Part shown: one piece after another, positions 1 to 64,000 of the stretch
How positions within the stretch are numbered: position 1 is the first letter of the stretch
How the letters are laid out: every line of letters starts with the position of its first letter
DNA from: Shinella daejeonensis
Lineage (GTDB): Bacteria; Pseudomonadota; Alphaproteobacteria; Rhizobiales; Rhizobiaceae
Length of the DNA: 64,000 nt
Assembly: GCF_024281235.1 (NCBI RefSeq)
Contig: NZ_JAHWXY010000001.1
Coordinates: 558,001-622,000, forward strand
Direction of reading: 5' to 3'
Made by a program: the position numbers and the translations under genes
The notes under the pieces: generated by a model
What the model was told of the DNA's origin: nothing
What the model saw: the letters and a program-made list of their open reading frames with translations, nothing else
Databases searched by the model: none

Positions 1-431
1 CGCAGGGCGCCGCCGATGGAGCCGGGAATGCCGTAGTAGAACTCGAAGCCGGCGATGCCGTGATCGAGCGCCATGGCGGCGATATTCTTGTCGGGGCAGA
101 TCGCGCCCGCCTTGATCCTGTTCTCGCCGACAAGCTCCAGATCGCCGAACCCCTTGGCCGACAGGCGGATCACCACGCCGGGAATACCGCCGTCGCGGAC
201 CAGCAGGTTGGAGCCCACGCCGACCACGGTCAGCGGAACGTCCTCCGGCACGAGCTTCAGGAAGGCCGTCAGATCGTCGACGTCATGCGGCTGGAACATC
301 AGTTCGGCAAGGCCGCCGGCCCGGAACCAGGTCACGCGGTCCATCGGCGCATCGGGCGTCAGACGGCCGCGAATATCCTTCACGCCGTCGCCCAGCGCCT
401 CCAACAGCTTTGCACCATCAACCCGCTTCAT
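1..431 (-). CDS. murB: UDP-N-acetylenolpyruvoylglucosamine reductase MurB (partial, N-terminal part)
   Basis: MurB makes UDP-MurNAc by reducing the enolpyruvyl group with NADPH and FAD, an early cytoplasmic step of peptidoglycan precursor synthesis. About 143 N-terminal residues are visible; the rest lies beyond the left edge. The FAD-binding part is recognisable: [13 protein letters not shown] near residue 35, [19 protein letters not shown] near 70, and [10 protein letters not shown] at the cut. The ATG at 431 overlaps the murC stop (ATGA), so the two are translationally coupled. It is the last gene seen of the leftward dcw operon. Confidence 0.93.
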
Positions 432-1843
432 GCCACCTGCCCTGAAATTCCCGCCAGTTCGCCCGGCAATGCATGCGCCCAATGGGTGATGTTGCCCGCG
501 CCCAAGAGAACCACAAAGTCGCCGGGCTTTGCAATGCCGGCGACAATCGGCCCCAGCGCCTCCGGAGACGGCAGAAAGCGGGCGTCGCGATGCCCGGCCG
601 CCTTGATGCGCAGGACCAGTTCCTCGGACGTCACCCCTTCGATCGGGTCTTCCCCCGCCGCGTAGATCGGCGCGATCATCACCGTATCGGCCTCGTTGAA
701 GCAGCCTGCGAATTCCTCGACGAGACTGTGGACACGCGAATAGCGATGCGGCTGGTGGACCGCGATGACCCGCCCCCTGCATGCTTCGCGCGCCGCCATC
801 AGCGCGGCCCGGATCTCGACCGGGTGATGGCCGTAGTCGTCATAGATATGGACGTCGTTCCATGTCCCCGTCAGCGTGAAACGACGCTTGACGCCGGCAA
901 AGCCCGCCAGTCCCCGGACGATGGCCTCGGCGCTGATGCCGAGCCGCTGGGCGACGGCGATGGCTGCGGTGGCATTGGAGACATTGTGACGGCCGGGCAT
1001 CGGCAGGCGCAGGTCCTTGAACGCGATCACTTCGCCGGTGCGGCGGCGGCGGATCTCCACGTCGAAGACCGAGATCGCGCCGTCCATGCGCACATTGCCG
1101 AAGCGCACGTCGGCCTGGGGGTTTTCGCCATAGGTAATGACCTTGCGGTCTTCGATCCGGCTGACCATCGCCTGCACCTCGGGATGATCGAGGCACATGA
1201 CGCCGAAGCCGTAGAACGGCACGTTCTCCACGAACTGCCGGAAAGCGGCGCGCACGGCGTCGAAACTGCCGTAATGATCGAGATGTTCCGGATCGATATT
1301 GGTGACGACCGCCACATCCGCCGGCAACTTGAGGAACGTGCCGTCCGATTCGTCGGCCTCCACCACCATCCACTCGCCCTCGCCCATGCGGGCGTTGGTG
1401 CCATAAGCGTTGATGATGCCGCCGTTGATGACCGTCGGGTCGAGCCCGCCGGCTTCCAGCAGGGTCGCGACCATGGAGGTCGTCGTCGTCTTGCCATGGG
1501 TGCCGCCGATGGCGATGGCGTTGCGGAAGCGCATGAGTTCCGCCAGCATTTCGGCCCGGCGAACCACCGGCAGCAGCTTTTCGCGCGCCGCCATGAGTTC
1601 CGGATTGCTCTTCCTGATGGCCGTGGAGACGACGACCACTTCCGCGTCGCCGAGATTTTCCGCCTTGTGGCCGACAAAGACCTCAATGCCCTTGTCGCGC
1701 AGGCGCTGTACATTGGCGCTGTCGGCCTGGTCGGAGCCCTGCACGCGGTGGCCGAGGTTGTGCAGCACCTCCGCGATACCGCTCATGCCGATGCCGCCAA
1801 TGCCGATGAAATGAACGAGCCCTATGCTCTGGGGCATCTTCAT
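428..1843 (-). CDS. murC: UDP-N-acetylmuramate--L-alanine ligase MurC
   Basis: Cytoplasmic ATP-dependent ligase that adds L-alanine to UDP-MurNAc. At 471 aa it has the usual length. The N-terminal Rossmann motif [17 protein letters not shown] lies at about residues 11-27, the Mur ligase P-loop [12 protein letters not shown] at about 112-123, and the ATP/Mg segment EADESDGTF follows. The start overlaps the murG stop by 4 nt and the stop overlaps the murB start, as in a tightly packed dcw operon. A second Met at residue 3 is a possible start. Confidence 0.97.
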
Positions 1844-2961
1844 GGCCGTTCTCCCTTGAATTGCGCGATCGTCTCGCCGCCCGCAATAGCCTCAACCATG
1901 GAGGCGAGCAAGCGCGCGGCATCGGGTTTTCCCGTCTTTCTGGCGCTTGCGGCCATCGTCGCCATGCCGGACGGATCGTGCATCGCTTCGGTTATGAGGG
2001 CGGCGAGGCGCTCCGTCGAAAGCGCCGCCTGCGCGATCACCCGCGCGCCGCCCAGCGCCGAAAGCGCCGCCGCGTTCGCCGCCTGGTCGTGATCGAGCGC
2101 ATGGGGATAGGGCACCAGAATGGCCGGGCGGCCGATCACCGCCAGTTCCGACACCGTCGAAGCGCCGGAACGGCTGATCACCAGATGGGCGGCGGCGATA
2201 CGCGCGGCCATGTCGTTGAAGAACGGCGAAACCTCCGCCGGAACGGCAAGCTCCTCATAGGTTCGCACGACCTCGCCGCTGTCTTCCGGCCGCGCCTGCT
2301 GGGTGATCGAAAGCCGCGCCCGGTCTTCCGGCGCGAGCGCGGCGATGGCCGACGGGATGGCCTTGGAGAAGAATTGCGCGCCCTGGCTGCCACCGAACAC
2401 GACGAGACGGAACGGCCCGGCCTGCGAGGGCAGATAGGGATTGTCGGCCGCCGCGATCACGGCGGGGCGGACCGGGTTTCCCGTCGCCACGGTCTTCTGC
2501 GCATGGCGGCCGCCGCTCTCCGGCAGGAAACCGCCGGCGATCGCCGTGACGCGGTTCGCCAGCGCCCGGTTGGCCCGGCCCATGACGGCATTCTGCTCAT
2601 GGATCATCGACGGAATGCGCATGCCGGTCGCTGCCAGCAGCGGCGGCAACGTCGGATAGCCACCGAATCCGACCACCACCTTCGGCCGTAGCCGCGCCAT
2701 CAGCCGGCGCGCCGCGCGCAGGCCCCGCCACAGCGTGAACAGCGAGCGGGCGACGCTGACCGGGTTCTTCGAGCCGATCGTCGCGGAAGGAACCACATGG
2801 ATCTCGTCTGCGGGAAACTTTCCGGCGAAGCGCTCGGCGCGGCTGTCGGTGACAAGGTGGACCGACCAGCCGCGAGCCTGCAATTCATACGCCAGCGCCT
2901 CGGCGGGGAAGAGATGGCCGCCGGTGCCGCCCGCGGCGAGAAGAACGATACCCTTGCTCAT
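1840..2961 (-). CDS. murG: UDP-GlcNAc:lipid I N-acetylglucosaminyltransferase MurG
   Basis: Converts lipid I to lipid II on the inner face of the cytoplasmic membrane. The 373-aa product shows the GT28 fold: the N-terminal glycine-rich loop [15 protein letters not shown] (about residues 8-22), [16 protein letters not shown] near 95, the second loop [12 protein letters not shown] near 190, and the UDP-GlcNAc segment [26 protein letters not shown] near 265. It sits between ftsW (46-nt gap) and murC (4-nt overlap). Confidence 0.97.
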
Positions 2962-3007
2962 GGGACGAGTGCCTTATGCGTTGAATGGAAGCGGACCATA
3001 TCCCGCA

Positions 3008-4159
3008 TCACTCCGCCGCCACGATGCCGCCGCGAAACAGGCTGCGCTCGGAGGCCCGCTTTTCCGGCCGGCGGCGGGTGAGCGCCAGGATGAAGCCGGC
3101 CGTCACGCAGATCGCGATCATCGACGAGCCGCCGTAGGAAATCAGCGGCAGCGTCATGCCCTTGGCCGGCAGCAGTTCGAGGTTCACGCCGATGTTGATC
3201 ATCGACTGGATGCCGAGTTGCAGCACGAGGCCGGCGACGGCGAAACGGGTGAAGTCGTTGCGCTCGCGGAAGGCATGGTTCAGGCCGCGCATCACCACGA
3301 AGGCGAAGATGGCGACGACGACCATGCAGAAGACGATACCGAATTCCTCGGCCGCCACCGAGAAGATGAAGTCGGTATGACTGTCCGGGATGATGCGCTT
3401 GACGATCCCCTCGCCCGGTCCCTGGCCGAACCAGTCGCCGCGAATGATCGCCTCGCGGGCGGTGTCGACCTGGAAGGTATCGCCTTCGCCGGTGAGGAAG
3501 CGGTCGATACGGCCGGCGACGTGCGGAAGCATCGTATAGGCCGCGAGCAGACCGCCCGCGCCGAGCCCGCCGAGAAGAATGATCCACAGCCACGGCATGC
3601 CGGCCATGAAGAACATCCCGCCCCAGACCGCCGCCGTCAGGATCGTCTGTCCGAGGTCGGGCTGGGCGACGAGAAGCACTGCGACGATCCCGAACAGGAG
3701 GATGGCGAAGAAGTTTCCGGGGATTTCCGGCTGGCGCGCATGTTCGGCGAAAAGCCAGGCGCAGATGACCACGAAGGCAGGTTTCATGAATTCCGACGGC
3801 TGGATGGAAAGGCTGCCGATGGAGATCCAGCGCCGCGACCCCTTCACCTCCACCCCGAAGAACAGCGCCAGCAGCATGGCGGCGAGCGACAGGACGAGCA
3901 GGATCATCGCCGCCCGGCGCACCTGACGCGGCGTCAGGAAGGAAGCCCCGAGCATCACCGCGATGGCCGGCAGCAGAAAGGCCGCATGGCGCTTGACGAA
4001 ATGGAAACTGTCGAGCCCGAGCCGCTCGGCCACCGCCGGGCTCGCGGCGAAGGACAGCATGAAGCCGAGCCCCAGCAGCAGGATGAAAGCCGCAAGGAAG
4101 AACCGGTCGATGGTCCAGAACCAGTCCGCCAGTGCACCACGTTCAGCACGACTCACCAT
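3008..4159 (-). CDS. ftsW: Septal SEDS peptidoglycan polymerase FtsW
   Basis: SEDS-family integral membrane glycosyltransferase that polymerises lipid II at the septum together with the transpeptidase FtsI, also encoded in this cluster. It has 383 aa with about ten hydrophobic segments. The family motifs are clear: SLSIQPSEFMKPAFV near residue 125, GQGPGEGIVKRIIPDSHTDFIFSVAAEEFG near 245-275, and LPLISYGGSSMIAICVTAGFIL near 335-355. It lies 64 nt after murD and 46 nt before murG. Confidence 0.96.
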   Translation of the reverse strand: MVSRAERGALADWFWTIDRFFLAAFILLLGLGFMLSFAASPAVAERLGLDSFHFVKRHAAFLLPAIAVMLGASFLTPRQVRRAAMILLVLSLAAMLLALFFGVEVKGSRRWISIGSLSIQPSEFMKPAFVVICAWLFAEHARQPEIPGNFFAILLFGIVAVLLVAQPDLGQTILTAAVWGGMFFMAGMPWLWIILLGGLGAGGLLAAYTMLPHVAGRIDRFLTGEGDTFQVDTAREAIIRGDWFGQGPGEGIVKRIIPDSHTDFIFSVAAEEFGIVFCMVVVAIFAFVVMRGLNHAFRERNDFTRFAVAGLVLQLGIQSMINIGVNLELLPAKGMTLPLISYGGSSMIAICVTAGFILALTRRRPEKRASERSLFRGGIVAAE

Positions 4160-4223
4160 GTTTCTATCCTCTCAAGGCGCTTTCCGCCGGCGGTCGCGCC
4201 GCCCCGGAAAATCTTGTCAAACG

Positions 4224-5624
4224 TCAGCCATCGGCCGAAACGAGCATGGTCACGCCCGGCAGCGCCGCCACATGGCCCACGAAGGCGTCGCCCCGCACCT
4301 CGAAACTCTTGTACTGGTCGAAGCTTGCGCAAGCCGGGGAAAGCAGTACGGCGGCGGGACCGCCCGCCCGCTCCGCATCCGCCGCCGCGTCCCGCACGGC
4401 CTGCTCGAGCGTTCCCGAAATCACGTAAGGCACGGCGGCGCGCAACGTCCCGGCGAAGGTCTCCGCCGCCTCGCCGATCAGATAGGCCTTGGCGATCTTC
4501 GGGAAGAAGCCGGACAGCGTCGTGATGCCCCCCTCCTTGGCGAGCCCGCCGGCGATCCAGTAGATACGCTCGAAGCTTGACAGCGCCGGGGCGGCTGCAT
4601 CGGCATTCGTCGCCTTGGAATCGTTGACGAAAAGCACCTCTGCCCTGCGGCCCACCGGTTGCATCCGGTGCTTCAGGCCGGGAAAGGACGTCAAGCCGGC
4701 CCGGATGTCGGCCTCGTCCATGCCGATGGCGAGGCAGGTGGCGATGGCCGCGGCGGCGTTTTGCGCATTATGCGCACCCCGCAACGTCTCGATACCCGCC
4801 AGATCGACGATCGCGCGCGCCGCGCCGCCCCGATCCTGCAACAGCCGGGTTCCCTCGGCATGAATGCCGTCGGCAAGCGGATGGCGCTTGGAGATTCGGA
4901 CGACCGTGGCGCCCGTACGTTCGATCCGGTCGGCGATCCGTTCGCAGAAACCGTCGTCGACGCCGACGATGGCCGTGCGGCTTGCCGCCACCAGCCGTTC
5001 CTTGACCCCGGCATAGTGCTGCATCGTGCCGTGCCGGTCGAGGTGGTCGGGCGTGAGGTTGAGCAGGATGCCGACCGACGGATCGAGCGTCGGCGCAAGG
5101 TCGATCTGATAGGACGAGCATTCGACGACATGGAAGCGGCCGGCCTTCGGCGGATCGAGCGTCAGGACCGCCGTGCCGATATTGCCGCCGAGTTGCGTAT
5201 CGCGCCCGCTCGACAGCAGGATATGGGCGATGAGCGCGGTGGTGGTCGACTTGCCGTTGGTGCCGGTTATGGCGATGAACGGGCTGTCGGGCGCATGGAC
5301 GCGCCGTTCGCGCGCGAAAAGCTCCACGTCGCCGACCACCTCGACGCCGGCGGCATGCGCCAGTTCGGCGCTCCAGTGCGGTTTCGGATGGGTGAGCGGA
5401 ACACCCGGCGACAACACCAGCGCATCCACCGTGGCCCAGTCGAGCGCACGCAGGTCGCCGGTGGCGATACCCGCGGCGGCGGCGTTCTCGACGCTTGCGG
5501 GATTGTCGTCCCAGGCGACGACTTTCGCCCCCCCGGCGGCGAGCGCCAGCGCCGTCGCAAGCCCCGATCCGCCGAGGCCGAACAGCGCGGCCGTCTTGCC
5601 CTTGAAGGTGGTGACGGGGATCAT
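4224..5624 (-). CDS. murD: UDP-N-acetylmuramoylalanine--D-glutamate ligase MurD
   Basis: Cytoplasmic ligase that adds D-glutamate to UDP-MurNAc-L-Ala. I chose the ATG at 5624 (466 aa) because the protein then begins [21 protein letters not shown], placing the Rossmann glycine loop at the normal position; the open frame extends 19 codons further upstream without homology. The P-loop [16 protein letters not shown] is near residue 119, the [12 protein letters not shown] segment near 190, and [11 protein letters not shown] near 330. Only 7 nt separate it from mraY. Confidence 0.95.
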
Positions 5625-5631
5625 CGCCGCC

Positions 5632-6732
5632 TCACCGCAGCTTGAGGGTGGACAGCCCCACCAGCGCGAGAATGACCGCAATGATCCAGAAACGCACCAC
5701 GACCTGGCTTTCCGTCCAGCCCTTCTTCTCGAAATGATGATGGATCGGGGCCATCAGGAAGACCCGCTTTCCGGTGAGCTTGAAGGAGGCGACCTGGATG
5801 ATCACCGACAGCGTCTCGATGACGAAAAGACCGCCGATGATCGCCATGACGATCTCGTGCTTGGTGGCGACGGCGACAGAACCGATGAGACCGCCGAGCG
5901 CCAGCGAGCCGGTATCGCCCATGAAGATCGCCGCCGGCGGGGCGTTGAACCACAGGAATCCGAGGCCGGCCCCGATCACCGCCCCGAGCACGACGGCCAG
6001 TTCGCCCGTGCCGGGCACGAAATGGATTTGCAGGTAGTTGGCAAAGACCGCATTGCCGGCCAGATAGGCGATGACGCCGAAGGAGGCGGCCGAGATCATG
6101 ACGGGAACCGTCGCCAGCCCGTCGAGGCCGTCCGTCAGATTGACCGCATTGCCGGCCGCCACGATGACGAAACCGCCGAACAGCACGAAGAAGATGCCGA
6201 GATTGACAAGCAGGTCCTTGAAGAACGGAAAGGCGACGGAGGAGCCGAAGGTGGAGCCGGCCGCCCCCGCCGAAAGCGAGGCCCGCATCATGAAATAGGT
6301 GGCGATGCCGGCGATCACGAATTCCAGCCCGATCCGCGCCTTTCCGGAAAACCCCTTGTCGGTCTGCTTGGTGACCTTGAGATAGTCGTCGTAAAAGCCG
6401 ATCGCCCCGAAGCCGAGGGTCACGAGCAGCGTCGCCACCACATAGACGTTCGAAAGGTCGGCCCACAAGAGCGCGCTGCCGACGATGCCGGCGAGGATCA
6501 TCAGCCCGCCCATGGTGGGCGTACCGGCTTTCTTGAAATGCGTTTGCGGTCCGTCGGCGCGGATCGGCTGGCCCTTGCCCTGGCGGATGCGCAGCGACGA
6601 GATAATCATCGGGCCGAACAGGAAGACGATGATCGCCGACGTAAACAGCGCCGCGCCGGTGCGGAAGGTAATGTAGCGAAACAGGTTGAAGACCTGAACG
6701 GTATCGGCCAGTTCCACGAGCCAAAGCAGCAT
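5632..6732 (-). CDS. mraY: Phospho-N-acetylmuramoyl-pentapeptide transferase MraY
   Basis: Integral membrane enzyme that moves phospho-MurNAc-pentapeptide onto undecaprenyl phosphate to make lipid I. The ATG at 6732 gives 366 aa beginning [20 protein letters not shown], typical of proteobacterial MraY. Key motifs: [19 protein letters not shown] near residue 50-70, GFYDDYLKV near 115, the catalytic Asp region [13 protein letters not shown] near 195, and [12 protein letters not shown] near 325-335. It belongs to the leftward dcw operon, after murF. Confidence 0.96.
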
Positions 6733-6856
6733 TGTCGCCCTTTCCCCAAACAAAGGTTGTCCGCGATCGTCGGCGCCACGCTCGGCCCTGCCTGACGGAA
6801 CCGGTATCCGATAAAAACAAAGAGGTCCGGCGGACGGGCGTCCGGCCGAACCTCGG

Positions 6857-8299
6857 TCAGGTGTCGCGCTCCCTCTCCGGGAACGGCGAATATTTGTCAA
6901 GCAGGGCGGCGACGATGCGGCTGAAACCGATCCCGTTGGAGGATTTCACCATCAGCACATCGCCGGGGCGCACCGCTTCCAGCGCGAAGGCCGCAAGTTC
7001 GTCGGCGTCCTGCCGGTATTCCTTGCGGACGTCCTCCGGGAGAGCGGAAACCAGCGCCGCCATCTCCGGGCCAGCAAGCCAGACATCCTTGATGCCCGCC
7101 TCGGCAAGCGGGCTGGCCAGTTCCGCATGGGCTTCGGCGGAAAACGCCCCCATCTCCAGCATGTCGCCGAGAAGCGCCACGCGCCGCCCGCCGTCGTGGG
7201 GTTCGCTGTCGCGCAGCAAGGCCAGGGCCGCCTGCATGGAGGCCGGATTGGCGTTGTAGCTTTCGTCGATCAGCGTGAACCAGCCGGCGCCGTGGGAGAG
7301 GCGATGGCGACGGCCGCGCCCCTTTTCCGGTTGCAGCGTGACAAGGCCCGCCATCGCCTTTTCGAGGTCGCCGCCGGCCAGATGCACGGCCCCCAGGACG
7401 GCCACGGCGTTTTCTGCGATATGCCGGCCTGCCGCGCGCATCGGCACCTCCAGCGTATGCCCGCCGATGAAGGCGCGCAGCACCCCGCCGGCGGGCGTTC
7501 CCGTATAATCGATCAGCCGGAATTCGGCGGCGGGATCGGCCCCGAAACCATGGATGTTGGCGACACCCGCCGCGCGCGCGGCTGTTTCCAGCGCTCCATA
7601 TTGCGCATTGTCGCGATTGAGGATGGCATGGCCGCCCGGCACCACGCCCTCGAAAATCTCGGCCTTGGCGGCCGAAATCTCCTCAAGGTCACGGAAATTG
7701 CCGAGATGAGCCGCAGCAATGGTGGTGACCAGCGCCACATGCGGACGGACCATGGCGACCAGCGGGCGGATCTCACCGGGATGGTTCATGCCGATCTCGA
7801 ATATTCCGTAGTCGGTGTCTTCCGGCATGCGCGCCAGCGTCAGCGGCACCCCCCAGTGATTGTTGAACGAGGCGACGGAGGCATGCACCGCGCCGGAGGG
7901 GGAAAGCGCCAGCCGCAGCATCTCCTTGCTGGTCGTCTTGCCGACCGAGCCGGTGACCGCGACGATGCGCGCGGCCGTCCGGTCGCGCGCCGCGCAGCCG
8001 AGATCGACCAGCGCCTCCAGAACATCGGGCACGACGATCATCGGCGTGGTGAGGCGGCCGAGCGCCGGCAGCTTCGCCTCGCTGACGACGAGCAGGGCCG
8101 CGCCGTTGGCCGCCGCGAGCGTGGCAAAGTCGTGACCGTCGACCCGGTCGCCTTTGATCGCGAAGAAGGCCTCTCCGGCCGAAATCGCCCGGCTGTCGAT
8201 GGAAATGCCGGTCACGCCCTCCGGCATCGGGCCGACCGGCCGGCCGTGCATGGCGGCGATGAGATCAGCGCTGGTCCAGAGCCATTTCACCGGTCGCAC
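6857..8299 (-). CDS. murF: UDP-MurNAc-tripeptide--D-Ala-D-Ala ligase MurF
   Basis: Adds D-Ala-D-Ala to UDP-MurNAc-tripeptide, completing the soluble precursor. It has 480 aa, with the substrate-binding segment [28 protein letters not shown] at about residues 31-58, the P-loop [14 protein letters not shown] near 114, and [15 protein letters not shown] near 350. The start is a GTG at 8299 overlapping the end of murE by 13 nt; an alternative GTG three codons later (8290) also fits. A 124-nt gap follows before mraY. Confidence 0.95.
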
Positions 8300-9738
8300 A
8301 CCTCCAGAGCCTTGCGCAATTCCGCGTGGTCCGAAAACGGCAGGGTCACATCGCCGACGGTCTGCCCTTCCTCGTGCCCCTTGCCTGCGACGATCAGCGT
8401 ATCGCCCGGTTGCAACATCCCTGCGGCGACACGGATGGCCTCCGCCCGGTCGCCGATCTCGGTCGCGCCCTTCGCGCCCGCCAGAACCTCGGCGCGGATG
8501 GTCGCCGGAACCTCCGAGCGCGGATTGTCGTCCGTAACGATCACCACATCGGCAAGCCGCGAGGCGATTTCGCCCATGATCGGCCGCTTGCCCCGGTCAC
8601 GATCGCCGCCGCAGCCGAAGACCACGATGACCCGGCCGGTGGTGAAGGGACGCACCGAGGCGAGCACCTTTTCCAGCGCATCCGGCTTGTGGGCATAGTC
8701 GACATAGGCGAGCGCGCCGTTTCGGGCGTGGCCGACCAGTTCCAGCCGCCCGGATGCGCCGCTCAGCCGTTCGAGCGCCGCCATTGCGACGGAAGCCGGC
8801 ACGCCCGTCGAAAGGGCGAGACCCGCCGCGACGAGCGCATTGGCGACCTGGAAATCGCCGGCAAGCGGGATGTCGACCTCGTGGATGCCGCCGTCGAAAT
8901 GGATTTCCGCCGTCTGCTTGTGGCGAAAATGCTCGACCCGCTTCAAGGTGAGATAATCGCCCTTGCGGCCGACCGTGCGAACATCGAGCCCTGCCTTGCG
9001 GGCGCTTGCGGCAGCGGCGGCCGACCATTCGTCATCGGCATGGATGACGGCCGGCGCGCCCTTGGCCAGCAGCGTATCGAACAGCCGCATCTTGGCCGCC
9101 AGGTAATGTTCGACCGTCGGATGATAATCCATATGATCCCGGCCCAGATTGGTGAAGGCGGCCGCCGAAAGGCGCACACCGTCGAGGCGCGCCTGATCGA
9201 GGCCGTGGCTGGACGCCTCCATGGCGGCATGGGTGACGCCCGCCTCGGAAAGTTCCGCCAGAAGGGCATGCAGCGAGACGGGATCGGGCGTCGTCAGCGA
9301 ACCGTAGTCGTTGCGGCCGGGGGCGATCACCCCCGTCGTGCCGATCATCGCGGCGGCATGCCCCGCCTTCTCCCAGATCTGCCGCGTGAAGGACGCCACG
9401 GAGGTCTTGCCCGCCGTGCCGGTCACCGCCACCATGGTTTCCGGCTGGCGGCCATAGAAGCGCGCGGCGGCCAGCGCCAGGAAGCGGCGCGGCTCGGCGA
9501 CGGTGAAGACCGGCACCGGCGCATCCACGCCCGTTGCGGATGCCACCGCCACGGCCGCCGCCCCGCGCGACACCGCGTCCGCGATGAAAGCGGCGCCGTC
9601 CGCCCGGCTGCCGGAAAGCGCGACGAAGAGATCCCCCGGCTTCACCTTGCGGCTGTCGCTGGCGATACCGCCGACATCCGTCGCGGCGGCTACGCCCAGG
9701 TCGTATTGTTCGGGTCCGGCAAGGTCTCTGATCTTCAT
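8287..9738 (-). CDS. murE: UDP-MurNAc-L-Ala-D-Glu:meso-diaminopimelate ligase MurE
   Basis: Adds the third stem-peptide residue. The product has 483 aa. The motif DNPRSE near residue 403 is the signature of meso-DAP-specific MurE, so the cell wall is of DAP type. Other motifs: [20 protein letters not shown] near 25-44, P-loop [13 protein letters not shown] near 104, and [15 protein letters not shown] near 345-360. It lies 66 nt downstream of ftsI and overlaps murF. Confidence 0.96.
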
Positions 9739-9804
9739 CGTTCGCTCTGTTCGTTCCGTTGCACGCCGTTTCGCTGCCGAATCGGCCTTTCAGTCTTTCT
9801 CCGT

Positions 9805-11553
9805 TCAATAAGACACCAGCAAGGCGGAACCGTCCTCGCCGAACTTCGGCTTTACACCGAGAAGCGCACCGGTCCGCCGGATGATCTCGCCGACCATCGG
9901 CGCGGCGTTGAGGCCGGCGGTGCGGCCTCCGTTTTCCCCCGTCTGCGGCGCGTCGATGAAGGTCAGCACCACATATTTCGGATCGTTGATCGGGAAGGCG
10001 GAAAGAAAGCTGTTGAAATTCTGGTTGTTGGAATAGCGGCCGTTCACGACCTTGTTCGCCGTCCCGGTCTTGCCGCCGACGTCGAAGCCCGCCACCTGCG
10101 CCCGCCGGCCGGAACCGTCATTGGCGTTGAGCTGGAAGAGATAGCGCATCGCATCGACCGTCGAGGGCTTGACCACCACGCGGGCGATGTCGTTCGCCTC
10201 TTCCTCCGTTCGCGGCAGGAAGGTCGGGTTGATGAGCTTGCCGCCGTTCATGAGCGCCATGGCGGCGACCGCCGTCTGGAGCGGCGTCGTCGAAACGCCG
10301 TGGCCGAAGGAAATGGTGATCGAGTTGATCTTCTTCCATTCGCGCGGCTGCGACGGCGTCTTCACCTCCGGCAGCTCCGTTTCCATCCGGGTGAGCAGCC
10401 CCATGCGCGTCAGGAACTCCTTATGCGCGGGAATGCCGACGACATCGGCCATCTTCGCCGTGCCGATATTGGAGGAATACTGGAAAATCTCCGGAACGGT
10501 GAGGACGCGATGCTTGCCGTGGAAGTCCTTGATGGTGAAGCCGCCGATGCGGATCGGCGCACGCGCGTCGAAACTGTCGGTAAGCTTCACCTTGCCCGAA
10601 TCGAGCGCCATCGCCGTCGTGAAGCTCTTGAAGGTCGATCCCATCTCGAACGTGCCGTTCGACATGCGGTTCATCCAGCCTTCCTTCGCCCCTTCGGCCG
10701 GATTGTTGGGATCGTAATCGGGATAGGACGCCATCGCCAGCACTTCGCCGCTATGCACGTCGAGCACCACCGCGCCGGCGGCCAGCGCCTCGTATTTCTC
10801 CGTGCTGGTCTTGACGACGTCGCGCACGATCGACTGCACCCGCAGGTCGATGGAAAGACGCACCGGCTCGAGCTTGGCGTCGCTGGTCATGCCGATGGCG
10901 GCGAGATCGGCAAGCCCCTGATTGTCGATGAAGCGCTCCATGCCGGCGATGCCGCGGTTGTCGATATTGACATGGCCGAGAATATGCGAGGCGACCGGCC
11001 CGCCCGGATAGAAGCGCCGCTTCTCCGGCCGGAAGCCGACGCCCGGAATGCCGAGCGCCAGGATGCGGCTCTGCTGCTTCGGCGTAAGCTGCCGCCGCAA
11101 CCATTGGAAGCGTGATTTCGCCACCAGCTTGCGATAGATCTCGCGGCGGCTAAGATCGGGCAGAACGGTCGCCAGCAGTTCCACCGCCTCGTCCGGATCG
11201 ACGATCTTGTGGGGTTCCGCATAGAGCGAAACGGTGCGGATATCGGTAGCGAGAAGCTCGCCGTTACGGTCGATGATATCCGGCCGCGAAGCCATGAGGT
11301 GGTCGGCCGGCCCGATCGAGGAAACGCTCTCGGGCGAGGCCATGCCATATTGGACGAGACGCCCGCCGATGACCGCGTAGACGAGCCCGAAGCAGCAGAT
11401 GACGATGGCGACGCGATTGCGCGCCTGCGTGCCGGAGCGCTTGCGGGTGCCTTCGAAGGTCGAGCGGCCCGGCGCGCTACCGGCGCGATTGTCGCCGCCG
11501 GCGTTGAAATGCGCCTTGCTCTTGATGACCATGATACGGGACAGAAACGACAT
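9805..11553 (-). CDS. ftsI: Penicillin-binding protein 3 / division transpeptidase FtsI
   Basis: Class B penicillin-binding protein that crosslinks septal peptidoglycan and partners FtsW. The 582-aa product has a short basic cytoplasmic N-terminus, one membrane anchor at about residues 46-66 (VAIVICCFGLVYAVIGG), a dimerisation domain, and a transpeptidase domain. The three active-site motifs are present: STFK near residue 305, SSN near 360 and KTGT near 490. The start codon overlaps the last base of the ftsL stop (TGATG), indicating coupling. Confidence 0.95.
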   Translation of the reverse strand: MSFLSRIMVIKSKAHFNAGGDNRAGSAPGRSTFEGTRKRSGTQARNRVAIVICCFGLVYAVIGGRLVQYGMASPESVSSIGPADHLMASRPDIIDRNGELLATDIRTVSLYAEPHKIVDPDEAVELLATVLPDLSRREIYRKLVAKSRFQWLRRQLTPKQQSRILALGIPGVGFRPEKRRFYPGGPVASHILGHVNIDNRGIAGMERFIDNQGLADLAAIGMTSDAKLEPVRLSIDLRVQSIVRDVVKTSTEKYEALAAGAVVLDVHSGEVLAMASYPDYDPNNPAEGAKEGWMNRMSNGTFEMGSTFKSFTTAMALDSGKVKLTDSFDARAPIRIGGFTIKDFHGKHRVLTVPEIFQYSSNIGTAKMADVVGIPAHKEFLTRMGLLTRMETELPEVKTPSQPREWKKINSITISFGHGVSTTPLQTAVAAMALMNGGKLINPTFLPRTEEEANDIARVVVKPSTVDAMRYLFQLNANDGSGRRAQVAGFDVGGKTGTANKVVNGRYSNNQNFNSFLSAFPINDPKYVVLTFIDAPQTGENGGRTAGLNAAPMVGEIIRRTGALLGVKPKFGEDGSALLVSY

Positions 11554-11942
11554 CAGCGCGCCACCGATCCGGTTGTGATTGCATCCGCGCCGCCGGCGGG
11601 CTTCTTTGCCCTGGCGACCTTGTCCCCGTCCTTCTCGTCCGGTTGCGGCAGGTCGGCGCGCAGCATCGGCAACTCCTGCGACCTGACGATCTGGGTCGGA
11701 TCCGTCGGGACGAGCTTGAGGTCGTCCTCGAAGACATTCACCAGGCTGTTGAGCCGGCTCGGCTGCGTCAGCAGCGCCCAGTCGGCATTGAGGAGATCGA
11801 TCGTATCCTCCTCCAGCTTGATTTCCGCATCGAGCTTGCGCACGACTTCGAGCTTGTTCTCGGCCTTGTGCTTGATCGAGTAGGTGACGGTGGCGGCGGC
11901 GGTCATGATGGCGATCATCACGATATCGAGCGTTCGGAACAT
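11553..11942 (-). CDS. ftsL: Cell division protein FtsL (alphaproteobacterial type)
   Basis: Small bitopic division protein that in other bacteria works with FtsB and FtsQ to control FtsWI. Its 129 aa begin with one transmembrane helix (about residues 5-22), followed by a charged coiled-coil stretch (about 24-60: HKAENKLEVVRKLDAEIKLE) and a Pro/Lys-rich tail with no fold. The assignment rests on position between rsmH and ftsI, size and topology, since FtsL sequences diverge strongly. It begins 3 nt after the rsmH stop. Confidence 0.88.
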   Translation of the reverse strand: MFRTLDIVMIAIMTAAATVTYSIKHKAENKLEVVRKLDAEIKLEEDTIDLLNADWALLTQPSRLNSLVNVFEDDLKLVPTDPTQIVRSQELPMLRADLPQPDEKDGDKVARAKKPAGGADAITTGSVAR

Positions 11943-11945
11943 GGT

Positions 11946-12971
11946 TCAGCCTCCCATCTTCTCAAGGCCGGCAAGGTTGGGCAGGTTGAAGAGCGAAAGA
12001 TCGTCGTCGCGGGCGGGCGCGTGCGTGCGCTCCCCGGCTCTCAGCTTGGCGGAGCGCGCGCGCGGATTGGCGAAACCTTCCGCCTCGCCCGCCGTCACCA
12101 TCGGCCGCCCCGCCGGGATAAACGTCGCGGCGCGCTCCACGATCTGCGGAAGATGGCGGGAACCACCGGCCTTGCCGGAACGGTCCTGGAAGAATTTCTT
12201 GACGATGCGGTCCTCGAGCGAATGGAAGCTGACGACGACGAGCCGGCCGCCGGGCTTCAGCACCCGTTCGGCGGCCAGAAGCGCCCGCGCGAGCTCTCCC
12301 AGTTCGTCATTGACGAAGATGCGCAACGCCTGAAAGACGCGCGTCGCCGGATGGATCTTGTCCTTGGCCTTGCGCGGCGTGACGGTCTCGATGAGGTTGG
12401 CAAGCTGTCGGGTCGTCGTGAAGGGCTCTTTTGCACGCGCCTTCTCGATCGCCCGGGCGATGCGGCCAGCCTGTTTCTCCTCGCCGAGAAAGCCGAAGAT
12501 GCGGATCAGGTCGGAGACTTTGGCGCGGTTCACGACATCCGCCGCCGAGACGCCGGCGCCCGACATGCGCATGTCGAGGGGGCCGTCCTTCTGGAAGGAG
12601 AAGCCGCGCTCCGCCTCGTCGATCTGCATGGAGGAAACGCCGATATCGAGCACGACGCCATCGAGCCCGTCGGCGGGCGCATGATCCGCAAGCGCGGAAA
12701 AACGTGCGTGAACGAGTGAAAGCCGCCCCTGCGACGCGCCTGCCAGATCCTGCCCGCCGGCAATGGCCGCCGGATCGCGGTCGAGCGCGATCACCCTGGC
12801 GCCGGCGGCGAGAATGGCGGAAGTATAGCCGCCCGCACCGAACGTTCCGTCGAGGATGATTTGGTCCGGCTTGACGCAGAGCGCCTCCACGACCTCCGCA
12901 AGAAGAACCGGAATGTGACGAATCGGTCCGCCTTCGGCATCAGTGAAACCTCCGCCAAGATCCGCCGCCAT
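11946..12971 (-). CDS. rsmH: 16S rRNA m4C1402 methyltransferase RsmH (MraW)
   Basis: SAM-dependent enzyme that methylates N4 of C1402 in 16S rRNA. The ATG at 12971 gives 341 aa; the open frame continues about 210 codons upstream across mraZ, but homology begins only at [18 protein letters not shown]-binding [14 protein letters not shown] is near residue 43, [19 protein letters not shown] near 115-130, and [16 protein letters not shown] near 255-270. It starts 14 nt after mraZ, as usual in dcw clusters. Confidence 0.96.
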
Positions 12972-12985
12972 TCCGTTTCTCCATT

Positions 12986-13426
12986 CTACCCCGAGCCCAG
13001 TCCTCTCGTCCTGAACTCCCGTCGGGCCTCCGCCTGCGCAGCCTCGAATGCCTGCGGCGCCCAGAGCTGAAAATGATCCGCCCGACCGACAAAGGTCACC
13101 TCCGTCGTGACGCCGGTGTAGTCGCGGATGAAATCCGTAACCGCCAGGCGCCCTTCCGAATCGAGCTTCATGAAGACGCCGCCCCCGTGAATGAGGAGCG
13201 ACATCCGGTTCGCATGCGGCGAGAACGCATCCTCGCCCGCGATCTGGCGCTCGAACCGGTCGAGCAACTCCAGTCCGCCGACGCTGATCGCCGGGAACAT
13301 GAAATCCTGGAAGCAGTACAGTTCCCGGATATCGCGCTGCGACAGGACGGAGCGGAACGCCGAAGGGACGGAAACCCTCCCCTTTGCGTCGATCCTGTTT
13401 GTCGCACTCGACAGGAACCGGTTCAT
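12986..13426 (-). CDS. mraZ: Transcriptional regulator MraZ
   Basis: AbrB-like DNA-binding protein that heads dcw clusters and, in E. coli, represses its own operon. The ATG at 13426 gives 146 aa starting [25 protein letters not shown], the first of two SpoVT/AbrB-type halves; the second half holds [20 protein letters not shown] near residue 85-105. The open frame extends 44 codons upstream without homology. No good Shine-Dalgarno is visible. Four TGGG repeats lie about 180-215 bp upstream and are the probable autoregulatory site. Confidence 0.95.
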
Positions 13427-13605
13427 CACGAAATACAGCCGCTTCCCCGGCCGGAGAAAAATGCACGCTCCCCGGCTCATCCAACACAACGCAAAAAGCA
13501 CTGACCGGCATCGATGCGGCGCGCGAACGCCCCACCGTCCCCGTCCGGCCGGCTTCAAAACTTTGCGATAAACGGACGCTCATGCGTCCTCGTGCAGTAT
13601 GATTC

Positions 13606-13640
13606 TGGGATAACATGGGACCATTTGGGCGTCAATGGGA
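13606..13640. promoter_or_regulatory. MraZ boxes: four TGGG repeats at 10-bp period
   Basis: TGGGA, TGGGA, TGGGC and TGGGA begin at 13606, 13616, 13626 and 13636, an exact 10-bp period. E. coli MraZ is known to bind direct TGGGN repeats separated by 5 nt, which is the same spacing. The repeats read on the plus strand, opposite to mraZ. They cover the possible minus-strand promoter, so MraZ binding would block its own operon. The periodicity is observed; the function is inferred. Confidence 0.8.
13608..13636 (-). promoter_or_regulatory. Possible promoter of mraZ / dcw operon
   Basis: On the minus strand ATTGAC (13636-13631) resembles the alphaproteobacterial -35 CTTGAC, and TTATCC (13613-13608) follows after 17 nt as a weak -10. 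Both elements lie inside the TGGG repeat array, as expected of an autorepressed promoter. This would give a 5' leader of about 175 nt. The -10 match is poor, so the call is tentative. Confidence 0.4.
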
Positions 13641-13837
13641 AAGGGCCTCACTCCCGGCTGCGAACCGTCAAACGTTTATGAGCCGTTAAGTTTAACAAAT
13701 GGTTAGAAACCGGCGTCCTGCGGCTTGTATTTCAGCACGGGGCGCAGGCGGCGCGCTTTCGCCGCCATTGCGCCATCTTAAAAATAGAATAATAAATTCA
13801 ATTATTTATGGAAAACAAACATCAGGGGGAAAGAAAA

Positions 13838-14237
13838 TGCCAGTTGGCCTGTAAGCCGGGTTCTGTAAGGCTCCGGCCGAAACCGGAACGCGGCAGCCAT
13901 TCATCTGGGACCGGACTTGCGCCCGGCCTCATGCAACCCACCCGGATGACTGGCCCGGAAACAGGCTGGACCGCTTGCGCGCTCCACGTCATCCCTATTC
14001 GGTCTTGCTCCCGGTGGGGTTTGCCGTGCCGGCCATGTCACCATGCCCGCGGTGGGCTCTTACCCCACCCTTTCACCCTTACCTTCGCGCGGAAGGCGGT
14101 TTGCTTTCTGTGGCACTTTCCCTGGAGTCGCCCCCGCCGGACGTTATCCGGCACCGTGTTTCCGTGGAGCCCGGACTTTCCTCACCCCGCGGTCTTTCGA
14201 CCGTTGCGGAGCGCGGCTGCCCGGCCAACTGGCAGGG
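13838..14237 (-). ncRNA. rnpB: RNase P RNA (bacterial class A)
   Basis: Catalytic RNA that removes the 5' leader from pre-tRNAs. On the minus strand the conserved block GAGGAAAGTCCGGGCTCCAC appears at about 14193-14163. The terminal P1 helix pairs CTGCCAGTTGGCC at the 5' end (near 14237) with GGCCAACTGGCA at the 3' end (near 13838). The 3' part ends with ACAGAACCCGGCTTAC. The size of about 400 nt is normal. Only about 28 nt separate it from the stop of the upstream oxidoreductase gene, so its promoter may lie inside that gene. Confidence 0.96.
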
Positions 14238-14265
14238 GCTGCCTATCGCATCAGCAGCCAAAAGA

Positions 14266-15444
14266 CTAGCGAAAATGGAGGGCGAAGTCCGTCGTATAGT
14301 CCGGCTCGTCGAGATGGCCGGAGATCAGCAGATCCGCGCCGATGCGGCCGATCTCGTCCGAACTCTTCGCCGCCGTGCCGTTGCCGCCCGCCACAAGCGC
14401 CACCCGTTCCCCCTCGACGAAGCCGGCATAGGGATATCCGTGCGTCGTATAGGTCGTGACGCAGGGAAGGGACAGGGCGCGGATCGGCGCAAGCCCGACG
14501 ATCGACCGCTCGATCATGCGCGTCAGATGCGCGATCGCCGAGGCATCGCCATCGCCATGGAACCAGTCGCGGAGTGCTGCGTCCCCGATGACGATATCCG
14601 TCGGATCGCCGCCAATCTTCAGATAATAATGACCGTCCGGATAAAGCACCGGCGGCAGCAGGTAGAAATGCTCGGCCGGATCGCCGCTCTCATCGATCCA
14701 GGAGGGCATGTCGCGCCAATCCTGCGCCTGCGCCTCGTCGAGACGGGCAAGCACCACCGTCCGCGCCTTGACGATCAGATCCGGCGTGCGCGCGAGAAGC
14801 CCTGCCGCACGGGAAAAGCCGCCGGTCGCGACAAGGACACGCCCGGCGCTCACCGTCTTGCCCGACATAAGCGTGACGACGGCCCGATCCGTTTCGGCGC
14901 GCACGCGAACCGCCTCCTCCGGGATCGATACGCCGCCCGCCCGCTCCATGCAGGCGACCTGGGCGGCAACCATCTTGCGCGGATCGATATGGCCTGCGCC
15001 ACGTCTTTCGAAAATCCCCGCCGCATCGTCCGGCAGGCTGAACCAGGGAAAATCGGCGCGGATCGCCGCCCGGTCGAGGGCCGGCGCATCGAGGTCGAAG
15101 CGGCGGGCGACCTCCACCACCCGGCCGACGAAATCGCCGCCCGCCGGGCCGCTGATCAGGCAACCGGTCTCGCTGTAGAAGGGGATGCCGCTTTCGGCCT
15201 CGATGGCGCGATAGCGCGCGATGGAACGATTGGCGAGCAGCGCCCAGTCGGGGTCGCCGTCGATGGTGCGTGTGATACGGCCGCTGTCGTAGTGGCTGGA
15301 GAAGACGCCGTCATGACGTTTGCGGTCGGCGGGTTCGCCGGGCCCGACAAGCGCCACCCGGGCGCCGTGCCGTGAAAGATGCCGGGCCGCGGCCGCTCCC
15401 ATCATGCCCCTGCCGACGACCACGAAATCGAAATGCCGCGCCAT
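14266..15444 (-). CDS. FAD-dependent amino acid/sarcosine oxidase-like oxidoreductase (DAO family)
   Basis: Member of the DAO flavoprotein family, which oxidises secondary or D-amino acids. The ATG at 15444 is preceded by GGAGGA six bases upstream and gives 392 aa starting MARHFDFVVVGRGMMGAAAARHL, the FAD-binding Rossmann loop. The C-terminal region has TTYTTHGYPYAGFVEGERVALVAGGNGTAAKSS, the second FAD contact typical of MSOX-like enzymes. The substrate cannot be named. It is transcribed toward rnpB and its neighbours give no pathway clue. Confidence 0.8.
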   Translation of the reverse strand: MARHFDFVVVGRGMMGAAAARHLSRHGARVALVGPGEPADRKRHDGVFSSHYDSGRITRTIDGDPDWALLANRSIARYRAIEAESGIPFYSETGCLISGPAGGDFVGRVVEVARRFDLDAPALDRAAIRADFPWFSLPDDAAGIFERRGAGHIDPRKMVAAQVACMERAGGVSIPEEAVRVRAETDRAVVTLMSGKTVSAGRVLVATGGFSRAAGLLARTPDLIVKARTVVLARLDEAQAQDWRDMPSWIDESGDPAEHFYLLPPVLYPDGHYYLKIGGDPTDIVIGDAALRDWFHGDGDASAIAHLTRMIERSIVGLAPIRALSLPCVTTYTTHGYPYAGFVEGERVALVAGGNGTAAKSSDEIGRIGADLLISGHLDEPDYTTDFALHFR

Positions 15445-15516
15445 GCGCTCCTCCATCCTGAACCGGCCCATCACCGGATAAGGGCCGATTCGCTATTGGT
15501 AGAAGAGGACGCGGGC

Positions 15517-16251
15517 TCAGTCGATGATGCTCTGCACCTTGCCGCAATAGCGCTTGGAAACCGGGTTCATGCGCTTGGCGCCGTGACCGGCGTTATACTT
15601 GAGGATGGTCCCGCAGGTCGTACCGCCGCCAAGCTGATGGGCGAGCGCGAGATACTTCATGCCGAACTTGATGTTCGTTTCGGGATCGTAGAGCCCCTTG
15701 GCGCTGCCGCGATAGCCCATCATCCGCGCCGTCGCGGGTTTGATTTGCATGAGGCCGACTTCACCGGCCCGGCCACGCGCCCGCGGATTGAAGTTGCTCT
15801 CCACCCGGACGACCGCATGGGCAAGATCGGCGGGAACGCCATAGGCCGTCGCATAGCTCTTGATCAGCCCGGAATAGCCGCCGCCTGCGCCCGCCGTCTC
15901 CACCGGATTGCTCACCTTGGGAAACCCGGCGGTGCTGCTGAAGCTGCGCAGCTTGCCGACGCCCGCCACGTTCTTGCGGTCATCCGTCCGCGTCTTTCCC
16001 CTCTTGCCCTCCGCCTTGGCCCTGGACGTAGCCTTGGATTTGGCTTTTGACTTGGTTTTGGAATCGGCTTTGGTCTTGTCTCCCCCCTTGCCGGCCGTCG
16101 CCTCGTTGCGGGCAGCGGCGCTCTTGCTTTGGAGCAAGCTCTGGATCGTGACCGTTTCGCTTTTCTTTTCAGCGGCGAAAGCCGCCGAACCGGGGAACAT
16201 GACGGACGTAGCAAGCCAGGCCGCTCCGCAAGCAGCAAGAAATCTTCTCAT
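15517..16251 (-). CDS. SLT-type lytic transglycosylase, secreted
   Basis: Cleaves the MurNAc-GlcNAc bond of peptidoglycan. The ATG at 16251 gives 244 aa with a signal peptide (about residues 1-26, ending AAFA). A low-complexity Lys/Ser/Thr/Ala linker follows at about 55-90 (KTKADSKTKSKAKSKATSRAK). The SLT domain contains the catalytic Glu in RVESNFNPRARG, then GEVGLMQIKPATARMMGY and LKYNAGHG. The very basic linker is unusual and could bind anionic wall polymers or DNA. A 237-nt region without recognisable features lies upstream. Confidence 0.88.
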   Translation of the reverse strand: MRRFLAACGAAWLATSVMFPGSAAFAAEKKSETVTIQSLLQSKSAAARNEATAGKGGDKTKADSKTKSKAKSKATSRAKAEGKRGKTRTDDRKNVAGVGKLRSFSSTAGFPKVSNPVETAGAGGGYSGLIKSYATAYGVPADLAHAVVRVESNFNPRARGRAGEVGLMQIKPATARMMGYRGSAKGLYDPETNIKFGMKYLALAHQLGGGTTCGTILKYNAGHGAKRMNPVSKRYCGKVQSIID

Positions 16252-16488
16252 CAGGTTTTCTGTCTCCAATGGGCGCAAAGGCAAAGCCCCGGCCGCGCGG
16301 CGGTCTTGCCGCGCGTCCCGCGCATTCATATCGATTATCGTTGGTGGCGAGCGCGCCGGTCAGGCCCCTGACCGCTTGCTGCGCTGCAAACAAACGCAAC
16401 CGGAAAAGACATCCCCAATCGGGTTACCATGTGGCAACACGATAAACTTATCTTACAGTTCGAAATAAATCCGTGAGAACGATGCGTC

Positions 16489-17253
16489 TCAGGCGCCGGG
16501 TCGCGCAAGCCCGGAAAGCAGGCGGTGCAGCGTGTCGATGGTGGAGAAATCCGCGATCCCATCCACCCGTTGCGGCCGGAAATGGCGCTGGAAAGCGGCA
16601 ATGTCGCCCTCCATTCCTTCCGTATAAACGCCAGTGATTTCCGTAGCATAACCATAGAGCGACAGCATCGTCTGCAACGCCTCGACCGGCTGGCCGCAGT
16701 CACCGCGCTGAAAGAAGCGGCCACCGGTGATCGCAGTCGGCTCCACCCAGTGTCCGACACCGGCCGCAAACAGCCGCCCCCAGGGGAAGTTTTCCCCCGG
16801 ATCGACCTTCCGAATCGGCGCGACATCGCTATGGCCGAGCACCCGTTCCGGCGCGATATCCCATCTTTTGCCGCAATCGAGACACAGTTCGATGACCGCC
16901 GCGACCTGTGCTTCCGGGAAATCCGGCAGGCCGCCCGGATGGCCGGCATTGGCGATCTCGATGCCGATGGAGGCGGAATTGATGTCCGTCACGCCCTTCC
17001 ACTGGCTCTTGCCCGCGTGCCAGGCGCGGTCGGCCTCGCGCACCAGCTGCTCGACGCGACCGTCTTCATGCACGAAATAATGCGAGGATACCTGGCTTTC
17101 CGGTGCGCACAGCCATTCGAGCGCGCCCTGCGCCGTCGCCATGCCGGTATAATGCAGCAGGATCATATCCGGCGTGCGCCCGCCGGCCCGCTCGCCGAAA
17201 TTCGGCGACGGCGCAGCCGTCGCCCCGGCATAGTCGCAGGCAAAGGCGCTCAT
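16489..17253 (-). CDS. N-acetylmuramoyl-L-alanine amidase (AmiD-like, Amidase_2 with PG-binding domain)
   Basis: Zinc amidase that removes stem peptides from MurNAc. It has 254 aa: the Amidase_2 fold with zinc-ligand His in ILLHYTGM (about residue 34) and the pair VLGHSDVAPIRKVDPGENFPW (about 140-160), followed by a C-terminal peptidoglycan-binding helix bundle (about 190-250). No clear signal peptide is seen, so it may recycle muropeptides in the cytoplasm like AmpD. Its ATG overlaps the stop of the djlA-like gene (ATGA). Confidence 0.9.
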   Translation of the reverse strand: MSAFACDYAGATAAPSPNFGERAGGRTPDMILLHYTGMATAQGALEWLCAPESQVSSHYFVHEDGRVEQLVREADRAWHAGKSQWKGVTDINSASIGIEIANAGHPGGLPDFPEAQVAAVIELCLDCGKRWDIAPERVLGHSDVAPIRKVDPGENFPWGRLFAAGVGHWVEPTAITGGRFFQRGDCGQPVEALQTMLSLYGYATEITGVYTEGMEGDIAAFQRHFRPQRVDGIADFSTIDTLHRLLSGLARPGA

Positions 17254-17990
17254 GCGGCGCAGCGTTCCTTCTCGATCGCCTCATAGGCGGCGTTCAGCGC
17301 GGCCATCCGGTCATTGGCGATGCGGCGGAACTCCTGCGGCACCCCACGCGCGACCAGCCGATCCGGATGATGCTCCGACGCCAGCACGCGGTAACGCTTG
17401 CGGATCACGGCAAAATCGTCGAAAGGCGAAACGCCGAGAACCTTGTAGGGGTCGCGGCCGCTCACATGGACGTGGCGGGCCGTGATCTGCTCGAAGCGGT
17501 CCTCGACCATGCCGAAAATTTCGGCGACGCGCGACAGGAAGGCCATTTCCTTATCGTGGATCACGCCGTCAGCCTTGGCGATATGGAACAGGCCGTCGAT
17601 GATATCTTCGAGGATCGGGCAGTCGTTCTCACAGGAGACGCATAGCGCGCGCATCTTCTCCGCATAGGCCTCGTAGCCGGCCACGTCCTGACGGGCGAGA
17701 TTGTAGAGCCGGGCGACATTGGCGGCCTGGTCATCGGGGTATCTGAAGATATCCTTGAACGCATCGACCTCCGAGATGGTGACGATGCCGTCAGCCTTGG
17801 CCATCTTGGCCGAAAGGGCGATCATCGCCACGGAAAAGGCGACCTGGCGGCGCGTCTCGGGATCGCCTTCGAACAGCGTGCGCACCGCCTCGACCACGCC
17901 CGAAAGCACGCTGGTCGTCGTTTCGGCGACCATGCCGACGAGGCGGTCCCAAACGGCGCTGATGAAGCAGGTGGCGGAATTCTGGAACAT
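17250..17990 (-). CDS. TerB/DnaJ-domain protein (DjlA-like co-chaperone)
   Basis: The ATG at 17990 gives 246 aa. A TerB-like helical domain (about residues 45-165, ALSAKMAKADGIVTISEVDAF and a second repeat HIAKADGVIHDKEMAFL) precedes a C-terminal J-domain (about 178-240). The J-domain motif is HPD in SEHHPDRLVARG, so it can probably stimulate a DnaK-type chaperone. E. coli DjlA has an N-terminal membrane helix; here the N-terminus is only weakly hydrophobic. It is translationally coupled to the amidase downstream. Confidence 0.86.
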   Translation of the reverse strand: MFQNSATCFISAVWDRLVGMVAETTTSVLSGVVEAVRTLFEGDPETRRQVAFSVAMIALSAKMAKADGIVTISEVDAFKDIFRYPDDQAANVARLYNLARQDVAGYEAYAEKMRALCVSCENDCPILEDIIDGLFHIAKADGVIHDKEMAFLSRVAEIFGMVEDRFEQITARHVHVSGRDPYKVLGVSPFDDFAVIRKRYRVLASEHHPDRLVARGVPQEFRRIANDRMAALNAAYEAIEKERCAA

Positions 17991-18225
17991 GCTGCGATCT
18001 TGACCAGACAATTGCGGGGAAAGCAAGATGAACCATGCTTCTCGCAACCGGCGATGACACGATTTTGATGGCCCTCATGAAGCGGTGGCATCTCATCGCA
18101 CGAAACTTGCTCGACACCGCCCCGTCACGCAATGCGGATAACGTCGCCGTGCCGTTTCCCTTGATGGGATTCTGCGCTAGACAACCAGCCATCATCGAGA
18201 CGATGCGAACGCTGAAGGAGGAACG

Positions 18226-19440
<1,215 letters not shown>

Positions 19441-19448
19441 GCCGGCCT

Positions 19449-19490
19449 GCCGTCTCGCCGGGCAAGCCCCGGTCTCCCCGGCGAGACGGC
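19449..19490 (+). terminator. Hairpin terminator after pfp
   Basis: Arms GCCGTCTCGCCGGG (19449-19462) and CCCGGCGAGACGGC (19477-19490) are perfectly complementary over 14 bp with a 14-nt loop. It lies 9 nt after the pfp stop. The following TTGACA is only mildly T-rich, so termination is probable but not certain. Confidence 0.7.
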
Positions 19491-19551
19491 TTGACACGCC
19501 CGCCACCCCGTGGCTTGCTTTCCGCACGCCGTTGAGGACCGGGGAGTTTGC

Positions 19552-20181
19552 ATGTCCTTTGAGCACTGGCTGGCGTTTACCGCCGCCGCCACCATCATGC
19601 TGGCCATTCCCGGGCCGACGATCCTGCTCGTCGTCTCCTACGCACTCGGCCACGGGCGCCGTACCGCCGGTGCGACGGTCGCCGGCGTCGCGCTCGGCGA
19701 CTTCACGGCCATGACCGCCTCCATGCTTGGTCTCGGCGCACTGCTTGTGACGTCGGCGATGGTCTTCACAGGGTTGAAATGGGCGGGAGCGGCCTATCTG
19801 GTCTGGCTTGGAATCAAGCTGTGGCGCGCGCCGCTGGCGATCGCGCAGGACGGCGACGCGCCGGCGGCGGAACGATCCTCGCGGGTCTTCGCCCATGCCT
19901 ATGCCGTAACGGCGCTGAACCCGAAAAGCATCGTCTTCTTCATGGCGTTCCTGCCGCAGTTCCTGGACCCCGAACGGCCGCTGCTGCCACAAATGATGAT
20001 CTTCGAGGCCACGTTCCTGGTTCTCGCCACGGTCAATGCGCTCGCCTATGCACTGCTGGCTTCCGCCGCCCGCCGGACGATCCGCAGGCCGTCGGTGCAG
20101 CGGACGGTCAATCGCACCGGCGGCGCGCTTCTGATCGGAGCCGGCATTCTTACCGCCGGCCTGCGGCGCGCAGCCGCATAA
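19552..20181 (+). CDS. LysE/RhtB-family amino acid exporter
   Basis: Inner-membrane exporter family for amino acids and related metabolites. The ATG at 19552 gives 209 aa beginning MSFEHWLAFTAAATIMLAIPGPTILLVVSYALGHG, the conserved LysE N-terminus with PGPT. About six hydrophobic segments follow, and AYAVTALNPKSIVFFMAFLPQF near residue 115-135 is the family's second signature. GGGGAG lies upstream as ribosome binding site. The substrate is unknown. Confidence 0.88.
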   Translation: MSFEHWLAFTAAATIMLAIPGPTILLVVSYALGHGRRTAGATVAGVALGDFTAMTASMLGLGALLVTSAMVFTGLKWAGAAYLVWLGIKLWRAPLAIAQDGDAPAAERSSRVFAHAYAVTALNPKSIVFFMAFLPQFLDPERPLLPQMMIFEATFLVLATVNALAYALLASAARRTIRRPSVQRTVNRTGGALLIGAGILTAGLRRAAA

Positions 20182-20298
20182 CCGCCCCGCTTGCCGCTCC
20201 GGCCCCGATGGGTTATGGACAAAAAACGGTCACGGCCGATTGATTTGTTCTCTTCCGCGGAACGAAATCCGTTCCCCGGCGAACAGAAAGCGACCACC

Positions 20299-21180
20299 AT
20301 GGCATATTTTTCCAGCCTGCGTCCGGCCTGCCGCGCCACGCTTGCCACCACCGGCGTTCTCTTCGCCCTCGCCGGCTGCGCCAGCGTCGCCGACGATGTG
20401 ACCGCCGGGAAAGCCGTGACGCCGGCTGCGGAGACAGCCTCATCCGGCACGGACGAGGGCGGTGCGGAAGTGGCCTATGCCATCGTTCCTCTCACCAAGC
20501 CCGGCACCGAGAATACACCGGATGCCCTACCCGCACCGGTCGCCGGCGGTCCGGCAAGCCCGGAAGCCCCGGTTTCGGCTCTTGCCGGAGCACGCCCCGT
20601 GACGGGCGCCGTGGCAGCCGCCACCGCCGCCCTTGCGGAAGGCGAAGCCGATACGCCCGCACCGGAAGCCATGCACATTTCGGCCATGGAGCCCGACTTC
20701 GACAGCGGCGAGCCGGAAGGACTGGAACAACTCGTCGCCACGCACAAGGTCGTGCCGCTCGGCAGGCCCGAGCGGACCGCGTCCATCGCGCCGGCAGCAG
20801 TGCGGGCCGAGACGCCCTCGCCCACGTCCGGAACGCCGCTCGATGCGCTGATCAGCAAATATGCCGCCCATTACGGCATTCCCGAAACCCTTCTCCACCG
20901 CGTCGTGAAGCGTGAAAGCCGGTATAATCCCAAGGCCTATAATCGCGGCCATTACGGCCTGATGCAGATCAAATACGCCACCGCCCGGAGCATGGGCTAC
21001 GACGGACCGGCGGAAGGCCTCTTCGACGCCGAGACCAATCTCAAATATGCCGGCAAGTATCTGCGCGGCGCTTGGCTCGTCGCCGACGACAAGAACGACG
21101 GCGCCGTTCAGCTCTATGCCGCCGGCTACTATTACCACGCCAAGCGCAAGGGCCTGCTGGAAGAGACCGGCCTGCGATAG
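20299..21180 (+). CDS. Lytic transglycosylase lipoprotein, SLT domain
   Basis: The ATG at 20299 gives 293 aa with a lipoprotein signal; the lipobox LAGC places the acylated Cys near residue 26. A long Ala/Pro/Thr/Glu-rich linker, probably disordered, spans about residues 30-190. The C-terminal SLT domain (about 195-290) contains the catalytic Glu in VVKRESRYNPKAYNRGHYGLMQIKYATARSMG. The long linker would let an outer-membrane-anchored enzyme reach the wall. The upstream 100 nt show no motif beyond a weak ribosome binding site. Confidence 0.88.
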   Translation: MAYFSSLRPACRATLATTGVLFALAGCASVADDVTAGKAVTPAAETASSGTDEGGAEVAYAIVPLTKPGTENTPDALPAPVAGGPASPEAPVSALAGARPVTGAVAAATAALAEGEADTPAPEAMHISAMEPDFDSGEPEGLEQLVATHKVVPLGRPERTASIAPAAVRAETPSPTSGTPLDALISKYAAHYGIPETLLHRVVKRESRYNPKAYNRGHYGLMQIKYATARSMGYDGPAEGLFDAETNLKYAGKYLRGAWLVADDKNDGAVQLYAAGYYYHAKRKGLLEETGLR

Positions 21181-21191
21181 CCGGTCGATCG

Positions 21192-21212
21192 CTTTCCGCC
21201 CCCGCCGGAAAG
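21192..21212. terminator. Small hairpin between convergent genes
   Basis: CTTTCCG (21192-21198) and CGGAAAG (21206-21212) form a 7-bp stem between the convergent transglycosylase and acetyltransferase genes. No long T-run follows on either side, so it is a weak terminator candidate. Confidence 0.4.
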
Positions 21213-21273
21213 TGAAAAGCCGGTAACGGAGGAGGAACACGCCTTCCCCATCCGTCCGGTTCGTCGCCTGCAC

Positions 21274-21861
<588 letters not shown>

Positions 21862-21944
21862 GACCCCTCAACGTTCCCAAAATCCTGAACAATGCTATAA
21901 AGCGGCCGGGCCCTTGCCCGTAGGTTCAGGATATGAGGGAAGAC

Positions 21945-22346
21945 ATGCCGGCAAAAGAGACGATTCGTGCCTATTATGACGCTTTCAACAGGCAGGATAT
22001 GGAGGCCTTCTTCAACCTGCTGCACGAAGACGTCGTGCACGACATCAACCAGGGGAGCCGACAGGTCGGCAAGGCGGTTTTCCGCGATTTCATGGTGCAC
22101 ATGAACCGCTGCTATCGGGAAACGCTCACGGATATGGCGATCATGTCGAATGACGACGGCACACGCGGAGCGGCCGAATTCGTCGTGAACGGCCAGTATC
22201 TCGCCACCGACGAGGGGCTGCCGGACGCCAGCGGCCAGACCTATGTGTTGCCGGCCGGAGCCTTCTTCGAGATCCGCGACGGCAAGGTCGCGCGCATCAG
22301 CAACTATTACAATCTCAACGACTGGGTCGCTCAGGTCGGCGCCTGA
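21945..22346 (+). CDS. SnoaL/NTF2-like (ketosteroid isomerase-like) protein
   Basis: A 133-aa single-domain protein with the NTF2-like cone fold pattern: KETIRAYYDAFNRQDMEAFFNLLHEDVVHDINQG at the start and GAFFEIRDGKVARISNYYNLNDWVAQVG at the end. Such proteins are small isomerases, hydrolases or binding proteins; no function can be assigned. The ATG at 21945 is preferred because GAGGGA lies 4-9 nt upstream; an ATG at 21933 is also open. Its end overlaps the convergent serine hydrolase gene by 16 nt. Confidence 0.8.
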   Translation: MPAKETIRAYYDAFNRQDMEAFFNLLHEDVVHDINQGSRQVGKAVFRDFMVHMNRCYRETLTDMAIMSNDDGTRGAAEFVVNGQYLATDEGLPDASGQTYVLPAGAFFEIRDGKVARISNYYNLNDWVAQVGA

Positions 22347-23722
22347 TCGGCATCCAGCACGTCGAGGATGCGGCGGACGAGCGGCTGCGGCAGATAGCCG
22401 AGCCGCGACGGCGTCAGGCCGAGCCGGATCACGGCCAGTCCGCGCGAGGGAATGATGGCGGCCGACTGGCCGTCATGTCCCAGCATCCAGAACGTGTCCG
22501 GCGGCAGGCCGTGGGCGGCGTCGCTTTTCGCCCCCGGCCCCTTCAGCCAGGTCTGCATGCGGCTGTAGACGCCGTCCGAACTCGCATTCGGCATCGCCAT
22601 CGCCGCGACGAACCCGACGGGCAGCAGCCGTTCCCCCTTCCAGACGCCATCCTCAAGCAGGAAGAGCGCGAAACGCGCCCAGTCCCTTGCCGTGGCGTAC
22701 ATATAGGACGAGCCGACGAAGATCCCGGTCTCGTCGGTTTCCATGACGGCGCTTGCCATGCCGAGCGGCCCGAACAGCGCCCTGGCCGGAAAGGACAAGG
22801 CCGAAACCCGCCCGCCGACCGCGCCCATCCACAGCCGCGAGATGAGAACGGCCGCGCCGCTCGAATAGTTGAAGCGTTCGCCGGGGCTCGCCGCCAGCGG
22901 CCGGGCAAGCGCAAAACGGCTCATGTCGGGCTCGAGGAACAGCATCCGCGTGACATCGGTGACGCTGCCGTATTGCTCGTTGAAGGCAAGCCCGCTTTCC
23001 ATGGCCAGCAATTGCGTGAGCGTGATGCGGCCGCGCCCGTCGTGCTGCCATTCCGGAAACAGGCCTGAAAGTCCCGCCGGCAGCAATCGCAGCGCCAGCG
23101 CCCGGCCGACCAGCGCCGCATTGACCGTCTTGGTCATCGACCACCCGAGAAGCGGCGTCTGCGCATCGAAAGCCAGCCCGTAGGTCTCGCCGACGATCCG
23201 CCCCTGATGCACCACCACGGCGGCACGCAGCCCCGGACCGGCAAGCTCCGGATCCTCGAGGAGCGCCACGATACGCGCATCGGCGGCGACAGCCTCGCCG
23301 TCGGGCCAGCCGATCGCCGGATCGCCGGCGGCGATCGCCGGCAGGCGAATATCGGAAACGGCCTGGCGGGCCGCGTCGAAGTCGCCATCCGGCACGCTCC
23401 CGCAACCGAAGCTTCCGTGCCAGGCGGCATAACCCGGCGCAAACAGCCCGAGGAAATGCACGGTGACGGTTCTGGCGACCGGGTCGACGTCCTGCCGCAT
23501 CAGCCTCAACAGCGGGTGGCCGGGCGCCTGCACGTCCCTGGCAAGCACCGCCTGCGGATCGCGTCCGGAGACGAAGACGCTGGAGCAGACGGTTTTCGCC
23601 GCATAGCCCGAACCGACGAGCAGCAGCGCCGGGGGAGAAACGATGAGCCAGCTCGCTCCCACCGCGAGCAACAGCAGGAGGGCGAGGACCGCCCAACCGG
23701 CCAGCCGATAGATTCGTCGCAT
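22331..23722 (-). CDS. Class C beta-lactamase-like serine hydrolase, membrane-anchored
   Basis: A 463-aa protein with an N-terminal membrane anchor (about residues 8-36) and a penicillin-binding/beta-lactamase fold. The nucleophile motif SxxK is SMTK at about residue 194. The second motif YxN is replaced by YSS (NYSSGAA, about 285), and the HxG-type third motif appears as GHDGQS (about 420). Proteins of this type are mostly esterases or D-aminopeptidases rather than resistance enzymes. The substrate is unknown. Its 3' end overlaps the convergent SnoaL-like gene. Confidence 0.82.
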   Translation of the reverse strand: MRRIYRLAGWAVLALLLLLAVGASWLIVSPPALLLVGSGYAAKTVCSSVFVSGRDPQAVLARDVQAPGHPLLRLMRQDVDPVARTVTVHFLGLFAPGYAAWHGSFGCGSVPDGDFDAARQAVSDIRLPAIAAGDPAIGWPDGEAVAADARIVALLEDPELAGPGLRAAVVVHQGRIVGETYGLAFDAQTPLLGWSMTKTVNAALVGRALALRLLPAGLSGLFPEWQHDGRGRITLTQLLAMESGLAFNEQYGSVTDVTRMLFLEPDMSRFALARPLAASPGERFNYSSGAAVLISRLWMGAVGGRVSALSFPARALFGPLGMASAVMETDETGIFVGSSYMYATARDWARFALFLLEDGVWKGERLLPVGFVAAMAMPNASSDGVYSRMQTWLKGPGAKSDAAHGLPPDTFWMLGHDGQSAAIIPSRGLAVIRLGLTPSRLGYLPQPLVRRILDVLDADQAPT

Positions 23723-23790
23723 CGCGGCGTCTCCTTTTCAGCCGGCAGACAATCAGGAAACGTCCGCCATGGAAAGCCTTTTGCCCACGA

Positions 23791-25347
23791 TCATGCCGAG
23801 CGCCGCTCCGGCGGACGGGAAAGAAACCCGGTCACGGCCTCGGCGGCGACCGGAGGCGAAACGAGGCTTCCCTGCAATGCCGACGCGCCGCAGTCACGAA
23901 TGAAGGCAAGCTGGTCCGGCGTCTCTATTCCCTGCGCCACTGTCGGAAGGCCAAGGGCCTTGCCCATCCTGACGATGACGCCGATCAGTTCCGCCGCCTC
24001 CCCGCTTTCCGCCGCGGCGGCCACCAGCGCCTGCCCGATCTTCAGCTGGTCGACGGGAAGCGAACGCAAGGCGTTGATGGCGGAAGGCCCGACCCCGAAA
24101 TCGTCCAGCGCGATGCAGATGCCGCGCCGACGCAACACCTCCAGCCGCTCGCAGACCGCCTCCCTGTCCTCCGCGAAAGCCTGCTCCCGGACCTCCAGCG
24201 TCAGCCGGCCGGGCGCAAGGCCGGCGTCTTCCAGGCTGGTCAGGACGTGATCGGAAAAGCCGTCTGCAAGAATCTGCGTGGCGCTGATATTGACGGCGAC
24301 ACCGGTCGGCCCGGGCCATCGGGCCGCTTCGCGACAGGCCTCGCGAATCACCTGCCTGCCGAGGGGAATGGCTAGGCCGGTGCGCTGCGCGACGGGCAGG
24401 AAAAGATCCGGCGGCAGAACGCCGCGCGTCGGATGCGCCCAGCGCAGAAGCGCCTCGAAGCCGCGGACCGAACCGCTCTCGGTCCCGACGATTGGCTGGT
24501 AGAGCAGGAAGAACGCGTCGTCGCGAAGGGCCTGTTCCAGATCCCGCTCGATTTCCAGCCGGCCCGACAGTTCGGCGGCAAGCTCCGTATCGAAAAGCCG
24601 GAAACTGTTGCCGGACCGTTCCTTCGCCCGGTAGAGCGCCAGATCGGCGCGCTTCAGGAGATCGGCGACACGGCGGTCCGAAGGCGCAAGGAAGGTCGCC
24701 CCGATGCTGCATCCGCTCGCCACGCGGTTGCCGCCCAACTCGAAAGGATCGCCGAACAGGGCGCAAACCCGCCGGCAAAGATCGGCAACCCTGGTCTGGG
24801 ACGGAAAACCCGGAACGATCAGCACGAACTCGTCGCCGCCGAACCGGTAGACCCGCGCATCGTCAGCGAAATTGCGCTGCAACCGCCGGGCGATCGCCGC
24901 CAGCAGCGCATCGCCGGCATCGTGGCCGAGACTGTCGTTCACATGTTTGAAACGGTCGAGATCGAGAAGCAGCAGCGCCGGCCGTTCGTCTCCCGCCACC
25001 GCAACGCTCTCCACGTCCAGCTCCAGCCGCAACCGGTTCCACAGTCCGGTCAGGCGGTCGTGCCAGGCCTGATGCCGCAACCGGTCCTCGATCCGCCGCT
25101 GCCGCACAAGCTCCGCAAGAAGCCGCGCCCGCGACCGCCCGATCCCATAGAACCCCAGACCGAAGAGAACCGGCGTCAGCCCGAGGAGGACGGCCACCGG
25201 CAGGGAAAGCCCGGACAGCCGCTCTCCGGCGGGAACGCCGGCCACCGCCTCGACAGCGAAGTATGCAGCAGGAAGGATTGTCCCGAAGACGACGCCGGCA
25301 AGCGCATAGCGCCGGGCGACCTTGGGCGAAGAAGCTATCGACATCAT
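23791..25347 (-). CDS. GGDEF-EAL protein: likely diguanylate cyclase with degenerate EAL domain
   Basis: About 518 aa from the ATG at 25347; ATGs at 25344 and 25371 are alternatives. Two membrane helices (about residues 10-30 and 42-65) are followed by a GGDEF domain (about 85-250) with an intact FGGDEF at about 168 and no RxxD inhibitory site. The EAL domain (about 265-515) keeps EALLRW, NIS and DDFG. However, the Glu of the AEGxE motif is Gln (AQGIE, about residue 472), 36 residues after the conserved Lys, exactly where RocR has its general base. KID is KIG and TE is RE. It probably makes c-di-GMP and no longer degrades it. Confidence 0.88.
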   Translation of the reverse strand: MMSIASSPKVARRYALAGVVFGTILPAAYFAVEAVAGVPAGERLSGLSLPVAVLLGLTPVLFGLGFYGIGRSRARLLAELVRQRRIEDRLRHQAWHDRLTGLWNRLRLELDVESVAVAGDERPALLLLDLDRFKHVNDSLGHDAGDALLAAIARRLQRNFADDARVYRFGGDEFVLIVPGFPSQTRVADLCRRVCALFGDPFELGGNRVASGCSIGATFLAPSDRRVADLLKRADLALYRAKERSGNSFRLFDTELAAELSGRLEIERDLEQALRDDAFFLLYQPIVGTESGSVRGFEALLRWAHPTRGVLPPDLFLPVAQRTGLAIPLGRQVIREACREAARWPGPTGVAVNISATQILADGFSDHVLTSLEDAGLAPGRLTLEVREQAFAEDREAVCERLEVLRRRGICIALDDFGVGPSAINALRSLPVDQLKIGQALVAAAAESGEAAELIGVIVRMGKALGLPTVAQGIETPDQLAFIRDCGASALQGSLVSPPVAAEAVTGFLSRPPERRSA

Positions 25348-25486
25348 GTAACCCCGGACCGTTGTGATCATGACAACCTGGGGGCGGCGCGGAAAGCCGC
25401 CGGGACCGTTTCTAACGGGCAAATGATGATGGAGTCTTAACAGAGACTTTCCATTCGCCCCCTTAAATTTGCGGAGTGTCAAGGCC

Positions 25487-25516
25487 GCCTCCCTTCCTGC
25501 CGGCAGGAAGGGAGGC
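25487..25516. repeat. Perfect 30-bp palindrome between divergent genes
   Basis: GCCTCCCTTCCTGCC (25487-25501) is followed directly by its exact reverse complement (25502-25516), giving a loopless 15+15 palindrome. It lies between the divergent GGDEF-EAL and GH25 genes, 95 nt upstream of the lysozyme start. It could be a protein site, a bidirectional hairpin or a remnant of an intergenic repeat. No second copy was noticed in the window. Confidence 0.85.
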
Positions 25517-25610
25517 CCCCGCGAAGAACGTTTCGCGGCGCGGTCATCCCCCTTTACCGGCCCGGCCATTCGGGGCAGGATCGGGAAACACCTTGGAAAA
25601 CGGGATTTTC

Positions 25611-26387
25611 ATGCGTCGGTTGCTTCTGGCCCTCCTTCCCTGCGCATTGCTGGCCGCAGCCTGCTCCACCACGGATTACGACGTCCTTTCCACGGTTTCG
25701 CCGTCGCGTTTCGATGACAGGGATCCCCACGACTTCGGCACCCGCTCGCCGCATGGCCATCCGGTCCACGGTATCGACGTCTCGAAATGGAACGGCGACA
25801 TCGACTGGCCGAAAGTGCGGCAATCCGGCGTCGCCTTCGCTTTTCTCAAGGCGACGGAGGGGTCCGACCGCGTCGACAGCCGGTTTTCGCAGTATTGGCG
25901 CGGCGCGAAGGCTGCCGGCCTGCCCCATGCGCCCTATCATTTCTATTATTTCTGCTCGACCGCCGACGCCCAGGCCGACTGGTTCATCGCCAATGTGCCG
26001 AAGGAGGCGGTACGCATGCCGCCGGTGCTGGATGCGGAATGGAACCCCGCCTCGCCGACGTGCAGGATACGCCCGGCCGCCGAAGACGTCCGGGCCGCGC
26101 TCGCGCGCTTCCTCGAACGGCTGGAGAAGCATTATGGCAAGCGGCCGATCATCTACACAACCGTGGATTTCCACCGCGACAATCTCGTCGGCCATTTCGA
26201 AACGCATCCCTTCTGGCTGCGATCGGTCGCCAATCATCCCGGGGCGATCTATCCCGCGCGCCGCTGGGCCTTCTGGCAATATACCTCCACCGGCGTCGTG
26301 CCGGGCATCGCCGGCGACACGGACATCAATGTTTTCGCCGGCTCGGCCAGCCGCTGGAAACAGTGGTTGGCAGAGGTTTCGCGATGA
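25611..26387 (+). CDS. GH25 family lysozyme (muramidase) lipoprotein
   Basis: Muramidase-type glycosidase. The ATG at 25611 gives 258 aa with a lipoprotein signal (MRRLLLALLPCALLAAAC, acylated Cys near 18). The GH25 barrel starts at VHGIDVSKWNGDIDWPKV (about residues 53-70); the acidic pair is in VLDAEWNP (about 142-148). RRWAFWQYTSTG and DINVFAG close the domain, which is standard for GH25. A second, longer GH25 lipoprotein is encoded at 60420-61427. Its stop overlaps the start of a 20-codon ORF. Confidence 0.92.
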   Translation: MRRLLLALLPCALLAAACSTTDYDVLSTVSPSRFDDRDPHDFGTRSPHGHPVHGIDVSKWNGDIDWPKVRQSGVAFAFLKATEGSDRVDSRFSQYWRGAKAAGLPHAPYHFYYFCSTADAQADWFIANVPKEAVRMPPVLDAEWNPASPTCRIRPAAEDVRAALARFLERLEKHYGKRPIIYTTVDFHRDNLVGHFETHPFWLRSVANHPGAIYPARRWAFWQYTSTGVVPGIAGDTDINVFAGSASRWKQWLAEVSR

Positions 26388-26446
26388 TTTTCGCACAAGC
26401 CGCCGCGACCGTCCTCTTTCTTCTTGCTTCCGTCACATTCATCTGA
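26384..26446 (+). CDS. Possible 20-aa hydrophobic small protein
   Basis: The ATG overlaps the lysozyme stop (ATGA) and opens a 20-codon frame reading MIFAQAAATVLFLLASVTFI, almost wholly hydrophobic and long enough for one membrane helix. AGAGG lies 7 nt upstream as a possible ribosome binding site. Its C-terminus resembles that of the 25-aa ORF at 28942 (A-S/T-V/M-x-F-I-stop). It lies between two wall-hydrolase genes. Translation is not proven. Confidence 0.42.
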   Translation: MIFAQAAATVLFLLASVTFI

Positions 26447-26483
26447 GACAGGCGGGCGAGCAACGGAACAAGGAGCCACCCCC

Positions 26484-27692
26484 ATGCGCGCCATCATGCG
26501 GACGACGATCGCTGCAACCTTGACGGCATTTCTTCTCGCCGGCGGCGCCCATGCCCAGGCATCCTCGCAGGCGCCGTCGGCCTGCGGCGGCGATCTTGCG
26601 ACCTTCCTCGAGGGGGTGAAGGCCGAAGCGATCGCACGCGGCGTCGCGCCGGAGGTGGCGGACCGCGCGCTGGCCGGCGCGCGCATCGACGAGAAAGTGC
26701 TGTCGCGCGACCGCGCGCAGGGCGTGTTCCGCCAGACCTTTCTCGAATTCTCGCAGCGCACGGTCAGCCAGTCCCGCCTCGATATCGGCCGCAGGAAGCT
26801 GAAGGAACTATCTTCCGTCTTCGCCCGCGCCGAGCAGGACTATGGCGTGCCGGGGCCGATCATCGCCGCCTTCTGGGCGATGGAGACAGATTTCGGCGTG
26901 GTCCAGGGTGACTTCAACACGCGCAACGCGCTGGTGACCCTCGCCCATGACTGCCGCCGTCCCGAACTCTTCCGCCCGCAGCTTCTCGCGGCCATCGAGA
27001 TGGTCGGCCACGGCGACCTCGATCCTGCCGGCACCACCGGCGCCTGGGCCGGCGAGATCGGCCAGGTGCAGATGCTGCCGCGGGACATCATCGCCTTCGG
27101 CGTGGACGGCGACGGCGACGGTCACGTCAACGTCAAGCAGAGCGCGCCGGATGCCATCCTGACGGCCGCGAAATTCATCCAGAACCTCGGCTTCAGGCCG
27201 GGGCAGCCGTGGATTCAGGAGGTCACCCTGCCAGAGAGCCTGCCCTGGGAGCGTACTGGCCTGCAATCCGGCATGACGGCGGCGGACTGGTTTGCCGCCG
27301 GTGTCGTCCCGCGCGACGGGGAGACCGCCTTCGGCCAGCTCGAAGCCTCGCTGGTGCTGCCGCAGGGCCGAAAGGGACCGGCTTTCCTGACCTATCCCAA
27401 TTTCGATATCTATCTCGCCTGGAACCAGTCCTTCATCTACACCACGTCGGCCGCCTATTTCGCGACCCGGCTTGCCGGCGCGCCGCCCTATGCCCGCACC
27501 ACCCCGGAGGAAGGCCTTTCGGACGAAAGCATGAAGCAGCTCCAGACCAGATTGCAGGCGCTCGGCCATGACGTCGGCAAGATCGACGGCATCCTCGGTT
27601 CCGGCACGCGCACGGCGATCCAGAAGGAACAACTCCGCCTCGGCATGCCGGCCGACGGCTGGGCGACGCGGGCGCTTCTCGACGCGCTCTGA
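26484..27692 (+). CDS. MltB-type lytic murein transglycosylase with PG-binding domain
   Basis: Cleaves peptidoglycan glycan strands in the periplasm. The ATG at 26484 follows AAGGAG (26470-26475) and gives 402 aa with a Sec signal (about residues 1-26, ending AHA). The MltB domain spans about 35-325 with the catalytic Glu in FWAMETDFGV (about residue 135) and GEIGQVQMLPRDIIAFGVDGDGDG near 190-210. A C-terminal PG_binding_1 domain (about 340-400, LQTRLQALGHDVGKIDGILGSGTR) follows. MltB proteins of this 400-aa soluble type are common in rhizobia. Confidence 0.93.
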   Translation: MRAIMRTTIAATLTAFLLAGGAHAQASSQAPSACGGDLATFLEGVKAEAIARGVAPEVADRALAGARIDEKVLSRDRAQGVFRQTFLEFSQRTVSQSRLDIGRRKLKELSSVFARAEQDYGVPGPIIAAFWAMETDFGVVQGDFNTRNALVTLAHDCRRPELFRPQLLAAIEMVGHGDLDPAGTTGAWAGEIGQVQMLPRDIIAFGVDGDGDGHVNVKQSAPDAILTAAKFIQNLGFRPGQPWIQEVTLPESLPWERTGLQSGMTAADWFAAGVVPRDGETAFGQLEASLVLPQGRKGPAFLTYPNFDIYLAWNQSFIYTTSAAYFATRLAGAPPYARTTPEEGLSDESMKQLQTRLQALGHDVGKIDGILGSGTRTAIQKEQLRLGMPADGWATRALLDAL

Positions 27693-27769
27693 GCGTTTCC
27701 GCAAATCGGGTGGCCGCCGGCGCACCGGGTGCTATACCGGGGCGTCCAGGATAATCCGGGGGGTCCTCC

Positions 27770-28726
27770 GTGGCCGAAGCGACCGCAGCGCTGCGCATGA
27801 ATGCCCGAACCTGGAGCCTGCTCGCCCTTCTCGGCATGATCTGGGGCGGCTCCTTCTTCTTCGCCCGGGTGGCGGTCGTCCATGTGCCGCCGGCCACGCT
27901 GGTCCTCTTACGCGTCGCCATCGCCGCCCTCGCCCTGCATGTCTATGTGGCGGGGCGCTTCGACCTCTATTCGACGCTATGGGCGCGCCGGCGCGAATTT
28001 CTGGTTCTCGGCCTTATCAACAATGCCGTGCCGCATATGCTGATCTTCCTCGGCCAGACGGAGATCGGCGCGGGCCTTGCCTCCATCCTCAACGCCACGA
28101 CGCCGATCTTCACCGTGCTTATCGCCAACCGGCTGACGGAGGACGAAAAGCTTTCCACGCGGAAGCTCGCCGGCTGTCTGGTCGGCCTTGCGGGAACCGC
28201 GGTGCTGATCGGCCCGAGCGCGCTTGCCCCTTTGGCCGGGGGTGACGGACCGCCGCTCTGGGCCGTCATCCTGCCCGTGCTCGCCGCCGCCTCCTACGGC
28301 GCCGCCGCCACCTATGGCAAACGGTTCCGCACCGTCGCGCCTCCCGTCACCGCCGCCGGGCAGCTCACCGCGTCCACCCTGCTGATGCTGCCCGTCGCCT
28401 GCATGATCGACACGCCCTGGCTGCTGCCCGCGCCCCCGCTTCCGGCCGTCCTGGCCGTTCTGGCGCTCGCGCTGCTGTCGACCGCTTACGGATATATCCT
28501 CTTCTTCCGCATCATGGCGGAAGCGGGCGCCACCAATACGTCGCTGGTGACGCTGCTGGTTCCCCCGAGCGCGATCCTCGCCGGCATGGTCTTCCTCGGC
28601 GAGAAGCTGACCACGCTCGGGATCGCCGGCATGGCGCTGGTGCTTGCCGGACTGGTCGTTCTCGATGGCCGTCTGCCGCTTTTCCGCCGCCGGCCGTCCC
28701 GCGCGCGCCGAGGAGAAAAGGCGTGA
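27770..28726 (+). CDS. EamA-family (DMT) transporter
   Basis: A 318-aa inner-membrane protein with ten predicted hydrophobic segments arranged as two EamA repeats, the first starting LLALLGMIWGGSFFFARVAV (about residue 18) and the second AVILPVLAAASYGAAATYGKRF (about 165). The C-terminal repeat ends with the typical VFLGEKLTTLGIAGMALVLAGLVVLDG. The start is GTG at 27770 with a G-rich stretch upstream; an ATG at 27797 is the alternative. The substrate is unknown. Confidence 0.87.
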   Translation: MAEATAALRMNARTWSLLALLGMIWGGSFFFARVAVVHVPPATLVLLRVAIAALALHVYVAGRFDLYSTLWARRREFLVLGLINNAVPHMLIFLGQTEIGAGLASILNATTPIFTVLIANRLTEDEKLSTRKLAGCLVGLAGTAVLIGPSALAPLAGGDGPPLWAVILPVLAAASYGAAATYGKRFRTVAPPVTAAGQLTASTLLMLPVACMIDTPWLLPAPPLPAVLAVLALALLSTAYGYILFFRIMAEAGATNTSLVTLLVPPSAILAGMVFLGEKLTTLGIAGMALVLAGLVVLDGRLPLFRRRPSRARRGEKA

Positions 28727-28941
28727 TTCGCGCCACAATGGTAAATGCGCCCTGCCGCCATCCCCTAATCCGGTAAGAATTATGAATTTTTTCTGGCAAA
28801 GAAAAAGAACGGAGAATTCAATCCGTTAAGCTTGGATGAGACGGGATTTCCACCCCGCCATGCTGCGCCGCGTCAAAAAAACGTCTTTTCAAGGGCGTTC
28901 CTTCGATCGTAATATTAACGTTGCAACACAAGGAGGCAGCC
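28727..28941 (+). other. Leader region upstream of the 25-aa ORF
   Basis: This AT-richer stretch holds no larger gene. AACGGA (28808-28813) and TCCGTT (28822-28827) form a small inverted repeat that may end the EamA transcript. TAATAT near 28910 could be the -10 of a plus-strand promoter, with TTTTCA about 18 nt upstream as a poor -35. The region ends in AAGGAGG, a perfect ribosome binding site for the ORF at 28942. Confidence 0.45.
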
Positions 28942-29019
28942 ATGGGACTCACACATTCCTTGAATGTTCTGATGATCGGCGCAGCATTCCTCTTCGTCGC
29001 AACGATGATCTTCATCTAG
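28942..29019 (+). CDS. 25-aa hydrophobic small protein
   Basis: A 25-codon frame reading MGLTHSLNVLMIGAAFLFVA followed by TMIFI. After a short polar start it is one hydrophobic helix, so a single-pass membrane microprotein is likely. AAGGAGG lies 5 nt before the ATG, a perfect Shine-Dalgarno, and a rho-independent terminator follows about 65 nt after the stop, so the ORF has its own transcription unit signals. Tiny hydrophobic proteins are known from rhizobial small-proteome work, but I do not identify a named one. Confidence 0.62.
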   Translation: MGLTHSLNVLMIGAAFLFVATMIFI

Positions 29020-29084
29020 GACGATAGACAGTCCGGTAATCAGGACAAAAGAGGGAAAAACCCCCTTCGTGACAATTTGCGCAG

Positions 29085-29117
29085 ATGCATGGCCCGGAAT
29101 TCCTGGCCATGCATTTT
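29085..29117 (+). terminator. Rho-independent terminator after small ORF
   Basis: ATGCATGGCC (29085-29094) and GGCCATGCAT (29105-29114) form a perfect 10-bp stem with a 10-nt loop, followed by TTTT. It ends the plus-strand unit that carries the 25-aa ORF and lies just before the end of the opposing metF gene. Confidence 0.75.
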
Positions 29118-29138
29118 CCGTATGGAGCCCTGAAAACG

Positions 29139-30041
29139 TCAGGCCGCCGCGCCGGCCGCGCAAGCCGGACGCCGGGCGAAACCCACCCGGTCGCAGACCG
29201 CCGAAACCAGCTTGGCGCGGTTCATCGTATAGAAATGGAATTCCCCGATCCCGAGGGCCATCAGGTCCTCCACCTGCCGGGCGGCAAGGTCGGCGGCGAT
29301 GGCCGCACGCTGGTGCGGATCCTCGTCATGAGGCCCGAGCCGCTCGACAAGCCATGCCGGCACGCTCGTTCCGCACAGGCCGGCGAACTTCCGCACCTGC
29401 GCCAGATTGTGGATCGGCAGGATGCCGGGCACGATCGGGATTCCGATGCCGGCGGCGCGGACCCGTTCCAGATAACGCTCGAAGGCGTCGTTATCGAAGA
29501 AGAACTGCGTCAGCGCGCGGTCGGCGCCCGCGTCCGCCTTGCGTTTCAACATGTCGATATCCGCTGCCACGTCCAGGCTTTGCGGATGCTTTTCCGGATA
29601 GGCCGAGACGGAAATCTCGAAGTCCGCGATGGCGCGCAGGCCGGCGACCAGTTCCGCCGCATTGGCGTAGCCGCCCGGATGCGGACGATAGGGCGTGCCG
29701 ACGCCGCCGGGCGGATCCCCGCGCAGCGCCACGAAATGACGAACGCCCGCCGCCTGGAAATCGGCGACCACGGCATTCACCTCCTCGCGCGTCGCACCGA
29801 CGCAGGTGAGATGCGAGGCGGCCGGCAGACCCATGGAGAGCAACCGGCGCACCGTGGCGAGCGTCGGCGCCTTGGTGGAGCCTCCCGCACCATAGGTCAC
29901 GGACATGAAGCCGGGCCCATAAGCCGAAAGCGCGGCCGCCGTTTCCCACAGTTGGCCTTCCGCTTCAGGGGTCTTGGGCGGAAAGAACTCGAAGGACAGG
30001 CGGATATCCCTGCCGGTCGGGCTGATGGTCGCCGGGTTCAT
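29139..30041 (-). CDS. metF: Methylenetetrahydrofolate reductase MetF
   Basis: Reduces 5,10-methylene-THF to 5-methyl-THF for methionine synthesis using FAD. The ATG at 30041, with AAGGAG five bases before it, gives 300 aa. Family motifs: LSFEFFPPKTPEAEGQLW (about residues 15-32, catalytic Glu), VTYGAGGSTK near 48, FVALRGDPP near 103, ALTQFFFDNDAFERYL near 180 and GIPIVPGILPIHN near 205. It begins one base after the stop of the samR-like gene, so the two form an operon. Confidence 0.96.
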   Translation of the reverse strand: MNPATISPTGRDIRLSFEFFPPKTPEAEGQLWETAAALSAYGPGFMSVTYGAGGSTKAPTLATVRRLLSMGLPAASHLTCVGATREEVNAVVADFQAAGVRHFVALRGDPPGGVGTPYRPHPGGYANAAELVAGLRAIADFEISVSAYPEKHPQSLDVAADIDMLKRKADAGADRALTQFFFDNDAFERYLERVRAAGIGIPIVPGILPIHNLAQVRKFAGLCGTSVPAWLVERLGPHDEDPHQRAAIAADLAARQVEDLMALGIGEFHFYTMNRAKLVSAVCDRVGFARRPACAAGAAA

Positions 30042-30042
30042 G

Positions 30043-31065
30043 TCAACTCCTTTGTCGGACAGGCCCTTCCAGGGCGGCAGCCTGCCGGCCGTCGTCGCTG
30101 CGACGGTCGCGGGCAAGCCAGATGGTGACGGTGAGTGCATCGGCAGCAGGCCGGGGCGCGGAGAGATCGACGATCTCCTCAACCGCAAGCCCCGCCTTCT
30201 CCAGCCAGTCCGAAAGCGTCTGATGCGAGAAGCCGAGGCGGATATGCGCATGCTCGTCGCGCAGATGCTCCAGCGCATGCGGCGCAAGATCGACGATGAC
30301 CAGCCGGCCGCCGGGCCGGAGCATCCGCGCCGCCTCCTCGACCGCCGCCTCGGGCTCGCCGAGGAAATGCAGCACCTGATGGATCGTCACGACGTCGAAC
30401 TCGTCGCGCTCCAGCGGCAGGTTGAAAATGTCGCCATGGCGGATCGACGCCTTGGTGATGCCGGCCTTGTCGAGATTGGAACGGGCGACGGCGAGCATGT
30501 CCCGGCTGGCGTCCACCCCGACCCCGCGCCGGTAAAGCCCCTCGAAAAGCTGGAGGATGCGGCCGGTGCCGGTGCCGAGATCGAGGAAGGCGCCGACCGG
30601 CGCATCGCCGATCAATTCGACGAGCTTGGCCTCCACCGCCGCCTCGCTGACATGCAGGCGGCGCATCGCGTCCCATTCGGCGGCATTGCGGCTGAAATAG
30701 GCCTGGGCCTTCTCCGCACGGACCTTCTTGAGCGCCCTCAGCCGTTCATCGTCGCGCGCAAGAACGGCGTCCGATCGGTCCGCCGTTTCCAGCAGGCGGT
30801 GGACCAGCGCCACGGCCGGCCCGCTCTGGGAGAGCCGGAAATAGGCCCAGGCCCCCTCCTGGTAGCGATCGACCAGTTCCGCCTCCGCAAGCAGTTTCAG
30901 ATGACGCGAGATGCGCGGCTGCGACTGGCCGAGAATATCCGTCAGATCGCTCACCGTCAGATCGCCGCCGGAAAGCAGCGCGAGCAGACGCAGGCGCGTC
31001 GGCTCGCCCGCCGCCTTCAATATCTCAACGATGTCGTCCAGTCCGAGACTGCGCACAGGGCTCAT
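30043..31065 (-). CDS. ArsR-type regulator fused to SAM-dependent methyltransferase domain (SamR/SahR-like)
   Basis: About 340 aa from the ATG at 31065; a TTG at 31080 is also open. An N-terminal winged helix (about residues 8-85, LTDILGQSQPRISRHLKLLAEAELV) precedes a class I methyltransferase domain (about 130-320, FLDLGTGTGRILQLFEGLYRRGVGVDAS and ARMLRPGGRLVIVDLAP). Alphaproteobacteria are known to use ArsR-family regulators (SahR, and SamR with a fused methyltransferase domain) to control the methionine cycle by sensing SAM or SAH. Coupling to metF and the upstream palindrome fit this role. The methyltransferase fold may act only as a ligand sensor. Confidence 0.85.
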   Translation of the reverse strand: MSPVRSLGLDDIVEILKAAGEPTRLRLLALLSGGDLTVSDLTDILGQSQPRISRHLKLLAEAELVDRYQEGAWAYFRLSQSGPAVALVHRLLETADRSDAVLARDDERLRALKKVRAEKAQAYFSRNAAEWDAMRRLHVSEAAVEAKLVELIGDAPVGAFLDLGTGTGRILQLFEGLYRRGVGVDASRDMLAVARSNLDKAGITKASIRHGDIFNLPLERDEFDVVTIHQVLHFLGEPEAAVEEAARMLRPGGRLVIVDLAPHALEHLRDEHAHIRLGFSHQTLSDWLEKAGLAVEEIVDLSAPRPAADALTVTIWLARDRRSDDGRQAAALEGPVRQRS

Positions 31066-31081
31066 GATCAATCCAATCAAG

Positions 31082-31101
31082 ACATAAAGATATGTTTATG
31101 T
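31082..31101. promoter_or_regulatory. Operator palindrome upstream of samR-metF
   Basis: ACATAAA (31082-31088) and TTTATGT (31095-31101) are exact inverted arms around GATATG; 18 of the 20 positions are symmetric. It lies 17 nt upstream of the samR-like start. It resembles the AT-rich palindromes with AAAGATAT cores reported for SahR/SamR-type regulators, so autoregulation of samR-metF is likely. Confidence 0.65.
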
Positions 31102-31160
31102 AATTAAGCCGGCAAAGGCAAGCACCAATTCCGGCCATGATCTTCCCATCAACAGCGGCA

Positions 31161-31202
31161 AAGAAAAACCCCGGCAGGCGGGGTGCATCGCAGGCCGGGG
31201 TT
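31161..31202 (-). terminator. Rho-independent terminator on the ettA transcript
   Basis: On the minus strand AACCCCGGC (31202-31194) pairs with GCCGGGGTT (31175-31167), followed by TTTTTCTTT. It is a textbook terminator about 190 nt downstream of the ettA stop and separates ettA from the samR promoter. Confidence 0.8.
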
Positions 31203-31333
31203 CCGGAAAGTGGGAAACGCGCGCCGGAAGCCGCCGCCGGTGCTTATCCTTTCGTCCGCCGAAGCCTTTCCCGGCAGGGAGAGGAAGGACGAGGAGGCGG
31301 CACCCCGGCACAGGCCTGCGGCGTCTTCATCCC

Positions 31334-31374
31334 GCGCCTGTATCTTCTTGCCCGTGGGCGGAAAATACAGGCGC
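31334..31374 (-). repeat. 10-bp stem-loop directly after ettA
   Basis: GCGCCTGTAT (31334-31343) and ATACAGGCGC (31365-31374) are perfect arms around a 21-nt loop, 20 nt downstream of the ettA stop. No T-run follows on the minus strand, so it may be an RNA-stabilising hairpin rather than a terminator. Confidence 0.6.
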
Positions 31375-31393
31375 AGAACAGCGCAAACGGCAA

Positions 31394-33043
31394 TCAGCGC
31401 GTCAGGCGCTTGTAGGTCACGCGCTTCGGATTGACGGAATCCGGGCCGAGGCGGCGGATCTTGTCCTTCTCGTAGTCCTCGAAGTTGCCCTCGAACCATT
31501 CGACGTGACTGTCCCCCTCGAAAGCCAGAATATGGGTGGCCAGCCGGTCGAGGAACATGCGGTCGTGCGAGATGATGACGGCGCAGCCGGCGAAATTCTC
31601 CAGCGCGTCCTCGAGCGCGCCCAGCGTTTCCGTATCGAGGTCGTTGGTCGGTTCGTCGAGCAGGATGACGTTGTAGCCGCCCTTCAGCATCTTGGCGAGA
31701 TGCACGCGGTTGCGCTGACCGCCCGACAGCGTGCCGACCTTCTGCTGCTGGTCGCCGCCCTTGAAGTTGAAGGCACCGCAATAGGCGCGGCTGTTCATCT
31801 CGTGCTTGCCGAGCTTGATGACGTCGTTGCCGCCGGAGATTTCCTCCCAGACAGTCTTGTTGCCGTCGAGCGCGTCGCGGCTCTGGTCGACATAGCCGAG
31901 ATCCACCGTTTCGCCGACGGTGATCGACCCGTTGTCGGGCGTTTCCTGGCCGGTGATCATGCGGAACAGCGTCGTCTTGCCGGCGCCGTTCGGGCCGATG
32001 ACGCCGACGATGCCGCCCGGCGGCAACTTGAAGGTGAGGCCGTCGATCAGCACGCGGTCGCCATAGGCCTTGCCAAGCCCCTCGGCCTCGATGACCGTAT
32101 TGCCGAGCCGCTCGCCGACGGGAATGACGATCTGGGCGTCGCCGGGACGCCGGTCGGCCGCCGCCTTCACCAGTTCGTCATAGGCCTTGATGCGGGCCTT
32201 CGACTTGGCCTGGCGCGCCTTCGGGCTGGAGGCGATCCACTCCTGTTCACGCGAAAGCGCCTTCTGCCGGGCGCCCTCCTCCCGCTCCTCCTGCGACATG
32301 CGCTTGGATTTCGCCTGGAGATAGGCGGAATAGTTGCCCTCGTAGGGAATGCCGCGACCGCGGTCCAGTTCGAGAATCCATCCCGTGACGTTGTCGAGGA
32401 AGTAACGGTCGTGGGTGATCATCAGCACCGCGCCCGGATATTCGCGCAGGTGCTTTTCAAGCCAGGCGATCGTTTCGGCGTCGAGATGGTTCGTCGGTTC
32501 GTCGAGCAGCAGCAGGTCGGGCTGCGCCAGAAGCAGCCGGCACAGCGCAACGCGGCGCTTCTCGCCGCCGGACAGGCTTTCGACCGAAGCCTCGCCCGGC
32601 GGGCAGCGCAATGCGTCCATCGCCATCTCGACCTGGCTTTCGAGATCCCAGAGGTTCTGGCTGTCGATGATGTCCTGGAGCTTCGCGCCTTCGTCCGCCG
32701 TCTCGTCGGAATAATTCATCATCAGGTCGTTGTAGCGGTCGAGGATCGCCTTCTTGTCGGCGACCCCTTCCATGACGTTTTCCATCACCGTCTTGGCGTT
32801 GTCGAGTTGCGGCTCCTGCGCCAGATAGCCGAGCGTCGCCCCGTCGGCGAGCCACGCCTCGCCGGTGAATTCCTTGTCGAGCCCCGCCATGATGCGCAGC
32901 ACCGTCGACTTGCCGGCGCCGTTGGGGCCGAGAATGCCGATCTTCGCATCCGGGTAGAAGGAGAGATGGATGTTCTCCAGTATCTTCTTGTTACCGTAGG
33001 ACTTGTTCAGCCCCGACATGTGGTAGATGAATTGACGTGCCAT
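31394..33043 (-). CDS. ettA: Energy-dependent translational throttle protein EttA (ABC-F)
   Basis: ABC-F ATPase without membrane domain that binds the ribosomal E site and gates the first elongation step according to ADP/ATP. The 549 aa match the roughly 555 aa of E. coli EttA. Two nucleotide-binding domains are seen: Walker [10 protein letters not shown] (about residue 39) and GPNGAGKTT (about 355), signatures [15 protein letters not shown] (about 165) and [15 protein letters not shown] (about 445). Between them lies the P-site tRNA interaction motif linker rich in Arg, Glu and Lys (about 245-300). Confidence 0.95.
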
Positions 33044-33245
33044 TCAGCGTGCTCCGCATCCAGAAAAATTGCCCGCTATGTAGGCGATTAATCCTCCCGC
33101 GGCAATGCGCCCGCCCTCGTCGGACCGGCCACGGAGCCCGATTGCATCGGCGCATCGGACCGCGCTCACCAGTGACATGTCAAAACCGGGTCATTGCCTT
33201 TCCCCGCCAAATCGCTTTGATGGACGGCGAAGAGGAGATCCGCCG

Positions 33246-34205
33246 GTGTTTTCTGCGTGGCAGCCATTGGAAAGCCCGAGCGGCGCCACACTCGCCCTGC
33301 GGCATGCGCCCGCCGGGGCGGCAGAACGCAGCGTGCTGCTGGTCAGCCACGGCCTTGCCGAGCACGGCGGCCGATATGCGGCCTTTGCGGCGCGCATGGC
33401 GGCGGAGGGCCTCCACGTCTATGTTCACGACCATCGCGGCCACGGCCATACCGCAGCGGCAGATGCGCCGGTCGGCCGTTTTGCCCGCCGCGACGGCGCA
33501 TCGCGCGTGCTGACCGACATGCATGCGGTGCGCGATTATGCCGCCGCCCGCCATCCGGGCCTGCCCGTCCTTTTGTTCGGCCATTCGATGGGCGGCCTCC
33601 TCGCGCTCGCCTACGCCGGCCATCATCCCGCAGCGCTCGACGGCCTGGCCGTCTGGAACGCCAGTTTCGAACCGGGGCTTGCCGGCCGCGCCGCCCTGGC
33701 GATCCTTGCAATCGAGCGGATGCTGAAGGGCTCCGACGTGCCGAGCGCCTGGCTCGCCCGCCTAACATTCGAGGCCTGGGGAAATGCGGTTCCCGGACAT
33801 CGAACCCTTTGCGACTGGCTTTCGCACGATCCCGCCGAGGTCGACGCCTATATCGCAGACCCGCTCTGCGGCTTCGATCCCAGCGTTTCCCTGTGGCGCG
33901 ACATCTTGCGGCTTGCCTATTCGGCCGCCGCACCGGCCGCGCTCGCGCGCCTGCCGAAACGCCTGCCGATCCACATTGCCGGCGGCGACGAGGATCCGGC
34001 GACGGATTATGGCCGGGCGATCACCGCCCTCGCGCGACGACTGAAGAAATCCCGTCTTGAGGACGTTACCACGGTCGTCTATCGAGGCTGTCGCCATGAG
34101 ACGCTGAAGGAGATCCGGTCCCTGCGCGATCCAGCCGTCGACGCGCTGGCCGGCTGGTGCCGGCGGGTCACCCTTGCAGGCCGCCGTTATCCGGAGAACG
34201 CATGA
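33246..34205 (+). CDS. Alpha/beta hydrolase, lysophospholipase/monoacylglycerol lipase-like
   Basis: Cytoplasmic serine hydrolase of the Hydrolase_4 family. I chose the GTG at 33246, with GAGGAG eight bases upstream, giving 319 aa. The family pattern is clear: LLVSHGLAEHGGRYAAFAARMA (about residues 31-52), VHDHRGHGHT (about 60-70), nucleophile elbow FGHSMGG (about 115), Asp in GGDEDPATDYG (about 245), and catalytic His in YRGCRHETLKE (about 280). Related enzymes hydrolyse monoacylglycerols or lysophospholipids. The stop overlaps the start of the DMT transporter gene (ATGA). Confidence 0.85.
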   Translation: MFSAWQPLESPSGATLALRHAPAGAAERSVLLVSHGLAEHGGRYAAFAARMAAEGLHVYVHDHRGHGHTAAADAPVGRFARRDGASRVLTDMHAVRDYAAARHPGLPVLLFGHSMGGLLALAYAGHHPAALDGLAVWNASFEPGLAGRAALAILAIERMLKGSDVPSAWLARLTFEAWGNAVPGHRTLCDWLSHDPAEVDAYIADPLCGFDPSVSLWRDILRLAYSAAAPAALARLPKRLPIHIAGGDEDPATDYGRAITALARRLKKSRLEDVTTVVYRGCRHETLKEIRSLRDPAVDALAGWCRRVTLAGRRYPENA

Positions 34206-35143
34206 CGACATCCGCCATTCCGCCGCTGCGCAACGAGATCGGCCTCGGCCTTTTCCTCATGGTGCTTTCGGTGCTGATCTCGCCGGTCATCGATATTTTC
34301 GCCAAGCTTGCGGTCACCGCCGTTCCGGCGACGGAGATCACCTTCGTCCGCCTGCTGTTCCAGATGATCGTGCTGGGACCGATCGGCCTGATGCGCGGCA
34401 CGCTCTTCGACCTCACCTGGCGCAAGACCGGCCTGCACGCGGCGCGCGGCGTCCTGATGGCCGTCACCATGATCAGCTTCGTCACCACGCTTGCGGTCAT
34501 GGAAGTGGCGGACGCCATCGCGATCTTCTTCGTCGAGCCGATCATCCTGACGATCCTCGGCGCGATCGTCCTCAAGGAGACGATCGGCTGGCGTCGCTAC
34601 ACCGCCTGCGGCGTCGGTTTCTTCGGCTCGCTGCTCGTCATCCAGCCCAGTCTTCAGGAGGTAGGGCCGATCGCGCTCCTTCCCGTCGTCGCGGCCTTTT
34701 CGCTGGCGCTGTTCTTCCTGCTGACGCGGCTCGTCTCCCAGAAGGAGGACCCATGGTCGATGCAGTTCCATGCCGGCTTCTGGGGCGCGGTCTTCACGGG
34801 CCTGCTGCTGCTCGCCGGCCATGAACTGGACATCGCCATGCTGCAACCGGTCGTGCCCGATCTGGAGAATACGCTCTATATCGCCGGCGCCGCGGTGGCC
34901 GCGACCGTTTCCGGCGTCCTCGGCGTCTATGCCTATCGCGCCGCGCCGGCCTCCACGCTGGCGCCGCTGCAATATCTGGAGATCGTCTCGGCCACCATTC
35001 TAGGCTGGTGGGTCTTCGGCCATCTGCCGGATGCGGTGAAATGGCTCGGCATCGCCATCATCGTCTCCTCGGGCCTTTACGTCATCTGGCGTGAGCGCCA
35101 GATCGGCAGGACGACGGTTCCGTCCCTGCCGCCGGTGATCTGA
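34202..35143 (+). CDS. EamA-family (DMT) transporter, RarD/YdcZ-like
   Basis: A 313-aa protein with about ten hydrophobic segments and two EamA repeats; the first has FAKLAVTAVPATEITFVRLLFQ near residue 37-58 and FFVEPIILTILGAIVLKETIGWRRY near 110-135, the second ends ATILGWWVFGHLPDAVKWLGIAIIVSSGLYVIWRE. The ATG at 34202 lies within the stop of the upstream hydrolase (ATGA), so the two are coupled, perhaps because the transporter moves a product or substrate of the hydrolase. The substrate is unknown. Confidence 0.87.
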   Translation: MTTSAIPPLRNEIGLGLFLMVLSVLISPVIDIFAKLAVTAVPATEITFVRLLFQMIVLGPIGLMRGTLFDLTWRKTGLHAARGVLMAVTMISFVTTLAVMEVADAIAIFFVEPIILTILGAIVLKETIGWRRYTACGVGFFGSLLVIQPSLQEVGPIALLPVVAAFSLALFFLLTRLVSQKEDPWSMQFHAGFWGAVFTGLLLLAGHELDIAMLQPVVPDLENTLYIAGAAVAATVSGVLGVYAYRAAPASTLAPLQYLEIVSATILGWWVFGHLPDAVKWLGIAIIVSSGLYVIWRERQIGRTTVPSLPPVI

Positions 35144-35293
35144 CGGACAGCGGCCGCAGGCGCGGCGGGCATCAGGTCAGTCCCAGCCGTCATGACCTGT
35201 CCTGCACCCCCGGCTATCCCCCCTGCCGGCTTTTTGTTATCCAGATGCAGAATGGCGCGGTCCGTGCGCGGCGCATTCTGCGGAGGAGATGGA

Positions 35294-36490
35294 ATGGAGA
35301 AGAAGAGCCTGCCCTTGTCCGGCATCAGGGTCGTCGAGCTGGCGCGGGTTCTCGCGGGACCATGGGCCGGCCAGATGCTGGCCGATCTCGGAGCGGACGT
35401 CATCAAGGTGGAGCATCCCGAAGGCGGCGACGACACCCGCGCCTGGGGGCCGCCATTCGTCACCGGAAAGGACGGCGAGAACCTCTCCGCCGCCTATTAC
35501 CACGCCACCAACCGCGGCAAACGGTCCATCGCGGCCGATCTGAAAAGCGACGAAGGCCGGCAGACCGTGCAGCGGCTGATCGCAACCGCCGACGTGGTCA
35601 TCGAGAACTTCAAGGTCGGCGGCCTCGTCAAATACGGCCTCGATTATGAAACCCTCACCGCGAAGCATCCCCGTCTCGTCTATTGCTCGATAACCGGCTT
35701 CGGCCAGGACGGCCCCTATGCCCCTCGCGCCGGCTACGATTATATCGTGCAAGGCATGTCCGGCTTCATGTCGGTCACCGGCGCCCCGGACGGCGAGCCG
35801 ATGAAAGCCGGCGTGGCGATCGCCGATATCTTCACCGGCATCTATGCGGTGGCGGCGATCCAGGCGGCGCTGATCCACGTCATGAAGACCGGCGAAGGCC
35901 AGCATATCGACATGGCGCTGCTCGACGTCCAATCCGCCGTGATGGCCAACCAGAACATGAATTTCCTCGCCTCCGGCGTCGCCCCGGTGCGACTGGGCAA
36001 CGCCCATCCGAACATCTCGCCCTATGAGGTCGTGCCGACAGGCGACGGCCACATCATTCTCGCTGTCGGCAACGACGGCCAGTTTGGCAAGCTCTGCACG
36101 ATCCTCGGCCTTGCCGGCATCGCAGACGACGAACGCTTTTCCACCAACCGCGCCCGTGTCGCCAACCGCACCGAGGTGCGCCGCATCGTCACGGAAAAGA
36201 CCGCGGACTGGACGAAGGCCGACCTGCTTTCCGCCTGCGAACGCGACGGCGTGCCCGCCGGCCCGATCAATTCCATCGCCGAGACCTTCGACGACCCGCA
36301 GATCAGGGCGCGCGGCATGCGCATCGATCTTGCCGACGCCGACGGCAACCTCATCCCCGGCGTGCGCACGCCCATCGTCTTTTCCGGCACGCCGCTCGTC
36401 TACGACAGGCCGAGCCCCCGGGTGGGAGAACACACCGACGCGGTGCTCGCGGAACTCGAAACCATCGAAACAGGAAAGAAAAGCGCATGA
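35294..36490 (+). CDS. CaiB/BaiF (class III) CoA-transferase
   Basis: Transfers CoA between carboxylic acids. The ATG at 35294 follows GGAGGAG and gives 398 aa. N-terminal LSGIRVVELARVLAGPWAGQMLADLGADVIKVEHPEGGDDTR is the family hallmark; the catalytic Asp is in AGVAIADIFTGIYA (about residue 178). The C-terminal segment RDGVPAGPINSIAETFDDPQIRARGM is also typical. Its stop overlaps the start of a ThDP enzyme gene, suggesting an acid is activated as CoA ester and then cleaved or condensed, in analogy to oxalate degradation (Frc/Oxc). The acid is unknown. Confidence 0.88.
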   Translation: MEKKSLPLSGIRVVELARVLAGPWAGQMLADLGADVIKVEHPEGGDDTRAWGPPFVTGKDGENLSAAYYHATNRGKRSIAADLKSDEGRQTVQRLIATADVVIENFKVGGLVKYGLDYETLTAKHPRLVYCSITGFGQDGPYAPRAGYDYIVQGMSGFMSVTGAPDGEPMKAGVAIADIFTGIYAVAAIQAALIHVMKTGEGQHIDMALLDVQSAVMANQNMNFLASGVAPVRLGNAHPNISPYEVVPTGDGHIILAVGNDGQFGKLCTILGLAGIADDERFSTNRARVANRTEVRRIVTEKTADWTKADLLSACERDGVPAGPINSIAETFDDPQIRARGMRIDLADADGNLIPGVRTPIVFSGTPLVYDRPSPRVGEHTDAVLAELETIETGKKSA

Positions 36491-38136
36491 AGACCGGCGG
36501 CCAGCTCATCGTCGACGCCCTTGTCGCCAATGGCGTGAAACGCATTGCCTGCGTGCCGGGCGAGAGCTATCTCGCGGTGCTCGACGCCCTGCACGACACC
36601 GATATCGACACCCTCGTCTGCCGCCAGGAAGGCGGCGCGGCGATGATGGCCGATTGCTGGGGCCGCCTCACCGGCGAACCGGGCATCTGCATGGTCACGC
36701 GGGGACCGGGCGCCACCAACGCTTCGGCCGGCCTGCATATCGCGCGGCAGGATTCGGTCCCGATGATCCTGTTCATCGGCCAGGTGCAGCGCGACGCCCG
36801 CGAGCGCGAGGCCTTCCAGGAGATCGAATACCGCCGCGCCTTCACCGAAGTCGCAAAATGGGTGGCCGAGATCGACGATGCCCGCCGCATCCCCGAATTC
36901 GTGACGCGCGCCTTCGCCGTAGCCACCTCCGGCCGGCCCGGGCCGGTGGTGCTGGCGCTGCCCGAAGACATGCTGACGGAAGCGGTCGAGGCCCCGGCGG
37001 CGCTGCCCTATATGCCGGTGGAGGCTCATCCCGGCGCAACGCAGATCGCGGCGCTGGAGGCGCTTCTGGAGAAAGCCGAACGTCCTGTCGTCATTGTCGG
37101 CGGCACGCGCTGGAGCGAGGAAAGCGTCGCCGGTCTGACCGCCTTCGCCGAACGCTGGTCGCTCCCCGTCTCCTGCTCCTTCCGCCGGCAGATGCTGTTC
37201 GATCACCTTCACCCGAATTACGCCGGCGATTCCGGCATCGGCATCAATCCGGCGCTCGGCAAGGAGATCCGCGAAGCCGACCTCGTCGTGCTGATCGGCG
37301 GCCGTTACTCGGAAATGCCGTCGTCCACCTACAGCCTGCTCGAAAGCCCCTATCCGAAGCAGACGCTGGTCCATGTCCATCCCGATCCGTCGGAACTCGG
37401 CCGCGTCTACCGGCCGGCGCTCGCCATCGCTGCCGCGCCCGACGATTTCATCGCCGCTCTTTCCGGTGTCGCGCCCAAGACAGAACCGCGCTGGGCGGCG
37501 CGCACCGGCGTCATGCATGAGGCCTATCTGAAATGGTCCGTCCCGCCGAAGACCGGTCCCGGCGACGTCCAGATGGGGCCGATCATGGAATGGCTGGAGG
37601 CTAATACGGCCGAGGACACGATCTTCACCAATGGCGCGGGCAATTACGCGACATGGCTGCATCGTTTCCACCGCTTTCGCCGCTTCGCCACCCAGGCCGC
37701 TCCGACATCGGGCTCGATGGGCTACGGCCTGCCGGCCGCCGTGGCCGCCAAACAGCTCTTTCCCGGCCGTGAAGTCGTCTGCTTTGCCGGCGACGGCTGC
37801 TTCATGATGCACGGCCAGGAGTTCGCAACCGCCGTGCGCTACGGCCTGGCGATCATCACCATCGTCGTGAACAACGGCATCTATGGCACGATCCGCATGC
37901 ATCAGGAGCGCGATTATCCCGGCCGCGTCAGCGCCACCGATCTGACCAATCCGGATTTCGCGGCACTTGCGCAGGCCTATGGCGGCCACGGGGAAACGGT
38001 GGAAAAGACGGAAGACTTCGCCGCCGCCTTCCTGCGCGCCCGCCAAAGCGGCAAGCCGGCGATCATCGAGGTGAAGCTCGATCCCGAGGCGATCACCCCC
38101 GCCCGCACGCTTTCGGATATCCGCAGCGGAAAATGA
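36487..38136 (+). CDS. Thiamine-diphosphate-dependent enzyme, acetolactate synthase-like
   Basis: A 549-aa ThDP enzyme with the full three-domain layout: Pyr domain with the catalytic Glu in CRQEGGAAMMADCWG (about residues 47-61), central FAD/ADP-like domain (about 190-330), and PP domain with GDGCFMMHGQEFATAVRYGLAIITIVVNNGIYG (about 435-467), the GDG...NN cofactor motif. It resembles the large subunit of acetolactate synthase but no small subunit gene is adjacent, and it lacks resemblance to oxalyl-CoA decarboxylase around the NNGIYG segment. Coupling (ATGA) to a CoA-transferase points to a catabolic role on a 2-oxo or acyl-CoA substrate. Confidence 0.85.
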   Translation: MKTGGQLIVDALVANGVKRIACVPGESYLAVLDALHDTDIDTLVCRQEGGAAMMADCWGRLTGEPGICMVTRGPGATNASAGLHIARQDSVPMILFIGQVQRDAREREAFQEIEYRRAFTEVAKWVAEIDDARRIPEFVTRAFAVATSGRPGPVVLALPEDMLTEAVEAPAALPYMPVEAHPGATQIAALEALLEKAERPVVIVGGTRWSEESVAGLTAFAERWSLPVSCSFRRQMLFDHLHPNYAGDSGIGINPALGKEIREADLVVLIGGRYSEMPSSTYSLLESPYPKQTLVHVHPDPSELGRVYRPALAIAAAPDDFIAALSGVAPKTEPRWAARTGVMHEAYLKWSVPPKTGPGDVQMGPIMEWLEANTAEDTIFTNGAGNYATWLHRFHRFRRFATQAAPTSGSMGYGLPAAVAAKQLFPGREVVCFAGDGCFMMHGQEFATAVRYGLAIITIVVNNGIYGTIRMHQERDYPGRVSATDLTNPDFAALAQAYGGHGETVEKTEDFAAAFLRARQSGKPAIIEVKLDPEAITPARTLSDIRSGK

Positions 38137-38138
38137 CA

Positions 38139-38173
38139 GAAGCCGGCAGGGGTTTCGCCCGCCTGCCGGCTTC
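38139..38173. terminator. Bidirectional terminator hairpin
   Basis: GAAGCCGGCAGG (38139-38150) and CCTGCCGGCTTC (38162-38173) form a perfect 12-bp stem with an 11-nt loop between the convergent ThDP-enzyme and rhodanese-like genes. CTTCC follows on the plus strand. Confidence 0.75.
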
Positions 38174-38209
38174 CTTCCCATTCGGGAACGGGGGTCGTTT
38201 AGCGAAAAC

Positions 38210-38548
38210 TCATCCGCGGATATGCTGCGTCTGCTCGTAAACCCGCGTCGAGCGGGCGCCGGACCGGCAATAGCCGAGCATCGGCCGCGGCAGCTCGTCA
38301 AGCGCGTCGACCATGCCGTGAACGGCGTCGGCCGTCACGCCCATCGAGCCCACCGGAACATGCATCACCTCAAGGCCGAGTTCCTTCGCCCGCGCGGCGA
38401 TGGCGGAAAATTCGGGCTGGCCGCCCTCCTCGTGATCGGGGCGATGGCAAACGATCGACTTGAAGCCAAGCGCCGCGATCGTGTCGAGATCCTCGACGGA
38501 AATCTGGCCGGAAACGGAATATTCGTCATTGATCGCGCGGATATCCAT
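38210..38548 (-). CDS. TIGR01244/Blh-type sulfurtransferase (phosphatase-rhodanese-like)
   Basis: A 112-aa single-domain protein from the ATG at 38548. It begins MDIRAINDEYSVSGQISVEDLDTIAALGFKSIVCHRPDHEEGGQPEF, the pattern of the small phosphatase-like domain found in Blh proteins, and ends with the active-site loop YCRSGARSTRV. CRSGAR matches the rhodanese loop CRxGxR, so it probably carries a persulfide on the Cys. In other bacteria such domains go with persulfide dioxygenases and sulfide detoxification; none is next to it here. Confidence 0.75.
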   Translation of the reverse strand: MDIRAINDEYSVSGQISVEDLDTIAALGFKSIVCHRPDHEEGGQPEFSAIAARAKELGLEVMHVPVGSMGVTADAVHGMVDALDELPRPMLGYCRSGARSTRVYEQTQHIRG

Positions 38549-38634
38549 GGGTCTTCCTTTCGAACTCTGCCTGTCGGAACCAACCGGCCACCCAATAAGC
38601 GCCGGCCTGCCGGTCGTCAATCCGTGGCGCGCCT

Positions 38635-39489
38635 TCAGCGCAGCCCGAAGGCAAGGCCATAGGAGGCGCTTTCGCCGGGTGTGAAGGCCGGCGCTTCCCC
38701 CGAAGCGATCAACGCGTCACGGGAGGCAAACCTGTGGCTGACCGGCTCGATGCCGAGCACCGCGCAACCCGGCGACTGATTGCGCCATATCTGCAAATAG
38801 GGCAGCGTGTCGACACGGAAACGGACATGCAGGCTGCGGCCACCGAGCGCAGCGACGGGGCCAACGGCGATCTCCGCCCACCCCTGCCGCGCCGTTTCGG
38901 CCGCCGGCACGCAGAAGACCTTCATGTCGCCCTCATCGAAACGCCAGGGCAGGCCGCCGTCCGGCAACATCGCGCCGGTGAGCCGGGCCTTGTCGTCGAA
39001 AAGTTCCGTCGCGATATTGAGATGGTACATGGCAAAGCGCGGCCAGTCGCTTTCGCCGGTGTTGCGCACGACATCCTCCAGCGTGACGCCACCGCTCCGG
39101 CGGTCGGCGCGCCAGCGGCGAAAAAGCTCCGCCCTGCCGTTGCGGGCCAGCGTCACCGGCACGCGGCCGCTACAGGAAACGCTGTCCTCGTTCTCCTCCA
39201 GCCGGATATCGAAGGCCGGATGCGACGACAGCGAGCCATGCAGGGGATAGCGCCGTCCGTCCGCCGCCCCTTCGACCGGTTCCGGATGGCGGATATGATC
39301 CGGCCCGCAGGTAAAGAGCAAACCCGGAAGCGCCCTGTCGATACGCGGGTCGCCATCCGAGGGGATCGCCGCGCCCGGAGCAAGCTCGACGCCATGAAAG
39401 ACGGCGCTCCCCAGATCGAGCGCCGAATCGGGCGTCAGTTCGATGCGAAAGCCTTGTTCGGGCGTATCTGCGGCAAGCGCCAGGGTCAT
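38635..39489 (-). CDS. Aldose 1-epimerase-like protein (DUF4432-type)
   Basis: The ATG at 39489 gives 284 aa. The pattern fits the galactose mutarotase-like beta-sandwich: YPLHGSLSSHPAFDI (about residue 91-105) supplies a His, MYHLNIATELFDDKARL (about 175) another, and GIEPVSHRFASRDAL (about 245) the catalytic Glu region. Similar proteins are carbohydrate-binding epimerases of unknown specificity. It stands alone; the 260-nt region upstream is shared with the divergent L,D-transpeptidase gene and shows no motif I can name. Confidence 0.65.
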   Translation of the reverse strand: MTLALAADTPEQGFRIELTPDSALDLGSAVFHGVELAPGAAIPSDGDPRIDRALPGLLFTCGPDHIRHPEPVEGAADGRRYPLHGSLSSHPAFDIRLEENEDSVSCSGRVPVTLARNGRAELFRRWRADRRSGGVTLEDVVRNTGESDWPRFAMYHLNIATELFDDKARLTGAMLPDGGLPWRFDEGDMKVFCVPAAETARQGWAEIAVGPVAALGGRSLHVRFRVDTLPYLQIWRNQSPGCAVLGIEPVSHRFASRDALIASGEAPAFTPGESASYGLAFGLR

Positions 39490-39751
39490 GGGCCGGATCT
39501 CCGGATGAAAGAAGGGACAGGTGTCGGGGCGGGTCCCCCAGTCTGATCGAGTTTCGCCGTCAGGGCAATCGCCGCCGCGCGCCGGCCGTCTTCTGTGTCC
39601 CCCAGACAAATCCAGCCACCGGCGACCGGCGTGACAGGATTTCGCAAACCGCGTTGACCAAACGTTCACCATCAGTTCAGAATTTTCATATAAAGGTCGA
39701 ATTTGGAGTGTTCCGTCCGCCGGACATGGGCTAGGCAGCAGGGCAAGATTC

Positions 39752-41182
39752 GTGAATTCCATTTTTAAAACAAGTATTTCACTTCTCGCGGCGGCAACTG
39801 TCGCCGGCGTCTTCTCGCTGCCCGCCGCAGCCCAGCAGGGTTATGGCCAGCGTGGCGCCGATACCGTCCTCGTCACGCCGGAAGGCGATGTCCTCGACTA
39901 TGTCCCCTATGATGCCCGGCGCATGCGCGACGGCCGGGGCCGGACGGTCTTCGTCGATGCCTGGGGCAATATCGTCGCCACCGCCATGCGCGCGGACCGC
40001 TACTTCGGCCGCAACGAACGCCATGACCCGCGGCGCGGCCGCTATCGGCCGGTGCGCGACTATTCCGGCATGAGCCCGGACTATTATCCGCCGCCGCCGG
40101 GCGCCTATGACGGTTTCGGCGACGATCTGACGACCGGCTCCGTGCCGGAAACGCGGGAGGCCATGCCCGGAGACATCGAACGCCAGGCGCTGCCCGAGCC
40201 GGATTTCGGCGAAACGCAGCCGCTGCCCGATTTTTCCACCGGCAACGACTCGTTTGCTTCACTGCCGGAGAATGGCGGCGCGGACGGGGAATTCGTGCCC
40301 GGCCCGAAATTCGAACCGGCCATCACGCTCGGCAAGCGGACGTCTGCGGAAATCACCGCTCTCCAAGTCTTTCTCGACCGGGAAGGCTTTTCGCCGGGCG
40401 TGATCGACGGAAAGAAGGGCTCCAACGTCACCAAGGCCATCGAAGCCTGGCAGAAGGCGACCGGGGAAACGCTCGACCCGAACGATACGGACAGTGTGCT
40501 GGAGCGCCTGCGCCTGTCCGGCGGCATGGCGTTCACCACCTATGAAATCACCGCCGCAGACGCGGCCGGCCCCTATGTCGCCTCCATTCCGTCCGACTAC
40601 GCGGAAAAGGCCGCCATGCCGCATCTTTCCTATACTTCGACCGCCGAAATGCTCGCCGAGAAGTTTCATATGGACGAAAACTACCTGCGGGAGATCAATC
40701 CGGGCGTCGATTTCACCATTCCCGGTACGATCATCAAGGTGGTCGACATCGGCCGGCCGAAAACCGGCAAGGTCGCGAAGATCCTCGCCGACAAGGGGCG
40801 CAGGCAGGTGCTCGCCTATGACGCGGACGGCCTGCTGATCGCCGCCTATCCCGCAAGCATCGGCTCGACCGATACCCCTTCGCCCTCCGGCACGGTCACC
40901 GTGGAACGCGTCGCGCTGAACCCGGGCTATACCTACAATCCGAAAATCAATTTCAAGCAGGGCAACAACGACAAGGTCCTGACCCTCCAGCCCGGCCCCA
41001 ACGGCCCGGTCGGCGTCGTCTGGATCGCCTTGTCCAAACCGACCTACGGCATCCACGGCACGCCGGATCCCTCGAAGATCGGCAAGACACAGAGCCACGG
41101 CTGCGTTCGCCTCACCAATTGGGATGCGACCGAACTCGCCAAGATGACCAGCCCGGGGGTCGTCGTCGAATTCGTCGACTGA
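39752..41182 (+). CDS. L,D-transpeptidase (YkuD), multi-domain, secreted
   Basis: Makes 3-3 crosslinks in peptidoglycan or attaches proteins to it. It has 476 aa with a GTG start at 39752 (AGGG 8 nt upstream) and a Sec signal (about residues 1-27, ending AAAQ). A Pro/Gly-rich linker (about 70-180) precedes a PG-binding-like domain (about 195-255, LQVFLDREGFSPGVIDGKKGSNV) and a LysM-like stretch (about 285-330). The YkuD domain follows (about 335-476) with IHGTPDPSKIG and the catalytic Cys in SHGCVRL (about 450). Rhizobiales walls are known to be rich in L,D-crosslinks. Confidence 0.93.
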   Translation: MNSIFKTSISLLAAATVAGVFSLPAAAQQGYGQRGADTVLVTPEGDVLDYVPYDARRMRDGRGRTVFVDAWGNIVATAMRADRYFGRNERHDPRRGRYRPVRDYSGMSPDYYPPPPGAYDGFGDDLTTGSVPETREAMPGDIERQALPEPDFGETQPLPDFSTGNDSFASLPENGGADGEFVPGPKFEPAITLGKRTSAEITALQVFLDREGFSPGVIDGKKGSNVTKAIEAWQKATGETLDPNDTDSVLERLRLSGGMAFTTYEITAADAAGPYVASIPSDYAEKAAMPHLSYTSTAEMLAEKFHMDENYLREINPGVDFTIPGTIIKVVDIGRPKTGKVAKILADKGRRQVLAYDADGLLIAAYPASIGSTDTPSPSGTVTVERVALNPGYTYNPKINFKQGNNDKVLTLQPGPNGPVGVVWIALSKPTYGIHGTPDPSKIGKTQSHGCVRLTNWDATELAKMTSPGVVVEFVD

Positions 41183-41255
41183 CCCCGGGAAAAGACCGGT
41201 CCCGACCGTGATGCCGGCCGGGCCGTCCCCGTCCTGCACCCGGCCTTGACGGCGA

Positions 41256-41276
41256 AGGCCGGCGACGCGCCGGCCT
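41256..41276. terminator. Hairpin between convergent genes
   Basis: AGGCCGGC (41256-41263) and GCCGGCCT (41269-41276) form a perfect 8-bp stem with a 5-nt loop between the convergent L,D-transpeptidase and chemoreceptor genes, followed by CCCTCCCGTTT on the plus strand. A bidirectional terminator is likely. Confidence 0.6.
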
Positions 41277-41306
41277 CCCTCCCGTTTCCGTTCGTTTTCG
41301 CGCGGC

Positions 41307-42830
41307 TTAGGCCGCGCGCGAATAGCCGGAGTTCACACCCGCCGCCGCGCTGCCGCTGGTGCGGAAGGCGCTGAGCTGGGTGGCGATGGAGGCCGCCTCC
41401 TCGGTCAGCGCCTGACTTGCCGCATTGGCCTGCTCGACCATGGTGGCGTTCTGCTGGGTGATCTGATCCATCGCGTTGATCGCCTGGTTCACCGCCAGCA
41501 GGCCCGTTGCCTGTTCGGCCGTGCTCGCCCGGATCGACGTGAAGACCGCGCTGACCTCCACGACCTGCGACACGATCTGGCGCAGCGACTGGGCGACATC
41601 GTTGACGGAGCGAACACCGTCCTCGACCTGCGCATGCGATTTGGCGATCAGGTTCTGGATGTCCTTGGCGGCGTCGGCGCAACGTTGCGCCAGCGCGCGC
41701 ACCTCCGAAGCGACGACGGCGAAACCCCGCCCCGCCTCGCCGGCGCGCGCCGCCTCGATACCGGCGTTCAGCGCCAGAAGGTTCGTCTGGAAGGCGATCT
41801 CGTCGATCACCTCGATGATATTGGCAATCGCCGAGGAGGAATTCTGGATTTCACCCATGGTGGTGATGGCCTCTTCCACGACGCCGCCGCTGCGCTCGGC
41901 GTTCTCGCGGGCCGCCGTCACCAGATTGTTGGCCTCATTGGCGCTTTCGGCCGTCTGGCGCACCGTGGTCGTCACCTGTTCGACGGCGGCCGCGGTCTCC
42001 TCCAGATTGGCGGCCTGCCGCTCCGTGCGCCTTGCCAGATCGTCGGAGGCGGCGGCGATTTCCTGCGCGCTCCGATGGATCGATCCGGCGCCGGCACCAA
42101 TGCTGCCGATCGCCTGCGACAGGGTGGAAAGCGCATAGTTGAAATCCTCGCCGAGCGCCTCATAGGCTTCCGGCAGCGTGCCGGTGATACGCGCCGTCAG
42201 ATCGCCTTCCGCCACGCGCCGCAGCGCCGCGCCGAACGTATCGCCGACAAGCTTGCGTTCCCCTGCCACCACCTGAGACTGCACCGCCTCCTGCTTGGCG
42301 AGGTCGGACATGTCCATATAGACGGAAATCGACAGGTCCATGTCGAGGAACATCGCTTTCACGAGGCTCACGATACGCGCGGCGAAATCATCCACGCTGG
42401 CCTGCTCGCGCGAAAAGAGGCCGCCCTTCGGCCAATGGGCCTTTACGGCCTCGGTCAGCAGGTGTTCGGCGACCAGCGCATAGGCGCCGATATACCAGCG
42501 CGGCTCAAGTCCGATACGGGCATGAACCTGGCCGATGGTCTGCACCCGCTCGGCATATTCCTTCGAGAACTCGCCAGCGGCGATATTCGCCCAATGGCCG
42601 AGTTGCGCATTCTTCGCACGGTTCATATGCGCATCGGAAGAAAACAGATGGCTGACTTCCGGAGTCTTGCGGACGACACCGTAGAAGGTATCGAGCGCGG
42701 GACCGAATTCCTTTTCGATCAGCGGCTTGAGCGCGCGCAGGTGACGGCGGGCGGCTTCGTCGAGTCCCATGAACTCCAGGCGACGTTCGAGATCCGGATT
42801 CATGCTGGCGGCGTTTTGGGCAGGCTTCAT
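41307..42830 (-). CDS. Globin-coupled methyl-accepting chemotaxis protein (HemAT-like)
   Basis: About 507 aa from the ATG at 42830; the frame is also open from a TTG at 42869. The N-terminal protoglobin domain (about residues 15-170) has QTIGQVHARIGLEPRWYIGAY, where the His is the expected proximal heme ligand. A HAMP-like linker follows (about 205-250) and the signalling hairpin contains EIAFQTNLLALNAGIEAARAGEAGRGFAVVASEVRALAQRC. No transmembrane helix is present, so it is a soluble receptor, probably for O2. No C-terminal NWETF-type tether is seen. Confidence 0.92.
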   Translation of the reverse strand: MKPAQNAASMNPDLERRLEFMGLDEAARRHLRALKPLIEKEFGPALDTFYGVVRKTPEVSHLFSSDAHMNRAKNAQLGHWANIAAGEFSKEYAERVQTIGQVHARIGLEPRWYIGAYALVAEHLLTEAVKAHWPKGGLFSREQASVDDFAARIVSLVKAMFLDMDLSISVYMDMSDLAKQEAVQSQVVAGERKLVGDTFGAALRRVAEGDLTARITGTLPEAYEALGEDFNYALSTLSQAIGSIGAGAGSIHRSAQEIAAASDDLARRTERQAANLEETAAAVEQVTTTVRQTAESANEANNLVTAARENAERSGGVVEEAITTMGEIQNSSSAIANIIEVIDEIAFQTNLLALNAGIEAARAGEAGRGFAVVASEVRALAQRCADAAKDIQNLIAKSHAQVEDGVRSVNDVAQSLRQIVSQVVEVSAVFTSIRASTAEQATGLLAVNQAINAMDQITQQNATMVEQANAASQALTEEAASIATQLSAFRTSGSAAAGVNSGYSRAA

Positions 42831-43061
42831 TCCTGGCGATCCTGAGGGAGAGAGGGAGGAAGAAAGCAATATGTCCCGAAAACCGGCTCATCGAGCCGGC
42901 CTCGTCCCGTCATGGGCCGCGACGAAGGTGCAAGGCCTTCGCCGGAACAGCGTTCCTTCAGAATATCATTAGGTTAGCGTGGTAAATTGTTTCTTACGCT
43001 TACGTCAGAAACGGGGCTTCAGTCGGGGTATTCCACCCCGCCTGTCCAGAGGACGCAAAGA

Positions 43062-43086
43062 ACCCGGAAAGCCGTGCCTTCCGGGT
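43062..43086 (-). terminator. Terminator of the TRAP/GS/ALDH/ADH operon
   Basis: On the minus strand ACCCGGAA (43086-43079) pairs with TTCCGGGT (43069-43062), followed by TCTTTG. It lies 28 nt after the stop of the iron alcohol dehydrogenase gene and probably ends the seven-gene operon. Confidence 0.65.
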
Positions 43087-43113
43087 CCCGTATCAGCGCC
43101 TGCAAGCGCGTTT

Positions 43114-44268
43114 TCAGATGCACTCGATGAACAAGGCCCGCGCCGCTTCCAGCGTCAGTTCCACCGGATTACCGCCAGCCGTCGGGTCGACGACCGCCAT
43201 GGCGGACATCTCGTCGAGCCGGTCCGTGCCGACGCCCAGCGCCGAGAGCTTGTCCGGCACGCCCAGTTCCTCGCGAAGCCTGAGCACATAATCGAAAAAG
43301 CCGTCGAAGCCGCCGGCGATGCCGAGATAGGCGGCGGCGCTGGCGATCTTCGCCTCGATGGCCCGGCGATTGAACGTCAAGACCGCCGGCATCACGACGG
43401 CATTCGTCATGCCGTGATGGGTGTTGTAGATCGCGCCGACCGGATGCGACAGTGAGTGGATGGCGCCGAGCCCCTTCTGGAAGGCGACCGCCCCCATGGC
43501 CGCCCCCGACATCATATGGGCGCGGGCCTCGATATCCGTCCCGTCCTTATAGGCGCGCGGCAGATATTCCTTCACGAGGCGCATGCCCTCCAGCGCGATC
43601 CCCTGGCTCATCGGGTGATAGAACGGCGAGCAATAGGCTTCCAGGCAATGGGCGAAGGCATCCATGCCGGTGCCGGCGGTGATGATCTTCGGCATGCCGA
43701 CCGTCAGCTGCGGATCGCAGATCGTGACCGAAGGCAGGATCTTCGGATGGAAGATCACCTTTTTCGTATGCGTCTCGGAATTCGTGATGACCGAAGCGCG
43801 GCCGACCTCCGAGCCGGTGCCGGCCGTCGTCGGCACGGCGACGATCGGCGCGATACCCTCGGGGCTCGCCCGCGTCCACCAGTCGCCGATGTCCTCGAAA
43901 TCCCAGACCGGCCGCGTCTGGCCGGACATGAAGGCGACGGCCTTGCCGAGATCGAGGCCCGAGCCGCCGCCGAACGCGACGACGCCGTCATGGCCGCCGT
44001 CCTTGAAGGCGATGACGCCGGCGTTGAGGTTCCGGTCGCTCGGGTTCGGATCGACCTCGGCGAACATCGCCCGGCCCAGTCCGGCGGCCTCGAGAATGTC
44101 GAGCGCCTCCCCGGTGATCGCCATCGTCGACAGGCCGCGATCGGTGATCAGCAGCGGCTTCGTCATGCCGACCGCCTTGCAGTGGTCAGCGAGTTCCTTG
44201 ATGCGGCCCGCGCCGAACTTGATGGCGGTGGGGTAGCTCCAGTTGGCGGTGATGGTCATGCTGTTCAA
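43114..44268 (-). CDS. Iron-containing (group III) alcohol dehydrogenase
   Basis: NAD(P)-dependent dehydrogenase of the Fe-ADH family, 384 aa. The nucleotide loop GGGSGLDLGKAVA is near residue 100, PTTAGTGSEVGRASVI near 145, and the metal ligands lie in TGMDAFAHCLEAYCSPFYHP (Asp and His, about 200) and AIHSLSHPVGAIYNTHHG (two His, about 265-280). The ATG at 44268 overlaps the aldehyde dehydrogenase stop (ATGA). In this operon it may oxidise the hydroxyl of a gamma-glutamylated amino alcohol to an aldehyde; this is inference. Confidence 0.92.
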   Translation of the reverse strand: MNSMTITANWSYPTAIKFGAGRIKELADHCKAVGMTKPLLITDRGLSTMAITGEALDILEAAGLGRAMFAEVDPNPSDRNLNAGVIAFKDGGHDGVVAFGGGSGLDLGKAVAFMSGQTRPVWDFEDIGDWWTRASPEGIAPIVAVPTTAGTGSEVGRASVITNSETHTKKVIFHPKILPSVTICDPQLTVGMPKIITAGTGMDAFAHCLEAYCSPFYHPMSQGIALEGMRLVKEYLPRAYKDGTDIEARAHMMSGAAMGAVAFQKGLGAIHSLSHPVGAIYNTHHGMTNAVVMPAVLTFNRRAIEAKIASAAAYLGIAGGFDGFFDYVLRLREELGVPDKLSALGVGTDRLDEMSAMAVVDPTAGGNPVELTLEAARALFIECI

Positions 44269-45644
44269 GCTTTCCTGAAGTGATAGGACTTGGGTCTCGT
44301 GAGGTTATGGAAGCCGATGACGGAGAGGGAGCCGCCGCGGCCCGTTTCCTTGACGCCGGTCCAGCACAGCGCCGGATCGAGATAATCGGCGCGGTTCATG
44401 AAGACGGTGCCGGTCTCCAGCTCCCCGCCGATCCGGGCGGCGCGTTCCGGATCGCTCGTCCACAGCGAGGCCGTGAGGCCGTATTTGCAGTCGTTCATCA
44501 GGGCGACCGCCTCTTCGTCGCTCTTCACCTTCATGATGCCGACGGTGGGGCCAAACGTCTCCTCCGTCATGAACTCCATCGAATGGTCGACGTCGACGAG
44601 GATCTGCGGCGCGACATAGGCGCCGCCGTCGTCGGCCGGGAAGAGCTTGGGATCGACCAGCGCCTTCGCGCCCTTCGCGACAGCATCGGCGACCTGCGAG
44701 CGCACGGTCGCCGCGAAACGCTTGTGCGCCATCGGCCCGAGCGTCGTGTCCTGATCCAGCGGATTGCCGAGCTTGTAGTTGGAAACCCAGGCGACGGACT
44801 TCTCGACGAAGGCGTCATAAAGATTTTCGGCCACATAGATGCGCTCGATACCGCAGCAGCACTGACCCGAATTGTAGGTCGCGCCATCCATCAGCGTGTC
44901 GACGGCGGCGTCGAGATCGGCGTCCGCCATGACGTAACCCGGATCCTTGCCGCCCAGTTCGAGCCCGAGCGGCGTAAAGGTGCCGGCGGCGGCCCGCTCC
45001 ATCGCCCGCCCGCCCTCGACGGAGCCGGTGAAATTGACGAAGTCGAAGCTCCTGGCGGCGATCAGCGCCGAGGTCGTGTCATGATCGAGGAAAACGTTCT
45101 GGAAAACGTCCTCCGGCACGCCCGCCTCGTTGAAGGCCCGCACCAGACGCTCGCCGACGAGCAAGGTCTGCGCCGCATGCTTGAGGATCACCACATTGCC
45201 GGCCATCAGGGCCGGGGCGACCGTGTTGATCGCCGTCATGTAGGGATAGTTCCAGGGCGCGACGACGAAGACGACGCCATGCGGCTCCCGTTCGATGCGG
45301 CGTTCGAAGCGGTCGCTCTCCTCCACGACGATCGGCGCCAGCGACGCGCCCGCGATCTCCGCGACATAGTTGGAACGCTCGTTGAATCCCTTGAACTCGC
45401 CGCCGTAGCGCACCGGCCGGCCCATCTGCCAGGCAAGTTCCGGCACGATCTCGTCGGCCATCTCGTTCACGCGGGCAACACCCTTCAGCACCAGCTGGAC
45501 GCGCTCTTCGAGCGGTCGTTGCGCCCAGGCTTTCCGGGCTTTTTTCGCGCGGGCGACCACGGCCTGCGCTGCCGCAAGCGGCATCGCTTCACGCTCGGCG
45601 TAAACCGAACCGTCAACCGGGGATATGCATTTGATCACGGTCAT
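44265..45644 (-). CDS. NAD(P)-dependent aldehyde dehydrogenase
   Basis: Member of the ALDH superfamily, 459 aa, slightly short because it lacks part of the usual N-terminus. VAPWNYPYMTAINTVAPALMAGN is near residue 128, FVNFTGSVEGGRAM near 197, the general-base Glu in LGLELGGKDPGYV near 229 and the catalytic Cys in SGQCCCGIERIYV near 261. The run of three Cys is seen in several ALDHs. It would oxidise the aldehyde formed by the coupled alcohol dehydrogenase, in the way PuuC acts in the gamma-glutamyl putrescine pathway. Confidence 0.92.
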   Translation of the reverse strand: MTVIKCISPVDGSVYAEREAMPLAAAQAVVARAKKARKAWAQRPLEERVQLVLKGVARVNEMADEIVPELAWQMGRPVRYGGEFKGFNERSNYVAEIAGASLAPIVVEESDRFERRIEREPHGVVFVVAPWNYPYMTAINTVAPALMAGNVVILKHAAQTLLVGERLVRAFNEAGVPEDVFQNVFLDHDTTSALIAARSFDFVNFTGSVEGGRAMERAAAGTFTPLGLELGGKDPGYVMADADLDAAVDTLMDGATYNSGQCCCGIERIYVAENLYDAFVEKSVAWVSNYKLGNPLDQDTTLGPMAHKRFAATVRSQVADAVAKGAKALVDPKLFPADDGGAYVAPQILVDVDHSMEFMTEETFGPTVGIMKVKSDEEAVALMNDCKYGLTASLWTSDPERAARIGGELETGTVFMNRADYLDPALCWTGVKETGRGGSLSVIGFHNLTRPKSYHFRKA

Positions 45645-45707
45645 GATCGATGTCCTGTCGTTCTATCGGAATGTTCAATTCTGGCGCGGGCGCACGCCAG
45701 ACCGTTC

Positions 45708-47078
45708 TTACGCTCTCTCGAAACCGCGCGCCACTTCCCAATCGGTGATGCGGCGGTCGTATTCCTCCTGCTCCCATTCCGCGGCCCGCACATAGTGATC
45801 GACGACATCGTCGCCGAAAGCCGAGCGCAGCATGTCCGAGTTCCTCAACGCCACCGTCGCATCGCGCAGCGTATGCGGGATTTCCCTGATGTCCTTCCCG
45901 CCATAGGCATCGCCGACGAAGGGCGGCTCCAGTTCCAGCTTCTCCTCGATGCCCGCGATCCCGGCCGCCAGCTGCGCGGCCATCGCGAGATAGGGATTGA
46001 GGTCCGAGCCACCGACCCGGCATTCGATGCGGATGCCCTTGGTGCCTTCGCCGCAAAGCCGGTAGCCGGCGGTGCGGTTGTCCTTGCTCCAGATCGCCTT
46101 GGTCGGCGCGAAGGTGCCGGCGACGAAACGCTTGTAGGAATTGATATAGGGCGCGAGGAAATAGGTGGTGTCGCTCGCATAGGCGAGCAGCCCCGCGACA
46201 TACATCCGCATCAGGTCGGACATGCCGTAGCGTGCCCCGGTATCGTAGAACTCCGGCGTCTTGCCATCGAGGCTCCAGAGCGACTGGTGAACGTGCGAGG
46301 AGGAGCCGGCGGCGTTGTAGTTCCACTTGGCGAGGAAGGTCACCGCCTTTCCGCGCTGCCAGGCGATTTCCTTGGTGGCGTTCTTGATGATCACATGCCG
46401 GTCGGCCATTTCCAGCGCATCGGCATAACGCACATTGATCTCGGCCTGGCCGGCCGACGCCTCGCCCTTGGAGTTTTCGACCGGAATGCCCGCGCCGTGC
46501 AGCCCGTTGCGCAGCGCGCGCATCACATCTTCCTCCTTGGTGGTCTGGAAAATGTGATAATCCTCGTTGTAGCCGCTCGCCGGGACGAGATCGCGGTAGC
46601 CGCTGAGCCGGGCGTCGTCATAGGTCTGGTCGAAGAGGTAGAACTCCAGCTCCGTCGCCATGAAGGCCTTGAACCCCAGGGCTTCGAGCCGCTTCACCTG
46701 CTTCTTGAGGATGCCGCGCGGCGAATGGGGCACATCCTTGTGGGTCTGATGGTCGAGCACGTCGCAAATAACGATCGCCGTGCCTTCGAGCCACGGCAGC
46801 TTGCGCAACGTCGCAAGGTCCGGCTTCATCGTATAGTCGCCATAGCCGGCTTCCCAGCTTGTCGCCTTGTAGCCCGGCACCGTCTCCATCTCGATGTCGG
46901 TCGCCAGCAGATAGTTGCAGCTATGGGTCTCCTCATAACCGCTGTCGATGAAATATTGCGCATGGAAGCGCTTGCCCATCAGGCGCCCCTGCATGTCGAC
47001 GAGGCATGCGAGAACGGTGTCGATACGGCCTTCGGCCACATCCTTCTTCAGGTCTTCAAAGCGATAGGTCACGGTCAT
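45708..47078 (-). CDS. Glutamine synthetase-family gamma-glutamyl ligase (PuuA-like)
   Basis: A 456-aa member of the glutamine synthetase superfamily. Core motifs are kept: the metal Glu in FMATELEFYLFD (about residue 140), the pair in SKGEASAGQAEINVRYADAL (about 205-220), the His in SSSHVHQSLW (about 272) and Arg in SYKRFVAGTFAPTKAIWSKDNRTAGYR. The ammonia-site loop differs from true GS (LVDMQGRLMGKR instead of an FTDxRG-type loop), and no NLYDLPP adenylylation site is present. This pattern fits PuuA/GlnA3-type enzymes that ligate glutamate to an amine. Operon partners support an amine or amino alcohol substrate. Confidence 0.88.
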   Translation of the reverse strand: MTVTYRFEDLKKDVAEGRIDTVLACLVDMQGRLMGKRFHAQYFIDSGYEETHSCNYLLATDIEMETVPGYKATSWEAGYGDYTMKPDLATLRKLPWLEGTAIVICDVLDHQTHKDVPHSPRGILKKQVKRLEALGFKAFMATELEFYLFDQTYDDARLSGYRDLVPASGYNEDYHIFQTTKEEDVMRALRNGLHGAGIPVENSKGEASAGQAEINVRYADALEMADRHVIIKNATKEIAWQRGKAVTFLAKWNYNAAGSSSHVHQSLWSLDGKTPEFYDTGARYGMSDLMRMYVAGLLAYASDTTYFLAPYINSYKRFVAGTFAPTKAIWSKDNRTAGYRLCGEGTKGIRIECRVGGSDLNPYLAMAAQLAAGIAGIEEKLELEPPFVGDAYGGKDIREIPHTLRDATVALRNSDMLRSAFGDDVVDHYVRAAEWEQEEYDRRITDWEVARGFERA

Positions 47079-47111
47079 TTGGAGGCGGCCCCGGGGGTTA
47101 TCCTGTCATGC

Positions 47112-47171
47112 CGGACCGGACGAAGGCCGTCCGGTCCGCTCTGCTGGGAACCGGCCGCAAAAGCGGCCGGT
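47112..47171 (-). repeat. Two intercistronic stem-loops between dctP and the GS-like gene
   Basis: CGGACCGGAC (47112-47121) pairs with GTCCGGTCCG (47129-47138), and ACCGGCCGC (47150-47158) pairs with GCGGCCGGT (47163-47171) around AAAA. Both stems are perfect. Strong hairpins just after a binding-protein gene often protect its mRNA 3' end or partly terminate, giving more transporter than enzyme. Confidence 0.7.
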
Positions 47172-47190
47172 CCGTGCGTCGTTCGCCGGC

Positions 47191-48258
47191 TCAGCCGTAG
47201 CGATAGGGAGCGCCTGCATTGCGCATCGTTTCCTGATATTTCTTCAGGATCTCCACCACCTTGGCGTTGCGCGGGCTCTGGGCGGCGATCTCGTCCCAGA
47301 AGGAAAGCGCCATGTCTTCGACCGTCTTCCACTCGGCTTCCGGAATCGTCGTGAGTTCGAGCTTGCCGCCGGTCGTGCGGTAATGCGCCTCGCCCCACCA
47401 GTACCAGTGCTGGCGGTAGTAATGCGAGGAGTCCATCGTCAGCTTGAAGATCTCCTTCAGATGGTCGGGGACTTCGTTCCACTTGTCGGTATTGGCGAAG
47501 AACGAGCCCGACCACGCGCCGGAGATATTGTTGGTGAGATAGTATTTGGTGACCTCGGCCCAGCCGACGCTGTAGATCTCGGTTGCGCCGCACCAGGCGA
47601 TGCCGTCGATCTCGCCGGTTTGCAGGGCGACCTCGATATCTTCCCACGGCAGCGTCACCGGCACCACACCGAGACGCGAGATGAACTGGCCGCCCGTCGG
47701 GAACGTGTAGACGCGCAGCCCCTTCAGGTCCTCCAGGCTGCGGATCGGCTTGGTGGTGGCGAAGTTGCAGGGGTCCCATGCGCCGGCCGAAAGCCAGGTC
47801 ACGCCCGGCACCTCGCCGTAGGCCTCCTCCCAGATCTCCTTCAGGCCGTACCAGTTCCAAAGGACCGGCACGTCGAGGCTGTAGCGCGACGCGAAGGGGA
47901 AATAGGCGCCGAACACCGATACGTCGACCGGCGAGGCCATGGAATCGTCATCGCTCTGCGCGGCGTCGATGGTGCCGGCCTGCACGGCGCGGAACAGTTC
48001 GCCCTGCGGCACGAGCTGGTCCGACGTATAGAGTTCGATGACCATCTCGCCGTTCGCCGCCCGGTTGAAGGCGTCGATCGCCGGCTTGACGACGTGATCG
48101 GCAAGAGCCGGGCCGGCATAGGTCTGAAGCCGCCACTTGATCGGGCTTTGCGCCTTCACATAAGGAGCGGCGAGCGTGGTCGCGCCGACCGCGCCGACAC
48201 CCGTCAGCACGGATTTGCGCAGGAAATCGCGCTTATTCATAGTCTTGATATCAGTCAT
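47191..48258 (-). CDS. TRAP transporter substrate-binding protein DctP-type
   Basis: Periplasmic solute receptor of a TRAP transporter, 355 aa. The N-terminus MTDIKTMNKRDFLRKSVLTGVGAVGATTLAAPYVKA resembles a Tat-type signal with KR rather than RR. The mature part has the DctP pattern: GELFRAVQAGTIDAAQSDDD, a central IRSLEDLKGLRVYTFPTGGQFISRLGVVPVTLPWEDIEVALQTGEIDG with the conserved Arg that usually binds a carboxylate. It is cotranscribed with dctQ and dctM. The ligand is probably a carboxylate or zwitterion. Confidence 0.92.
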   Translation of the reverse strand: MTDIKTMNKRDFLRKSVLTGVGAVGATTLAAPYVKAQSPIKWRLQTYAGPALADHVVKPAIDAFNRAANGEMVIELYTSDQLVPQGELFRAVQAGTIDAAQSDDDSMASPVDVSVFGAYFPFASRYSLDVPVLWNWYGLKEIWEEAYGEVPGVTWLSAGAWDPCNFATTKPIRSLEDLKGLRVYTFPTGGQFISRLGVVPVTLPWEDIEVALQTGEIDGIAWCGATEIYSVGWAEVTKYYLTNNISGAWSGSFFANTDKWNEVPDHLKEIFKLTMDSSHYYRQHWYWWGEAHYRTTGGKLELTTIPEAEWKTVEDMALSFWDEIAAQSPRNAKVVEILKKYQETMRNAGAPYRYG

Positions 48259-48385
48259 TCCAAGCCTCCCATTGAAATAATCGGATCAACTCAGGTGCGG
48301 CGGCGGGCTGACCCCTGTCAGCGCAACCGCCGTCTCCTTGTCGTTTTACGCCTTGCTCCATGGCTCCTCCCCGAGCAGTGAACGT

Positions 48386-49714
48386 TTATCTTTTTCCGGA
48401 ATAGACCTCCGGCAGCCACATCGCGATGTCCGGGAACACCATGATGATGATCATGCACAGCACCATCAGGAAGAAGAAGGGAACGATGGAGCGGTAAATA
48501 TCGACGATGGTGATCTCCGGCGGCGCCATCGCGCGCATCAGGAACAGGTTATAGCCGAAGGGCGGCACGATATAGGCGATCTGGCAGGTGATCGTGTAGA
48601 GGATGCCGAACCAGATCAGGTCGAAGCCGAGGATCTTCACCAGCGGGATGTAGAGCGGCGCGACGATGACCAGCATGGCCGTATCGTCGAGGAACATGCC
48701 GAGGATGATGAAGGAAAACAGCATCATCGACAGCACGCCCCAGGGGCTGAGTTCCCAGGTGTGCAGCAGCAGGTTCTCGATCGCCTTGATCGCGCCGAGA
48801 CCGTCATAGACGGCGCTGAAGCAGAGCGCGCCCAGGATGATCCACAGGAACATCGCCGAAACCGCCAGCGTGTTGCGTGTCGTATCGTCCAGCACCTTGA
48901 AACTCAGCCGTCCCGTCGCCCAGGCCGCCAGCAACGCCAGCAGCGCACCGACCATGGAGGTTTCGACAAGGCTGGTGGTGCCGGTGAGGAACAGGCCCAT
49001 GATGACGGCGAACAGGCCGAACGGCAGCAGCCCCTCGCGCAGCAGGACGAGCTTTTCACGCAGCGTGATGGTGGCGCGCTCCTCCGCCGGCAAGGCCGGC
49101 CCCAGTTCCGGCTGAAGGCGGCAGCGGATATAGATATAGGCCGTGAAGACGATCGCCATCAGGATGAACGGGCCGATGCCGGCGAGCCACAATTGCAGCA
49201 CCGGCTGGCGCGCGATCATCGCATAGAGGATGAGCACGACGCTCGGCGGCCCCATGATGCCGAGGGACGAGCCGCCCTGGATGACGCCGGTGATCATCAC
49301 CTTGTCGTAGCCGCGCCGGAGAAGCTCCGGCAGCGCCACCGTGGCGCCGATCGCCATACCGGCGACAGACAGGCCGTTGACCATGGAGATGATGATCATC
49401 AGGCCCATGGTGCCGATCGCCAGCCCGCCGCGCACGCCCCCGAACCAGACGTGGAACATGCGGTAGAGATTGTTGGCGATGCCGGATTCCGAGAGCATGT
49501 AGCCCATGAAGACGAAGAACGGCACGGTGATCAGCGGATACCAGTTGAGCACCTGGAACGCCGCGTTGAAAGGAAGCTCGAAGGATCCCTTGCCCCACAG
49601 CCAGAGCGCTGCTGCGGTTCCCACCGCACCGATAACGCCGTAGACGCGCTGGCCCGTGGCCATGAGCACGAGCATGGAGGCGAACATGAAGACGGTGATA
49701 AATTCGGAACTCAT
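48386..49714 (-). CDS. TRAP transporter large permease DctM-type
   Basis: Sodium-coupled membrane subunit, 442 aa with about 12 hydrophobic segments. Recognisable parts include FFVFMGYMLSESGIANNLYRMFHVWFGGVRGGLAIGTMG (about residues 67-105), GGSSLGIMGPPSVVLILYAMIA near 150 and FLDDTAMLVIVAPLYIPLVKILGFDLIWFGILYTITCQIAYIVPPFGYNLFLM near 345-400. Its start overlaps the dctQ stop (ATGA). The two proteins work as a complex with DctP. Confidence 0.93.
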   Translation of the reverse strand: MSSEFITVFMFASMLVLMATGQRVYGVIGAVGTAAALWLWGKGSFELPFNAAFQVLNWYPLITVPFFVFMGYMLSESGIANNLYRMFHVWFGGVRGGLAIGTMGLMIIISMVNGLSVAGMAIGATVALPELLRRGYDKVMITGVIQGGSSLGIMGPPSVVLILYAMIARQPVLQLWLAGIGPFILMAIVFTAYIYIRCRLQPELGPALPAEERATITLREKLVLLREGLLPFGLFAVIMGLFLTGTTSLVETSMVGALLALLAAWATGRLSFKVLDDTTRNTLAVSAMFLWIILGALCFSAVYDGLGAIKAIENLLLHTWELSPWGVLSMMLFSFIILGMFLDDTAMLVIVAPLYIPLVKILGFDLIWFGILYTITCQIAYIVPPFGYNLFLMRAMAPPEITIVDIYRSIVPFFFLMVLCMIIIMVFPDIAMWLPEVYSGKR

Positions 49715-50223
49715 GCGATCGGCTTTCCGCGCGCTTCAGCGACATCTTTGAAGAACTGGGCAATCGTCTGGAGCAGCATCATGAAGATGCCGAGCGTCAT
49801 GACGGTCTTGACGGGCCACAGCAGGGGCGCCCAGGCCGTGTAGTTCTTCTGATTGTAGGTGATCGAATACTGCGTGGAGGAAAGGCCGCCCCAGAACAGC
49901 ACGATCAGGTAGAAAATCACGAACAGGATGGTGATCGAATCGGTGAACGCCCGCGTTTTCGGCCTCATCATTCCGTAAAAGAGATCCATGCGGACATGCG
50001 CGTTCATCTGCATCGAATAGGCGCCGCCGAGCAGATAGTAGGCCGACAGCATGAACTGCGACATCTCCATGATCCAGTTGACCGGGTAGCCGAAAATGAC
50101 GCGCATCACGGTCGAATAGAGCAGGATCGCACCCATCGGAAAGATCAGGTACATCGCGAAAATGCCGACCTTCCGGTTGATCCAGTCGATGGCGCGCACA
50201 TAGTGCTTGATGAACTCAGGCAT
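49711..50223 (-). CDS. TRAP transporter small permease DctQ-type
   Basis: A 170-aa membrane protein with four predicted helices from the ATG at 50223. YPVNWIMEMSQFMLSAYYLLGGAYSMQMNAHVRMDLFYGMM (about residues 48-88) holds the DctQ pattern with the conserved Glu and HVRMD. It lies between the amidohydrolase gene (119-nt gap) and dctM (4-nt overlap). Confidence 0.92.
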   Translation of the reverse strand: MPEFIKHYVRAIDWINRKVGIFAMYLIFPMGAILLYSTVMRVIFGYPVNWIMEMSQFMLSAYYLLGGAYSMQMNAHVRMDLFYGMMRPKTRAFTDSITILFVIFYLIVLFWGGLSSTQYSITYNQKNYTAWAPLLWPVKTVMTLGIFMMLLQTIAQFFKDVAEARGKPIA

Positions 50224-50342
50224 GATCCGGGCTCCCGTCCATGGCGGCCACGTCGCCCGCCTGGCCGAACCGTTCATAGTGCAACGAAAACATCCGTCTC
50301 CCCCCTTTCCCGTTCCTTCGCCCGCGGCACCAGCGGCTCCGC

Positions 50343-51113
50343 TCAGCCCACTTCCGGCGACGACAGGCTCTCGACCAGCAGGTCCGCCAGATAATCGGCG
50401 ACAGCGCGTTCGCCGGCCTCCTCCCGTATCAGGTCGTTCCGCACCTCGATCATCACGTTGGCGAGGCCGTTGGCAAGCCCATGCTCCCTGAGCGTATGCG
50501 TGACGCCGTCAGCAGGCCCGTAGGGCTCGTTGCAGCGTACGTTGTAACGCCCGCCCGCCCGGCCGGCCGCCGCAAGCATGGCCTCGGCAAGCCGCTTGTC
50601 CTCGTCGTGGAGGATTCCGATCTCCACATCGCGCCGCTGTCCGAAATAGACCGGCGTGAAGGAATGCACGGTGACCAAGACCGGCCGCAAACCCTCGGCC
50701 GCCCGGGTCGCGAGCAATTGCGAAAGCGCCTCGCGGAACGGCAGGTAGAGCGCCTGCGTGCGCGCCTCGCGCGCCGCCTGGTCGAGCCCCTTGTTGCCGG
50801 GAACGGCAAAGACCTCGCTGCTCTCCGGCATGGCCGCCGATGCCTCCGGCGGACGGTTGCAATCATAGACGAGACGGGAAAAGCGCTGCCGCACGAGAGG
50901 GGCGTCGAGGCGCTCGGAAAGGCGGCGGGCGACGGCAAGGGCGCCCGGATCCCAGGCGATATGACTGTGCAGCGCCTCGTCGCTCAGCCCCAGGGTGCCA
51001 AGCGACCTCGGTATGCGCCGCGACGCATGTTCGCAGACGATCACCGCACGACCGCGTGCAGATGTATTTTCGAGAGCGACGGCGTCGCCCTCCTCCTTGG
51101 ACAGAATTCCCAC
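50343..51113 (-). CDS. N-formylglutamate amidohydrolase family hydrolase
   Basis: Zinc-type amidohydrolase family, 256 aa from a GTG at 51113 that has GAGGGG nine bases upstream; the frame is open to a TTG at 51137. Motifs: VIVCEHASRRIPRSLG (about residue 25-40), HSHIAWDPGALAVARRLS (about 50-67), VTVHSFTPVYFG (about 130-141), HDEDKRL (about 152) and the Glu in NVMIEVRNDLI (about 222). Known members hydrolyse N-formylglutamate in histidine breakdown, but no hut genes are nearby. First in an operon with a PuuA-like ligase, it may instead hydrolyse a gamma-glutamyl amide. Confidence 0.83.
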   Translation of the reverse strand: MGILSKEEGDAVALENTSARGRAVIVCEHASRRIPRSLGTLGLSDEALHSHIAWDPGALAVARRLSERLDAPLVRQRFSRLVYDCNRPPEASAAMPESSEVFAVPGNKGLDQAAREARTQALYLPFREALSQLLATRAAEGLRPVLVTVHSFTPVYFGQRRDVEIGILHDEDKRLAEAMLAAAGRAGGRYNVRCNEPYGPADGVTHTLREHGLANGLANVMIEVRNDLIREEAGERAVADYLADLLVESLSSPEVG

Positions 51114-51147
51114 GCGCCTGATCCCCTCGACCGGCAATTTTTATTAT

Positions 51148-51163
51148 TGAAGAGAATTCTTCA
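51148..51163. promoter_or_regulatory. RpiR operator candidate 1 (TGAAGA-N4-TCTTCA)
   Basis: Perfect 6-bp arms TGAAGA and TCTTCA around GAAT. On the minus strand TTGACA at 51181-51176 and AATTCT at 51158-51153 are spaced by 17 nt and would form the promoter of the amidohydrolase-TRAP-GS operon; this palindrome covers the -10. A bound regulator there would repress. Confidence 0.7.
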
Positions 51164-51189
51164 CAGATACGCCGGTGTCAACGGCATTA

Positions 51190-51205
51190 TGAAGAAATCT
51201 CTTCA
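51190..51205. promoter_or_regulatory. RpiR operator candidate 2 (TGAAGA-N4-TCTTCA)
   Basis: The same arms TGAAGA and TCTTCA, here around AATC, with the centre exactly 42 bp (four helical turns) from the first copy. It lies upstream of the minus-strand -35 and 10 bp before a plus-strand TTGACA (51215-51220) that may serve rpiR. Two in-phase sites allow cooperative binding. Confidence 0.7.
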
Positions 51206-51284
51206 AAAAACCATTTGACACACAAGATCGCAGCGATGTTTACTTTTCGAAACTCCGGCAGAGACCGGGGCGCAGGGGAATAAT

Positions 51285-52184
51285 TTGACATCGAATCAAA
51301 CACCCATGACGGTGTCGGATGTGATCAACGCCCATTTCGCTGCGCTCACGCGCGCCGAGAAGCAGCTGGCCGCGTCACTGCTCGACAATTATCCCGTCTC
51401 CGGCCTCGGCAGCATCACGACGGTCGCCGAGAACGCCGGCGTTTCGACGCCGACCGTGGCGCGCATGGTGCAGAAGCTGGGCTATCGCGGTTTTCCGGAT
51501 TTCCAGGCGCGCCTGCGCCATGAACTGGAAGCGACGCTTTCCGGCCCCATCGCCAAGCACGACCGCTGGGCCGCCAACGCCCCAAACACCCATATTCTCA
51601 ACCGCTTCGCCGAAGCCATCACCACCAACCTGCGCCAGACGCTGGCGCAGCTCGAAACGGCGGAATTCGATACCGTCGCCGCGCTGCTGGCCGACCGCAA
51701 GCGCAGCATCTACATCATCGGCGGGCGGATCACCAAGGCGCTTGCCGACTACCTGTTCACCCATCTCCAGGTCATCCGCCCGAACGTCACGCAGATCTCC
51801 GCCAATCCGAGTTCCTGGCCGCATTACGTGCTGAACATGCAGGCGGGCGACGTGCTGGTGATCTTCGATATCCGCCGCTACGAGCAGGAGATGGAGACCC
51901 TTGCCCGCACCGCCCACGAGCGCCGCGTCGAGATCGTCCTTTTCACCGATCCCTGGGTTTCGCCCGTCGCCAAGGTCGCCGAACATGCCTTCCGGGTGCA
52001 TATCGAAGTTCCATCGGCCTGGGATTCGTCGGTCCTGACGCTTTTTATCGTGGAAGCGCTGATCGAAGCGGTGCAAAGTTCCGCCTGGACGGAGACCAGC
52101 GGTCGCATGAAAACCCTGGAACAGCTTTTCGAGGCAAGCCGGCTCTTTCGCAAACCGCATCCGCCACCCGGCGACACGTCATGA
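51285..52184 (+). CDS. MurR/RpiR-family transcriptional regulator
   Basis: A 299-aa regulator with an N-terminal HTH_6 domain (about residues 8-85, LGSITTVAENAGVSTPTVARMVQKLGYRGFPDFQARLRHEL) and a SIS domain (about 125-260, SIYIIGGRITKALADYLFTHLQ). SIS domains usually bind phosphosugars, but RpiR members also sense other metabolites. The start is TTG at 51285, supported by AGGGGA five bases upstream; the next ATG (51306) has no ribosome binding site. It is divergent from the TRAP/GS operon and precedes the ABC transporter genes, so it probably controls both. Confidence 0.92.
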   Translation: MTSNQTPMTVSDVINAHFAALTRAEKQLAASLLDNYPVSGLGSITTVAENAGVSTPTVARMVQKLGYRGFPDFQARLRHELEATLSGPIAKHDRWAANAPNTHILNRFAEAITTNLRQTLAQLETAEFDTVAALLADRKRSIYIIGGRITKALADYLFTHLQVIRPNVTQISANPSSWPHYVLNMQAGDVLVIFDIRRYEQEMETLARTAHERRVEIVLFTDPWVSPVAKVAEHAFRVHIEVPSAWDSSVLTLFIVEALIEAVQSSAWTETSGRMKTLEQLFEASRLFRKPHPPPGDTS

Positions 52185-52240
52185 ACCGCCGGGAAAAACT
52201 GAGTTGAAACTGTCACGTATCCGTCATCGGCCACCAGTAT

Positions 52241-52257
52241 CAGCTTCACCGAAGCTG
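52241..52257 (+). promoter_or_regulatory. Inverted repeat before the ABC transporter operon
   Basis: CAGCTTC (52241-52247) and GAAGCTG (52251-52257) are perfect 7-bp arms around ACC, 24 nt upstream of the binding-protein gene. It may be a small hairpin in the leader or an operator; it differs from the TGAAGA palindromes. Confidence 0.5.
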
Positions 52258-52280
52258 CCCGACACACAAAGGAGAACACC

Positions 52281-53387
52281 GTGATGTCATCCATGCGACG
52301 CCTGCTTTCGCTCTCCACCGCCCTGGTGGTCGCCTCCTCCTCGCTGGCCTTTGCCGAACCGAGCGCAGAGCTTGTGGAAGCCGCCAAGAAGGAAGGCAAG
52401 CTCACCACGATCGCGCTTCCCCACAGCTGGTGCGGCTATGGCGAGGTGATCGCCGCGTTCAAGGCGAAATACCCGGAGATCCAGATCAACGAACTGAACC
52501 CCGACGCCGGTTCGGCCGATGAGATCGAGGCCATCAAGGCCAACAAGGGCAACACCGGCGATCAGGCTCCGGACGTCATCGACGTCGGTCTGGCCTTCGG
52601 CCCTTCCGCCAAGGCCGAAGGGCTGATCCAGCCCTACAAGGTCTCCACCTGGGATTCGATCCCCGACGAGGCCAAGGATCCCGAGGGTTACTGGTACGGT
52701 GACTACTACGGCGTTCTCGCCTTCATGGTGAACACCGATATCATCGAGAACGTGCCGCAGGACTGGTCCGACCTCCTGAAGCCGGAATATGCCAACAGCG
52801 TCGCGCTGTCCGGCAATCCGCTCGGCGACAACCAGGCGATCCTCGCCGTTCAGGCCGCCGGTCTTGCCACCGGTGCGGCTGCCGGCGCCGACGCCGCCGA
52901 AGCCGGCGTCAAGTATTTCGCCGAACTCAACAAGAGCGGCAACCTCGTGCCGATCACCGCGCGCACCGGCACGCTCGCCCAGGGCGCCACGCCGATCGTC
53001 GTCTACTGGGACTACAACGCCCTTTCAGGCAAGGACGAGCTCAACGGCAATCCGCCGGTCGAGGTGGTCGTCCCGGCGTCCGGCGTCATCGCAGGCGTCT
53101 ACGTCCAGGCGATCTCCGCCCATGCGCCGCATCCGAACGCCGCCAAGCTGTGGATGGAGCATCTTTATTCGGACGAAGGCCAGCTTGGCTGGCTGAAGGG
53201 CTATTGCCACCCGATCCGCTTCAACGATCTCGCCAAGAACGGCAAGATCCCGCAGGAACTGCTCGACAAGATGCCGCCGGCGGCCGCCTATGAGAAAGCC
53301 GTCTTCCCGAGCCTTGAAGAACAGGCCGCCGCGAAGGAAGTCATTTCCAAGCAGTGGAGCGCCACGGTCGGCGCGAACATCGAGTAA
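52281..53387 (+). CDS. ABC transporter substrate-binding protein (PotD/FbpA-like family 1)
   Basis: Periplasmic binding protein, 368 aa, with a Sec signal ending SLAFA (about residue 25). The start is GTG at 52281, six bases after AAAGGAG; an ATG follows at once. The mature protein shows the polyamine/iron/2-aminoethylphosphonate-type fold: ELVEAAKKEGKLTTIALPHSWCGYGEVIAAFKAKYPEIQI, DVIDVGLAFGPSAKAEGLIQPY and YWYGDYYGVLAFMVNTDII. The ligand is unknown; the family and context suggest an amine. It heads the transporter part of the rpiR operon. Confidence 0.9.
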   Translation: MMSSMRRLLSLSTALVVASSSLAFAEPSAELVEAAKKEGKLTTIALPHSWCGYGEVIAAFKAKYPEIQINELNPDAGSADEIEAIKANKGNTGDQAPDVIDVGLAFGPSAKAEGLIQPYKVSTWDSIPDEAKDPEGYWYGDYYGVLAFMVNTDIIENVPQDWSDLLKPEYANSVALSGNPLGDNQAILAVQAAGLATGAAAGADAAEAGVKYFAELNKSGNLVPITARTGTLAQGATPIVVYWDYNALSGKDELNGNPPVEVVVPASGVIAGVYVQAISAHAPHPNAAKLWMEHLYSDEGQLGWLKGYCHPIRFNDLAKNGKIPQELLDKMPPAAAYEKAVFPSLEEQAAAKEVISKQWSATVGANIE

Positions 53388-53407
53388 GCTCGATTCCAAC
53401 GCATGAC

Positions 53408-53433
53408 CCTTCCCGCTGGATACGGCGGGAAGG
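53408..53433 (+). repeat. Stem-loop after the binding-protein gene
   Basis: CCTTCCCGC (53408-53416) and GCGGGAAGG (53425-53433) are perfect 9-bp arms around an 8-nt loop in the 76-nt gap between the binding-protein and permease genes. It probably stabilises the upstream mRNA and raises binding-protein output. Confidence 0.65.
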
Positions 53434-53463
53434 CTTTCCGCAAGCCGAAGGGTAGACCGTCCC

Positions 53464-54339
53464 ATGGCCACCATCCCGAGCTTCACGCTCAACCGTCGCA
53501 CCGTCATCGACTGGCTCGGCGTCGCGCCCTTCATGATCTTCGCGATCCTGTTCCTGATCCTTCCGACGCTTTATCTGGTGCGCGGCGCCTTCCTCACGCA
53601 GGAGGGAGCCTTCACGCTCCGCAACATCGCCGATCTCTTCACGCCGACGATCCTCAGTTCCTACTGGATCAGCATCCGGGTTTCGCTGGCGTCCTCGCTC
53701 GGCGGCGTGGCAATCGGCTTCATGCTCGCCTGGGCGATCACCCTCGGCGCCCTTCCCGCGTGGATACGCTCCAGCCTGCTCACCTTCTCGGGCGTCGCGT
53801 CCAATTTCGCCGGCGTGCCGCTGGCCTTCGCCTTTGTCGCCACGCTGGGGCGCACCGGTCTCGTGACCCTGCTTCTGCGCGACTGGCTCGGCTTCAATCT
53901 CTATTCGACCGGCTTCAACCTTCTGTCCTTCCTCGGCCTCACCATTACCTATATGTTCTTCCAGATTCCGTTGATGGTGCTGATGCTGACGCCGGCGCTC
54001 GACGGCATGAGGAGGGAGTGGCGCGAAGCGTCGGAAATCCTCGGCGCATCCAACTGGCAATACTGGCGCATGATCGCGCTGCCGATCCTCTGGCCCAGCC
54101 TGCTTGGAACGTTCCTGCTGCTGTTCGCCAACGCCTTCGGCGCGGTGGCCACCGCCTATGCGCTGACCGGCAGCTCGCTCAATATCGTCCCGATCGTGCT
54201 CTATACCCAGATCCGCGGCGACGTGCTCAACAACCCCAACCTCGGATATGCGCTGGCGCTCGGCATGATCGTCATCACCGGCCTGTCCAACGTCCTCTAT
54301 CTGTGGCTGCGCTCGCGCGCGGAACGGTGGCAGAAATGA
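53464..54339 (+). CDS. ABC transporter permease (PotB-like)
   Basis: A 291-aa inner-membrane permease with six predicted helices. The EAA loop that contacts the ATPase is REASEILGASNWQYWRMIALPILWPSLLGTFLLL (about residues 185-218). It follows the binding-protein gene after 76 nt and overlaps the second permease gene by 4 nt (ATGA). The layout of two permeases, one ATPase and one binding protein matches polyamine-type importers. Confidence 0.92.
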   Translation: MATIPSFTLNRRTVIDWLGVAPFMIFAILFLILPTLYLVRGAFLTQEGAFTLRNIADLFTPTILSSYWISIRVSLASSLGGVAIGFMLAWAITLGALPAWIRSSLLTFSGVASNFAGVPLAFAFVATLGRTGLVTLLLRDWLGFNLYSTGFNLLSFLGLTITYMFFQIPLMVLMLTPALDGMRREWREASEILGASNWQYWRMIALPILWPSLLGTFLLLFANAFGAVATAYALTGSSLNIVPIVLYTQIRGDVLNNPNLGYALALGMIVITGLSNVLYLWLRSRAERWQK

Positions 54340-55124
54340 AGTCGTCGCGTCTTTTCGCCTGGATCGCGCTCGCCATCGGGGCCACCTATTTCCTCGTGCC
54401 GCTGATCGGCACCTTCGAGTTCTCGCTGCGCATGCGGCGCGGCGAATATTCCTTCGATGCCTATCAGTCGGTCTTCTCCGACATGCAGTTCCGCGCCACC
54501 TTCGGCTATTCCATGCTGATGGGATTGCTCACCATCGTCTTCGGCATGCTGCTCGTCGTGCCGACCGCCTATTGGGTGCGCCTGCGGCTGCCGCAGATCC
54601 GGCCGCTCATCGAATTCCTGACGCTCCTGCCGCTGGTCATTCCCGCGATCGTCATCGTCTTCGGCTATCTGCGCCTCTATAATTCCTCCTCCTTCCTGCC
54701 GCTCACCAATTCGACCAACGGCACCAACCTGCTCCTGATGTTTTCCTATATGACGCTGTCCCTGCCCTATATGTACCGGGCGGTGGATACGGCGATGCGG
54801 TCGATCGACGTGGCGACGCTGACCGAGGCCGCCGAAAGCCTCGGCGCGAAATGGCCGACCATCCTGTTCCGCTGCATCTTCCCCAATGTCATGAGCGGCG
54901 TGCTGTCGGGCGCCTTCATCACCTTCGCCATCGTGATGGGCGAATTCACCATGGCGGCGCTGCTGAACCGCCCGGCCTTCGGCCCCTACCTCCAGTTCGT
55001 CGGCGCCAACAAGGCCTATGAACCCTCGGCGCTCGCCATCATCGCCTTCGCCATCACCTGGCTCAGCATGGGGCTGCTCCAGATCGTCTCCCGTTTCCAG
55101 AAAACCGCGCCTGTGAAGGCCTGA
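54336..55124 (+). CDS. ABC transporter permease (PotC-like)
   Basis: A 262-aa permease from the ATG at 54336, which sits in the stop of the first permease gene. Six hydrophobic segments and the EAA loop TEAAESLGAKWPTILFRCIFPNVMSGVLSGAFITF (about residues 165-195) are clear. It forms the transmembrane pore with the preceding permease. The ATPase gene follows after 13 nt. Confidence 0.92.
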   Translation: MKSSRLFAWIALAIGATYFLVPLIGTFEFSLRMRRGEYSFDAYQSVFSDMQFRATFGYSMLMGLLTIVFGMLLVVPTAYWVRLRLPQIRPLIEFLTLLPLVIPAIVIVFGYLRLYNSSSFLPLTNSTNGTNLLLMFSYMTLSLPYMYRAVDTAMRSIDVATLTEAAESLGAKWPTILFRCIFPNVMSGVLSGAFITFAIVMGEFTMAALLNRPAFGPYLQFVGANKAYEPSALAIIAFAITWLSMGLLQIVSRFQKTAPVKA

Positions 55125-55137
55125 GGATTTCCCGTCC

Positions 55138-56199
55138 ATGTCGTTTCTCACGCTCAGCAACATCCAGAAGTCCTTCGGCCCCACCCAGGTGGTCAAGGAT
55201 TTCGACATGGCCATCGAGAAAGGTGAATTCGTCTCCTTCCTCGGCCCGTCGGGCTGCGGCAAGACCACGGTGCTGCGCATGATCGCCGGCTTCGAGACGC
55301 CGAGCGGCGGCACCATCACCATCGAGGACCGGAGCCTGGCGGACCTCAAGCCCAACCAGCGCAATATCGGCATGGTGTTCCAGGCCTATGCGCTCTTCCC
55401 GAACATGACGGTCGCCGAAAACGTCGCCTTCGGCCTCAAGGTCGCCGGCAAGCCGAAGGCCGAGATCGACGCCCGGGTGAAGGAGATGCTCGGCCTGATC
55501 AAGCTCGATCATCTCGCCGGGCGCTATCCCTACCAGATGTCCGGCGGCCAGCAGCAGCGCGTGGCGCTTGCCCGCGCGCTTGCCCCGAAGCCCCAGGTGC
55601 TGCTGCTCGACGAGCCGCTTTCGGCGCTCGACGCCAAGATCCGCGTGTCGCTGCGCGAGGAGATCCGCCAGATCCAGCAGCAGCTCGGCATCACCACCGT
55701 CTTCGTCACCCACGACCAGGAAGAGGCGCTTTCGATCTCCGACCGCATCGTCGTGATGAACGCCGGACGCGCCGACCAGATCGGCACGCCTGCGGATATC
55801 TACAATCGTCCCGCCACCCGCTTCGTCGCCGGTTTCGTCGGCACCCTCAACCTCATCAAGGCGACGGTGGTCGACCCGGCGGCACATCGTGTCTCGATCG
55901 GCGATCAGGGCGTGACGCTGCGCGAGGCGCTCGACGATGCGAAACCGGGCGATGCGATATCGCTGGCGCTGCGTCCAGAAGCCGGCTCGATCGCTCCCGA
56001 CGCCCGCGGCGACACCGCGCTTGTCGGCACCGTGACGTCCTCCAACTTCCTCGGCTCGGTGATCCGCACCCGCATGGACGTCGGCGGCAGCAGCATCTCC
56101 TTCGACATGTTCAACAGTCCCGGCCTGACCCCTCCGGCGGCCGGCGAGACCGTGACGCTGCGCTTCACCGCAAGCGATCTCCTGATCATCCGCGATTGA
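55138..56199 (+). CDS. ABC transporter ATP-binding protein (PotA-like)
   Basis: A 353-aa importer ATPase. Walker A GPSGCGKTT is near residue 37, Q-loop MVFQAYALFPNMTVAENVAFGLK near 80-102, signature MSGGQQQRVALARALA near 135, Walker B VLLLDEPLSALDAKIR near 155, and the H-loop VTHDQEEALSISD near 195. A C-terminal TOBE domain (about 275-350) is present, as in PotA and other CUT1/POT-type ATPases. It is the last gene of the rightward operon. Confidence 0.94.
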   Translation: MSFLTLSNIQKSFGPTQVVKDFDMAIEKGEFVSFLGPSGCGKTTVLRMIAGFETPSGGTITIEDRSLADLKPNQRNIGMVFQAYALFPNMTVAENVAFGLKVAGKPKAEIDARVKEMLGLIKLDHLAGRYPYQMSGGQQQRVALARALAPKPQVLLLDEPLSALDAKIRVSLREEIRQIQQQLGITTVFVTHDQEEALSISDRIVVMNAGRADQIGTPADIYNRPATRFVAGFVGTLNLIKATVVDPAAHRVSIGDQGVTLREALDDAKPGDAISLALRPEAGSIAPDARGDTALVGTVTSSNFLGSVIRTRMDVGGSSISFDMFNSPGLTPPAAGETVTLRFTASDLLIIRD

Positions 56200-56294
56200 A
56201 CGGACCGCAGGGACCGCGCCCCCCATGTCGCGACAGGCGCTTTTTCCGTCGCCTGAGGGTTTGATCCCGGCGCGCCGGTGCGCTAGTCTCCGGC

Positions 56295-56438
56295 TGTTCT
56301 CAGGGCGGGGTGAAACTCCCCACCGGCGGTATCGGGAGAGATCCCGGAGCCCGCGAGCGCCTTTCGCAACTGCGGAAGGGTCAGCAGATCCGGTGCGATG
56401 CCGGAGCCGACGGTCATAGTCCGGATGGAAGAGAGCAG
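56295..56438 (+). ncRNA. FMN riboswitch (RFN element)
   Basis: The conserved RFN blocks appear in order: TTCTCAGGGCGGGGTGAAA followed by CCCCACCGGCGGTA, then AGCCCGCGAGCG, GTCAGCAGATCCGGTG, and CCGGAGCCGACGGTCATAGT with GGATGGAAGAGAG. It lies about 95 nt upstream of the ribH2 start and should reduce ribH2 expression when FMN is plentiful. A possible expression platform (GC-rich arms at about 56440-56490) separates aptamer and gene. Confidence 0.96.
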
Positions 56439-56500
56439 GCATGCGGCCCCGCCACGCGGGTTCCACGGACGCGTGCATGTTCGCCCAAGGGGACCGTTGA

Positions 56501-57004
<504 letters not shown>

Positions 57005-57106
57005 CGGCAGAGCGCGGCCGGCTGAAATCTGGCATGAGCTTGTTGAATCTCCATCTCAACGTCTGGAATCAACTTTCAAGCCGCCGCCGGCAATCCTCTG
57101 GAATCA

Positions 57107-57147
57107 TTGCTGAAAACAGCAACGCCCGGTCGCATGGACCGGGCGTT
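57107..57147. terminator. Tandem hairpins between convergent ribH2 and rpiB
   Basis: TTGCTG/CAGCAA (57107-57112 and 57117-57122, loop AAAA) is followed by AACGCCCGGTC (57121-57131) pairing with GACCGGGCGTT (57137-57147), 11 bp with a 5-nt loop. On the minus strand the second hairpin is followed by GCTGTTTTC. A bidirectional terminator is likely. Confidence 0.7.
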
Positions 57148-57174
57148 CCGTCGAGGGCCTGAAGGGAGGAAAGC

Positions 57175-57250
57175 CCTCTGTTGTCGCAAAAGCATTTCCC
57201 GCTGAAGCGGGGTCGCTTCGGCGTCGGATAATGCGGAAAAAACAACAAGC
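57175..57250. repeat. Imperfect inverted repeat downstream of rpiB
   Basis: GTTGT-N7-GCATT on the left and its mirrored counterpart AATGC-N7-ACAAC on the right enclose a small stem GAAGCG-GGGT-CGCTTC (about 57204-57219). The composite shape looks like an intergenic repeat element. I see no other copy in the window and cannot name it. Confidence 0.4.
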
Positions 57251-57295
57251 CGGCGCAATCCCGGTGAACCGGAATTGCCCTGGGCCGCGATGAAT

Positions 57296-57736
57296 TCAGG
57301 CCTTGCCGGCGTCGAGCCGGTCGATCGCCTTGACGTTTTCGGCCGAGGAGCCGTTCGGATCGAATTCCGATTCCAGCCAGGTGTCGACAATGGCCTTGGC
57401 CAGTTCCGGACCGATGACACGCGCGCCCATGGTGATGATCTGGGCATTGTTCGACTTGGCCGCCCGCTCCGCCGAATAGGTGTCATGCGTCAGCGCGGCC
57501 CGGATGCCCGGAACCTTGTTGGCCGAGATGCAGACGCCGATGCCGGTGCCGCAGATGAGGATGCCGCGCTCGTTCTCGCCGGAAACGATGGTTTCCGCGA
57601 GCCCCTTGGAAAGGTCGGCATAAAAGCCCGACTTGCTGAGGTTGGTGACCGCGAGGTCCTTCTTCGTGGCGAGATGGGCTTCGATGACGTCGAGAAGCGG
57701 CTTGCCGGCGCTGTCGGCTCCGATGACGATTTTCAT
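57296..57736 (-). CDS. eryI: RpiB-family sugar-phosphate isomerase, probably EryI (D-erythrulose-4-P isomerase)
   Basis: A 146-aa RpiB/LacA-family isomerase; AAAGGA lies 7 nt before the ATG at 57736. [25 protein letters not shown] holds the catalytic Cys (about residue 66). The N-terminus is GADSAG where ordinary RpiB has a DHAG motif, suggesting a different substrate. It follows a TpiA-like gene and a DeoR-type gene, the order known from Brucella and Sinorhizobium erythritol loci (eryR-eryH-eryI), where EryI forms D-erythrose-4-phosphate. Ribose-5-phosphate isomerase remains the alternative. Confidence 0.82.
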
Positions 57737-57764
57737 GGCGAGGTCCTTTCTTGGCTGTAACGGT

Positions 57765-58532
57765 TCATAGTGCGTTGGAAACGCGGGAAAGAATGTCGAG
57801 GTAGCCGTCCACGGCCCAGGCCGAACGGCCGATGAACAGTCCGTCGATATGAGGCATGGCGATGAGTTCGGCCGCATTGCCCGGATTGACGCTGCCGCCG
57901 TAGAGCACCGGCACATGCCGGCCCAGAAGACCTTCGGCGACCTTGGCGATCATCGCATGACGCTCGTCGGCATAATCGGCGGTGGCCGGGATGCCGTTGA
58001 CGCCGATCGCCCAGACCGGCTCGTAGGCGAGAAGGATCTGCGCCTTGCGGGCGTCACCCTCCAGCAGTCCCAGCGCGCCCTCCACCTGCTGCTGTAGCAC
58101 CGCGTCGGCCCGGCCCGCCTCCCGTTCGGCAAGCGTTTCGCCGATGCAGATCAGTGGCGTGAGGCCGTGGCGCACCGCCGCCGCCGTCTTGAGACCGACG
58201 GTCCGGTCGGTTTCGCCGAAATGCTCGCGCCGCTCGCTGTGGCCAAGCTCGACGATATCGAGGCCGCAATCCTTCAGCATCAGCGGGGAAACCTCGCCGG
58301 TCCAGGCGCCGGCGTCGTCCCAATGCATGTTCTGTGCGCCGACCTTGACGCTGGTGCCCGCCAGAACCTTCTTCACCTCGCGTACCGCGGTGAACGAAGG
58401 GATCACGAAGCGCTGGACGCGCGAATCCCGTTCGCCGTCCGCCGCCTTCAGCGCCTCGGCGAAGGCCAGCGCCTCCGCCAGCACCTTGTTCATCTTGAAA
58501 CTCGTTCCGACCCAGAGACCCGTCTTGCTCAT
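57765..58532 (-). CDS. eryH: Triosephosphate isomerase paralogue, probably EryH (tetrulose-4-P isomerase)
   Basis: A 255-aa TIM-barrel isomerase. The usual TpiA motifs are present: [15 protein letters not shown] with the catalytic His (about residues 95-109) and [10 protein letters not shown] with the catalytic Glu (about 170). The N-terminal loop is GTSFKMNK rather than GNWKMN, as in the TpiA2/EryH group. In Brucella, EryH converts L-3-tetrulose-4-phosphate to D-erythrulose-4-phosphate. The ATG overlaps the stop of the DeoR gene (ATGA). A house-keeping TpiA role cannot be excluded from sequence alone. Confidence 0.85.
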
Positions 58533-59314
58533 GCTGCCTGCTCCGATGTTTGCGTGTTTGCCGTCATGAGGGCGATGCCTGCCTCGGCGAGCGCCTCACG
58601 GGCGGCCGGCGATACCGTCCCTCCGGTCAGAACCGCGTCGAAGGCGTCAAGCCCGGTGAAGAAATGCAGCGCCTGCCGGCCGAATTTTTCCCGGTCGGCA
58701 AGCAGATAGCGGCGGCGCGCCGAGCGCAGCATTTGCCGCTTGATCTGGATCACCTCCTGGTCCTGATGGAACGCCCGCGCGTCCTCGATGGCGGAGGTGG
58801 AAAGGAAGGCCGTATCGGCGCGAAGCGACTTCAGCGCCTCCTCCGTCACGATGCCGAAAAAACCGTTGAACTTCTTGTTGAACTGTCCGCCGAGCGCGAT
58901 CAGCGTCACGCCGGGAACGCCCGAAAGCGTGACGATCGCCGAAAGATTGTTGGTGATCACCGTCAGCGGGCGGATATCGAGCAGCAGTGGCGCCATCGCG
59001 CCGGCCGTCGAACTGTCGTCGAGGATGACCGTCTGGCCCGGCTCCACCAGTTCGGCGGCGCGCGCGGCGATCGCGCTCTTCTCGGCCTGCGCGATCCGCT
59101 CGCGATAACGGAAGTCGCTCTCGAACTGCGGGCTCGATTCGATCGAGGCGCCGCCGTGCACCTTGCGCAGCAGCCCGGCCTGTTCGAGATCGTCGAGATC
59201 GCGGTGGATGGTCATGCGGGAAACGCCGAAGCGATTGGCCATGTCCTCGACGGAAGCGCTTCCAGCCTCCATCAGCAGGTCCATGATGCTGCGACGTCTT
59301 TCTTCCGGCTTCAT
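58529..59314 (-). CDS. eryR: DeoR-family transcriptional regulator, probably EryR
   Basis: A 261-aa regulator with an N-terminal DeoR helix-turn-helix (about residues 5-60, SVEDMANRFGVSRMTIHRDLDDLEQAGLLRKVHGGA) and a sugar-phosphate-sensing DeoR C-domain (about 75-240, LDDSSTAGAMAPLLLDIRPLTVITNNLSAIV). It heads an operon with the tpiA- and rpiB-like genes. Repeated ATGTnACATT elements 70-130 nt upstream are probable operators. The assignment as EryR follows the gene order in other Rhizobiales. Confidence 0.87.
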   Translation of the reverse strand: MKPEERRRSIMDLLMEAGSASVEDMANRFGVSRMTIHRDLDDLEQAGLLRKVHGGASIESSPQFESDFRYRERIAQAEKSAIAARAAELVEPGQTVILDDSSTAGAMAPLLLDIRPLTVITNNLSAIVTLSGVPGVTLIALGGQFNKKFNGFFGIVTEEALKSLRADTAFLSTSAIEDARAFHQDQEVIQIKRQMLRSARRRYLLADREKFGRQALHFFTGLDAFDAVLTGGTVSPAAREALAEAGIALMTANTQTSEQAA

Positions 59315-59381
59315 ACCTCAAGCGCAGCAGGCGGCCGCGCCCTCCATTACGTGACGAACGGCCGGCTCATTTCCGACCACA

Positions 59382-59447
59382 CGGAAAATATAACATTATT
59401 TTGTGATTTTTCAATGTTACATTTCCGAAGGATGTGACATTCCCCGA
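59382..59447. promoter_or_regulatory. Three-copy operator candidate upstream of eryR
   Basis: Two direct copies, ATGTTACATTTCCGA (59414-59428) and ATGTGACATTCCCCGAA (59432-59447... 18 bp apart), and one inverted copy, CGGAAAATATAACAT (59382-59396), share the core ATGTnACATT-CCG. They lie in AT-rich DNA in front of the DeoR-type gene. DeoR-family proteins commonly bind repeated half-sites, so autoregulation of the operon is likely. Confidence 0.6.
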
Positions 59448-59462
59448 AAAGACGGCATCGAC

Positions 59463-59489
59463 GAAAACGCCGCCCGGAAACCGGACGGC
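59463..59489 (-). terminator. Terminator after the second L,D-transpeptidase gene
   Basis: On the minus strand GCCGTCCGG (59489-59481) pairs with CCGGGCGGC (59477-59469) around TTT with one G-U/A-C type mismatch, followed by GTTTTCG. It lies about 30 nt after the transpeptidase stop and upstream of the eryR control region. Confidence 0.7.
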
Positions 59490-59518
59490 GCTCATGGACG
59501 CAGGCGACGGTGGGCCGG

Positions 59519-60244
59519 TCAGACCGACAGCGTCGGCTTTTGATAGACGACGATGCGCGCGTGATAGGGAACACGCTTGTAAAGGTCGATCACGTCCTGA
59601 TTCAGGAGCCGCACGCAGCCCGAGGTGACGGCCTTGCCGATCGATTTCCATTCCGGTGTGCCGTGCAGACGGTAGAGCGTGTCCTTCCCGTCCTGGAAGA
59701 TATAGAGGGCGCGGGCGCCGAGCGGATTGCGGATGCCCGGCTCCATGCCGCCGTTCTCGACGGAATATCTTTCCAGCGACGGCTGGCGCGCGATCATATC
59801 CGCCGGCGGCTTCCAGCGCGGCCAGGGCTGGCGCCAGTGGATGATGCCCTCGCCGCCCCAGGCGAAGCCCTCCCGCCCGAGACCGACGCCGTAGCGCATC
59901 GCGGTGCCGCCGGGTTCGACCAGATAGAGGAAACGGTTCGGCGCGTCGACGACCACCGTTCCGGCAGGTTCCCCCGTCGGATCCTTCACCCGCTGGCGAA
60001 AATGTTTCGGGTCCATTTCCCGGAAGGGGATGGCGGGAATGAGGTGCCCGCCGTCCTGCACCGCCGCGTAGCGGGCTTCCAGTTCCGCGTCCGACGCCGG
60101 CGCGATCGGATAACTGACCCGCCGCGGAACCGGCACGTTCTTCGGCTCCGTTCCAGCGGTGGCGCAGCCGGCAAGCGCGCCCGCAGCCCCCAGAACGAAT
60201 GCACGGCGCGACAGGATGCTGACGCTGGACATCTTTGAAACCAT
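59519..60244 (-). CDS. L,D-transpeptidase (YkuD/ErfK), lipoprotein-like
   Basis: About 241 aa from the ATG at 60244; an ATG at 60232 is equally possible. The N-terminus has twin Arg and a lipobox (ILSRRAFVLGAAGALAGC), suggesting a Tat-exported lipoprotein. The YkuD domain (about 95-235) has YLVEPGGTAMRYGVGLGREGF, a His in LYRLHGTPEW and the catalytic Cys in TSGCVRLLNQDVIDLY (about 215), with Ser in place of the common His before Gly-Cys. It forms 3-3 crosslinks or attaches proteins to peptidoglycan. A 175-nt gap without clear features lies upstream. Confidence 0.9.
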   Translation of the reverse strand: MVSKMSSVSILSRRAFVLGAAGALAGCATAGTEPKNVPVPRRVSYPIAPASDAELEARYAAVQDGGHLIPAIPFREMDPKHFRQRVKDPTGEPAGTVVVDAPNRFLYLVEPGGTAMRYGVGLGREGFAWGGEGIIHWRQPWPRWKPPADMIARQPSLERYSVENGGMEPGIRNPLGARALYIFQDGKDTLYRLHGTPEWKSIGKAVTSGCVRLLNQDVIDLYKRVPYHARIVVYQKPTLSV

Positions 60245-60419
60245 TTCCCTGGTGAATCGGAACAATAGCCGACCGCTAGCCAATGGGGCGGGCCCATGGC
60301 AAGGAAAATCGGGATCACATCTTCGGCATCGGGAAAATACCTGTGGCTCCGGTCAAGGCGGTCGCCCCGCGATGGTTTCGGGCAACGGCCTTGCAATCCG
60401 GTGTCCTCTGCGGGGCGCG

Positions 60420-61427
60420 TCAGCTCGACTGGCCGGCCACCCAGGCGTGCCAGTTCTCCTCGGAGCCGGTGAAGACGTTGAGGTCGATCCGGCCGGAAAC
60501 GCCCTGCGACAGACCGGACCCGGAATATTGCCAGAAGACCCAGCGGCGGCCGGGATAACGCTGCGAGGGATGCGCGGCGACGGAGCGCAGCCAGAAGGGA
60601 TAGTCCTTCAGTTCGCCGGTCAGGTTGTCGTCATAGAAATCGGGCGCCGTATAGATGATCGGCCGCTTGCCGTAGTGGCGCTCGACCTTATCCATGAAGA
60701 CCCGCATCTTCTCCAGCACCACGGCCCGCGAGGGCCGCTTCTTGCATTTGGAGAGCCCGTTCCATTCGACGTCGATCACCGGCGGCAGCGCATCGGGATC
60801 GCGCGGAACGTTGCGGATGAACCAGTCGGCCTGCTCTGCCGCCGTGCGGCACCAGTAGAAGAAATGATAGGCGCCGCGCCGGATGCCGGCCTCCTTCGCC
60901 TTGCGCCAGTTGGTGGCGAACATCGGGTCGATGTGATCGCCGCCGTCCGTCGCCTTGATATAGGCGAAATTCGCTCCGTGCGCGCGCAGCTTCGTCCAGT
61001 CGATATCCCCCTGCCAGCGCGAAACGTCGACGCCATGCACCGGATAATGACGCGGGGTACGCTTGCCGAAATTGATCGGATGGGCGTCACCGAACTGCTG
61101 GCCATAGATGCGCGAACGCTTGCGCGAGCGGCCCTCCGTCGCCGGCCTTTCGCTCGGGACGGCGGATTGCGCCCTGGTCACCGCATTCAGGGCGTCGCTG
61201 CCGGGCGCCGGGCCGGCCCAGGCGAGCATCTCCTGCGTTTCCCCGGCCTTGACCTCGCCCTGCCCGACCGCGACGGTCGGCACCGGGCCGCTGCTCCGGC
61301 TGACGGAACTCGTCGTTTCAACGGAGGGCTTGAGCCCCAGTGCCGCGACGGGATCCGAACTTGAGGATGCGCAACCCGCCAGCGAGACGCAGGCAAGCAG
61401 GGTCGCTGAAACAATCGACAGACGCAT
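60420..61427 (-). CDS. GH25 family lysozyme lipoprotein, long form
   Basis: Muramidase-type glycosidase, 335 aa from the ATG at 61427. The lipoprotein signal MRLSIVSATLLACVSLAGC puts the acylated Cys at about 19. A Ser/Pro/Thr-rich linker with a basic patch (EGRSRKRSRIYGQQFG, about 98-113) precedes the GH25 domain (about 128-330): VHGVDVSRWQGDIDWTKLR, YHFFYWCRTAAEQADWF, acidic pair in VIDVEWNG, and RRWVFWQYSGSG. It is a paralogue of the 258-aa lysozyme at 25611 with about 75 more residues before the catalytic domain. Confidence 0.92.
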   Translation of the reverse strand: MRLSIVSATLLACVSLAGCASSSSDPVAALGLKPSVETTSSVSRSSGPVPTVAVGQGEVKAGETQEMLAWAGPAPGSDALNAVTRAQSAVPSERPATEGRSRKRSRIYGQQFGDAHPINFGKRTPRHYPVHGVDVSRWQGDIDWTKLRAHGANFAYIKATDGGDHIDPMFATNWRKAKEAGIRRGAYHFFYWCRTAAEQADWFIRNVPRDPDALPPVIDVEWNGLSKCKKRPSRAVVLEKMRVFMDKVERHYGKRPIIYTAPDFYDDNLTGELKDYPFWLRSVAAHPSQRYPGRRWVFWQYSGSGLSQGVSGRIDLNVFTGSEENWHAWVAGQSS

Positions 61428-61533
61428 AGGCACTCGCACGCAAAACAAACCGAGCCCCGCCCCGGCGAATCTGGGACGAATTGCTAACGGAAGATTACCG
61501 GCAAATGTTAAATGCAAGGTTTACGCCGGCTCC

Positions 61534-61558
61534 GGCTTTTCGGGCGACCGGAAAAGCC
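61534..61558 (-). terminator. Stem-loop right after the GlxA-type regulator
   Basis: GGCTTTTC (61534-61541) and GAAAAGCC (61551-61558) form a perfect 8-bp stem with a 9-nt loop, directly next to the regulator stop codon. No T-run follows on the minus strand, so it is a weak terminator or a 3'-end protector. Confidence 0.45.
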
Positions 61559-62569
61559 TCAGCCCTTGGCCGCGGCCCGCAGCCGTCGCCGCGTCTCCGT
61601 CGGGCTTTCCCGGTAATGCGCCCGGTAGCTTCGGGAAAAGGCCGAAGACGAATTGAAGCCCGTAAGCGCCGCGATATCGGCGAAATCGCTTTTCGTCTCG
61701 ATCACCTTGCGGCGCGCCATATTCAGCCGCAACGCCAGATAATGCTGATGCGGCGCGACCCCCATCGTCTCGTGGAAGAGATCCTGGAGATGGCGCGAGC
61801 TGATGCCGACCCGCCGCGCAAGGCGCGAAAGCGTCATCGGCGCGTCCACCGTCTCCTCCATCAGCCGCACCGCCTGGCTCACCCGCTGGTCGGCGATCCG
61901 CATGTTGCCGAGCGCCGGCACCTGCAAGAGGCCGCCCGCGCGCTCCTGCTCGTAGATGAAGAGCCGCGAGACTTCGAGCGCCAGCGAATAGCCTTGCCGC
62001 CGGCGGATGATCTCCAGCATCAGGTCCAGCGTCGGCAGCGAACCGCCGGTGGTGACGCGCTTGCCGTCGATGACATAGCGCTCCTGCATCACCGCGATAT
62101 GCGGATAGGCGGCGGCGAATTCCTCCCGATCCTCCCAGTGGACCGTCACCGAACAACCGTCCAGAAGACTGGCCTGCGCCAGCAGCCAGCTTCCCGATTC
62201 GATGCCGGCCATCAGGCTGCGGTAACGGGCGGTGCGCGAAAGCTGCATGCGCAGCGCCGACGTCGCGCTCGTCCGCCACTGGTAGCTGGAGAGCACGAAA
62301 AGCGGCTGCGTCTCCTGCTCCGGCCGGAATGCGCCGTCGACGGGTACGGGAATGCGGCTCAGCGTCTCGACAGGCAGGCCGTCCGGCGAGAACAGCCGCC
62401 AGCGATAAAGCTGCCGGCCGGAGATACGGTTGGCGGCGCGAAGCGGCTCGATCACCGAGGCGACGAGAATGAGATTCGTTTCGGGCAGGACGAGGATATC
62501 GAGGTCGAGTGTTTCGGAAGAAAGGTCCAGCATGGGGTAAGCTTCAGCGATCACCGCCATAATTGTCAA
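61559..62569 (-). CDS. GlxA-family AraC-type regulator (CdhR-like)
   Basis: A 336-aa regulator with an N-terminal DJ-1/PfpI amidotransferase-like domain (about residues 20-190, LDILVLPETNLILVASVIEPLRAANRIS; ESGSWLLAQASLLDGCSVTVHWE) and a C-terminal AraC HTH domain (about 235-330, LSRLARRVGISSRHLQDLFHETMGVAPHQHYLALRLNMARR). The start is TTG at 62569 because GGAGG lies five bases before it; the ATG at 62560 is too far from that site. In Pseudomonas and rhizobia CdhR of this family activates carnitine dehydrogenase genes. It is divergent from a carnitine-type gene pair, which supports that role. Confidence 0.87.
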   Translation of the reverse strand: MTIMAVIAEAYPMLDLSSETLDLDILVLPETNLILVASVIEPLRAANRISGRQLYRWRLFSPDGLPVETLSRIPVPVDGAFRPEQETQPLFVLSSYQWRTSATSALRMQLSRTARYRSLMAGIESGSWLLAQASLLDGCSVTVHWEDREEFAAAYPHIAVMQERYVIDGKRVTTGGSLPTLDLMLEIIRRRQGYSLALEVSRLFIYEQERAGGLLQVPALGNMRIADQRVSQAVRLMEETVDAPMTLSRLARRVGISSRHLQDLFHETMGVAPHQHYLALRLNMARRKVIETKSDFADIAALTGFNSSSAFSRSYRAHYRESPTETRRRLRAAAKG

Positions 62570-62647
62570 GATTGCCTCCGAAAAGTGAAAGCATCAAAGT
62601 CTTTCTTGTCCCGTAATGACGGCAATGGAATTCTGGGAGGGACAGCC

Positions 62648-63562
62648 ATGCCGCTAGCCATGAACCGCGACGTCTTCATCACCTGCGCCGTGACCGGCTC
62701 GGGCGACACGGTCGCCAAATCCAATCTCGTGCCGATCACCCCGAAGCAGATCGCCGATGCCGCCATCGACGCCGCCAAGGCGGGCGCCGCTATCGTGCAC
62801 TGCCATGTGCGCGACCCGGAAACCGGCGCGCCGAGCCGCCGCAACGACCTCTATCGGGAGGTGACCGAGCGTATCCGCGACGCCGAAGTGGATGTCGTCC
62901 TGAACCTGACGGCCGGCATGGGCGGCGATATGATCTTCGGGCCGGTGGAGCAGCCGCTGCCGCTCAATCCCAAGGGCACCGACATGGCCGGCGCGACCGA
63001 GCGCGTCTCCCATGTCGCCGAATGCCTGCCGGAAATCTGCACGCTCGACTGCGGCACGATGAACTTCTCCCTTGGCGACTACGTCATGACCAACACGCCC
63101 TCCATGCTGCGGGCCATGGCCGGGCTGATGACCGAACTCGGCGTGCGGCCGGAGATCGAGGCCTTCGACACCGGTCATCTCTGGTTCGCCAAGCAACTCG
63201 TCGAGGAGGGACTGATCGAGGATCCGGTCCTGATCCAGCTCTGCATGGGCATTCCGTGGGGTGCGCCGGACGACCTCAACACCTATATGGCGATGGTCAA
63301 CAACGTGCCGGCCAACTGGACCTTCTCCGCCTTCTCCATCGGCCGCAACGCCATGGCCTATCCGGCCGCCGCCGTGCTTGCCGGCGGCAACGTCCGCGTC
63401 GGGCTCGAGGACAATCTCTATATCGCCAAGGGCCAGCTCGCCACCAATGCGCAGCTCGTCGAGAAGGCGGTGACCATCGTCGAAGGCATGGGCGCACGGA
63501 TCATCGGCCCGGCCGAGGTGCGCGAGAAACTGAAATTGCAGAAGCGCGCGCCGCGCGGCTGA
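62648..63562 (+). CDS. Beta-keto acid cleavage enzyme (BKACE), probably 3-dehydrocarnitine cleavage
   Basis: Zinc-dependent enzyme that splits a beta-keto acid with acetyl-CoA to give acetoacetate and a new CoA ester. It has 304 aa; GGAGGG lies six bases before the ATG at 62648. The metal-binding His pair is in AAIVHCHVRDPETGAPS (about residues 47-63), and NLTAGMGGD, TLDCGTMNFS and GIPWGAPDD are typical. Followed by carnitine 3-dehydrogenase and facing a CdhR-like gene, it probably converts 3-dehydrocarnitine to betainyl-CoA. Other BKACE substrates remain possible. Confidence 0.9.
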   Translation: MPLAMNRDVFITCAVTGSGDTVAKSNLVPITPKQIADAAIDAAKAGAAIVHCHVRDPETGAPSRRNDLYREVTERIRDAEVDVVLNLTAGMGGDMIFGPVEQPLPLNPKGTDMAGATERVSHVAECLPEICTLDCGTMNFSLGDYVMTNTPSMLRAMAGLMTELGVRPEIEAFDTGHLWFAKQLVEEGLIEDPVLIQLCMGIPWGAPDDLNTYMAMVNNVPANWTFSAFSIGRNAMAYPAAAVLAGGNVRVGLEDNLYIAKGQLATNAQLVEKAVTIVEGMGARIIGPAEVREKLKLQKRAPRG

Positions 63563-63609
63563 CGGGATGTGGGGAAGCCGCCCCGCAACGAGAAAAAATG
63601 AGGGAACGC

Positions 63610-64000
63610 ATGACCAGCATCCACAAGGCAGCCTGCATCGGCGGCGGCGTCATCGGCGGCGCCTGGGTCGCCCGCTTCGCACTGGCCGGCATCGACGTCA
63701 ACATCTTCGATCCGCATCCCGACGCCGAGCGCATCATCGGAGAAGTCATGGCCAATGCCGAGCGCGCCTATGGCATGCTCACCATGGCGCCCCTGCCCGC
63801 CAAGGGAAAGGTCACCTTCTGCAAGAGCCTTGAAGAAGCCGTCCAAGATGCTGACTGGATTCAGGAAAGCGTGCCGGAACGGCTGGAGCTGAAGCGCGGC
63901 GTGCTGACCCAGATCGACGCGGCGGCACGGCCCGACGCCCTCATCGGCTCCTCCACCTCCGGCCTGATGCCGACGGACCTCCAGCGCGACATGAAGCATC
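63610..64000 (+). CDS. Carnitine 3-dehydrogenase (partial, N-terminal 130 residues)
   Basis: Member of the 3-hydroxyacyl-CoA dehydrogenase superfamily that oxidises L-carnitine to 3-dehydrocarnitine with NAD. About 130 residues are visible before the window ends. The NAD loop IGGGVIGGAWVARFALAGIDVNIFDP (about residues 10-35), DADWIQESVPERLELK (about 82-97) and LIGSSTSGLMPTDLQRDM (about 112-129) match carnitine dehydrogenases. It lies 47 nt after the BKACE gene. AGGG five bases before the ATG is the ribosome binding site. Confidence 0.85.
   Translation, partial: MTSIHKAACIGGGVIGGAWVARFALAGIDVNIFDPHPDAERIIGEVMANAERAYGMLTMAPLPAKGKVTFCKSLEEAVQDADWIQESVPERLELKRGVLTQIDAAARPDALIGSSTSGLMPTDLQRDMKH

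What the first reader, a model, noticed from the sequence alone, without database searches (positions are those of the whole stretch)
43114..51113. Candidate undescribed pathway: TRAP importer plus gamma-glutamyl ligase, Fe-ADH, ALDH and amide hydrolase in one operon
Seven leftward genes, mostly overlapping or closely spaced, encode a hydrolase of the N-formylglutamate amidohydrolase family, DctQ, DctM, DctP, a PuuA-like glutamine synthetase homologue, ALDH and iron ADH. The known Puu pathway uses an amine oxidase after gamma-glutamylation. Here an alcohol dehydrogenase takes that place, which would suit an amino alcohol: ligate glutamate, oxidise alcohol to aldehyde, aldehyde to acid, then release glutamate. 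The Ipu pathway for isopropylamine/alaninol has this logic. A TRAP importer and an amidohydrolase of this family in such a pathway would be new to me.
Basis: partly seen in the sequence, partly recalled or inferred. Interest (0 to 1): 0.75.

Follow-up and report, generated by a model that had tools for sequence, protein, structure and literature searches.

The report
Known ethanolamine uptake-and-breakdown operon
This is a set of genes with which a bacterium most likely imports ethanolamine, a piece of membrane lipid, tags it with glutamate and oxidises it to glycine; the same kind of operon has already been described in other bacteria, so it is ordinary.

Summary
In detail: seven leftward genes (FGase, DctQ, DctM, DctP, GS-like ligase, ALDH, Fe-ADH) at 43114-51137, with a divergent RpiR gene at 51285. 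It is not undescribed. The same eight gene functions, in the same locus-tag order, form the published ethanolamine operon of Phaeobacter sp. MED193, which its authors relate to earlier work in Chromohalobacter salexigens and Agrobacterium C58. A review lists exactly PF00120, PF00465, PF00171 and PF05013 as this pathway's enzymes. The window's DctP is 66% identical to Csal_0678, which was solved with ethanolamine. The ligase is 67% identical to Csal_0679. The glutamate inferred to clamp ethanolamine is conserved in 101 of 101 sequences, and the slot of the usual carboxylate-binding Arg is Phe or Tyr. Most likely pathway: ethanolamine -> gamma-glutamylethanolamide -> aldehyde -> gamma-glutamylglycine -> glycine + glutamate. 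Small additions: two operator-like palindromes in the shared promoter, an adjacent ABC importer, and a Halomonadaceae form with a different ligase and an amidotransferase-like gene where FGase was not found.

The parts
51285..52184 (+). RpiR-family regulator (HTH_6 + SIS), divergent from the operon
   Evidence: Pfam PF01418, PF01380; divergent RpiR in 37 of the 38 complete loci among 80; an RpiR gene (MED193_10021) heads the Phaeobacter set
51148..51163 (.). operator-like palindrome TGAAGAGAATTCTTCA (role inferred)
   Evidence: exact TGAAGANNNNTCTTCA match; 3 such sites in the 4.66 Mb genome, two of them here, control pattern 0
51190..51205 (.). second operator-like palindrome TGAAGAAATCTCTTCA (role inferred)
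   Evidence: a pair also in L008, one site in S. meliloti L128
50343..51137 (-). PF05013 hydrolase, inferred gamma-glutamylglycine amidohydrolase
   Evidence: Pfam; only PDB sequence hit at E <= 0.001 is 2odf, Atu2144, E 1e-94
49711..50277 (-). TRAP small permease DctQ
   Evidence: Pfam PF04290
48386..49714 (-). TRAP large permease DctM
   Evidence: Pfam PF06808
47191..48258 (-). TRAP binding protein DctP, inferred ethanolamine receptor (EtoX-type)
45708..47078 (-). GS-like ligase, inferred gamma-glutamylethanolamide synthetase
44265..45644 (-). aldehyde dehydrogenase, inferred to make gamma-glutamylglycine
   Evidence: Pfam PF00171; syntenic
43114..44268 (-). iron-type alcohol dehydrogenase, inferred gamma-glutamylethanolamide dehydrogenase
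   Evidence: Pfam PF00465, PF25137; syntenic

Best explanation
It is the gamma-glutamylation operon for ethanolamine. The TRAP binding protein catches ethanolamine in the periplasm and DctQM import it. The GS-like ligase joins it to the gamma-carboxyl of glutamate with ATP. The Fe-ADH oxidises the alcohol to an aldehyde while the amine is masked, and the ALDH oxidises the aldehyde to gamma-glutamylglycine. The PF05013 hydrolase releases glycine and regenerates glutamate. Glycine can then enter the glycine cleavage system. The divergent RpiR protein probably controls the shared promoter. Shown elsewhere for relatives: ethanolamine binding by the receptor and induction of the gene set. Inferred here: each enzyme step, its order and the regulation.
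For: Same eight gene functions in the same locus-tag order as in Phaeobacter MED193, where five of the proteins rise on phosphorylethanolamine and the purified receptor binds ethanolamine with Kd 7.9 uM (PMC10132767, passages). DctP's nearest solved protein is Csal_0678, solved with ethanolamine. The ligase's nearest is Csal_0679, the neighbouring locus tag. The inferred ethanolamine-clamping Glu is invariant (101/101) and the Arg slot is F/Y (paper basis). A review's Table 2 lists PF00120, PF00465, PF00171, PF05013 for C. salexigens. No EutB found in this genome, glycine decarboxylase present. 38 of 80 loci hold all seven genes in order. Where a locus lacks the ligase, the genome has it elsewhere in 4 of 4 and in 11 of 13 searched out of 18 TRAP-only loci. 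On Aminobacter pAA03 the four enzyme genes sit beside bhcRABC, a glyoxylate pathway that fits a glycine product.
Against: No protein of this window was assayed, and in the passages I read several enzyme steps are the authors' predictions. MED193 sequences were not fetched: the match to that operon is by gene function and tag order, not by sequence, and its strands were not seen. Its receptor also rose under phosphate starvation alone. No NCBIfam equivalog cut-off is reached among the families listed (for the ALDH only the best 25 of 44 were shown). Two of 13 TRAP-only genomes (L069, L080) have no ligase match at E <= 1e-60, so the receptor does not always go with this ligase. The 80 loci were chosen by DctP similarity.
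Confidence: 0.93

Rival explanations
1. Same machinery, but the natural substrate is another small amino alcohol, such as alaninol or 1-amino-2-propanol, giving another gamma-glutamyl amino acid.
For: Csal_0678 has a second PDB entry, 4xf5, which I recall as holding (S)-2-amino-1-propanol; the printed title is cut before the ligand. The Ipu route for isopropylamine/alaninol has similar logic (recalled).
Against: The homologous gene set is induced on phosphorylethanolamine and its receptor binds ethanolamine; ethanolamine is the common natural amino alcohol (general knowledge).
Confidence: 0.05
2. A Puu-type polyamine route: the ligase acts on putrescine or another amine.
For: The ligase matches the gamma-glutamylputrescine synthetase model at E 1.1e-55.
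Against: That score (189.1 bits) is far below the model's cut-off of 650. None of the seven genes is an amine oxidase. The importer belongs with the ethanolamine receptor.
Confidence: 0.01
3. The hydrolase acts on N-formylglutamate in histidine breakdown and its place in the operon is incidental.
For: The Pfam family is named N-formylglutamate amidohydrolase.
Against: The genome has four other PF05013 loci, and the hydrolase gene stays with the TRAP and ligase genes in 38 of 80 loci and with the enzyme genes on three plasmids that lack TRAP.
Confidence: 0.01

Closest known systems
Ethanolamine gene set of Phaeobacter sp. MED193 (MED193_10021-10056; PMC10132767, passages)
   Same: Same eight functions in the same locus-tag order: RpiR, amidohydrolase, TRAP small permease, large permease, receptor, ligase, aldehyde dehydrogenase, alcohol dehydrogenase.
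   Different: Different lineage; sequences and strands of MED193 were not compared here. The window also has an ABC importer gene set after RpiR; not checked in MED193.
Csal_0678/Csal_0679 of Chromohalobacter salexigens, and Agrobacterium C58 (Vetting 2015, seen only as cited by PMC10132767; paper not held)
   Same: Receptor 66% and ligase 67% identical; same four enzyme families listed for C. salexigens; hydrolase closest among solved proteins to Atu2144.
   Different: Those gene neighbourhoods were not fetched, and I did not check that Atu2144 lies in the C58 ethanolamine locus.
Streptomyces coelicolor GlnA4 ethanolamine pathway (PMC6529630, passages)
   Same: gamma-glutamylation first, then two dehydrogenases and an amide hydrolase, giving glycine and glutamate.
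   Different: No TRAP importer is named in its cluster legend. The legend calls orf2 a short-chain dehydrogenase and orf5 a glutamine amidotransferase, while the text calls SCO1615 a formylglutamate amidohydrolase family member.
Puu (putrescine) and Ipu (isopropylamine/alaninol) pathways (recalled)
   Same: Glutamyl protection of an amine, oxidation, then release of glutamate.
   Different: Different substrates and oxidases; the window's ligase does not reach the Puu model's cut-off.

Membership tests
gamma-glutamylation operon for ethanolamine (Eto-type) | TRAP receptor of the Csal_0678/EtoX kind | tested here: met
gamma-glutamylation operon for ethanolamine (Eto-type) | ethanolamine-clamping Glu (Csal Glu220) and no carboxylate-binding Arg | tested here: met
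   E227 in 101/101; position 184 is F in 77 and Y in 24. Both mappings are inferred alignments: E227 to Glu220 with a numbering offset of 3 (fits), position 184 to an Arg of 5cm6 taken as the Arg-147 slot
gamma-glutamylation operon for ethanolamine (Eto-type) | four enzymes of PF00120, PF00465, PF00171, PF05013 in one operon | tested here: met
   against the review's Table 2
gamma-glutamylation operon for ethanolamine (Eto-type) | gene order RpiR, amidohydrolase, small permease, large permease, receptor, ligase, aldehyde dehydrogenase, alcohol dehydrogenase | tested here: met
   against the locus-tag order
gamma-glutamylation operon for ethanolamine (Eto-type) | ethanolamine binding, ligase, dehydrogenase and hydrolase activities; growth phenotype | not testable with these tools
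   needs bench work
Puu putrescine pathway | ligase scores above the gamma-glutamylputrescine synthetase equivalog cut-off | tested here: not met
   189.1 bits against a cut-off of 650
true glutamine synthetase | DGSS motif of the ammonium site (role recalled) | tested here: not met
   the genome's GlnA-like paralogue at L005 has FDGSS; the window ligase has no DGSS in that stretch (gapped alignment); type I and III model cut-offs not reached
Eut (EutBC) ethanolamine ammonia-lyase route | EutB, PF06751 | tested here: not met
   0 matches in the genome (99.5% complete); E. coli control positive

The most novel reading that the evidence does not exclude
The RpiR protein is an ethanolamine-pathway repressor that works through the paired palindrome TGAAGANNNNTCTTCA, and the neighbouring PhnS/PhnT2-like ABC importer (52281-56199) serves the same pathway by importing a second source of ethanolamine nitrogen, such as a phosphonate or head-group ester.
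Probability: 0.2. Interest if true: 0.25.

Novelty: already known. Interest (0 to 1): 0.1.

Why it matters
It suggests that this genome can use ethanolamine nitrogen without the Eut route (no EutB found), and it gives a better annotation for genes that records still call glutamine synthetase and N-formylglutamate amidohydrolase. As a discovery it adds little, because the gene set, its receptor and its proposed chemistry are in print.

Tried and rejected
Undescribed pathway: rejected. Polyamine (Puu) role: rejected scores and on the receptor. True glutamine synthetase: rejected. Histidine-pathway hydrolase: considered unlikely.

A regulon beyond this promoter: the third genome match of the palindrome (C22:345602) lies over the start of another ABC binding-protein gene (ATG AAG AAA GTT CTT CAG) and reads as coding sequence, so it is probably chance. 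One search found only the two sites in the window at up to 2 mismatches, so none in front of the neighbouring ABC gene set; at that tolerance 25 of 100 shuffles gave as many, so only the exact genome-wide count carries weight. In relatives the motif decays: exact in L008 and once in S. meliloti L128; best match 1 to 4 mismatches in loci with RpiR of 52-64% identity and 3 to 5 in loci with RpiR of 33-41% (no chance level computed).

Paper searches: eight in all. One search gave 0 papers. One search (Csal_0679, 5DM3, Atu2144, 2ODF, 11ZS) gave one paper naming Csal_0679 that I did not open and one naming 2odf (passages). Vetting 2015 and Gerlt 2016 are not held. The 13 TRAP-only loci searched are 13 of 18; L044, L051, L053, L063 and L082 were not searched.

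Full report
What is there. The window holds seven minus-strand genes at 43114-51137: PF05013 hydrolase, DctQ, DctM, DctP, PF00120 ligase, PF00171 aldehyde dehydrogenase and PF00465 iron alcohol dehydrogenase. Spacings are 65, -4, 127, 112, 63 and -4 bases. A divergent RpiR regulator lies at 51285-52184. The nearest named relative of the DctP protein is in Mycoplana dimorpha (96% identity, L008).

The literature match. Westermann et al. 2023 (PMC10132767; outline and passages) describe in Phaeobacter MED193 a set with consecutive locus tags: RpiR, gamma-glutamylglycine amidohydrolase, TRAP small permease, TRAP large permease, ethanolamine-binding protein, ethanolamine gamma-glutamylase, gamma-glutamyl aldehyde dehydrogenase and gamma-glutamylethanolamide dehydrogenase. 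Their Table 2 lists five of these proteins as raised on phosphorylethanolamine (the receptor also under phosphate starvation alone), and the purified receptor bound ethanolamine with Kd 7.9 uM but none of the analogues named in that passage (phosphorylethanolamine, the two glycerol phosphates, phosphocholine). [quoted passage not shown] salexigens and Agrobacterium C58, citing Vetting et al. 2015, which is not held. PMC6529630 (passages) proposes the same four steps in Streptomyces. A 2022 review (PMC9397018, passages) lists PF00120, PF00465, PF00171 and PF05013 for the C. salexigens enzymes. I did not fetch MED193 or C. salexigens DNA, so the match to MED193 is by function and order. The window's operon is therefore best read as another copy of a described system.

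Distribution. A DctP of this kind (E <= 1e-60) is present in 68 of 199 genomes of the order, own included. Of 80 loci fetched by DctP similarity, 38 hold all seven genes in the same order and strand, 37 of them with divergent RpiR. Some of the rest are cut by contig ends. Of 20 order loci that I picked from the 67 other genomes with a match, 14 contain all seven (order not tested by the script). Where a locus had the TRAP genes but no ligase, I searched the whole genome: 4 of 4 Aquamicrobium/Mesorhizobium genomes and 11 of 13 others (13 of 18 TRAP-only loci) carry the window-type ligase elsewhere; L069 and L080 do not at E <= 1e-60. The four enzyme genes also occur without TRAP in the three plasmid loci I opened, of 41 plasmid records with a ligase match: with an amino acid permease on S. 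meliloti pSymB, without an importer in the stretch beside bhcRABC on Aminobacter pAA03, and with an EamA transporter gene following on a Ruegeria plasmid.

A second form. In 13 Halomonadaceae loci (family assignment from the record titles and my knowledge) the ligase is 32-34% identical to the window's, and the window's hydrolase finds no match in the fetched stretch (tblastn, E <= 1e-8). A class I glutamine amidotransferase-like gene is present instead (in L064 it scores 215 bits against a model with cut-off 309). Three further loci (L066, L072, L081) have that ligase without the amidotransferase. The hydrolase step may thus be filled by unrelated enzymes. C. salexigens itself does not fit this split, since its Csal_0679 is of the window's type.

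Mechanism. The most likely path is uptake of ethanolamine by TRAP, ligation to glutamate, two oxidations and hydrolysis to glycine and glutamate. Receptor binding and induction are shown in a relative. The enzyme steps in this window are inferred from homology and order. No EutB was found in the genome and a glycine decarboxylase was, so glycine has an outlet.

Regulation. Two exact copies of TGAAGANNNNTCTTCA lie at 51148-51163 and 51190-51205, between the RpiR and hydrolase genes. The whole genome has three such sites, and the backwards control pattern has none. The third lies over the start of another ABC binding-protein gene and looks like chance. The pair recurs in L008 but the motif decays in more distant relatives. 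That these are RpiR operators is inference.

Verdict. Already known; interest low.

Noticed in passing
window 52281-56199 (+): ABC importer gene set (binding protein, two permeases, ATPase; PhnS/PhnT2-like but below all curated cut-offs shown) directly after the RpiR gene. A similar set follows RpiR on S. meliloti pSymB (L128), and a homologous binding-protein gene lies in 9 of the 80 loci. Substrate unknown.
   Followed up: partly
window 51138-51284: Two 16-base palindromes TGAAGANNNNTCTTCA between the RpiR and hydrolase genes, probably RpiR operators.
   Followed up: partly
L064:10179-15097 and 12 similar loci: Halomonadaceae form of the operon: distant ligase (32-34% identity) and a class I glutamine amidotransferase-like gene, with no match to the window's PF05013 hydrolase in the fetched stretch.
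   Followed up: partly
L018, L038, L041, L042: RpiR, hydrolase and TRAP genes together without ligase and dehydrogenases; the ligase lies elsewhere in all four genomes.
   Followed up: yes
L129 (Aminobacter aminovorans plasmid pAA03): The hydrolase-ligase-ALDH-ADH cassette lies near FAD oxidoreductase genes and beside bhcRABC on a plasmid typed as conjugative, which fits glycine to glyoxylate use.
   Followed up: no
L015: A record titled Bacillus subtilis SK6B4 carries an operon with nearly the same identities to the window as the Pseudochrobactrum loci L013, L014 and L016; probably a mislabelled record.
   Followed up: no
PDB 11zs: A 2026 entry called glutamine synthetase of Brucella melitensis is a 62% identical relative of this ligase and may be an ethanolamine ligase rather than a glutamine synthetase.
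   Followed up: no
window 41307-42869 (-): Protoglobin-coupled chemotaxis receptor just downstream of the operon.
   Followed up: no
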